From Acidobacteriota bacterium (GTDB lineage Bacteria; Acidobacteriota; UBA6911), in the NCBI GenBank assembly GCA_012719455.1, contig JAAYAJ010000012.1, forward strand, positions 1 to 34,622: DNA of 34,622 nt, given 5' to 3'. Positions 1-34,622 of this stretch are shown one piece after another. The stretch's first letter is position 1. Each line of letters begins with the position of its first letter. The notes under the pieces were generated by a model. That model was not told the origin of the DNA and searched no databases. It worked only from the letters and a program-made list of their open reading frames with translations. Made by a program: the position numbers and the translations under genes.

Positions 1-347
1 ACGTTGCCGGGGTTGATCCGGTACTTGGCCAGCGCGCGCGCGCACTCCGGGTGCTGCTCGAGCAGGAGGTGGCCGTTGTAGTGGAAATCGCCGATCAGGG
101 GGACCGGCCCGCACCGCTCCGTCACCCTGCGCACGATTTCGGGCACCGCCGCGGCCGCCCGGGGGGTGTTGACCGTGACCCGGACCATTTCCGATCCCGC
201 CTCCGCCAGGGCCGCGACCTGCGCCGCCGTGGCCTCGACATCCTCGGTGTCGGTGTTCGTCATCGACTGCACCACCACGGGGGCCCCGCCCCCTACCCGC
301 ACGCCGCCGACATCGACGGCAACCGACCGCCTTCGCTCCTGGATCAT
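1..347 (-). CDS. ispG: IspG (GcpE), 4-hydroxy-3-methylbut-2-enyl diphosphate synthase, N-terminal part
   Basis: Only the first 115 or so codons lie in the window; the gene runs off the left edge. The enzyme carries out the penultimate step of the MEP isoprenoid pathway, reducing 2-C-methylerythritol-2,4-cyclodiphosphate to HMBPP with a [4Fe-4S] cluster. I translated the reverse strand by hand. The product has the characteristic IspG start: [17 protein letters not shown] near residues 24-40, then [10 protein letters not shown] and [10 protein letters not shown]. The ATG at 347 has an AGGGGG Shine-Dalgarno-like run about 7 nt upstream. A farther ATG at 367 meets a stop codon after seven codons, so it is not used. 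The cluster-binding cysteines would lie in the missing part. The gene is divergent from hpt. Family identity is secure; activity cannot be judged from this fragment. Confidence 0.9.
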
Positions 348-442
348 GTGCGTCCCCCTGTTTTCATGAGAGCTCTTTTAATTATTATCTTTTTAATATA
401 CAATTACTTATTTCGGTTCAGCCCCAATATCAAGGAGGGAGT
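348..442. promoter_or_regulatory. AT-rich divergent promoter region between ispG and hpt
   Basis: This 95-bp spacer separates leftward ispG from rightward hpt. Its middle (about 375-412) is strikingly AT-rich against the GC-rich surroundings, with TTTTAATT, TTAATATAC and TATTTC stretches that could supply -10 elements on both strands. No clean -35/-10 pair stands out. A strong Shine-Dalgarno AAGGAGGGAG (432-441) ends just before the hpt ATG. The promoter role is inferred from composition and position. Confidence 0.4.
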
Positions 443-985
443 ATGGAAAGATCCTTTTTATCCGACCGCGCCCCCGGACCCGTTCTCCTGTCCCACGGCG
501 ATATCCGGAAGCGTGTACTCGAAATGGGCCGGGAGATAACGCGCGACTACGAGGGGCGCGCTCCTCACCTGATCGGGGTGTTGAAGGGGGGCATTATCTT
601 CCATGCCGACCTCGTGCGCGCCATCGACCTGGACGTGTCGTTCGATTTCATCGCCTTGGGGAGCTACGGGCTGACCACCCGCACGAGCGGCGAAGTCCGC
701 TTGCTGAAGGACCTGGACGCGAGCCCCGAGGGGCGCGACGTGATCATCGTGGAGGACATCGTCGACACGGGGCTGACGCTCGACTACCTGCTCCAGTTCC
801 TGCGGACGCGGGAACCCGCGAGCCTCAAGGTCGCGGCGCTGCTCGACAAGCCCTCGCGCCGCCAGCGCGAGGTGCCGATCGACTACCTGGGGTTCGAAAT
901 CGACGACAGGTTCGTGGTCGGGTACGGGCTGGACTACGTCCAGCACTACCGGAACCTGCCCGACCTCCACCTTCTGGGGAACTGA
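443..985 (+). CDS. hpt: Hypoxanthine phosphoribosyltransferase
   Basis: A 180-residue purine salvage enzyme that makes IMP (and usually GMP) from the free base and PRPP. The length is normal for bacterial Hpt. The PRPP-binding motif VIIVEDIVDTG is at residues 100-110, with the acidic pair E104-D105 that contacts ribose. The pyrophosphate-loop motif GVLKGG is at 45-50 and the flexible-loop SYG at 74-76. The start at 443 follows an excellent Shine-Dalgarno (AAGGAGGGAG). It stands alone between divergent ispG and convergent rpsU, so it is probably monocistronic; a nested hairpin just after its stop codon may end the transcript. Confidence 0.96.
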   Translation: MERSFLSDRAPGPVLLSHGDIRKRVLEMGREITRDYEGRAPHLIGVLKGGIIFHADLVRAIDLDVSFDFIALGSYGLTTRTSGEVRLLKDLDASPEGRDVIIVEDIVDTGLTLDYLLQFLRTREPASLKVAALLDKPSRRQREVPIDYLGFEIDDRFVVGYGLDYVQHYRNLPDLHLLGN

Positions 986-1027
986 CGCCGGAAGGGCCGG
1001 AACGGCTCCGGGGAGCCGTCCCGGCGT
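985..1027. terminator. Nested GC hairpin between convergent hpt and rpsU
   Basis: Outer arms ACGCCGG (985-991) and CCGGCGT (1021-1027) are perfectly complementary. They enclose a second perfect hairpin, ACGGCTC (1002-1008), loop CGGG, GAGCCGT (1013-1019). It lies exactly between the stop codons of the convergent genes hpt and rpsU. There is no T tract on either strand, so a bidirectional terminator or RNA 3'-end stabiliser is inferred rather than shown. Confidence 0.5.
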
Positions 1028-1032
1028 ATGCG

Positions 1033-1230
1033 TCAGGAGCGTGCGCTGCGCATCTTTTTCCGCAGGCGCTTGCGCGCCAGGGCCTGCTTGATTCTCCTCT
1101 TTTCTCCCGGCTTCAGGTAGAAGGAGTGCTTCTTGACATCCTTGATGATGTCTTCCTGCTGAACCTTGCGCTTGAAGCGCCTGAGAGCGCTTTCGAGGGA
1201 TTCCCCCTCGTTCACGATTACTTCCGCCAA
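1033..1230 (-). CDS. rpsU: 30S ribosomal protein bS21 (TTG start)
   Basis: A small basic protein of the 30S platform near the mRNA exit site, matching bS21 along its whole length: VIVNEGESLESALRRFKRKV, then a lysine/arginine-rich tail. I place the start at the TTG at 1230, giving 65 residues beginning (M)AEVIVNEG as in the family. The alternative in-frame GTG at 1239 overlaps the Shine-Dalgarno AAGGAGGTG itself and would add three residues absent from relatives. GGAGG lies 8 nt before the TTG. The gene follows the cytidylate-kinase-like gene but has its own TTGACA -35 element and a palindrome in its leader, so it is probably transcribed and controlled independently. Confidence 0.95.
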   Translation of the reverse strand: MAEVIVNEGESLESALRRFKRKVQQEDIIKDVKKHSFYLKPGEKRRIKQALARKRLRKKMRSARS

Positions 1231-1254
1231 TCCATTCACCTCCTTCGGCGACAG

Positions 1255-1271
1255 GGGGGTACGTTACCCCC
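1255..1271 (-). promoter_or_regulatory. Perfect 7-bp palindrome in the rpsU promoter/leader
   Basis: GGGGGTA (1255-1261), CGT, TACCCCC (1265-1271) form a perfect inverted repeat. It overlaps the only plausible -10 of the rpsU promoter and sits about 25 bp before the rpsU start. This position suits either an operator or, if transcription starts upstream of it, a leader hairpin. Function is inferred. Confidence 0.5.
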
Positions 1272-1290
1272 TGCGGCGGGTAAGTGTCAA
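1261..1290 (-). promoter_or_regulatory. Putative rpsU promoter
   Basis: On the minus strand a perfect -35 TTGACA (1290-1285) is followed after 18 bp by TAACGT (1266-1261), a weak -10. The -35 lies between the stop of the upstream kinase-like gene and rpsU. The weak -10 falls inside the palindrome, so a regulated promoter is plausible. Confidence 0.5.
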
Positions 1291-1309
1291 GACCCAATTA
1301 TTCAATTAG

Positions 1310-1954
1310 TTAGGAAGTCCGAGGCGCCTGCCGCGCCCGTACCACCAGCTCGATGATCTCCGCCGCCCGCTCCGGGCCCACGACGCCCGTGTCGAGGCAA
1401 AGGTGGTAGCGGGTGCTCAAGGTCCAGTTTTGGCCCGCCATGCGCCCGAGGTACGCCTGCCGCGCCCGGTCCGATTCCCGGATCATGGCAAGCGCCTTCT
1501 CCCGCGTCGGCGCCCCGTAAGCCTCCATGGCCCGCTCCACGCGGAAGGAGTCGGGGGCGTGCAGGAACACGTGGACCGCCCGGGGGTGGTCGCGCAGCAC
1601 GTGGGCTCCGCCGCGCCCCACGATCACGCAGTCCTCCCGCGCGGCCAACTCCCGGATGATCTTGGCCTGGAGATTGAACAGGCGCTGGTCGGTCACCGTC
1701 TGGAAGGGGGGCGCCGTGTAGGAAACGTCCGGGAGCCCGTAGGTGAACAGGGAGGTGATCTTTTCCCAGAACGACGCCAGCCGCTCTTCGCGCCAGGAGA
1801 TCTCCTCGACCGGGAGCCCGAGCCTGTCGGCGGCCAGCTGCAGCACCTCGCGGTCGGCGTAGCGGTAACCGAGCCGGGCCGCCACCACGTGTCCTATCTT
1901 CGCCCCCCCGCAGCAGAACTGCCGCGAGATTGTGATCGCGGTCTTCCCAGCCAT
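1310..1954 (-). CDS. Cytidylate kinase-like family protein
   Basis: A 214-residue P-loop protein of the cytidylate-kinase-like family, distinct from the house-keeping Cmk. Residues 4-21 carry the family start (ITISRQFCCGG), equivalent to the usual ITISRE.GSGG nucleotide-binding loop. IVGRGGAHVLRD at 111-122 and the arginine-rich REKALAMIRESDRAR at 151-165 match the lid region. The start was set at ATG 1954, which has GGAGGGAG 6-7 nt upstream and leaves a 16-nt gap after the gyrA stop. A longer in-frame form from 2026 would overlap gyrA. It is probably the last gene of the gyrB-gyrA transcript. Substrate is unknown; nucleoside or nucleotide phosphorylation is a family inference. Confidence 0.8.
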   Translation of the reverse strand: MAGKTAITISRQFCCGGAKIGHVVAARLGYRYADREVLQLAADRLGLPVEEISWREERLASFWEKITSLFTYGLPDVSYTAPPFQTVTDQRLFNLQAKIIRELAAREDCVIVGRGGAHVLRDHPRAVHVFLHAPDSFRVERAMEAYGAPTREKALAMIRESDRARQAYLGRMAGQNWTLSTRYHLCLDTGVVGPERAAEIIELVVRARQAPRTS

Positions 1955-1970
1955 AATCTCCCTCCGCGCG

Positions 1971-4415
1971 TCATTCCGGTTGCTCGTCAGGGTCCTCCCC
2001 GGCGACGATGGTGACACTTGCGACATAATCGCCTTCTTCGAGATCGATGCACTTGACCCCGATGGCGGCCCGGGCTTGCGTGTTGCGGATCCCGTCCGCG
2101 TCGAGCTGGATCAGCTTCCCGTTGGCCGTGATCAGCATGACGGAGGTGTCCTCCTGCACGTGGCAGGTGTTGACCACCGTCCCGTTCTTCTTCCCGACCC
2201 GGACGTTGATGACGCCGCTCCCGGCCCGGTTCTGGCGGGGGTATTCGTCCACGTCGGTGCGCTTGCCGAAGCCCTTCTCGGTCACGGTAAGGAACTGGCC
2301 CGGGCCCTTGAAGGCCGACATGGCCACCACCTTGTCGTCCCCGGAGAGCCGGATCCCGATGACGCCCCGCGCGGTGCGCCCCATTTCCCGGACCCCGGCC
2401 TCGGAGAAACGGATCGCCTTCCCCATGCGCGTGGCCAGAAGCACGTCGTAATCGCCGTCGGTGAGCTGGCAGCCGATCAGTTCGTCGTCCTCCGGCACCG
2501 AAATCGCGATGATGCCCGAGCTGCGGGGGTTGGAATAGTGCGCGAGTCCCGTCTTCTTGACGATGCCGTTGCGGGTGGCCATGAGAACATACCCGCCCCC
2601 TTCGAACCCCTTCACCGCGATGATGTCGGCGATCTTTTCATCCTTCCCCAGGTTCACCATGTTGACGATCGCCTTCCCCTTCCCCGCGCTGCCGACATCG
2701 GGGATTTCGTACACCTTGAGCCAGTACAGCCGGCCGCGGTTGGTGAAGATCAACAGGTAGCTGTGGGTGGAGGCGACGAAGACATGGTCGATGAAATCCT
2801 CGTCGCGCGTGGTCATGCCGATCCGTCCCTTCCCCCCCCGCCCCTGGGAGCGGTAGAGCGAGGCCGCCGTGCGCTTGACGTAGCCGGAGTGGGTGGCGGT
2901 GATGACCACGTCCTCCTCGGCGATGAGGTCCTCGAGCGTCATCTCGACTTCCTCGTCCACGATTTCGGTCCGGCGCCGGTCGCCGTAGGCGGCCTGGATC
3001 TCCCTGAGTTCGCCGATGACCACCCCCTCCAGGACCTTCTCGCTGGCCAGGATCTCCTTCAGGCGCGCGATCAGCTTCAGGATCTCCTCGTACTCGGCGA
3101 CGATCTTCTCGCGTTCCAGGCCGGTCAGGCGCTGCAGCCTCATCTCCAGGATCGCCTGCGCCTGGGCGGCGCTGAAGCCGAACCGCTCCACGAGCCCTTC
3201 CCGGGCGACGGCCGGCTCCTTGGAGGCGCGGATCAGGGCGATCACCTCGTCGAGCATGTCGAGCGCCCGGCGCAGCCCTTCCAAAATATGGGCCCGGGCT
3301 TCGGCTTTCCCCAGGTCGAAGATGGTCCGCCGGCGCACCACTTCCTTCCGGTGCGCGATGAAGCACCCGATCGTCTCCCGCAGGTTGAGAACCTGGGGGC
3401 GGTTCTCGACGATGGCGAGCATGATGATGCCGAAGCTCGACTGCATGGCCGTCATCTTGTACAGGTTGTTGAGCACGATCTGCGCCGGCTCGTCCTTCTT
3501 GACCTCGATGACGATGCGCATCCCCTCGCGGTCCGACTCGTCGCGCAGGTCGCTGATCCCCTCGATCTTCTTGTCGCGCACCAATTCGGCGATGCGCTCG
3601 ATCAGCCGGGCCTTGTTCACCTGGTATGGAATTTCAGTCACGACGATGGCTTCGCGCTCGCGCCCCATCTTCTCGATCTCCGCCCGGGCGCGCAGGGTGA
3701 TGATGCCGCGCCCGGTCTCGTAGGCGGAGCGGATCCCGCTCCTCCCGTAGATGAAGCCCGCGGTTGGAAAATCGGGACCGGGAACGCACTGCATGATCCG
3801 CTCGAGCGGGGCTTCCGGGTCCTCGATGAGGAGGATGGTCGCCTCGATGATTTCGGAGAGGTTGTGCGGCGGCACGTTGGTCGCCATCCCCACCGCGATG
3901 CCGCTCGACCCGTTGACCAGCAGGTTGGGGAAGCGCGCGGGGAGCACCAGCGGCTCCTGCAGGGAGTCGTCGTAGTTGGGACCGAAATCGACCGTGTCCT
4001 TTTCCAGGTCGGCCAGGAGCTCGTCCGTGATCCGGGCCATCCGGACCTCGGTGTAGCGCATGGCCGCCGCGCTGTCCCCGTCCACCGAACCGAAGTTCCC
4101 CTGGCCGTCCACGAGCGGGTAGCGGATGGAAAAATCCTGGGCCAGGCGCACGATGGTGTCGTACACGGCGCTGTCCCCGTGCGGGTGGTACTTGCCGATG
4201 ACGTCCCCCACGATGCGGGCCGATTTCTTGTAGGGCTTCGAGTGGGTGTTCCCGAGGTCCTGCATGGCGTAGAGCACCCGGCGGTGCACCGGTTTGAGCC
4301 CGTCGCGCACGTCCGGGAGGGCGCGGCCGATGATGACGCTCATGGCATAGTCCACGTAGGACCTAGTCATTTCATCGATGATGTTTACCGGGATCTTGTC
4401 GAGAGCTTCAGTCAT
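1971..4415 (-). CDS. gyrA: DNA gyrase subunit A
   Basis: An 814-residue subunit that cuts and rejoins DNA in the A2B2 gyrase, which introduces negative supercoils. The catalytic tyrosine is Tyr121 in MRYTEVR. The quinolone-resistance region reads [10 protein letters not shown] with Ser82 and Asp86, the positions of E. coli Ser83 and Asp87, so it is wild type for quinolone binding. The GyrA box at 524-530 is QGRGGKG, one substitution from the canonical QRRGGKG, and is followed by the beta-pinwheel repeats. It begins 18 bp after the gyrB stop and is co-transcribed with it. The GyrA box marks it as gyrase, not topoisomerase IV ParC. Confidence 0.98.
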
Positions 4416-4433
4416 AACGGGTGCCTTCGGCTG

Positions 4434-6944
<2,511 letters not shown>

Positions 6945-6995
6945 CTATACAACCTTATTGTTTCCAATAAATTATTAAACCAAAAACACCGGGTG

Positions 6996-7024
6996 ATTAT
7001 AGCACGGCACGGCCGGAATTTGAA
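6996..7024 (-). promoter_or_regulatory. gyrB promoter
   Basis: On the minus strand TTCAAA (7024-7019) and a perfect TATAAT (7001-6996) are separated by 17 bp. They lie in the 167-bp recF-gyrB gap, about 90 bp before the gyrB start. This would let gyrBA be expressed apart from dnaN-recF, for example in response to supercoiling. A second look for a supercoiling-sensitive spacer is not possible by eye. Confidence 0.65.
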
Positions 7025-7045
7025 GGAATTTTTCGGTAATTTCTG

Positions 7046-7080
7046 CCATGTAAGTTTCATGATAACAACAACTTACATGG
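7046..7080. repeat. 11-bp perfect inverted repeat over the recF stop codon
   Basis: CCATGTAAGTT (7046-7056) and AACTTACATGG (7070-7080) are exact reverse complements around a 13-nt AT-rich loop. The recF stop codon lies in the right arm. There is no T tract after it, so it is not a typical intrinsic terminator. It lies about 20 bp upstream of the gyrB -35 and could be a binding site for a dimeric protein or an RNA 3' hairpin. Confidence 0.75.
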
Positions 7081-8209
7081 TAGTCGCCGGGGTTGGGGAG
7101 CAGGTTTCATCGCCCGGAGTCCGGACCCTGCCGTTTTCCACCACGAAGTGCACGGGGTCGAAGCGCCCGGAGGGGACACGGAAGGCCCTCACCGAGGTCA
7201 AAACACTCTGCGTCCGCTCCGACAGGTAGCCGAGAAAAGTGCGCAGGCGCTCCCGGTCCAATTCCGCCTCCGCGTCGTCGACCAGGAAGATGGGATAAAA
7301 GCCGTGGGCCTCGGCGTGAATCTCCATCTGGGAGAAATAGAGGGCCAGCAGGCCCGAACGCTGCTGTCCGGCCGAACCGAACGCTCCCAGCCCCTTGCCG
7401 TTGACGTAAAGCTTGAGTTCGTCCCGGTGGGGACCCACGCTGGTGGTCCCCGTCTTCAGGTCGCGCGCCCGCGCCCGCTCGAGCCCTTCGCGGAACTCCC
7501 CCTCCAGGACCGCCCGGTCGGGGTTCTCCGCCCCGATCGTCGACAGGTAATGCATCCGGAGCGTCTCCATGCCGAAGAGCCCCTCCGGCAGTCGGCTCTT
7601 CATGCGCGCGACATAGTTCAGCCGGTTGGACAGGATGCGCGCGCCGGCGCCGATGAGCGCGTCGTCCCAGCTCTCCAGCAGCCGCGCGTCAGCCGGCCCG
7701 GACGCCGCGGCGATCGTGGCCAGCACCCGGTTGCGCTGCTTCAGCGCGCGGCTGTAGTGGGCCAGGAGCCGGACGTGGCCGGGGTAGAGGGGGACCATGG
7801 CGCGGTCCAGGAACGCCCTGCGGGCGGCCGGCCCCCCCCGCACGATGTCGAGGTGAGCGTGGGTGAAGGCGAGCAGGTGGAGATTGCCGACGAATTCCTC
7901 GAGCGACGCCGACTTGCCGTGGAGCGAGAGGGTCTTTTCACCCCCCCGGATGGTGACCCCCAGGGTCCGCTCCAGGGCGCCGCGCTGGACGACCCCCTCG
8001 ATGCGGCATTCCGTCCCGCCGTGCCGGACGCAGTCCCTTGGGGTGGCGGTGCGGAAGCTGCGCCCGTAGGCCAGGAAATAGATCGCCTCCAGGATGTTGG
8101 TCTTCCCCTGGCCGTTTTTGCCCCAAAACAGGGTGGCGCCGGGGCCCAGGGAGATGTCCAGTTCCCCGATGTTGCGAAAATTGTAGAGCCTCAGCCGGGT
8201 GATGCGCAC
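7073..8209 (-). CDS. recF: DNA replication and repair protein RecF
   Basis: A 378-residue SMC-like ATPase that, with RecO and RecR, loads RecA at single-strand gaps. The N-terminus MRITRLRLYNFRNI is typical. Walker A GKNGQGKT is at residues 30-37; the signature region has SAGQQRS and Walker B is IFLVDDAEAELD in the C-terminal quarter. The start is a GTG at 8209, two bases after the dnaN stop codon, giving translational coupling. A longer reading frame reaches into dnaN but adds about 40 residues unlike RecF. The length is slightly above E. coli RecF (357). Confidence 0.95.
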   Translation of the reverse strand: MRITRLRLYNFRNIGELDISLGPGATLFWGKNGQGKTNILEAIYFLAYGRSFRTATPRDCVRHGGTECRIEGVVQRGALERTLGVTIRGGEKTLSLHGKSASLEEFVGNLHLLAFTHAHLDIVRGGPAARRAFLDRAMVPLYPGHVRLLAHYSRALKQRNRVLATIAAASGPADARLLESWDDALIGAGARILSNRLNYVARMKSRLPEGLFGMETLRMHYLSTIGAENPDRAVLEGEFREGLERARARDLKTGTTSVGPHRDELKLYVNGKGLGAFGSAGQQRSGLLALYFSQMEIHAEAHGFYPIFLVDDAEAELDRERLRTFLGYLSERTQSVLTSVRAFRVPSGRFDPVHFVVENGRVRTPGDETCSPTPATTM

Positions 8210-8211
8210 GC

Positions 8212-9321
8212 TTAAAGCTTCATGGGCATGACCACGTATTGATAGTCGAGGTCGGAAGACCCGACCGGCCTCAACAGTCCCTGCGTTTCCGAGTCCTTGA
8301 TGGAGATGGAAATGGTGTCGGTCGCGCACGCTCCCACGAAGTCGAGCAGGTAGACGGGGTTGAACCCGATCTGGAGGGCCTCCCCCTCGTACTCCACCTC
8401 GAGTTCCTCGCGCGATTCCCCGGCTTCGGCCGAACTGGCGCTCAGTTCAAGGGTCCCGCTGCGGAAGGCCAGCCGGATCGCTTTCAGTTTTTCGTCCGAC
8501 ATGACGGCCGCCCGGCGGATGGCATCGCCGAGAGGCTTGGTGGCGGCGATGACGAACTTGTCGTTTTCCCGCGGGATCACCAGCTCGTAGTTGGGGAACT
8601 GGCCCGCCAGGACCCGGGAAATAAGCCGTTTGCTCCCCACCCCGAAGAAGAGGTTGTTGTCGTCCCGCCCAAACTCCACCATGCTGTCCTGGTCCCCGAT
8701 CAGCTTGAGTATTTCGACCAGGGTCTTGCGGGGGATCAGCGATTTGATCTCGGCGTCCAGCCCGGGGATCTCCATGCTCCGGCTCACCAGCGCCAGCCGG
8801 TGCCCGTCGGTGGCGACCATTCGGATCTGGTCGGGGAGCAGGGCGACCAGGGCGCCGTTGAGCGAATAGCGCGACTCCTCCTGGGTGATGGCGAACATCG
8901 TGCGCTGGATCATGCTGCGCAGCAGGCTCCCGGGAATGTAGGCCACGACCGGTCCCGTTTCGGGAATGGTGGGGAAGTTGTCCTTTGGGAGCGCCACGAT
9001 CTTGTAGTGGGAGTTGCCCGAGCGCAGTTCCACCCAGTCGTTTTCGAGCAGGGAAATCTCGATATCCGCGCCGTCGGGGAGGAGGCGCACGATGTCGAAC
9101 AGCCTGCGGGCCGAAATCGTCGTCGTCCCCTCGGCGTCCACCCGGGCTGGGCAGCCGCAGCGGATGGTCACGTCCAGGTCGGTCGCCGCAATGTCCAGGT
9201 GTTCGGCGGAGGCTTCCACCAGGATATTGGACAGGATGGGGATGGTGCTCTTTTTCTCGATCACACCCTGTACCAGGTTCAGCTCGTTGAGCAGCGAATT
9301 CCTTGTAACCGTGAATTTCAT
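8212..9321 (-). CDS. dnaN: DNA polymerase III beta subunit (sliding clamp)
   Basis: A 369-residue clamp, the usual length, with three similar domains of about 120 residues. The start MKFTVTRNSLLNEL and the segments RFDI-like RRLFDIVRLLPD, VATDGHRLALVS and the C-terminus VVMPMKL are hallmarks of DnaN; the last forms part of the partner-binding pocket. An AAGGAG Shine-Dalgarno lies 9 nt before the ATG. It is followed by recF with a 2-nt gap. The 447-bp spacer to dnaA holds the proposed origin and a dnaN promoter, so dnaN-recF need not depend on read-through from dnaA. Confidence 0.98.
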   Translation of the reverse strand: MKFTVTRNSLLNELNLVQGVIEKKSTIPILSNILVEASAEHLDIAATDLDVTIRCGCPARVDAEGTTTISARRLFDIVRLLPDGADIEISLLENDWVELRSGNSHYKIVALPKDNFPTIPETGPVVAYIPGSLLRSMIQRTMFAITQEESRYSLNGALVALLPDQIRMVATDGHRLALVSRSMEIPGLDAEIKSLIPRKTLVEILKLIGDQDSMVEFGRDDNNLFFGVGSKRLISRVLAGQFPNYELVIPRENDKFVIAATKPLGDAIRRAAVMSDEKLKAIRLAFRSGTLELSASSAEAGESREELEVEYEGEALQIGFNPVYLLDFVGACATDTISISIKDSETQGLLRPVGSSDLDYQYVVMPMKL

Positions 9322-9392
9322 CGAGGACGCTCCTTGCAGATTGGAATAGAGACACTGCCGATGGCTGCCGCCTGCTGCCGCGTGCCATGGCG

Positions 9393-9419
9393 ATTATACA
9401 GCTTTCGGCCCGATTCCAA
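9393..9419 (-). promoter_or_regulatory. Putative dnaN promoter
   Basis: A perfect TATAAT on the minus strand (9398-9393) is preceded by TTGGAA (9419-9414) with a 15-bp spacer, which is short; shifting to 17 bp gives GGTTGG. The transcript would have a leader of about 65 nt. The -10 is convincing, the -35 less so. Confidence 0.5.
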
Positions 9420-9451
9420 CCCTCAAAAAAAATGGAGAATTTCAGACCCTG

Positions 9452-9752
9452 TTTTCCACCGGACGTTTCACAGCTGAAAACATTGTAGATTAAAGATTTG
9501 TGTCTTTTTCCACAGCCGCCCGCCGTGAAAATCCTGTGGATTTCGCCCCCGCCGGGAATTTCCACAGGATGCCAGGCTTTTCCACAGGGGAGGGAAAAAG
9601 TTTTGCACGCGCCGCGACCGCTCCGGCACCGGGGGAGAGAGGCTTTTCCACATATCCACAGGACATTCTACTACTACTGGTATAGCCGAATAATAATTAT
9701 ATAGAAATAGACGAAGGGACGCGCGCAGGCGCTTAAAAACCATTAAAAACCA
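9452..9752. other. Proposed replication origin (oriC) with DnaA boxes, DnaA-trios and AT-rich unwinding region
   Basis: The dnaA-dnaN spacer holds a cluster of DnaA boxes with local consensus TTTTCCACA: exact copies at 9506-9514, 9578-9586 and 9644-9652 on the plus strand; variants ATTTCCACA (9558-9566) and ATATCCACA (9652-9660, overlapping the previous box by one base); AAATCCACA on the minus strand (9543-9535); and a one-mismatch copy at 9452-9460. After the last two boxes come 7 nt (GGACATT), then CTA three times (9668-9676), then an AT-rich tract (9681-9710) and two tandem copies of TTAAAAACCA (9733-9752). Boxes, short spacer, trinucleotides, AT-rich DNA is the order of the DnaA-trio unwinding element described in Bacillus subtilis. 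Origin function is inferred. Confidence 0.82.
9668..9676 (-). other. DnaA-trio repeats
   Basis: Three uninterrupted CTA units on the plus strand read 3'-GAT-GAT-GAT-5' on the complementary strand, matching the published DnaA-trio consensus 3'-(G/A)A(T/A)-5'. They lie 7 nt after a tandem pair of DnaA boxes and immediately before AT-rich DNA. The single-stranded DnaA filament would therefore extend toward dnaA. Confidence 0.7.
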
Positions 9753-9768
9753 AGGAAAAGGATATCGA

Positions 9769-11073
9769 TCAGCGTAGCGATTTGACGATGTCGTCGACGG
9801 TGGCAGAAATCTTCGGGTCTTTCTTGCGCAGGGAATCGATTTTGCGGATGGAGTGCAGCACGGTCGTGTGGTGCTTTCCCCCGAAATCCTTCCCGATCTG
9901 CGGCAACGACTGTTGAGTCAGCTCCTTGCAGATGTACATGGCGATCTGCCTGGGGAGCGCGATCGAGCGGGCGTTGCTCTTTGCCTTCAACTGGGCCGGC
10001 TTGAGGGAGAAGAAGGAGGCGACGGCGCGCATAATGGCGTCGGGGGAGACGGCGGCGTTCTCCTCGGTCGTGAAACCGCGCAGGACCTCCCGGGCGTAGT
10101 CGGTGTCAATGTCGGCCGGGTCCAGCCCGTCGAGCGACGCGCGGGCGGTCAACCGGGTCAGGGCCCCTTCCAGTTCGCGCACGTTGGAGCGGATTCCCCC
10201 GGCGATGAACAGGGCGACGTCGTCCTTCAGGTGGAAATTCTCCGCCTGCGCCTTTTTCCTGATAATGGCCAGCTTGGTTTCAAGATCGGGCGGCTGGATG
10301 TCGGCGATGAGGCCCCATTCGAAGCGCGAGTGGAGCCGCTCCTCCAGGGTGGGGATCTGCTTGGGGGGGCAGTCGCTCGTGATCACGATCTGTTTCTGGC
10401 CGTCGTACAGGGCGTTGAAGGTATGAAAAAACTCTTCCTGGGTCCGTTCCTTCCCCGCGATGAACTGGATGTCGTCCATGAGCAGAACGTCGATGTTCCG
10501 GTATTTCTTCCGGAACTGGATGGTGCGGTCGTAGCGGATGGCGTTGACCAGTTCGTTCATGAACCGTTCCGAGGACATGTAGGCCAGCCGGACGGAGCGG
10601 TTGCTCCCCTGGATCATGTTGCCGATGGCGTGCATCAGGTGCGTTTTACCCAGTCCCGCGCCCCCGTACAGGTAGAGAGGGTTGTAGGCCTTTGACGGGC
10701 GTTCCCCTACTGCGCGGGCGGCGGCATGGGCCAGCTGGTTGCTGCCGCCGACGACAAAGGTGTCGAAGGTGTATTTCGGAATCAGAAAAGGGTTGGATTC
10801 GGTCCCCTGGGGCTCCGGCTGCAGAGCGGCCGCCCCCGCGCTTTCGGCCCTGACCTCGAGCGAAAAAGTGGAGTGGTTCAGGGCTCCGGCCGTTTCAAGC
10901 AGGAGAGTGGAGTAATTTTCCAGCAACCCCTTGCGGAAACTCTCGGTGGGGACGGTCAGGCGCAGGACCCCGTGGTCGTTGCCGCGGTAGACGATGGGGC
11001 GGAACCAGGTTTCAAAACACTGGGGATTCAGGTGTTTTTCAACAGTAGCGAGGACCTGGTTCCAGAAATTCAT
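9769..11073 (-). CDS. dnaA: Chromosomal replication initiator protein DnaA
   Basis: A 434-residue AAA+ initiator that binds DnaA boxes and melts the origin. Domain I starts MNFWNQVLATVEKHL; a short linker covers about 75-95; the ATPase core has Walker A GGAGLGKT (137-144) and Walker B LLMDD (197-201), and a sensor region with NVRELEGAL (297-305). Domain IV carries the box-binding signature FGGKHHTTVLHS (397-408). His401 replaces the aspartate usually found there (GG(R/K)DHTT). The start at ATG 11073 gives a normal DnaA N-terminus; the in-frame GTG at 11127 lies inside a DnaA box and would add 18 unrelated residues. No strong Shine-Dalgarno is visible. Confidence 0.97.
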   Translation of the reverse strand: MNFWNQVLATVEKHLNPQCFETWFRPIVYRGNDHGVLRLTVPTESFRKGLLENYSTLLLETAGALNHSTFSLEVRAESAGAAALQPEPQGTESNPFLIPKYTFDTFVVGGSNQLAHAAARAVGERPSKAYNPLYLYGGAGLGKTHLMHAIGNMIQGSNRSVRLAYMSSERFMNELVNAIRYDRTIQFRKKYRNIDVLLMDDIQFIAGKERTQEEFFHTFNALYDGQKQIVITSDCPPKQIPTLEERLHSRFEWGLIADIQPPDLETKLAIIRKKAQAENFHLKDDVALFIAGGIRSNVRELEGALTRLTARASLDGLDPADIDTDYAREVLRGFTTEENAAVSPDAIMRAVASFFSLKPAQLKAKSNARSIALPRQIAMYICKELTQQSLPQIGKDFGGKHHTTVLHSIRKIDSLRKKDPKISATVDDIVKSLR

Positions 11074-11444
11074 AGTTAACCCAAACGCGGGGAGAGATTT
11101 CAGCCGCAGTGCAAATCTGTTTTCCACAGGTGTGGAAAACCTGTGGAAAACAGACAGACAACCCCCAACAGCGACGGTATGACCCGTTGCGCCGTCCCTG
11201 AAACATTGAATGTCAGGATTTCGGTGGTGTCGTTGTTCTCAACAACGGAGCGAACATTAACACACGGTTAAGAACACATTCAACAAAAAAAACGGGTGGT
11301 TTTCCCAAAATTGTTTTTTACTTGAAAACCCAGTAAAAATGCGGTTGCAAGGTCCCCCATCGGTTCCGGATGCGGAAAAACAAAGGACAAAAAAATGCTT
11401 GCATAAATACAATGTCCTATAATACTCCACATAGGATATTATAT
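11074..11444. promoter_or_regulatory. dnaA upstream region with a second DnaA-box cluster and several palindromes
   Basis: This gene-free stretch holds three exact TTTTCCACA boxes, one forward (11120-11128) and two reverse (11139-11131, 11150-11142). The first two form a 10-bp palindrome with a 2-nt centre (11119-11140), 46 bp before the dnaA start. Farther up are perfect inverted repeats CGTTGTT/AACAACG (11231-11247), TTAAC/GTTAA (11257-11271), TTTTTAC/GTAAAAA (11315-11339) and TCCTAT/ATAGGA (11415-11436), plus AT-rich DNA at 11380-11450. DnaA self-repression and a second origin half are both plausible. The dnaA promoter is not obvious; TTGAAT-18-TAATGT (minus strand, about 11280-11251) is a weak candidate. 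Confidence 0.7.
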
Positions 11445-11475
11445 AAAAAAAGGCTGCTCCGGCCGTCCTCGGAGC
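11445..11475 (-). terminator. Intrinsic terminator of the rpsA-sppA-hup-HIT operon
   Basis: On the minus strand GCTCCG (11475-11470), an 8-nt loop and CGGAGC (11461-11456) form a 6-bp GC stem, followed 4 nt later by seven T residues (11451-11445). It lies about 50 nt after the HIT gene stop and separates that operon from dnaA. Confidence 0.75.
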
Positions 11476-11526
11476 GAAACACCCGGTCGGGTCAAGGCAT
11501 GGGGCGGGGGGACCGGGGGAAACGGC

Positions 11527-12015
11527 TCAAAGCGACCGGAAGTGGGGGAGGAGGCGTTCGTAGGTCCGCGGCAACTCTTCGGGAAGGACGCGGGTCTCAC
11601 CCACGATCGAGATGAAATTCGCATCACCCGTCCAGCGGGGCACGACATGCATGTGGAGGTGGTGTTCGACGCCGGCCCCGGCCGAGCGGCCGAGGTTGAG
11701 CCCGATGTTGAACCCGTCGGGAGCATATTCGAGCCGGAGGGCGTGCTCGCAGCGGCGGGCGAGATCGATCATTTCATGGAGTTCTTCGGGGCGGGCGTCC
11801 TCCAAGAGCCGGATGTGGCGGTTGGCCACCACCAGGAGGTGGCCCGAGCTGTAGGGGAAGAGGTTGAGCAGCACGAAGGCCGAGCGGCCGCGGTGGAGCA
11901 CGAAATGGTCGGGATCATGCTCCGCGTTCTCGAAGATCGGGCAGAAAACGCAGGACGAGGCCGCGTCGGCGCCGCGGATGTAGTCGAAACGCCAGGGAGT
12001 CCAGAGCCGGTCCAT
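11527..12015 (-). CDS. HIT-family hydrolase/phosphorylase
   Basis: A 162-residue histidine-triad protein. The triad HLHMHVVPRW is at residues 119-128, with His121 as the likely nucleophile acting on nucleoside phosphate esters. The N-terminus MDRLWTPWRFDYI, together with a CxxC pair (Cys22, Cys25), resembles the branch that includes diadenosine tetraphosphate phosphorylases/hydrolases. The ATG overlaps the HU stop codon by one base (TAATG), so translation is coupled. It is the last gene of the rpsA operon; an intrinsic terminator follows. Exact substrate cannot be told; Ap4A or AMP-linked compounds are family-based guesses. Confidence 0.88.
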   Translation of the reverse strand: MDRLWTPWRFDYIRGADAASSCVFCPIFENAEHDPDHFVLHRGRSAFVLLNLFPYSSGHLLVVANRHIRLLEDARPEELHEMIDLARRCEHALRLEYAPDGFNIGLNLGRSAGAGVEHHLHMHVVPRWTGDANFISIVGETRVLPEELPRTYERLLPHFRSL

Positions 12016-12290
12016 TACTGGTTCACGAGGTCCTTGATTTCCTTCCCCGGCTTGAAATAGGGCACCTTCTTGGCCGGGACGATGACGCTCGAGCCGGTCT
12101 TGGGGTTGCGCCCCTGGCGCGAGGCGCGGTGGCGGATCCGGAAGGAGCCGAAGCCGCGCAATTCCACCTTTTCCCCCCGCTGCAGCGATTCGGTGATGCT
12201 GTCGAGCACGGTCTGGACGATCACCTCGGCGTCTTTCTTGGTCAGTTCCGCTTCCTTGGCGACTTCTTCGACTAATTCAGCTTTGGTCAT
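12015..12290 (-). CDS. hup: HU/IHF-family DNA-binding protein
   Basis: A 91-residue nucleoid protein that bends DNA as a dimer. It has the helical start MTKAELVEEVA, the central ELRGFGSFRIRHR and the beta-arm motif GRNPKTG (60-66), whose proline 63 intercalates in the minor groove. Length and sequence fit HU or IHF-beta; a single homologue does not let me decide between them. GGAG overlaps the sppA stop just upstream of the ATG. Placement beside rpsA and near oriC is common in several phyla, and HU-type proteins assist DnaA at origins. Confidence 0.93.
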   Translation of the reverse strand: MTKAELVEEVAKEAELTKKDAEVIVQTVLDSITESLQRGEKVELRGFGSFRIRHRASRQGRNPKTGSSVIVPAKKVPYFKPGKEIKDLVNQ

Positions 12291-12296
12291 GACGTT

Positions 12297-13217
12297 CTAT
12301 CTCCAGAGATATTCAAACCGGATGTGCGATTGCGAACGGTTCGCGTCGAGCGGGAGCGCACTTTTGGCGTCGCCCAACACGACGTCGAGCACGGAGAATT
12401 TCTTTCTTGGCGGTTTCAGGAGTTTCGGGGCGCCCGTTATCCCCCCGAGCTTCGCCGCGGCGTCGACGGCGTCCTGGTAGGTTCCGATCTCGTCGATCAG
12501 GTGGTTCTCGTGCGCCTCCTGCCCCGTGAAGACCCGTCCGTCGGCCAGGCGGCGGATTTCTTCCTCGGGTAGGTTGCGCCCCCGGGCGACATCGGCGACA
12601 AACTGGCCGTACATGTCATCGATCAGCGCCTGGAAGTAGGCCTTTTCCTCTTTCGTCATCGGGCGTGAGCCGCTCCCGGCGTCTTTGAGCTCCCCGCTCT
12701 TGATGACCACGTCCTGCATCCGGGCCCAGCGCAGGAGATCGCCGTAGTTGTACCACTGGGCGATCACCCCGATGCTCCCGGTGATGGTCCCCCGGTTGGC
12801 GAAAATCCGGTCGGAGGCGCAGGCGACGTAGTAGCCGCCGGAGGCTGCCACCGACGCCATGCTGACCACCACCTTCTTGCCCGATTCCGCGCGGAACTTC
12901 CGGATGGCCTCGAAGATCTCCTGGGTGGCGGCGACCCCCCCGCCGGGACTGTCGATGCGCACCACGACCGCCCGGACCCCCGGGCGGTTGCCGTAATCCT
13001 CGAGCTGCTCGACGAACTCCCGGGAATCGGTGATCGTTCCGGTCAGCTCGAGGGCGGCCAGCTGGTTGGAAGAAAGGGAGAGGCCGGGGGTTCCCCCGGC
13101 CTTGAACATCACGGCCAGGGCCAGGAAACAAAGGACGAGGAAGAAAAGGCCCCCTCCTCCCAGGATGATCCAGAGCAACAGGTTGGATCGTTTCCGTTTC
13201 TGTGCCATCTCCACCAT
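12297..13217 (-). CDS. sppA: Signal peptide peptidase SppA (short form)
   Basis: A 306-residue membrane-bound serine protease that degrades cleaved signal peptides. One N-terminal transmembrane helix spans about residues 13-37, after a basic KRKR segment. The ClpP-like fold carries RIDSPGGG (87-94). The catalytic serine is Ser126 in SVAASGGYY, and the general base is Lys178 in SGELKD, matching the Ser/Lys pair of the Bacillus-type enzyme. Length matches the single-domain family, not the 67-kDa E. coli protein. It starts 11 bp after rpsA stops. The Shine-Dalgarno is weak; the ATG three codons later (13208) is also possible. Confidence 0.93.
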   Translation of the reverse strand: MVEMAQKRKRSNLLLWIILGGGGLFFLVLCFLALAVMFKAGGTPGLSLSSNQLAALELTGTITDSREFVEQLEDYGNRPGVRAVVVRIDSPGGGVAATQEIFEAIRKFRAESGKKVVVSMASVAASGGYYVACASDRIFANRGTITGSIGVIAQWYNYGDLLRWARMQDVVIKSGELKDAGSGSRPMTKEEKAYFQALIDDMYGQFVADVARGRNLPEEEIRRLADGRVFTGQEAHENHLIDEIGTYQDAVDAAAKLGGITGAPKLLKPPRKKFSVLDVVLGDAKSALPLDANRSQSHIRFEYLWR

Positions 13218-13228
13218 ATAAAGTCCGG

Positions 13229-14980
13229 CTATTCCTCTTCAGGTTCCGTTTCAGGTTCCGTTTTCTTGAAACGCTGAAGCTGCTCGCCCAGGCGTTCGCC
13301 CATCGAAGCGTTCCCCGAATCCGCGGAAGCCATGTAGGACGAGAACTCCACCCGCGGTTCGTCCTCTTTCATCGCCTTGAGGCTCAAGCCGATCTTCTTC
13401 TCCTGAAGGCTCAACTTGATGATCCGCATCTCGATTTCCTGGCCGATGTTGAGGAACTCGGTCGGCCTCTCCACGTGCTTCTCGTCCAGCTCCGAAACGT
13501 GGCACAGCCCCTCGATCCCCTCTTCCAGTTCCATGAAGGCGCCGAAATTGGTCATCCGGACCACGCGGCCGTTCACGATGTCCCCCACCTTGTGGCGGCT
13601 GAACCAGTCCTCCCAGTGATCGGGCTCCAGCTGCTTGATCCCGAGCGAGAGCTTCTGGTTGGGGGCGTCGATGCTCAGGATCACCGCCTGGACGTCATCA
13701 CCTTTTTTCAGCACTTCCGAGGGGTGCTTGACCCGCTTGGTCCAGGAGATATCCGATACGTGCACCAGGCCGTCGATCCCCTCCTCCACCTCGACGAAGG
13801 CGCCGAAATCGGTGATGTTGCGCACTTTTCCGGTGATGACGTCCCCCGGGGAGTACTGGGTCTCGATCACGTCCCAGGGATTCGGTTCGGTCTGCTTCAA
13901 CCCGAGCGAGATGCGGCGGGAGTCCACGTCGATGTCGAGCACCACGGTTTCGACCTCGTCCCCCACGTTGAGGATCTTGGAAGGGTGCTTGACCCGCTTG
14001 TTCCAGGTCATTTCCGAGATGTGGATCAGCCCCTCGACCCCCGGTTCCAGTTCGATGAAAGCGCCGTAGTCGGTCAAGCTGACGACCTTGCCCGGAACAC
14101 GCAGGTTCTTGGGGTAGCGCATGTCGGCGGCAAGCCAGGGGTCTTGCGAAAGCTGCTTGTAGCCGAGCGACACGCGGCCGTCCTCGCGGGTGAACTTGAT
14201 CACCTTGACCGTGACGTTGTCCCCCACGTTGAAGAGTTCGGAGGGGTGGTTGACGCGGCCCCACGACATGTCGGTGATGTGGAGCAGACCGTCCACGCCC
14301 CCCAGGTCGATGAAGGCGCCGTAGTCGGTGATGTTCTTGACCACGCCGTCCATGATCTTGCCGTTTTCGAGGATCTCCAGGGTCTTGGCCCTTTCTTCCT
14401 TCAACGATTCCTCGAGGACGGCCTTGCGCGAGAGGACGATGTTCCCGCGCTTCTTGTTCACCTTGATCACGCGCATCTCGAACTCTTCGCCGCGGAGGCT
14501 GTCGAGGTTGCGCACGGGGCGCACGTCGATCTGCGAACCGGGGAGGAATGCACGGACGCCGATGTCCACCGCCAGCCCGCCCTTGATCCGTTCGATCACG
14601 CGTCCCTTGACCACGTTCCCCTCGCGGTAGGCGCGCTCGATCTCGTCCCAGATCTTCATCCGCTCGGCCTTTTCGCGCGACAGCACGACGTGGCCGCGCG
14701 AGTCCTCGGTCTGTTCGAGGAAAACGTCGACGACGTCCCCTACCTGGACCGACACTTCGCCGTGCTCGTCCAAGAACTGCTCGAGCGGGATGATTCCTTC
14801 GGACTTGAACCCGACATCAACGATGACGCTGGTTCCGGTCACCGCGATGACCTTGCCCCGGATGACCTCCCCTTCGGAAAAGGTCTGGGTCCTGTCTTCA
14901 TACGCAGCCAGGAGAGACTCGAAAGAGGGCTCTTCCTCTCGGGCGCCGTTTACGGGCTGCGTTTCATTAACGTCTGACAT
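13229..14980 (-). CDS. rpsA: 30S ribosomal protein bS1
   Basis: A 583-residue protein with six S1/OB RNA-binding repeats at about 37-103, 121-187, 207-275, 294-363, 379-448 and 466-535. The repeats show the typical ITDYGAFIDL, GLLHITDMSW and VGDxVxVKVI pattern; the first two are divergent and bind the ribosome, as in other S1 proteins. It lets the 30S subunit load structured mRNA. The C-terminal tail is low complexity (ETEPETEP-like repeats) and acidic. GGAGGAATGA precedes the ATG. It is the first gene of rpsA-sppA-hup-HIT. The leader of about 170 nt could carry the autoregulation known for S1. Confidence 0.97.
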   Translation of the reverse strand: MSDVNETQPVNGAREEEPSFESLLAAYEDRTQTFSEGEVIRGKVIAVTGTSVIVDVGFKSEGIIPLEQFLDEHGEVSVQVGDVVDVFLEQTEDSRGHVVLSREKAERMKIWDEIERAYREGNVVKGRVIERIKGGLAVDIGVRAFLPGSQIDVRPVRNLDSLRGEEFEMRVIKVNKKRGNIVLSRKAVLEESLKEERAKTLEILENGKIMDGVVKNITDYGAFIDLGGVDGLLHITDMSWGRVNHPSELFNVGDNVTVKVIKFTREDGRVSLGYKQLSQDPWLAADMRYPKNLRVPGKVVSLTDYGAFIELEPGVEGLIHISEMTWNKRVKHPSKILNVGDEVETVVLDIDVDSRRISLGLKQTEPNPWDVIETQYSPGDVITGKVRNITDFGAFVEVEEGIDGLVHVSDISWTKRVKHPSEVLKKGDDVQAVILSIDAPNQKLSLGIKQLEPDHWEDWFSRHKVGDIVNGRVVRMTNFGAFMELEEGIEGLCHVSELDEKHVERPTEFLNIGQEIEMRIIKLSLQEKKIGLSLKAMKEDEPRVEFSSYMASADSGNASMGERLGEQLQRFKKTEPETEPEEE

Positions 14981-15158
14981 TCATTCCTCCTGAATTAGAT
15001 CCAGACCCCCGGAAGACAGGGGTGGGACCGGATATTTCTAAAGCGATGAGTGCGTGCGGGTATGGGACGGGCTTGGGCCCGCGCTCAGGAGTCCGATTCG
15101 AGTTGCGAGGCAACGGCAAAAGTCCACATCCCACGATCACGAGAGATATAAGAGAACC
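14981..15158 (-). promoter_or_regulatory. Long rpsA mRNA leader
   Basis: From the predicted start near 15152 to the rpsA ATG there are about 170 nt without a gene. Small hairpins are possible (CGGGC/GCCCG; ACCCC/GGGGT close to the Shine-Dalgarno). Long structured leaders upstream of rpsA are the site of S1 self-repression in other bacteria. That role here is inferred. The rest of the spacer up to 15354 holds only the rpsA promoter and the upstream region of the next gene. Confidence 0.4.
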
Positions 15159-15187
15159 AAATTAACCTTTAAGGTGCGCAATGTCAA
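15159..15187 (-). promoter_or_regulatory. rpsA operon promoter
   Basis: On the minus strand a perfect TTGACA (15187-15182), a 17-bp spacer and TAATTT (15164-15159) form a strong sigma-70-type promoter upstream of rpsA. It is the only good candidate in the divergent spacer. Confidence 0.75.
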
Positions 15188-15354
15188 GGTTTCGTCAAGC
15201 GCGGAGCGGGGAATTATCCGGCGGATTCCGGTTCACTCGTGGCCGGGAGGCGGCATAATGGGTGATTGCCTGGAGGTCGAGCCGGATGCCTCTCGCTCCA
15301 GGGGTAGTGGAGGCCGGTTTTGTGCTATAACAACGTGGGGGGGGGTGAGCGGCC

Positions 15355-16194
15355 ATGAACGGGATACCGGTACTGCACGTGGAAGCGGACTCGATCGGGC
15401 GCGGGTGGGAAGAGTCGCTCCTGGCGCTCTACCGGGAGGGGGCCATGGTCCGCACCCAGTACGACCGGGAGGGGGACCCCCCGAGCCGTGACTGCACGAT
15501 GATCCTCACCATCGGCGATCCGCTCACCGAGCCGATGATCCACAGGGATTTCCCCGGCGGACCGGTCGAACTGCAGGAATACGTGATGGAGGTGTGCGAA
15601 GGGATCAAGGACCACCTGGTCCGCGACCCGGACGACCCCGAAGACACGCGCTGGGACTACACGTACCACCAGCGTCTCTTTGCCTACGCCACCCCCGCGG
15701 GCGGGCCGTTCGACCAGATCGAGGCGATGTGCCGCAGCCTGGCGGAGGTCTCCTACTCGCGCAGGGCCCAGGCCATCACCTGGCAGGTCGGCGCCGACAA
15801 CGACTGCTTCGACCCCCCCTGCCTGCAGAGCCTGTGGTGCCGGATCACGGAAGGGGAGGGGGGACGGCAGCTCAGCATGAACGCGCGCTTCCGGTCCAAC
15901 GACGCCTACCGGGCCGCCTTCATGAATATTTTCGCCCTGGTCTGGCTGCAGAAGCTCATGGCGGATCGGATCGGGCGGATGACCGGGGAGCCGCTGGGGG
16001 TGGGGCGCTACTGCCACATGGCCGACAGCTACCACATCTACGGCTCCAACATCCGGGAGTTCGAGACGCGCTTTCTCGGCGCGCTCGAGAAGCGGACGTT
16101 CGCGGAGCGGACGATGCGCTACGACGAGGTGCGCGAAATGATGGAGGAGGCGCGCCCCGACATTCTCGCCAAGGCCGCCCGCATGGGGCGCTAG
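15355..16194 (+). CDS. Divergent thymidylate-synthase-fold protein
   Basis: 279 residues that I align with thymidylate synthase (ThyA) through its catalytic core. PPCLQSLW has the nucleophile Cys156; FRSNDAYRAAFMNI at 179-192 matches the RSxDxxLGLPFNI segment, with Arg180, Asp183 and Asn191 conserved; DSYHIYGSN at 224-232 matches the DTHLYSNH segment, with His227 and Tyr229. The active-site Cys, Arg, Asp, Asn, His and Tyr thus all survive, while PPCH becomes PPCL and the rest is highly diverged. It could be the genome's thymidylate synthase or another pyrimidine C5-methyl- or hydroxymethyltransferase. A GGGGTGAG run 7 nt upstream may be its Shine-Dalgarno. It starts a rightward gene block. 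Confidence 0.75.
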   Translation: MNGIPVLHVEADSIGRGWEESLLALYREGAMVRTQYDREGDPPSRDCTMILTIGDPLTEPMIHRDFPGGPVELQEYVMEVCEGIKDHLVRDPDDPEDTRWDYTYHQRLFAYATPAGGPFDQIEAMCRSLAEVSYSRRAQAITWQVGADNDCFDPPCLQSLWCRITEGEGGRQLSMNARFRSNDAYRAAFMNIFALVWLQKLMADRIGRMTGEPLGVGRYCHMADSYHIYGSNIREFETRFLGALEKRTFAERTMRYDEVREMMEEARPDILAKAARMGR

Positions 16195-16220
16195 GGCGCC
16201 GGGGCGTCCGGCAAATTCGC

Positions 16221-16249
16221 TTGACAGCCCGCGGCCGGCTGCTTATGGT
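16221..16249 (+). promoter_or_regulatory. Promoter upstream of the PanE-type gene
   Basis: Perfect TTGACA (16221-16226), 17-bp spacer, TATGGT (16244-16249). Transcription would start near 16256, giving a leader of about 35 nt before the ATG at 16291. It could drive the panE-type, D-component and activator genes as one unit, separate from the preceding gene. Confidence 0.7.
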
Positions 16250-16290
16250 TTTTGCTATTGATGCCGACGGCATCCGCTCAGGATTACATT

Positions 16291-17250
16291 ATGTCCAGAA
16301 CCATTGCCATCGTGGGCGCCGGGCCGATCGGCGGCATCCTGGCCGCATACCTGGTTTCGGCCGGCCACGAAGTTGCCGTGGTGGATAGCTGGAAGGAGCA
16401 CCTCGAACGCGTCCGGGCGGAGGGGCTTTGCATCACCACCGGGCGGGAGGAGGTCCGGGCGCGCCCCGCGCGGGTGCACGCCTCCATCCGGGAGCTGGAG
16501 CTGGACGAGAGGATGCCTGAATTCGTCTTCGTCTGCACCAAGGCTTCGAGCATCGGGGAGGTTTTGGACGGCATCGGACCCCGGGTGCGCGCCTCGGGCG
16601 CCGTCTTCGTCTCCTTCCAGAACGGCATCGACACCGAAGCGGGGATGGCCGAGCGGTTGGGGAAGGGTCGGGTCCTGCGCGGCGTGGTCCACTACGCCGG
16701 GGTGCTCACCGCGCCCGGGGAGATCCGGGAAAGCTTCTTGAACCCCCCCAACTACCTGGGGTGGCTCGATCCCGGCGCCGAGGCCTCCTGCCGGGACGCG
16801 GCCGGGGTGCTTACCGCGGCGGGCCTGCAGACGGAGGCGACGGGGGAGATCCAGCACCGCGCCTGGCGCAAGACCGTTTTCAACACCTGCATCATGGCGG
16901 TGTCGGCCGTGACCGGGCTCAACATGCAGGAGATCATGAGGTTCCCCCCGACGGAGCGCCTGGCCGACGGGCTGCTCGAAGAATCGATCGCGGTCGCCGC
17001 CGCCCGCGGTTTCGACTTCGGCCCCGGCTTCGCGGAGCAGGTGCGGGAGTTCCACCGCCACATCGGGCCGCACCGGCCGTCGATGCTGGCGGACATCGAG
17101 CACGGCCGCCGGACCGAGAACGCCTTCCTGGTCCGGCGCATCGCCGAATACGCGGATCTCGAAGGGGTCCCCGCCCCGCTGCACCATACCCTGGCGGCGG
17201 TGATCGAAGGGCTGGAACTGAGGGGCCGGCGCCCACAGCCGGAATTTTGA
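16291..17250 (+). CDS. Ketopantoate reductase family protein (PanE/ApbA)
   Basis: A 319-residue NADPH-dependent 2-dehydropantoate 2-reductase homologue; the classical enzyme makes pantoate for coenzyme A. The Rossmann motif IVGAGPIGG is at 7-15. The catalytic Lys194 lies in AWRKTVFN, and SMLADIEHGRRTE (264-276) has the conserved serine and Glu276. Cofactor and catalytic residues are therefore intact. The start is ATG 16291, with CAGGA about 8 nt upstream; an in-frame TTG at 16252 would add 13 residues before the Rossmann strand. It lies 58 bp before the dehydratase-like gene. Several PanE paralogues act on other 2-keto acids, so the precise substrate is open. A 2-keto-acid reductase beside a 2-hydroxyacyl-CoA dehydratase homologue is suggestive. 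Confidence 0.85.
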   Translation: MSRTIAIVGAGPIGGILAAYLVSAGHEVAVVDSWKEHLERVRAEGLCITTGREEVRARPARVHASIRELELDERMPEFVFVCTKASSIGEVLDGIGPRVRASGAVFVSFQNGIDTEAGMAERLGKGRVLRGVVHYAGVLTAPGEIRESFLNPPNYLGWLDPGAEASCRDAAGVLTAAGLQTEATGEIQHRAWRKTVFNTCIMAVSAVTGLNMQEIMRFPPTERLADGLLEESIAVAAARGFDFGPGFAEQVREFHRHIGPHRPSMLADIEHGRRTENAFLVRRIAEYADLEGVPAPLHHTLAAVIEGLELRGRRPQPEF

Positions 17251-17308
17251 CGACGGGACCGAAGTACCCGCTGAACTAACCCATTCAACCAACAGGAATT
17301 AGAGAGAG

Positions 17309-18562
17309 ATGAGCGATCGACCCAAACAGACGTTCAAGAAAATCCACGCCTCGGGCAGGATGAAGGAGATCATGGAGGCCCATTTCCGGGAGCTGGACGA
17401 GGCCGCCAGGACCAAAAAGCAGAAAGTCGCGTGGTGCACCAGCGTGGGCCCCGCCGAGCTGCTGAAGGGGATGGGGTTCCAAGTCTTCTTCCCGGAAAAC
17501 CATGGCGCCATGCTGGGAGCCACCCGCATGGCCACCGACCTGATCCCGCTGGCCAACGCCATCGGCTATTCGCCCGACATCTGCTCCTACCTGACGTCCG
17601 ACATCGGTTCCTACCTCAAGGGGGAGAGCCCGATCTCCAGGGCTTACCCCGGCATCGACGGGCCGCCGCGGCCCGACGTGCTGGTCTTCAACACCAACCA
17701 GTGCCGCGACGTGCAGGACTGGTTCAACTTCTACGGGCGCGAATTCAACGTCCCCGTCATCGGCATCCAGACGCACCGCGGGGTGGGGGAAATCACCCGG
17801 GCGCACGTGGACTCCATCTCGGCCCAGCTCAAGGCCATGGTCCCCAAGCTCGAGGAGATCGCCGGGACGAAGCTGGACATGGACGCGTTCAAGCGCGTCG
17901 TCGGCCTGTCACGCCAATGCACCGACCTCTGGAAGGAGGTCCTGGAAATCGCCTCCCACAAGCCCTCTCCGCTCACCTTCTTCGACGGCACCATCCAGAT
18001 GGGGCCCGCGGTGATCCTGCGCGGGGAAGAGCGGGCGGTCGATTACTACCGGCTCCTGCTCGCGGAACTGAAACAGCGGGTCGAAGCGGGGGTGGCGGCG
18101 GTGGACGGCGAAAAATTCCGCATCTACTGGGAGGGGATGCCGATTTGGGGGAAGCTGCGCGATCTCTCCACCCAGTTCGCCGATCTCCAGGCGTGCGTGC
18201 TCGCCTCCACCTACTGCAGCAGCTGGGTATTTCCCGCCCTGGACCCCGACGCCCCCTTCGACAGCATGGCGCGGGCCTACCTCGAGCTCTTCATCGTCCG
18301 CGACGAGGACTACAAGGAGGCGTACTTCGCCCGGCAGATCAGCCGTTACGGCATCGACGGCATGATCTTCCACGACGCCAAGACCTGTCCCAACAACTCC
18401 AACAACCGCTACGGGATGGTCGAGCGGATTTCCGAGGGGCACGACCTGCCGACGCTGGTCCTCCACGGCGACCTGAACGACCTGCGGTGCTATTCGGAGG
18501 AGCAGGCGCGCACCAACATAGAGGCGTACATCGAACAGCTGGCGGAGAAAAAGGGGCTGTGA
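17309..18562 (+). CDS. 2-hydroxyacyl-CoA dehydratase D-component / double-cubane cluster protein homologue
   Basis: 417 residues of the family that includes HgdB, FldB/C, BcrB/C and the double-cubane cluster protein (DCCP). Eight cysteines are present (43, 92, 132, 204, 296, 303, 360, 394), several in family-like settings: AWCTSVGPAELL (41-52), NTNQCRDV (128-135), STYCSSW (300-306) and KTCPNNSNNRYG (358-369). They could bind one [4Fe-4S] or an [8Fe-9S] double cubane. Classical dehydratases and benzoyl-CoA reductases need two different D-component subunits; only one is encoded here, directly followed by its activator. That arrangement is typical of DCCP/YjiM-type proteins. The ATG follows a GAGAGAG ribosome site. 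Substrate unknown. Confidence 0.88.
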   Translation: MSDRPKQTFKKIHASGRMKEIMEAHFRELDEAARTKKQKVAWCTSVGPAELLKGMGFQVFFPENHGAMLGATRMATDLIPLANAIGYSPDICSYLTSDIGSYLKGESPISRAYPGIDGPPRPDVLVFNTNQCRDVQDWFNFYGREFNVPVIGIQTHRGVGEITRAHVDSISAQLKAMVPKLEEIAGTKLDMDAFKRVVGLSRQCTDLWKEVLEIASHKPSPLTFFDGTIQMGPAVILRGEERAVDYYRLLLAELKQRVEAGVAAVDGEKFRIYWEGMPIWGKLRDLSTQFADLQACVLASTYCSSWVFPALDPDAPFDSMARAYLELFIVRDEDYKEAYFARQISRYGIDGMIFHDAKTCPNNSNNRYGMVERISEGHDLPTLVLHGDLNDLRCYSEEQARTNIEAYIEQLAEKKGL

Positions 18563-19338
18563 CAGTCGGCGGCCGTTACGGGGGGATCGATATCGGGGCC
18601 TCCGCCAGCAAGGCGGTGATCATCGACGGGGCGCGCAAGATCGTGGCCGCCGAGGTCCGGAGGACGAGCGTCAGTTTCGAAACGAGCGCTCGGGAGGTCA
18701 TGGACGCGGCCCTGGCCGCCGCCGGCCTCCGGCTCGAGGAGGTCGGGCGATTGGTGGCGACCGGGTACGGCCGGCACAATGTCGACTTCGCCCACGCCAC
18801 CCGGACCGAGATCGCCTGCCACGCCCGCGCGGCGCACTTTTACCACCCCCGCCGCATCACGGTCGTGGATATCGGCGGGCAGGACAACAAGATCATCCAT
18901 GTCAACGCCCAGGGGCGGCGGGAAAGCTTCAAGATGAACCGGAAGTGCGCCGCCGGCACGGGCGCCTTCCTCGAGGAGGTGGCCCAGCGCATGGACGTGC
19001 CGCTCGAGCGGATCGACGGGCTGGCGCGCCGGGCTGAGCACACGGTGCAAATGGGAAGTTACTGCACAGTGTTCACCAAGACCGAAATCCTCGCCCACAT
19101 GAGGGCGGGGGAAAAGGTCCCGGAAATCGTGGCTGGGCTCGTCGAGTCGGTGGTCAAACGCATCCTGGAGATGGACCCGCTCGCGAGGGAGGTCGTGCTT
19201 ACGGGAGGGGTCGTGGCCCACATCCCGATCCTGGCGGAGATGCTGGCCGCCCGGGTGCGCCACCCCGTGCATGTCGTGCCGGACGCCCAGTTTGCCGGGG
19301 CTTTCGGGGCGGCCCTGATGGCGGCCGAGATGGAATGA
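18559..19338 (+). CDS. BadF/BadG/HgdC-type ATPase activator (reductase component)
   Basis: A 259-residue ASKHA ATPase that, as a dimer with one shared [4Fe-4S] cluster, feeds single low-potential electrons to its D-component while hydrolysing ATP. Phosphate-binding motifs are GGIDIGASASKAV near residue 8 and VVDIGGQDNKII near 108. The cluster cysteines are in RKCAAGTGAFLEE and GSYCTVFTKTE, as in HgdC. A third motif, VLTGGVVAHIP, closes the nucleotide site. The start is a GTG at 18559 that overlaps the stop of the preceding gene (GTGA), with GGAGAAAAAGGGG upstream, so the two are translated in a coupled way. Identity as an activator is secure; its partner is certainly the adjacent gene. Confidence 0.92.
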   Translation: MTVGGRYGGIDIGASASKAVIIDGARKIVAAEVRRTSVSFETSAREVMDAALAAAGLRLEEVGRLVATGYGRHNVDFAHATRTEIACHARAAHFYHPRRITVVDIGGQDNKIIHVNAQGRRESFKMNRKCAAGTGAFLEEVAQRMDVPLERIDGLARRAEHTVQMGSYCTVFTKTEILAHMRAGEKVPEIVAGLVESVVKRILEMDPLAREVVLTGGVVAHIPILAEMLAARVRHPVHVVPDAQFAGAFGAALMAAEME

Positions 19339-19391
19339 AGGGTTCGCGACCTTTGCCCGGATGGCGGGATCGAAGGCGGTCGGCGTGAGGA

Positions 19392-20396
19392 TCAGAAAGA
19401 AGTCGCCGCCGGCTCGAACTGGAGCAGCAGGGTGCGCTGGAAAGGCATGTAGTTGTCGTCGGACAGCAGGGTGAGCCTGAGCCCGCCCCCGGGGGCGCGG
19501 CCGACGTCGATAGCCTCGAGGTTGTCGATTTCGTGGCGCCGGTCCGCGGAGAGGAGGATGGGGCCGTCGGCCAGGGACCCGGGCCGCAGCAGGGCTTCGG
19601 GGAGGCGGCGGATGCGGGCGGCGAACCCGCCCGTGAGGGTGAAGCGCCGCTCGAGCAGGAGGAGGTCGCCGCCCGGGAGGAGGGCGGCGTCGCTCACGTC
19701 GAAGTCCCCGCTGCGCCGGATGTGAAACACGCCCGGATTTGGCCCGCCGACGATGAAGGCGGAGATGTTCCCCGCCTCGTCCAGGCCGCGTTCGGAGACC
19801 GCGATCAGGGCGCCCCCCAGCGGGAGGTCCCGGGGCACGGCCACCAGCGCTTCCAGGCCCTGGTTGCGGGGGAGCTTTGCGATTTCCGCGACGGGCGCGA
19901 TCAGGCGCGCGGGGGCGAGAAAGCCGAGGCGGCCGTAATCGAAGCGGGCGATTGCGTTGAGCCGTTCGATCCCCACGTAGAGGGTGTCGCCGTCCCGCGC
20001 GATGGACTCGGTGTCCCAGTGCTCGGCCGGGCGGCCGTCGGGGCCGATGATCGGACCCATCGCGGCCCCGGCGATCCCGATGGGGACGGCGTCCTGGTAG
20101 ACGATGCGCCCCCGCAGCCAGTAGGCGCGGTCGGAAAGGGCGACGAAGCCCTCGCCGTCGGGCTCCAGGCGCAGGGCGGACAGGCCCCCGAAGGGGGGGT
20201 GGTCGGAGGTGAGCGCCAGGCCGCCGACAAAGTCGAGGGAACCGAAGCGGGTGCGTGCAGGGGCGCCCGGCTCGAAGGCGATGATCGGTTCGGCCCGGAT
20301 GGAGAGGGGCCCGGCTCCCAGGAGCCGGGCCCGGTGCGGGCAGGCCACGGAGGCCAGACCGAGGAACAGGAGCAGAAGCAGCCGAACCGCAGTCAT
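19392..20396 (-). CDS. Esterase-like phytase-family lipoprotein
   Basis: 334 residues of the family named 'esterase-like activity of phytase', a beta-propeller protein normally exported. The N-terminus MTAVRLLLLLFLGLASVAC is a signal peptide, and Cys19 could be a lipidation site (SVAC is an imperfect lipobox). Family-like segments are GLSALRLEPDGEGFVALSDR, DTESIARDGDTLYVG, RNQGLEALVAVP and IDNLEAIDV in order. The start at 20396 lies 7 bp after the ahcY stop; a longer form would overlap ahcY by 47 bp and would bury the signal peptide. It is probably co-transcribed after ahcY. Substrate is not known, and phytase activity should not be assumed. Confidence 0.8.
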   Translation of the reverse strand: MTAVRLLLLLFLGLASVACPHRARLLGAGPLSIRAEPIIAFEPGAPARTRFGSLDFVGGLALTSDHPPFGGLSALRLEPDGEGFVALSDRAYWLRGRIVYQDAVPIGIAGAAMGPIIGPDGRPAEHWDTESIARDGDTLYVGIERLNAIARFDYGRLGFLAPARLIAPVAEIAKLPRNQGLEALVAVPRDLPLGGALIAVSERGLDEAGNISAFIVGGPNPGVFHIRRSGDFDVSDAALLPGGDLLLLERRFTLTGGFAARIRRLPEALLRPGSLADGPILLSADRRHEIDNLEAIDVGRAPGGGLRLTLLSDDNYMPFQRTLLLQFEPAATSF

Positions 20397-20403
20397 GCCC
20401 GGT

Positions 20404-21843
<1,440 letters not shown>

Positions 21844-21869
21844 AAGCGGGGTATCCTTTCAAAAATTAA

Positions 21870-21899
21870 TATATCGACAAATCCGGATGGGATGATATA
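21870..21899. promoter_or_regulatory. Possible operator in the ahcY/ArsR-methyltransferase spacer
   Basis: TATATC (21870-21875) and GATATA (21894-21899) form an 18-bp-spaced inverted repeat whose right arm covers the ahcY -10. ArsR-family repressors usually bind such AT-rich palindromes over promoters. Weak evidence: six-base arms occur by chance in AT-rich DNA. Confidence 0.35.
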
Positions 21900-21920
21900 A
21901 AGAGGAGTGCCCGCTGTCAA
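21892..21920 (-). promoter_or_regulatory. ahcY promoter
   Basis: On the minus strand perfect TTGACA (21920-21915), 17-bp spacer, TATCAT (21897-21892; five of six). The predicted leader is only about 40 nt, too short for a SAH riboswitch. Confidence 0.8.
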
Positions 21921-21945
21921 CCATTTTTTCCCGGGAGGAGAAAAC

Positions 21946-22875
21946 ATGGCGTCGGTCCTGAAATCGTTGCGCGCGCTCGCGGATCCCACGCGGCTGAGAA
22001 TGGTCGCCCTGCTCGAGGGGGAGGAGTTGTCGGTGCAGGAACTGCAGGAGATCACCCGCCTGGCGCAGTCACGGATCTCGACCCACCTCGGGCTCCTGCA
22101 GAAGTCGGGCCTGGTCCGTTCGCGCCGCGAGGGGAAGCGCGCGTTCTACCGGCTGGCCGGGGGGCTGGAGCCCGCGGCGGAGGAGCTCGTGCGCGCGGCC
22201 ATAGCCGGGGCCGTCGAACTGGAGGAGCATGCGGCCGACCGGGTCAACCGCAGGCGGATCCTGAAGCGGCGGCGGGAGCGGGCGGAAGTCTACTTCAACC
22301 AGGTGGCGGGGCGCTTCGACCGGGTGTACGGCCCCGGGCGCTCCTGGCAGGGGTTCGGGCACCTCCTGCTGCGCATCCTCCCCCCGCTCGAGGTGGCCGA
22401 CCTCGGTTCGGGCGAGGGACTGCTGGCCGACCTCCTGGCAAGGCGGTGCCGGAGGGTGATCGCCGTCGACAACTCGGAAAAGATCGTGAGATTCGGCGCC
22501 GCCCGGGCCAGGAAGAACGGGATCCAGAACCTGGAGTTCCGGCTCGGCGACCTGGAAGACCCGCCGATCGCGCCCCAGAGCGTGGATCTCGTGATTCTCA
22601 GCCAGGCGCTTCATCACGCCGCCGACCCGGCGGCGGCCCTGGCCGCGGCCTACAGGCTGCTGCGCCGGCCGGGGCGCATCCTCATTCTCGACCTGCTGAG
22701 CCACGGCTTTGAACAGGCACGGGAGTCCTACGGCGACACCTGGCTCGGTTTCGCGGAGAGCGACCTGGAGCAGTGGCTGGAGCAGGCCGGTTTCCGCAAC
22801 ATCGATATCAGCGTGGTCGCGCGCGAGGAGGAGGAGCCCCATTTTCAGACGCTCCTGGCGGAGGGGGAAAAGTGA
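21946..22875 (+). CDS. ArsR-family regulator fused to a SAM-dependent methyltransferase domain (SahR-like)
   Basis: 309 residues in two domains. Residues 1-75 are an ArsR winged helix (SLRALADPTRLRMVALL, then QSRISTHLGLLQKSGLV as the recognition helix). Residues 115-300 are a class I methyltransferase with motif I VADLGSGEG (150-158) and the acidic Asp175 that holds the SAM ribose, followed by a UbiE-like LSQALHHA segment. No metal-binding cysteine pair is seen in the ArsR part. Divergent placement beside ahcY suggests a sensor of SAM or SAH that controls the methionine cycle, like SahR of proteobacteria. The ATG at 21946 follows GGGAGGAG by 6 nt. Its last 68 bp overlap the next gene on the other strand. 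Confidence 0.88.
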   Translation: MASVLKSLRALADPTRLRMVALLEGEELSVQELQEITRLAQSRISTHLGLLQKSGLVRSRREGKRAFYRLAGGLEPAAEELVRAAIAGAVELEEHAADRVNRRRILKRRRERAEVYFNQVAGRFDRVYGPGRSWQGFGHLLLRILPPLEVADLGSGEGLLADLLARRCRRVIAVDNSEKIVRFGAARARKNGIQNLEFRLGDLEDPPIAPQSVDLVILSQALHHAADPAAALAAAYRLLRRPGRILILDLLSHGFEQARESYGDTWLGFAESDLEQWLEQAGFRNIDISVVAREEEEPHFQTLLAEGEK

Positions 22876-23893
22876 GGGCGCGTCCTTCGTCGAAGAGCCG
22901 CTGCCATCTCCGGCGCAAAGGGTAGAGGAGGAGCGAGCGGAGGAGGAGACGCCGGATTTCGGCGCGGCTGACCTTCACCCGCGCGGCGGGGTCGAGCGCG
23001 TTGGCCGCGCCGAGCAGCCCGAGGGTCCGGACGCCGATGAGGATGGGCCAGGCCGAGGCCAGCCGGACCCGGACGCTCCGGAAGGGGAGAGCGGTGACAT
23101 AACTCCAGCCGCATTGCAGGTGCGCTTCCGCCTCCGCCAGGTAGCGGGCGTAGAGCGGGCGGAAGAGGCGCCAGTAGCGGGTGTCGAGAAGATCGGCGGG
23201 CCGCAGCCCGTACAGGGCCAGGCGCCCGGCCGGGAGGTAGCAGCGCCCCGCGGCCAAATCTTTGGGCAGGTCGCGCAGGATGTTGACCATCTGCAGTCCC
23301 TTGCCGAAGCGGACGGCGTCCGCGAGCAGCCGCCCGCGGTCAAGGCGGGCGCGGGGGTAGAGGCGGCGCAGGCAGAGCCGGGTCCAGAACTCCCCCACGC
23401 AGCCGGCGACCCGGTAGGTGTAGTCTTCCAACTCCTCGTCCGTAGCGAGCGCCGCGATCCGGTCCGGTCCGGTCGAACCGAAACGCCGGAGGTCCGCGTC
23501 CTGGCCGGCGGTGATGATCTCGAGGACCGCGGCGATCTCGGCGCGGTCCTCCGCGCCGAAGCCGCGCAATTCCTCCAGCAGCGCGCCGAAGCCCGCGAGC
23601 AGGCGCAATTCCCCCGCCGTGGCGGAGCCGGCGCCTGCGACCGGCCCGAAGTCGGGGGCGCTCACGCCCCGGCCTTGGCCGACGTCCCGGATGGCGACGC
23701 CCATGGCGGCGAGGAGCTCGCGGCGGCGCCCGGCGGGGACCGCCTCCGTGTCGGCGACCGTGTCGGTGGCCCGGGCGAGGAGGTAGGCAAGGCGCAGCTG
23801 GGGTTTGATGGCGCGCGGGAGGATGGCGAGCGTCAGGTAAAAGGAGCGGGACACCTCCCGCAGCAGGCGCTCGAAGTTCGGCGATCGGGTCAT
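22808..23893 (-). CDS. Squalene/phytoene synthase family protein
   Basis: A 361-residue head-to-head prenyl transferase that joins two C15 or C20 prenyl diphosphates in hopanoid, sterol or carotenoid synthesis. The first aspartate motif DTVAD is at 44-48, after SRSFYLTLAILP; the second, NILRDLPKD, is at 205-213, followed by GRCYLP. Both Mg-diphosphate sites are therefore intact. The start was set at ATG 23893, as a longer reading frame adds a proline/arginine-rich stretch typical of non-coding frame. The C-terminal tail is Pro/Arg-rich and overlaps the convergent ArsR-methyltransferase gene by 68 bp. There is no squalene cyclase or desaturase nearby to show which product is made. Confidence 0.87.
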   Translation of the reverse strand: MTRSPNFERLLREVSRSFYLTLAILPRAIKPQLRLAYLLARATDTVADTEAVPAGRRRELLAAMGVAIRDVGQGRGVSAPDFGPVAGAGSATAGELRLLAGFGALLEELRGFGAEDRAEIAAVLEIITAGQDADLRRFGSTGPDRIAALATDEELEDYTYRVAGCVGEFWTRLCLRRLYPRARLDRGRLLADAVRFGKGLQMVNILRDLPKDLAAGRCYLPAGRLALYGLRPADLLDTRYWRLFRPLYARYLAEAEAHLQCGWSYVTALPFRSVRVRLASAWPILIGVRTLGLLGAANALDPAARVKVSRAEIRRLLLRSLLLYPLRRRWQRLFDEGRALTFPPPPGASENGAPPPRARPR

Positions 23894-23959
23894 GACGGCG
23901 GCATTGAACCACAGAACGGGGTCCGGGGGGAAATGTTTCTTGTTTCGGGCGATCGAGCC

Positions 23960-23988
23960 TTGGCGCGGGCGTCCCCGGAGGGTATCTT
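23960..23988 (+). promoter_or_regulatory. Putative tex promoter
   Basis: TTGGCG (23960-23965), 17-bp spacer, TATCTT (23983-23988), each four of six matches to consensus. It lies in the divergent spacer, about 45 bp before the tex start. Moderate support only. Confidence 0.45.
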
Positions 23989-24038
23989 TAGGCGGTCCGC
24001 GATGTCCATCCATTCAGAACGGTGAAACAGCGAATATC

Positions 24039-26330
24039 ATGAATATCGAACAGATTGTCGCCGGGGAACTCTCGCTGGGAATCCAGCAGGTCCAGAACGC
24101 GCTCGCGCTCTTCGCCGAGGGGGGGACCGTCCCCTTCATCGCCCGCTACCGCAAGGAAAGAACCGGGGAAATGAACGAGGTGCAGCTGCGCGCGCTCCTG
24201 GAGCGCCACACCTACCTGACGGAACTCGCGGAGCGCCGGCAGACCATCCTTAAATCGATCGAGGAGCAGGGGAAGCTCACCGACGATCTCAGGGCGAAGA
24301 TCGAAGCCTGCATGCAGAAGACCGGGCTCGAGGACCTCTACCTCCCCTACAAGCCCAGGAAACGGACGCGGGCCACCGTCGCGCGGGAGAAGGGGCTGGA
24401 GCCGCTGGCCGTTCGGATCCGGGAACTCAACACGCCCGGCGTCCCGGAAGCGGACCTCGAAGCGGAGGCGGCCGCCTACGTGAACGCGGACCTGGGGGTC
24501 GCTTCCGCCGTGGAGGCGCTGCGGGGGGCGTCGGACATCCTGGCCGAGGAAGTTTCCGAGCGGGCCGAGTTGCGGCAACACCTGCGCCAATACATCCTCG
24601 ACGAGGGGTATTTCGTGTCGGAGATCGGGGACGATTTCCCCGCGGGCACCACGAAATTCGAGATGTACCGCGACTACAGGGTGAGGGTCCGGGACATCGC
24701 GCCGCACAACATGCTCGCGCTGCGGCGCGGCGAAGCGGAAGGGGTGCTTTCGTTCACCATCGACTTTGACTCCGGAACCGTCGCTTCCTGGCTCGAGGAG
24801 CAGGAGATCCAAAGCGAGGCGGGCGCAGTGCGGGAGTTTTACCGCGACATGCTCGCGGACGCGTTCGAGCGGCTGATGCGGACCACCCTGATCGGAGAGG
24901 TGCGTTACGACAAGAAACAGGAAGCCGACCGGGAGTCGATCCGGACCTTCGAAGCCAACCTGCGCGAACTCCTGCTGGCCAGCCCGGCGGGGATGAAGCC
25001 GACGCTCGGGATCGACCCCGGGTTCCGCACCGGGTGCAAGGTCGCGGCGGTGGACCGCACGGGGAAGCTCCTGGAGTACGTGACCCTGCAGCCCCACAAA
25101 TCGGAGCGGGAACGGGAGCAGGCGGCCGCGGTTTTGGCCGACCTGGTCCGGAAGCACCAGGTCGAACTCGTGGCCATCGGCAACGGGACCGCCGGGCGCG
25201 AAACCGACAGCTTCGTCGCCGAGGTCCTCGGGCGGCTGGACCGGAAGCCGGTCAAGGTCATGGTGAGCGAGGCGGGGGCCAGCGTCTACTCGGCGAGCGA
25301 GGCGGCGATCGAGGAGTTCCCGGACCTCGACCTCACCGCCCGGGGGGCGATCAGCATCGCGCGCCGGCTCCAGGACCCCCTGGCGGAACTGGTGAAGATC
25401 GACCCCAAGTCGATCGGCGTCGGGCAGTACCAGCACGACGTGGACCAGCGCCTGCTGCGGGAAAAGCTCAACGACACGGTGGAGAGCTGCGTCAACTACG
25501 TCGGCGTCGACCTGAACCTGGCGTCCCGGGAACTGCTCACCCATGTCGCGGGGCTCTCGTCGTCCGTGGCGCGCAACATCGTCGCCTACCGCAACGAAAA
25601 CGGCGCCTTTCGCAGCCGCGGGGATCTGCTCAAGGTGCCGCAATTCGGTCCCAAGACCTTCGAGCAGGCGGCCGGGTTCCTGAGGATCCGCGACGGCGCC
25701 AACCCGCTCGACAACACCGCCGTGCACCCCGAGAGCTATTTCATCGTCGAGCGGATCGCCGCCGATCTCGACGTTCCCCTGGAGAGGGTCACGGAGGATC
25801 CCGCCGGGCTCCGCGCCCTCGACCTGAAGAGGTACGTCACGGGGGAGGTGGGCGAACCGACCCTGCGCGACATCGTCGCGGAGCTGGAAAAGCCGGGGCG
25901 CGACCCGCGCGCGGAATTCCGCTACGCGCGCTTCGACGAAGGGGTCAAGGAAATCAAGGACCTCGTCGTGGGGATGGAGCTCGAGGGGGTGGTCACCAAC
26001 GTGGTCAATTTCGGCGCTTTCGTCGACATCGGGGTGCACCAGGACGGGCTGGTGCACGTGTCCCAGCTCGCCGACCGGTTCGTGGACGACCCGAAGAAGG
26101 TGGTGAAGGTGGGGCAGATCGTCAAGGTGCGGGTGCTCGAGGTCAACGAAGGGCTCAAGCGGATCTCGCTCTCGATGAAAACGCCCGGCCGGCCGGGCGG
26201 CTTCGCGGCACGGGACAAAAAAAGGGGGGCGGAGAAGCGGGCGGCCCCGCGCGGGAGGACACCCGGCGAGGCGGGCCGGGCGCCGGCATCGGTCCAGGAC
26301 CTGATGACCAAGTTCAACCGGCCGCGGTAA
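24039..26330 (+). CDS. tex: Tex family RNA-binding transcription accessory protein
   Basis: A 763-residue nucleic-acid-binding protein related to eukaryotic Spt6, thought to act on the transcription complex or RNA turnover. Domain order is typical: N-terminal helical part starting MNIEQIVAGEL with VPFIARYRKE at 31-40; an YqgF-type RNase H-like domain from about 318 (LGIDPGFRTG); a helix-hairpin-helix pair at about 500-565 (GLSSSVARNIV, QFGPKTFEQAAGFLRI); and an S1 domain at about 645-715 (VVNFGAFVDI, GLVHVSQL). A basic tail of about 45 residues ends the protein. E. coli YhgF is 773 residues. The start at 24039 lacks a clear Shine-Dalgarno. The stop lies 6 bp from that of the convergent patatin gene. 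Confidence 0.95.
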   Translation: MNIEQIVAGELSLGIQQVQNALALFAEGGTVPFIARYRKERTGEMNEVQLRALLERHTYLTELAERRQTILKSIEEQGKLTDDLRAKIEACMQKTGLEDLYLPYKPRKRTRATVAREKGLEPLAVRIRELNTPGVPEADLEAEAAAYVNADLGVASAVEALRGASDILAEEVSERAELRQHLRQYILDEGYFVSEIGDDFPAGTTKFEMYRDYRVRVRDIAPHNMLALRRGEAEGVLSFTIDFDSGTVASWLEEQEIQSEAGAVREFYRDMLADAFERLMRTTLIGEVRYDKKQEADRESIRTFEANLRELLLASPAGMKPTLGIDPGFRTGCKVAAVDRTGKLLEYVTLQPHKSEREREQAAAVLADLVRKHQVELVAIGNGTAGRETDSFVAEVLGRLDRKPVKVMVSEAGASVYSASEAAIEEFPDLDLTARGAISIARRLQDPLAELVKIDPKSIGVGQYQHDVDQRLLREKLNDTVESCVNYVGVDLNLASRELLTHVAGLSSSVARNIVAYRNENGAFRSRGDLLKVPQFGPKTFEQAAGFLRIRDGANPLDNTAVHPESYFIVERIAADLDVPLERVTEDPAGLRALDLKRYVTGEVGEPTLRDIVAELEKPGRDPRAEFRYARFDEGVKEIKDLVVGMELEGVVTNVVNFGAFVDIGVHQDGLVHVSQLADRFVDDPKKVVKVGQIVKVRVLEVNEGLKRISLSMKTPGRPGGFAARDKKRGAEKRAAPRGRTPGEAGRAPASVQDLMTKFNRPR

Positions 26331-26336
26331 GGGCGC

Positions 26337-27338
26337 TCATCCCCGCAGGAAGGCGAGGACGTCGTCCGATTGGAGCAGGCGGCGGGCCTGCTCGCGCCCG
26401 CGCTCGAAGGTGCGGAGCGCCGTGGCGTTGTCCCGGCAGAGGAATCCCGCCTCGATCTCGTGGTCCGGGCTGATGACCAGCAGGCGCCGCTCCCGGAGGG
26501 CGCGGCGCGCCTCGGGCTCCCGGTCGAAGCGATGCAGCCGGGAGCTGGTTTCCCAGAGCGCCCCCTTCGGGTCGCAGCAGAAGACGAGGGTCCGGTCTGC
26601 CGCCGCCCAGCGGGCGAGGGGGGCGAAGGCGGGGTCCGAGCGGAAGCGGCCGAAAGGCATCTTGAGCGTGTAGCCGCCGTCGATGAAAACCGCGCCCGCA
26701 TCCCCCGGGTATCCCCCCTGGCCGAGCTCCGCGGGTGTCACCGGGTCCCCCATGGCCACCGGGATAAGGCAGGAGGTCTCGATGACACGGTGGTAGTTCT
26801 CCCGCGTCAGGGGGCGGACCGTTTCCGAGCGGATTTCCGGGGGAGGATGGAGGGCGAAAACCACCGGGTCCTCCGCGTAGCCGCCCGGGAGGTATTTCCA
26901 TGCCCCGGGCAGCTTGCGCGTCGCCGCCTTCAGGAAAAGGCGGAGGCGGTCGGCGCGCCCGAAGGGGCGGCTGTCCCGGCGGCGGACGCGAGTGGTGAAG
27001 ATCAGGAGGCGGCGCGGGGGGTCGGCGTCAAAGACCGCCTCGAGTTCGCGCGCGGCCATCACGTAGCGGATCGAGCTTTGGAGCAGGGCGCGGAAACGGT
27101 TGCCGCCGCGCGCCGGGGACTCCAGGGTGCCCCAGTGGCGCCACCCCTTGATCACCGTTTCCTCGGTCCCGGTGGCAACGTCGGCCGCGGCGTAGGCGCC
27201 TACGGAGGCCCCCATGACGGTGCGGGGGAGAGCGCCGCTTGGGCGGCACCGGCGCATGAATTCGTAGAGCACTCCCCCCTGCCAGGCGCCCCGCCCCGCG
27301 CCCCCGGAATCCAGAATCCAGCGAAAGGTCGTATCCAT
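26337..27338 (-). CDS. Patatin-like phospholipase
   Basis: 333 residues of the patatin lipase fold. The oxyanion-hole glycine motif SGGAGRGAWQGG is at 11-22, the nucleophile elbow GASVG with Ser45 at 43-47, and the catalytic aspartate in IDGG at Asp220. The Ser/Asp dyad and order are those of a working acyl hydrolase. There is no signal peptide or clear membrane helix, so it is probably cytoplasmic or exported by another route. It starts 10 bp after rnhA stops and is likely co-transcribed with it. The substrate lipid is unknown. GGGxRG, usual in patatins, appears here as GGAGRG. Confidence 0.85.
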   Translation of the reverse strand: MDTTFRWILDSGGAGRGAWQGGVLYEFMRRCRPSGALPRTVMGASVGAYAAADVATGTEETVIKGWRHWGTLESPARGGNRFRALLQSSIRYVMAARELEAVFDADPPRRLLIFTTRVRRRDSRPFGRADRLRLFLKAATRKLPGAWKYLPGGYAEDPVVFALHPPPEIRSETVRPLTRENYHRVIETSCLIPVAMGDPVTPAELGQGGYPGDAGAVFIDGGYTLKMPFGRFRSDPAFAPLARWAAADRTLVFCCDPKGALWETSSRLHRFDREPEARRALRERRLLVISPDHEIEAGFLCRDNATALRTFERGREQARRLLQSDDVLAFLRG

Positions 27339-27348
27339 CGGCTTGCGG

Positions 27349-27822
27349 CTAGGGCCGGTCCCGCTCGTACGCCTCGTCCACGGCCAGGTCCGTCCCGTCG
27401 GCCGCGGCGGTCGCCAGGCGGTCGCAGCGCTCGTTCTCGGGATGGCCCGCGTGACCGCGGACCCAGAGAAACTGGACCTGGTGCATTCGGCACAGCTCCA
27501 GCAGGCGCTCCCAGAGGTCGGGGTTGACCGCCGGTTCCCGGCGGTTGCGCATCCAGCCGTTGGCCCGCCAGCGGGCGGCCCACCCTTTCTCGATCGCGTT
27601 GACGAGGTACTGGCTGTCGCTGTAGAGGCGGACGCGGCACGGTTCCTTCAGGGCCTCGAGCCCCGCGATGGCGGCCAGGATTTCCATCCGGTTGTTGGTC
27701 GTCAGCCGGAACCCGGCTGAAATCTCCCTCCGGCCGGAGTCATGCACGAGCACCACCCCGTAGCCGCCCGGCCCGGGGTTGCGGCGGCAGGCCCCGTCGG
27801 TAAAGATCTCCACCTGTTTCAC
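27349..27822 (-). CDS. rnhA: Ribonuclease HI
   Basis: A 157-residue enzyme that cuts the RNA strand of RNA/DNA hybrids, clearing R-loops and primers. The catalytic set Asp9, Glu47, Asp69 and Asp134 plus His124 is complete and almost number-for-number that of E. coli RNase HI. Segments [28 protein letters not shown] and [13 protein letters not shown] are unmistakable. The start is a GTG at 27822 with GAGG 7 nt upstream; no better ATG exists. It lies just after the sdh terminator and is followed by the patatin gene. Confidence 0.97.
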
Positions 27823-27834
27823 CCGGCGCCTCGC

Positions 27835-27870
27835 AAATAAAAACGGCCGACCCCACGGGGGCCCGCGCCG
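27835..27870 (-). terminator. Intrinsic terminator of the sdh operon
   Basis: Just after the sdhB stop, the minus strand forms a hairpin with inner stem GGCCCC/GGGGTC (one G-T pair, loop CGT) and an outer CGGC/GCCG (27870-27867 and 27847-27844). It is followed directly by TTTTTATTT (27843-27835). A good rho-independent terminator, ahead of rnhA. Confidence 0.8.
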
Positions 27871-27873
27871 GAC

Positions 27874-28725
27874 TTACGACTCCCGGACCACCGTGGGGGC
27901 GGGGGCTTTGGGGACCTGTTTTTCGGACACCCAGTTTTCAATCGGCGGCGTGACAGGAGCGCCCGGCCGGTCCTGGCACTTCCCCAGCGACTTGAGGAAG
28001 GCCGCCTGCTTGGCGAGCTGGATGGCCATCGCCGGGTCGACCCCCTTGGGACAGACCTGGGAACAGGCGCCGGCGAAATGGCAGCGGTAGACGCCGTGCT
28101 TGGAATAGAGCGCCTCGGAGTGTTCCTCGATCCCCTCGTCGCGCGTGTCGGCGAGGTAGCGCCATCCCTGGGTCAGGGCCTGGGGCCCGACGTAGTCGTC
28201 CGATGTCGCCGCCGTGGGGCAGGCGGACAAGCAGAGGCCGCACTTGATGCAGTAGGCGAACTGGATGTAGTTCTGCAGCTCCTCCGCCGACTGGAAGTAC
28301 TCCCGGGTCGGGCTGTTCTGCTCGATCCGGTCGCGCCGGATGAGGTAGGGCTTGACCGACCGGTGCCGGTCGAACAGGCGATCGAAATCAGGGACCAGGT
28401 CCCGGATGATGTCGTAGTTGGGCAGCGGCTTGATGACAACCCGGTCCGAATGCAGTTGCGTGATCTGGTTGGTGCACGCCAGGCGCGGCAGCCCGTTGAT
28501 GAACATGCCGCAGGACCCGCAGATCCCCATGCGGCAGGAGGAACGCCAGGCGAGGGTGGGGTCCTCGTGTTCCTTGATCCAGTGCAGCCCGTCCAGCACC
28601 GTCATCCCCTTGTGGAGTGGGACGGTGAATTCCTGGAGATGGGGGACCCCCCCTTTTTCAGGGTCGTAGCGCAGCACTTCAAAGACAATGGATTTCATCT
28701 TGCCCGATTCCTTAGATGTGCTCAT
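27874..28725 (-). CDS. sdhB: Succinate dehydrogenase/fumarate reductase iron-sulfur subunit
   Basis: A 283-residue electron-transfer subunit that links the flavin to the membrane quinone. Cluster ligands are complete: the [2Fe-2S] set Cys64, Cys69, Cys72 and Cys84 (SSCRMGICGSCG, LAC); the [4Fe-4S] set starting CIKCGLCLSACP (159-170); and the [3Fe-4S]/[4Fe-4S] remainder in CHFAGACSQVCPKGVDP (215-231). The C-terminus has about 40 extra Pro-rich residues. The Shine-Dalgarno AAGGGAG lies within the last codons of the preceding membrane-subunit gene, 2 bp away, so the two are coupled. It is last in the operon and followed by a terminator. Confidence 0.96.
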   Translation of the reverse strand: MSTSKESGKMKSIVFEVLRYDPEKGGVPHLQEFTVPLHKGMTVLDGLHWIKEHEDPTLAWRSSCRMGICGSCGMFINGLPRLACTNQITQLHSDRVVIKPLPNYDIIRDLVPDFDRLFDRHRSVKPYLIRRDRIEQNSPTREYFQSAEELQNYIQFAYCIKCGLCLSACPTAATSDDYVGPQALTQGWRYLADTRDEGIEEHSEALYSKHGVYRCHFAGACSQVCPKGVDPAMAIQLAKQAAFLKSLGKCQDRPGAPVTPPIENWVSEKQVPKAPAPTVVRES

Positions 28726-28727
28726 GG

Positions 28728-29099
28728 TTAAACTCCCTTCATCTGAAACACCCGCACGGCGACATAGGTTCCGTAGAGGAACAGGGCAAAACCGGCAACG
28801 GTGCAGAGCCTCCCGATCGCCTTCTGGAGCGATTGCGAGAGGGAAAGTTCACAAAGGATGCTGCGAAAGCCGTACAGGCCGTGAAACAGCGCGGTTCCCA
28901 GCAGGGCGATGTAGGTGATCATGAAAAACAAATGCTGGCTGCGCGCGAAGACCTCGGCGGTGGCGGTGGGGTGGGTGGAACCGAGCCCGAGCGCCTCGAG
29001 GACGGTGCCCATGTGCATGATGCCCATGTGCAGGCCGAGCAGAAACAGTATCGCCACAGCACTCAGAATGTGCCAGAACCATAGTCTGGATTCACGCAT
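28728..29099 (-). CDS. sdhD: Succinate dehydrogenase/fumarate reductase membrane anchor (second subunit)
   Basis: 123 residues with three hydrophobic helices (about 8-30, 55-77 and 92-115). His10, His24 and His73 are candidate heme or quinone ligands; FHGLYGFRSIL at 72-82 matches the HxxxGxR segment of SdhD-type anchors. It lies between sdhC (9-bp gap, with GGAGGGAACC before its ATG) and sdhB (2-bp gap). Identity as a membrane subunit is clear from context; the C/D naming is by resemblance. Confidence 0.85.
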   Translation of the reverse strand: MRESRLWFWHILSAVAILFLLGLHMGIMHMGTVLEALGLGSTHPTATAEVFARSQHLFFMITYIALLGTALFHGLYGFRSILCELSLSQSLQKAIGRLCTVAGFALFLYGTYVAVRVFQMKGV

Positions 29100-29108
29100 G
29101 GTTCCCTC

Positions 29109-29543
29109 CTATTTCGTCAAAAAGAAAAAATCCGCGCCGGCGAAAAGGACCAGGACCGCGGTGATCACCATGGCGCCGACCAGGACGGGCCTATGCCGGA
29201 TGACCGAATTGCTGTAAGGATACGACGGGAGCCCCGGCTTGCCGACCAGCAGGCCGAGTTCGACCAGTACCAGCCGGATGCCGTTGACCGCGTGGTAGAG
29301 GAAAGCCAGGTAGACCAGGAACTCGCCCACCCTGAAGAGCGGGTTGTCGAAGAAGTTCATGGCACTTTCCCAAGCCTCGGGGCCGTTGAGGCGCGTGCCG
29401 GTGACGAAGATGTGCATGAGGAAATAGGCCAGGATGCCCAGGCCGGTCAGGCGGTGCAGCGCGTAGGCGTAACGGTCGAAGCCGTAACGGCCTCCGCCGA
29501 GCCAGCCCCATAGTCCAAGGTTGTTCCTGTAACGGTGTTGCAT
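29109..29543 (-). CDS. sdhC: Succinate dehydrogenase/fumarate reductase cytochrome b subunit
   Basis: 144 residues with three membrane helices (about 33-50, 72-96 and 117-142). LHRLTG at 29-34 is the SdhC signature (usually S-x-x-H-R-x-T-G). His44 (FLMHIF) and His84 (FLYHAVNGIR) are likely axial ligands of heme b. With two anchor subunits, the complex resembles the four-subunit, heme-containing type. The gene starts 24 bp after sdhA, with GAGGAG before the ATG. Confidence 0.9.
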   Translation of the reverse strand: MQHRYRNNLGLWGWLGGGRYGFDRYAYALHRLTGLGILAYFLMHIFVTGTRLNGPEAWESAMNFFDNPLFRVGEFLVYLAFLYHAVNGIRLVLVELGLLVGKPGLPSYPYSNSVIRHRPVLVGAMVITAVLVLFAGADFFFLTK

Positions 29544-29567
29544 AGGTGCTCCTCTGTCCTTGAAATA

Positions 29568-31286
29568 TTAATATTTCCGTTCTACCGGCTTCCAGGTGTT
29601 GATCGTCACCGGCTTGTAATCCAGCCTCGGGCCCTGGTCGGTATGGAAGGCCAGCGTGTGCTTGAGCCAGTTGGCGTCGTCCCGCTGCGGGTAGTCGCGG
29701 CGGGCGTGGGCTCCGCGCGATTCCGTGCGCGTGAGCGCCCCCAGCAGCGTCACCTCGGCCAGGTCCAGCAGGTTGGCCAGTTCCAGGGCGTGGTACAGGT
29801 TGGTGTTGTAGACCGAGTTCTTGTCCTGGATGCTGATGTTCTGGTACCGGGTGCGCAGCGACCGGATCTTTTCCAGCCCCTTGCTCATCAGGTCCCCGGT
29901 GCGGAAGACCCCCGCGTGGGCGTCCATGCAGGTGCGCAGTTCCCGGCGGATTTGGTACAGGTTCTCCTCGCCGTTTTGCGACAGGAGCTCCTCGTAGATG
30001 CGCTTGTACTCGGCTTGCACCATGGCTTCGGGGACGGGGGGCGCCGCGCCGACTTCCGAGCAGTAGCGACCGGTTTCCTCGCCCGTGATCTTGCCCCACA
30101 CCAGGCATTCGGCCGTGGAGTTGGAGCCCAGGCGGTTGGCGCCGTGCAGGCTGACGCAGGCGGCTTCGCCGGCGGCCCAGATCCCTTTGACCCGGGTGGC
30201 TCCCTTGATGTCGGTCTCGATCCCCCCCATGGAATAGTGCGCGACGGGGCGGCAGGGGATCGGTTCCTCGATCGGGTCGATGTCGTTGAACTCGATGCAG
30301 ATCTCGCGGATGAGGGGGAGATGCTCGTTGATCCGTTTCGCCCCCAGGTGCCGCAGGTCGAGGTGGATGTAATCGAGGCCGTCCGGCCCTTCGAACCCGC
30401 GCCCCTCCTCGATCTCGATCATCTCGGAGCGGGAGATGAGGTCGCGCGGTCCCAGTTCGACCTTGGCGGGGGCGTACTTGTGCATGAAACGCTCCCCCTT
30501 GTTGTTGACCAGGTAGCCCCCTTCCCCGCGGCAGGCTTCGGTGATGAGGATCCCCGAGGGGACCAGGCCGGTGGGATGGAACTGGAGGAACTCCATGTCT
30601 TCCAAGGGGATGCCGGCACGGTAGGCCAGCGCCATGCCATCACCGGTGACCGTCTGGGAGTAGGTGGTGAACCCGTACAGGGTGCCGCCGCCGCCGCTGG
30701 CGATGATCAGGGCCTTGCCGCGCAGGACCTTGAACTTCCCCGTAGTCATGTCGATGGCCGTGAGCCCGCAGAAGGTGTTGTTCTCGATCAGGATCGAGGT
30801 GATGAAGTGTTCGTTGTAGTGCTGCACGCGCGGAAAACGGTTGACGGTGTCGTACAGCGTCTGCATTTCGAAGAACCCGGTCTTGTCCTGCGCCAGCACC
30901 GCGCGCGGGTAGCTGTGCCCCCCGAAGGGGCGCTGGGCGATACGGCCGTCGGAACGGCGGGTCCAGGGAATGCCCCAATGGTCCAACTGGAGGATTTCGC
31001 TCGGGATGGAGTGGACGAAGAGGTCCACCACGTCCTGGTCGGCCAGGAAATCGCTTCCCAGGACCGTGTCCCAGGCGTGCAGCTCCAGGCTGTCGCCATC
31101 CTCGGGACGCAGCACGGCGGCGGTGCCCCCTTCCGCGGCTACGGAATGCGCCCGCATCAGCTGGTTTTTGGAAATGAGAGCGATATCGAGATTGCCCTGG
31201 GTCACGCGCGAAGCCTCGATGGCTGCGCGCAACCCGGCTAATCCCGCCCCGAGAATGATGAGGTCATGAGTCTGAACATCAGCCAT
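29568..31286 (-). CDS. sdhA: Succinate dehydrogenase/fumarate reductase flavoprotein subunit
   Basis: The 572-residue catalytic subunit that interconverts succinate and fumarate. The FAD motif ILGAGLAGLRAA starts at residue 11. His47 in RAHSVAAEGG is the expected covalent FAD ligand. Active-site segments QFHPTGL, TEACRGEGG, HYSMGGI and GANRLGSNS follow in order, and the C-terminal TESRGAHARRDYPQRDD is conserved. It leads the operon sdhA-C-D-B. A strong GGAGG site precedes the ATG. Sequence alone does not show whether it works as succinate dehydrogenase or fumarate reductase. Confidence 0.97.
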   Translation of the reverse strand: MADVQTHDLIILGAGLAGLRAAIEASRVTQGNLDIALISKNQLMRAHSVAAEGGTAAVLRPEDGDSLELHAWDTVLGSDFLADQDVVDLFVHSIPSEILQLDHWGIPWTRRSDGRIAQRPFGGHSYPRAVLAQDKTGFFEMQTLYDTVNRFPRVQHYNEHFITSILIENNTFCGLTAIDMTTGKFKVLRGKALIIASGGGGTLYGFTTYSQTVTGDGMALAYRAGIPLEDMEFLQFHPTGLVPSGILITEACRGEGGYLVNNKGERFMHKYAPAKVELGPRDLISRSEMIEIEEGRGFEGPDGLDYIHLDLRHLGAKRINEHLPLIREICIEFNDIDPIEEPIPCRPVAHYSMGGIETDIKGATRVKGIWAAGEAACVSLHGANRLGSNSTAECLVWGKITGEETGRYCSEVGAAPPVPEAMVQAEYKRIYEELLSQNGEENLYQIRRELRTCMDAHAGVFRTGDLMSKGLEKIRSLRTRYQNISIQDKNSVYNTNLYHALELANLLDLAEVTLLGALTRTESRGAHARRDYPQRDDANWLKHTLAFHTDQGPRLDYKPVTINTWKPVERKY

Positions 31287-31441
31287 GCGACGGCCCCTCC
31301 TATTTCATTCAATAAATGTTAAGGTCAAACACTGCCTGGGATTGCGGGGTTCGGGCCGCAATCGGGTTTCGGAAAGGGCGCGCCCGGGATGCTGCCTGCA
31401 ACGTTGTGCAGCAAGAAAGCGGGGAGCGCGGAATTTCCAGT
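31287..31441. promoter_or_regulatory. sdh upstream region with an 8-bp hairpin
   Basis: This 155-bp spacer lies between the aminotransferase gene and sdhA, both leftward. GATTGCGG (31340-31347) and CCGCAATC (31356-31363) form a perfect 8-bp inverted repeat with an 8-nt loop and no T tract. On the minus strand TTGACC (31326-31321) precedes AT-rich DNA close to the sdhA Shine-Dalgarno, but no convincing -10 is seen. It may hold the sdh promoter and operator. Confidence 0.45.
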
Positions 31442-32686
31442 TCAAGGGTACTGCTGCCGATACCTTTCGAGCCCGGCGGCCAGCACGGTGACCGCCGCCT
31501 CGATTTCGGCGCTCCGGAGAACGTAGGCGATGCGCGCCTTGTCGATCCCGCGCGAGTTCTGCATGTAGAACCCGGCCGCGGGAGCGATGAAGGTCGTGGC
31601 TCCGCCATGGGAAAACTCGTCGAGCAGAAAGGCGGCGAAATGGTCGGTGTCCCGCACCGGAAGCTGGATCAGGGTGTAGAAGGCCCCACGGGGCTTCTGG
31701 ATCTCCACGCCCGGAACCTGTTTCACCGCCTGGTACAGGGTATCGCGGCGGGAGAGGAACTCGCGCCGCATATCTTCAAGGTAGCCATCCCCGATCCGTT
31801 CGAGCATGTAGGCCGCGGCGAACTGCTCGACGGTGGGCGCGGCCAGCCGCGCCTGGAGTATCTTCAGAAGCGCCGCCAGGACCGCCTCGTTGGACGAAAT
31901 CAGGCACCCGATGCGTGCGCCGCACAGGCTGAAGCGCTTGGACAGGCTGTCGATGACCATCACCCGGTCGCTCGTCGGGGCCACGTGGAGGATGCTCAGG
32001 GGCTCGAGATCGTCGTAGACGAATTCCCGGTACGTCTCGTCGACCACGAAGAAGAGGTTGTGCTCCTCGCACAGGCCGAACAGGAACTCGAGGTCGGCGC
32101 GGTCGTAGACGGTGCCGGTGGGGTTGTTCGGGTTGCACAAGAGGATCGCACGTGTGCGCGGCGTGATCGCGCGTTCGATCCGGTCCCGGTCGGGGAGGGC
32201 GAAATCGTTTTCCATCTCGCTCGGGACGGGAACCAGGTTGACGCCGGCGATCGAAGCGAAACCGAGAAAGTTGGCGTAGGTGGGGTCGAAGATGAGGATC
32301 TCGTCCCCGGGGTCGCAGAATGTCATGAACAGGAAGACCAGCGCTTCGCTGGCGCCGACGGTGATCAGGAACTGCTCGGGAACGGTGTGGAGGTTCAGGC
32401 TCCGGTTGGTGTACTTCGACCAGGCGACGCGCAGCGCCTCGTTCCCCTGCGACTGCTCGTAGGCCACGACCTTCTGGTCGAAGGCCCGCATCCCCTCCAG
32501 GAATTCCCGGGGCGATTCGATATCCGGCTGCCCGATGTTCAGGCGGTACACGTGAGTTCCGGTCTCCATGGCCCGGTTGGCCAAGTGGACCAGCTTCCGG
32601 ATCGGAGACGCCGGGGTCAGCCGGGCACGGTTGGAGATCGGGACCCGGGACATCGTTTTTGGAGCCTCTGCCACTGCTTTTTCCAT
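31442..32686 (-). CDS. Class I/II pyridoxal-phosphate aminotransferase (AspC-like)
   Basis: A 414-residue fold-type I aminotransferase. The PLP lysine is Lys250 in DSLSKRFSLCGARIG. NPNNPTG (185-191), VVDETYR (214-220) and VGASEAL (110-116) form the cofactor pocket. The N-terminal NIGQPDIESP resembles the aspartate/aromatic aminotransferase branch. Substrate cannot be fixed from sequence; amino acid/2-oxoglutarate exchange is likely. An alternative start at Met12 would remove a poorly conserved tail; both have weak ribosome sites. It lies upstream of sdhA in the same direction with a 155-bp gap, so separate transcription is probable. It is divergent from dusB. Confidence 0.88.
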   Translation of the reverse strand: MEKAVAEAPKTMSRVPISNRARLTPASPIRKLVHLANRAMETGTHVYRLNIGQPDIESPREFLEGMRAFDQKVVAYEQSQGNEALRVAWSKYTNRSLNLHTVPEQFLITVGASEALVFLFMTFCDPGDEILIFDPTYANFLGFASIAGVNLVPVPSEMENDFALPDRDRIERAITPRTRAILLCNPNNPTGTVYDRADLEFLFGLCEEHNLFFVVDETYREFVYDDLEPLSILHVAPTSDRVMVIDSLSKRFSLCGARIGCLISSNEAVLAALLKILQARLAAPTVEQFAAAYMLERIGDGYLEDMRREFLSRRDTLYQAVKQVPGVEIQKPRGAFYTLIQLPVRDTDHFAAFLLDEFSHGGATTFIAPAAGFYMQNSRGIDKARIAYVLRSAEIEAAVTVLAAGLERYRQQYP

Positions 32687-32801
32687 TGCCCTACGCCCTG
32701 AAATGCGAATAAACCATTAAGACTAATCTTTTCCGCGACGGGGTTCAAGCCGTAAAGAAAGGTCCGGGCCCCAGTTAGTCGTCAGGGAACGATTGTAGCA
32801 T

Positions 32802-32810
32802 TGATATAAT
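32802..32810 (+). promoter_or_regulatory. Extended -10 promoter of dusB
   Basis: TGATATAAT is a perfect extended -10 (TGnTATAAT). It ends only 9 bp before the dusB ATG, so transcription would begin at or within about three bases of the start codon. No -35 match is found 17 bp upstream, as is usual for extended -10 promoters. Confidence 0.65.
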
Positions 32811-32819
32811 GATTGTCCC

Positions 32820-33893
32820 ATGTTCAAGATCAAGGATGTCGTCATCGACCCCCCCCTCGTCCTCGCGCCGGTCGCGGGGCACACCGATTCCCTCTTCCGT
32901 CGGGCGGTCAAGGGCTTGGGGGGATGCGGGTTGGTGGTTTCGGAGCTGGCCAGCACCGAGGGAATGACGCGCCGGCAGGGGCGGACGGCGCACATCACCC
33001 GTTTCGGGGAGGAGGAGCGCCCGGTGGCCATCCAGATCTTCGGCGCGGATCCCGCCCGGATGGCGGCGGCAGCCGCCATGGTCGAGGAGATGGGGGCCGA
33101 CATCGTGGACATCAACTGCGGCTGCCCGGTCAAAAAGGTGGTGCGCCAGGGGGGAGGGAGCCAGCTGCTGCGGGACCTTCGGCGCATGGAGCGGATCTTC
33201 CGGGCGGTGCGCGGGGCGATCCGGGTCCCCCTGACGGTCAAGATCCGCTCCGGCTGGGACCACCGCTCGATCAACGCCCTGGAAGTGCTCCGGATCGCGG
33301 AAGATTGCGGGGTGGACGCCCTGGCTATCCACGGGCGCACCCGCTCCGATTTCTTCTCCGGAAAGGCCGACTGGGGGATTATCGCCGAGGTCAAGGCCCA
33401 CGCCCGTATCCCCGTCATGGGAAACGGGGACGTGTTCGCGCCCGGGGATGCCGGGCGCATGTTCCGGGAGACCGGGGTCGACGGGGTGATGCTGGGGCGC
33501 GGGGTGATGTCGAACCCCTGGCTGATCCGGCAGTGCTGGGATTACCTGACCACGGGGCGGGCGGCCGCGGTGAGCCTCGAGGAGCGGATGGAGTTCATGT
33601 CCGCTTTTCTGCGCCGCGTGTGTGAGGAGGTCCCCCCGGCGGTGGCCCTGGGAAAGATCAAGAAAGTCGGCGGCGCCCTGTCCCGGGGGTTTCCCGGGGG
33701 CGCCCAGCTGCGGGGGAAGATGCATGCGGCACGCACCACGGCCGAATTCTTCGACGCCCTGGCAGGGTATTATGACGGACTGAGGGGGGCGGGGCTAGGC
33801 CAGGCCCTTGCGCCGGCGGCGCCAGCCGAAGATGGCGGCCACTCCGATGCTGATGAGGTAGAGCACGACCATCGGGGCCGACCACCAGAATAG
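32820..33893 (+). CDS. dusB: tRNA-dihydrouridine synthase DusB
   Basis: A 357-residue flavoenzyme that reduces uridines in the tRNA D-loop with NADPH. The (beta/alpha)8 barrel starts LAPVAGHTDSLFRR at 15-28; the catalytic Cys102 lies in NCGCPVKKV (99-107); FMN-binding segments are KIRSGW, IHGRTR, GNGDVF and GVMLGRG. No Shine-Dalgarno is present and a promoter -10 lies 9 bp before the ATG, so a leaderless mRNA is likely. The last 33 codons (from about residue 325) run antisense across the end of tatC; E. coli DusB has 321 residues, so this tail is an extension of low-complexity sequence. Confidence 0.93.
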   Translation: MFKIKDVVIDPPLVLAPVAGHTDSLFRRAVKGLGGCGLVVSELASTEGMTRRQGRTAHITRFGEEERPVAIQIFGADPARMAAAAAMVEEMGADIVDINCGCPVKKVVRQGGGSQLLRDLRRMERIFRAVRGAIRVPLTVKIRSGWDHRSINALEVLRIAEDCGVDALAIHGRTRSDFFSGKADWGIIAEVKAHARIPVMGNGDVFAPGDAGRMFRETGVDGVMLGRGVMSNPWLIRQCWDYLTTGRAAAVSLEERMEFMSAFLRRVCEEVPPAVALGKIKKVGGALSRGFPGGAQLRGKMHAARTTAEFFDALAGYYDGLRGAGLGQALAPAAPAEDGGHSDADEVEHDHRGRPPE

Positions 33894-34580
33894 GTTCAGC
33901 GCGTCCCCGGTGGGGGAGATGATGGCCGCCAGCAGGACGATGGCCACCAGGGCGTAGTTGAATTTCTTCCAGAGGAACCGGGCCGAGATGAGGCCGAACA
34001 TCGACAGGAAGGCGGCGATCACCGGCATCTCGAAAATGAGGCCGAACCCCAGGAGCATCATGTTGGTGAGGTCGAGATACTCGTTGATCCGGATCATCGG
34101 GGTGAAGGAGGACCCCAGGTTCACCAGGAATTTGAACGCCGTGGGGAGGACGACGGTGTAGCAGAACGCGGCGCCCGACAGGAAGAGAAGGATCGAGAAG
34201 AAGAGGAAGGGGAGGACGTAGGCCTTCTCCCTTCGGTAGAGCCCGGGCGCGATGAACTTCCAGATCTCGTACAGCGTCAGCGGCAGGGTCAGGAAGATGC
34301 CGGACAGCAGCGCCACCTTCATATATAAGGTAAAGGGGTCCGTGGGGTTGGTGTAGGCCAGCTTGGTCCCCTCGGGAAGCGACTGGGTGATGGGGATCGC
34401 CAGGAAATTGTAGATCCGCCGGGCGAAGAACCAGCTGACGATGAACCCGACGCCCAGGTAGATGGCGATGTGGACCAACCGCTTGCGCAGTTCGTCCAGG
34501 TGGTCCAGGAAGGACATCTTCCCCGATTCATCCTCCGGTTCCGGGGCTTTGCGCTTCGGCTCCGCGGCGGCGTCACTCAT
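33795..34580 (-). CDS. tatC: Twin-arginine translocase subunit TatC
   Basis: A 261-residue inner-membrane receptor that binds twin-arginine signal peptides and organises TatA/B. It has the cytosolic N-terminal motif FLDHLDELRKRL (24-35), in which Glu30 matches the signal-peptide-binding glutamate; the loop FIAPGLYRREK (109-119) with a conserved glutamate; and six hydrophobic helices. An N-terminal Lys/Glu/Pro-rich extension of about 20 residues precedes the fold. The ATG overlaps the stop of an upstream TatA/B-like gene by 8 bp. Its 3' end overlaps dusB by 99 bp. Confidence 0.96.
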   Translation of the reverse strand: MSDAAAEPKRKAPEPEDESGKMSFLDHLDELRKRLVHIAIYLGVGFIVSWFFARRIYNFLAIPITQSLPEGTKLAYTNPTDPFTLYMKVALLSGIFLTLPLTLYEIWKFIAPGLYRREKAYVLPFLFFSILLFLSGAAFCYTVVLPTAFKFLVNLGSSFTPMIRINEYLDLTNMMLLGFGLIFEMPVIAAFLSMFGLISARFLWKKFNYALVAIVLLAAIISPTGDALNLFWWSAPMVVLYLISIGVAAIFGWRRRRKGLA

Positions 34581-34622
34581 CTGATTTCTTTGGTTCCGAG
34601 GTCTGGGGTTCCGAGGCCTGGG
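34573..34622 (-). CDS. C-terminal end of an upstream gene, probably tatA or tatB (partial)
   Basis: Only 15 codons are in the window. Translated on the minus strand they read QASEPQTSEPKKSDE, then a TGA that overlaps the tatC start by 8 bp. A charged, Pro/Ser/Glu-rich end just before tatC is typical of TatA or TatB tails. The DNA here is a near-perfect tandem repeat of about 15 bp (GGTTCCGAGG.CTGG twice). Identity rests on context. Confidence 0.55.
   Translation of the reverse strand, partial: QASEPQTSEPKKSDE

Follow-up and report, generated by a model that had tools for sequence, protein, structure and literature searches.

A probable BUS-type replication origin, probably inverted in place between dnaA and dnaN, in an Acidobacteriota genome

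The intergenic region separating dnaA from dnaN in this Acidobacteriota genome is likely, as judged from its sequence, to be a chromosome replication origin of the basal unwinding system (BUS) type. It is highly probable that this region is a conventional BUS origin which underwent one small in-place inversion between dnaA and dnaN, its internal geometry being preserved. The window, by which we mean the whole 34,622-nt stretch of DNA analysed here, is contig C64, one of the 107 that make up a draft genome of 2.79 Mb. Its minus strand carries, in order, an IHF-like gene, HIT, dnaA (11073-9769), the gap (9322-9768), dnaN (9321-8212), recF, gyrB and gyrA. The two genes that flank the putative origin were identified by TIGR00362 (dnaA, 1e-155, likeliest start ATG at 11073) and TIGR00663 (dnaN, 2e-89), and recF by TIGR00611; the IHF-like gene, gyrB and gyrA were named from their own sequences. 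The gene order past dnaN is maintained in relatives. The closest DnaA proteins come from Acidobacteriota metagenome genomes (75% to "Acidobacteria bacterium isolate nzgw75"), and a DciA homologue is present. The gap measures 447 bp and has a GC content of 51% in a neighbourhood of about 64%. A TATAAT-like -10 element on the minus strand at 9393-9398, the presumed dnaN promoter, is found as GTATAATC before dnaN in most members of the genus and family. Neither RNA families nor tRNAs were detected in the 34,622 nt, and a terminator scan of the gap, which is weak evidence, returned nothing.

Eight 9-mers with at most two mismatches from TTATCCACA were found in the gap, at 9452 (+), 9484 (-), 9506 (+), 9535 (-), 9558 (+), 9578 (+), 9644 (+) and 9652 (+). 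Selection by conservation in relatives gave a set of about nine that probably comprises the real boxes: 9452, 9464 (weak), 9506, 9535 (-), 9558, 9578, 9601 (weak), 9644 and 9652. The first-pass annotation had counted six to seven boxes, the last two in tandem. The match at 9484 (-) is not conserved in relatives and was rejected as a box. The outermost boxes, TTTTCCACC (9452-9460) and the weak CGTTTCACA (9464-9472), both on the plus strand, have counterparts in relatives at equal offsets from the trios. Two copies of TTTTCCACA (9506-9514 and 9578-9586, both +) were recognised by the box scan, by their position in relatives and in the TTWTCCACA count, and ATTTCCACA (9558-9566, +) by the scan and its position. 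The sole reversed box of the array, AAATCCACA (9535-9543, -), is matched by a reversed box at equal offset in most relatives. The weak box TTTTGCACG (9601-9609, +) occupies a conserved position, filled by TTTTGCACC in G004/G006 and by CTTTGCACC/CATTGCACC in G001/G007. Finally, direct reading, the scan, the Bacillota gaps and the relatives all point to the overlapping tandem boxes TTTTCCACA and ATATCCACA at 9644-9660 (+), each of which (9644-9652 and 9652-9660) has a single mismatch where two were allowed. The motif TTWTCCACA occurs six times in the 34.6-kb window (0.22 expected), far too often for chance, three times in the gap and three times just upstream of dnaA; the box array is single-copy in the genome.

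Behind the tandem boxes, the plus strand reads GGAC, ATT and CTACTACTA (9668-9676), followed by DNA that is 80% AT. The sequence CTACTACTA is found once in the window, exactly at this place (0.00 expected). The DnaA-trios extend over 9665-9682, where the plus strand reads ATT CTA CTA CTA CTG GTA and the minus strand carries the 3'-GAT-5' units. The usual spacer between tandem boxes and trios is 4 nt. The first-pass annotation had described seven nucleotides, CTA units and AT-rich DNA at 9681-9710, all of which we found at these places by direct reading. The 7-nt length is real, but it is better split into a 4-nt spacer (GGAC) and a degenerate first trio (ATT), because the arrays of relatives then superpose to the base. 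With this reading the trio run starts 4 nt behind the boxes, and at least three 3'-NAN-5' units lie within 16 bp of a box. Exact CTA units are few, three in the window and two in the sister genomes, whose trios read ATT CTT CTA CTA. The AT-rich stretch at 9681-9710 (24 A/T of 30), the presumed unwinding element, is directed toward the dnaA stop and partly conserved in the sisters. Two tandem copies of TTAAAAACCA (9733-9752, +) had been proposed to extend it; the repeat exists, but it is missing in both sister species (G004 and G006) and was for this reason rejected as part of the unwinding region and not counted in the module. Alignment with relatives, a check suggested at the outset, showed that trios and box spacing are conserved in the normal-sense relatives and in the sisters, with two exceptions: G005 has a normal-sense array and no clear trios, and the trios of G013 are degenerate. 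As far as sequence can be read, the array can therefore do without trios in this family.

Since dnaA and dnaN lie on the minus strand, one meets first the boxes, then the trios and then the AT-rich DNA when going from dnaN to dnaA along the plus strand. In the Bacillota gaps compared, including that of Bacillus halotolerans (TTATCCACAAATCCACAAGCCCTACTATTACTTCTACTACTT; L053), this order runs from dnaA to dnaN. The module also points toward dnaN in the genus members G001, G003, G007 and G008 and in the family members G011 and G012. The canonical arrangement, with the module directed toward dnaN, was absent from the window and from loci L114 and L116, which read in the opposite sense; the direction of the window was found only in G004 and G006, whose DnaA proteins are 86-87% identical to that of the window. 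The Bacillus subtilis-like order and polarity proposed earlier accordingly holds within the module (box, box, short spacer, CTA trios and AT-rich DNA, as in B. halotolerans) but not with respect to dnaA and dnaN, against which the module is inverted compared with Bacillus and with its own genus. The direction relative to these two genes had no place in the first-pass annotation.

The positions of the boxes argue for inversion of the array as a whole. Counted from the trios in the module sense, they lie at -216, -162, -133 (reversed), -110, -90, -67, -24 and -16 in the window and at -213, -159, -130 (reversed), -107, -87, -64, -21 and -13 in the normal relatives, the latter values being pooled, as no single relative has a readable box at every position. 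Taking ATT as a degenerate trio at the head of the run removes the constant difference of 3 nt. Five of the six non-anchor boxes coincide with those of G003 in place and strand, and none of 200,000 random placements did as well. Full-length matches of a profile built from seven normal relatives to the three gaps were confined to the opposite strand (E 1.9e-31, 7.2e-30 and 1e-28); in gene sense, the best match of the profile in these gaps had an E value of 0.007, and the best shuffle scored 3.3 bits. The flanks are unaffected: HIT-(IHF)-dnaA and dnaN-recF keep their order and strand in relatives wherever the fetched stretches reach, and the dnaN leader with its TATAAT-like element (9393-9398) is conserved in gene sense, which places this element outside the inverted block. 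The block itself, with array, trios and unwinding element, spans 9440-9720. Because the dnaN leader and the neighbours are not turned, the breakpoints must fall within about 9399-9452 and 9711-9768, where no inverted repeats were seen by eye. That diverged species keep the spacing to the base across 200 bp suggests a common constraint on the outer boxes and the unwinding module, as one unit.

A tree of DnaA and DnaN groups the three inverted genomes in a single clade, nested inside the genus, with support 100/100. As the other genomes with a readable module around this clade have the normal direction, a single inversion on its branch suffices. The survey took in 184 gaps at loci with dnaA-dnaN synteny, of which the Acidobacteriota set contributed 110: the module pointed toward dnaN in 76, solely toward dnaA in three (the window, G004 and G006) and in both directions in one. 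The word "rare" applies to the surveyed sample: the finder was crude and called no module in over half of the gaps, Bacillota and Acidobacteriota are over-represented, and a few loci represent the same genome more than once. The profile run over all loci gave 55 normal-sense matches and three inverse ones, the latter being this clade. Two further bins of the same genus (G002 and G009) have neither dnaA, dnaN nor the array and contribute nothing to the comparison. The gap with both directions belongs to Fuchsiella alkaliacetigena (Bacillota; L087), where two convergent box-trio modules share an AT-rich centre (TATCCACAACCCCCTATTACTACTACTAGCATGTTTTATTATATATAAACATGTAGTAATAATAGTAATAGATGC...TTGTTGATAA), an almost symmetric arrangement for unwinding in which DnaA could be loaded onto both strands. 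A search of the open literature yielded no earlier report of a BUS or oriC reversal between related species, which is not proof of absence.

Several features give indirect support to the gap as an origin: the dnaA-dnaN-recF-gyrB-gyrA synteny, the boxes, the trios, the AT-rich DNA, the single-copy array and a skew shift at the gap. The skew at four-fold sites was compared among minus-strand genes only, because gene-by-gene skew is confounded by coding strand; it is about zero or negative to the left of the gap and positive to the right (Mann-Whitney P 0.0006, neighbouring genes not being fully independent). The cumulative GC-skew minimum lies at 7-8 kb, a local measure taken on one contig of a draft genome. 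Aligned with Bacillus DnaA, the protein keeps the arginine finger (R264, here R250) and has a conservative, hydrophobic replacement at the ssDNA-binding position of the ISM (I190, here V176). According to PMC8287927, both the arginine finger and I190 are required for unwinding in B. subtilis.

The scan also revealed a second cluster upstream of dnaA, unlisted in the earlier annotation, in which three boxes (+ - -) occupy 11120-11150 with steps of 11-12 nt. The triple is conserved in the genus and family, where it lies between about -100 and -40 relative to the dnaA start, and farther up in G005. It would suit a bipartite origin, as its upstream half, or autoregulation of dnaA. At the level of the class, many genomes have a dnaA-dnaN gap of only about 24-106 bp (L125, L130, L133, L134, L135, L137, L140 and L142). 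The origin site is hence not universal in the class; in these genomes it must be sited elsewhere, perhaps in front of dnaA. Two DnaA genes occur in each of three genomes that belong to a single genus of the same class (G029, G030 and G035; L136, L137, L138, L141 and L142); one copy in G030 is partial at a contig end, and dnaN adjoins one copy and not the other in G029 and G035. The second gene may be a genuine paralogue, or the bins may be contaminated. Closer to the window, about 250 bp that may hold a small gene separate the dnaA stop from the array in G003 (L113), and a long hairpin follows the dnaA stop in G001 (L112); both insertions sit outside the array.

Other explanations of the locus were weighed against these data. 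The first-pass annotation treated it as a BUS origin in ordinary arrangement, with an unremarkable direction, and the internal order and polarity do match the Bacillus module. We nevertheless regard this as extremely unlikely, given that the module is reversed relative to dnaA and dnaN while all 76 dnaN-pointing gaps, including those of its own genus, have the opposite direction; both the gaps of relatives and the opposite-strand profile match refute the ordinary orientation. The reversal might have come about without inversion, a new BUS arising independently at the dnaA end as the old one near dnaN decayed. Point mutation can create DnaA boxes and short trio repeats, and Fuchsiella holds both directions in one gap. 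Such an origin would, however, hardly account for a whole array of about 200 bp that superposes inversely to the base, reversed box included, and the gaps of the three inverted genomes retain no remnant of an old module near dnaN. This scenario appears very improbable to us.

The box cluster might instead serve mainly to regulate dnaA and dnaN or to titrate DnaA, with initiation taking place elsewhere. DnaA boxes are able to regulate promoters, a second cluster precedes dnaA, and several genomes of the class manage almost without a dnaA-dnaN gap. Against this stand the trios and AT-rich DNA in BUS order, the skew shift at the gap and the single-copy array, and we consider a mainly regulatory or titrating role, with initiation elsewhere, unlikely. 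An assembly artefact in a metagenome bin has to be considered for draft genomes of about 100-230 contigs, but the same inversion in diverged sequence from three species (DnaA 86-87% identical to that of the window) makes its probability negligible.

Under the preferred reading, an in-place inversion of a working origin, 9440-9720 would be the unwinding half of the chromosome origin, with DnaA binding the fixed array of about nine boxes. A DnaA oligomer would grow from the tandem pair at 9644-9660 onto the minus-strand trios (5'-TAGTAGTAG-3') and would then melt the AT-rich DNA behind them, as in the Bacillus BUS. The shortness of the exact trio run, the unclear or degenerate trios in G005 and G013 and the small gaps in many genomes of the class weigh against this reading. 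The sequence comparison shows the elements with their conserved spacing, the inversion, its single occurrence on the tree and the local skew shift; DnaA binding, unwinding and initiation at this gap we infer. In the common ancestor of the window genome, G004 and G006, the array, trios and unwinding element were inverted as one block, the dnaN promoter, dnaA and all neighbours staying in place; this kept the arrangement that unwinding needs and swapped the way it faces with respect to the genes and the two replication arms. The BUS is asymmetric: it sets the strand that is coated by DnaA and, in current models, also the strand that is given the loader-guided helicase. In Bacillus, reversing boxes 6/7 alone inactivates incC (PMC6669920). 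Inversion of the complete block keeps the module geometry, which would explain why it could be tolerated. The helicase on the trio strand is thought to travel 5' to 3' through oriC (PMC10201434). The trio strand being the minus strand here, this helicase would go toward dnaN, and toward dnaA in the normal relatives. Transcription of dnaA would meet the AT-rich end first, about 58 bp past the dnaA stop.

We see the chances as evenly balanced that this is a natural inversion experiment on oriC, in which a complete BUS was turned round with respect to dnaA, dnaN and the chromosome arms and kept its function. If it is true, the arm served by the trio-strand helicase is swapped, dnaA transcription enters the unwinding element first, and the near-universal direction toward dnaN would be historical or regulatory, not mechanical. 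To our knowledge, whether BUS direction between dnaA and dnaN matters has not been put to a test. An inverted clade beside sisters of normal direction makes this question testable through fork symmetry, initiation control and dnaA/dnaN expression.

Compared with the incC BUS of B. subtilis, the module shares overlapping tandem boxes (9644-9660 being the equivalent of boxes 6/7), a 4-nt spacer, 3'-GAT-5' trios carried by one strand and followed by AT-rich DNA, and a location in the dnaA-dnaN gap. Like the bipartite Bacillus origin, the locus has a further box cluster ahead of dnaA. The orientation of the boxes toward the trios is the same in the window, B. subtilis, B. halotolerans and other Bacillota gaps. 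Unlike incC, the array and module of the window point to dnaA and not to dnaN, the host is GC-rich, the exact trio run is shorter (three CTA, followed and preceded by degenerate units), and the array is fixed, with about nine boxes over 210 bp. The window also conforms to the published search rules for predicted BUS across bacteria (Pelliciari et al. 2021, PMC8287927): a box with at most two mismatches, a spacer of at most 16 and at least three NAN trios, 3'-GAT-5' being best. We know of no discussion in that paper of how the module is oriented with regard to dnaA and dnaN. The oriC arrays of the genus (G001, G003, G007 and G008) and family (G011, G012 and G013) are homologous to that of the window, have their boxes equally spaced and are likewise accompanied by the upstream triple, but these normal-sense arrays have the opposite direction between dnaA and dnaN. 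As in the bipartite origins of B. subtilis and Helicobacter pylori (PMC4285127), dnaA stands between two box clusters, of which one has an unwinding element; in contrast to those origins, the unwinding half is reversed relative to dnaA, and bipartite function is putative here. The BUS layout itself has already been published; what this locus adds, on the comparison of related sequences, is a probable BUS origin that has been inverted naturally, complete and in place.
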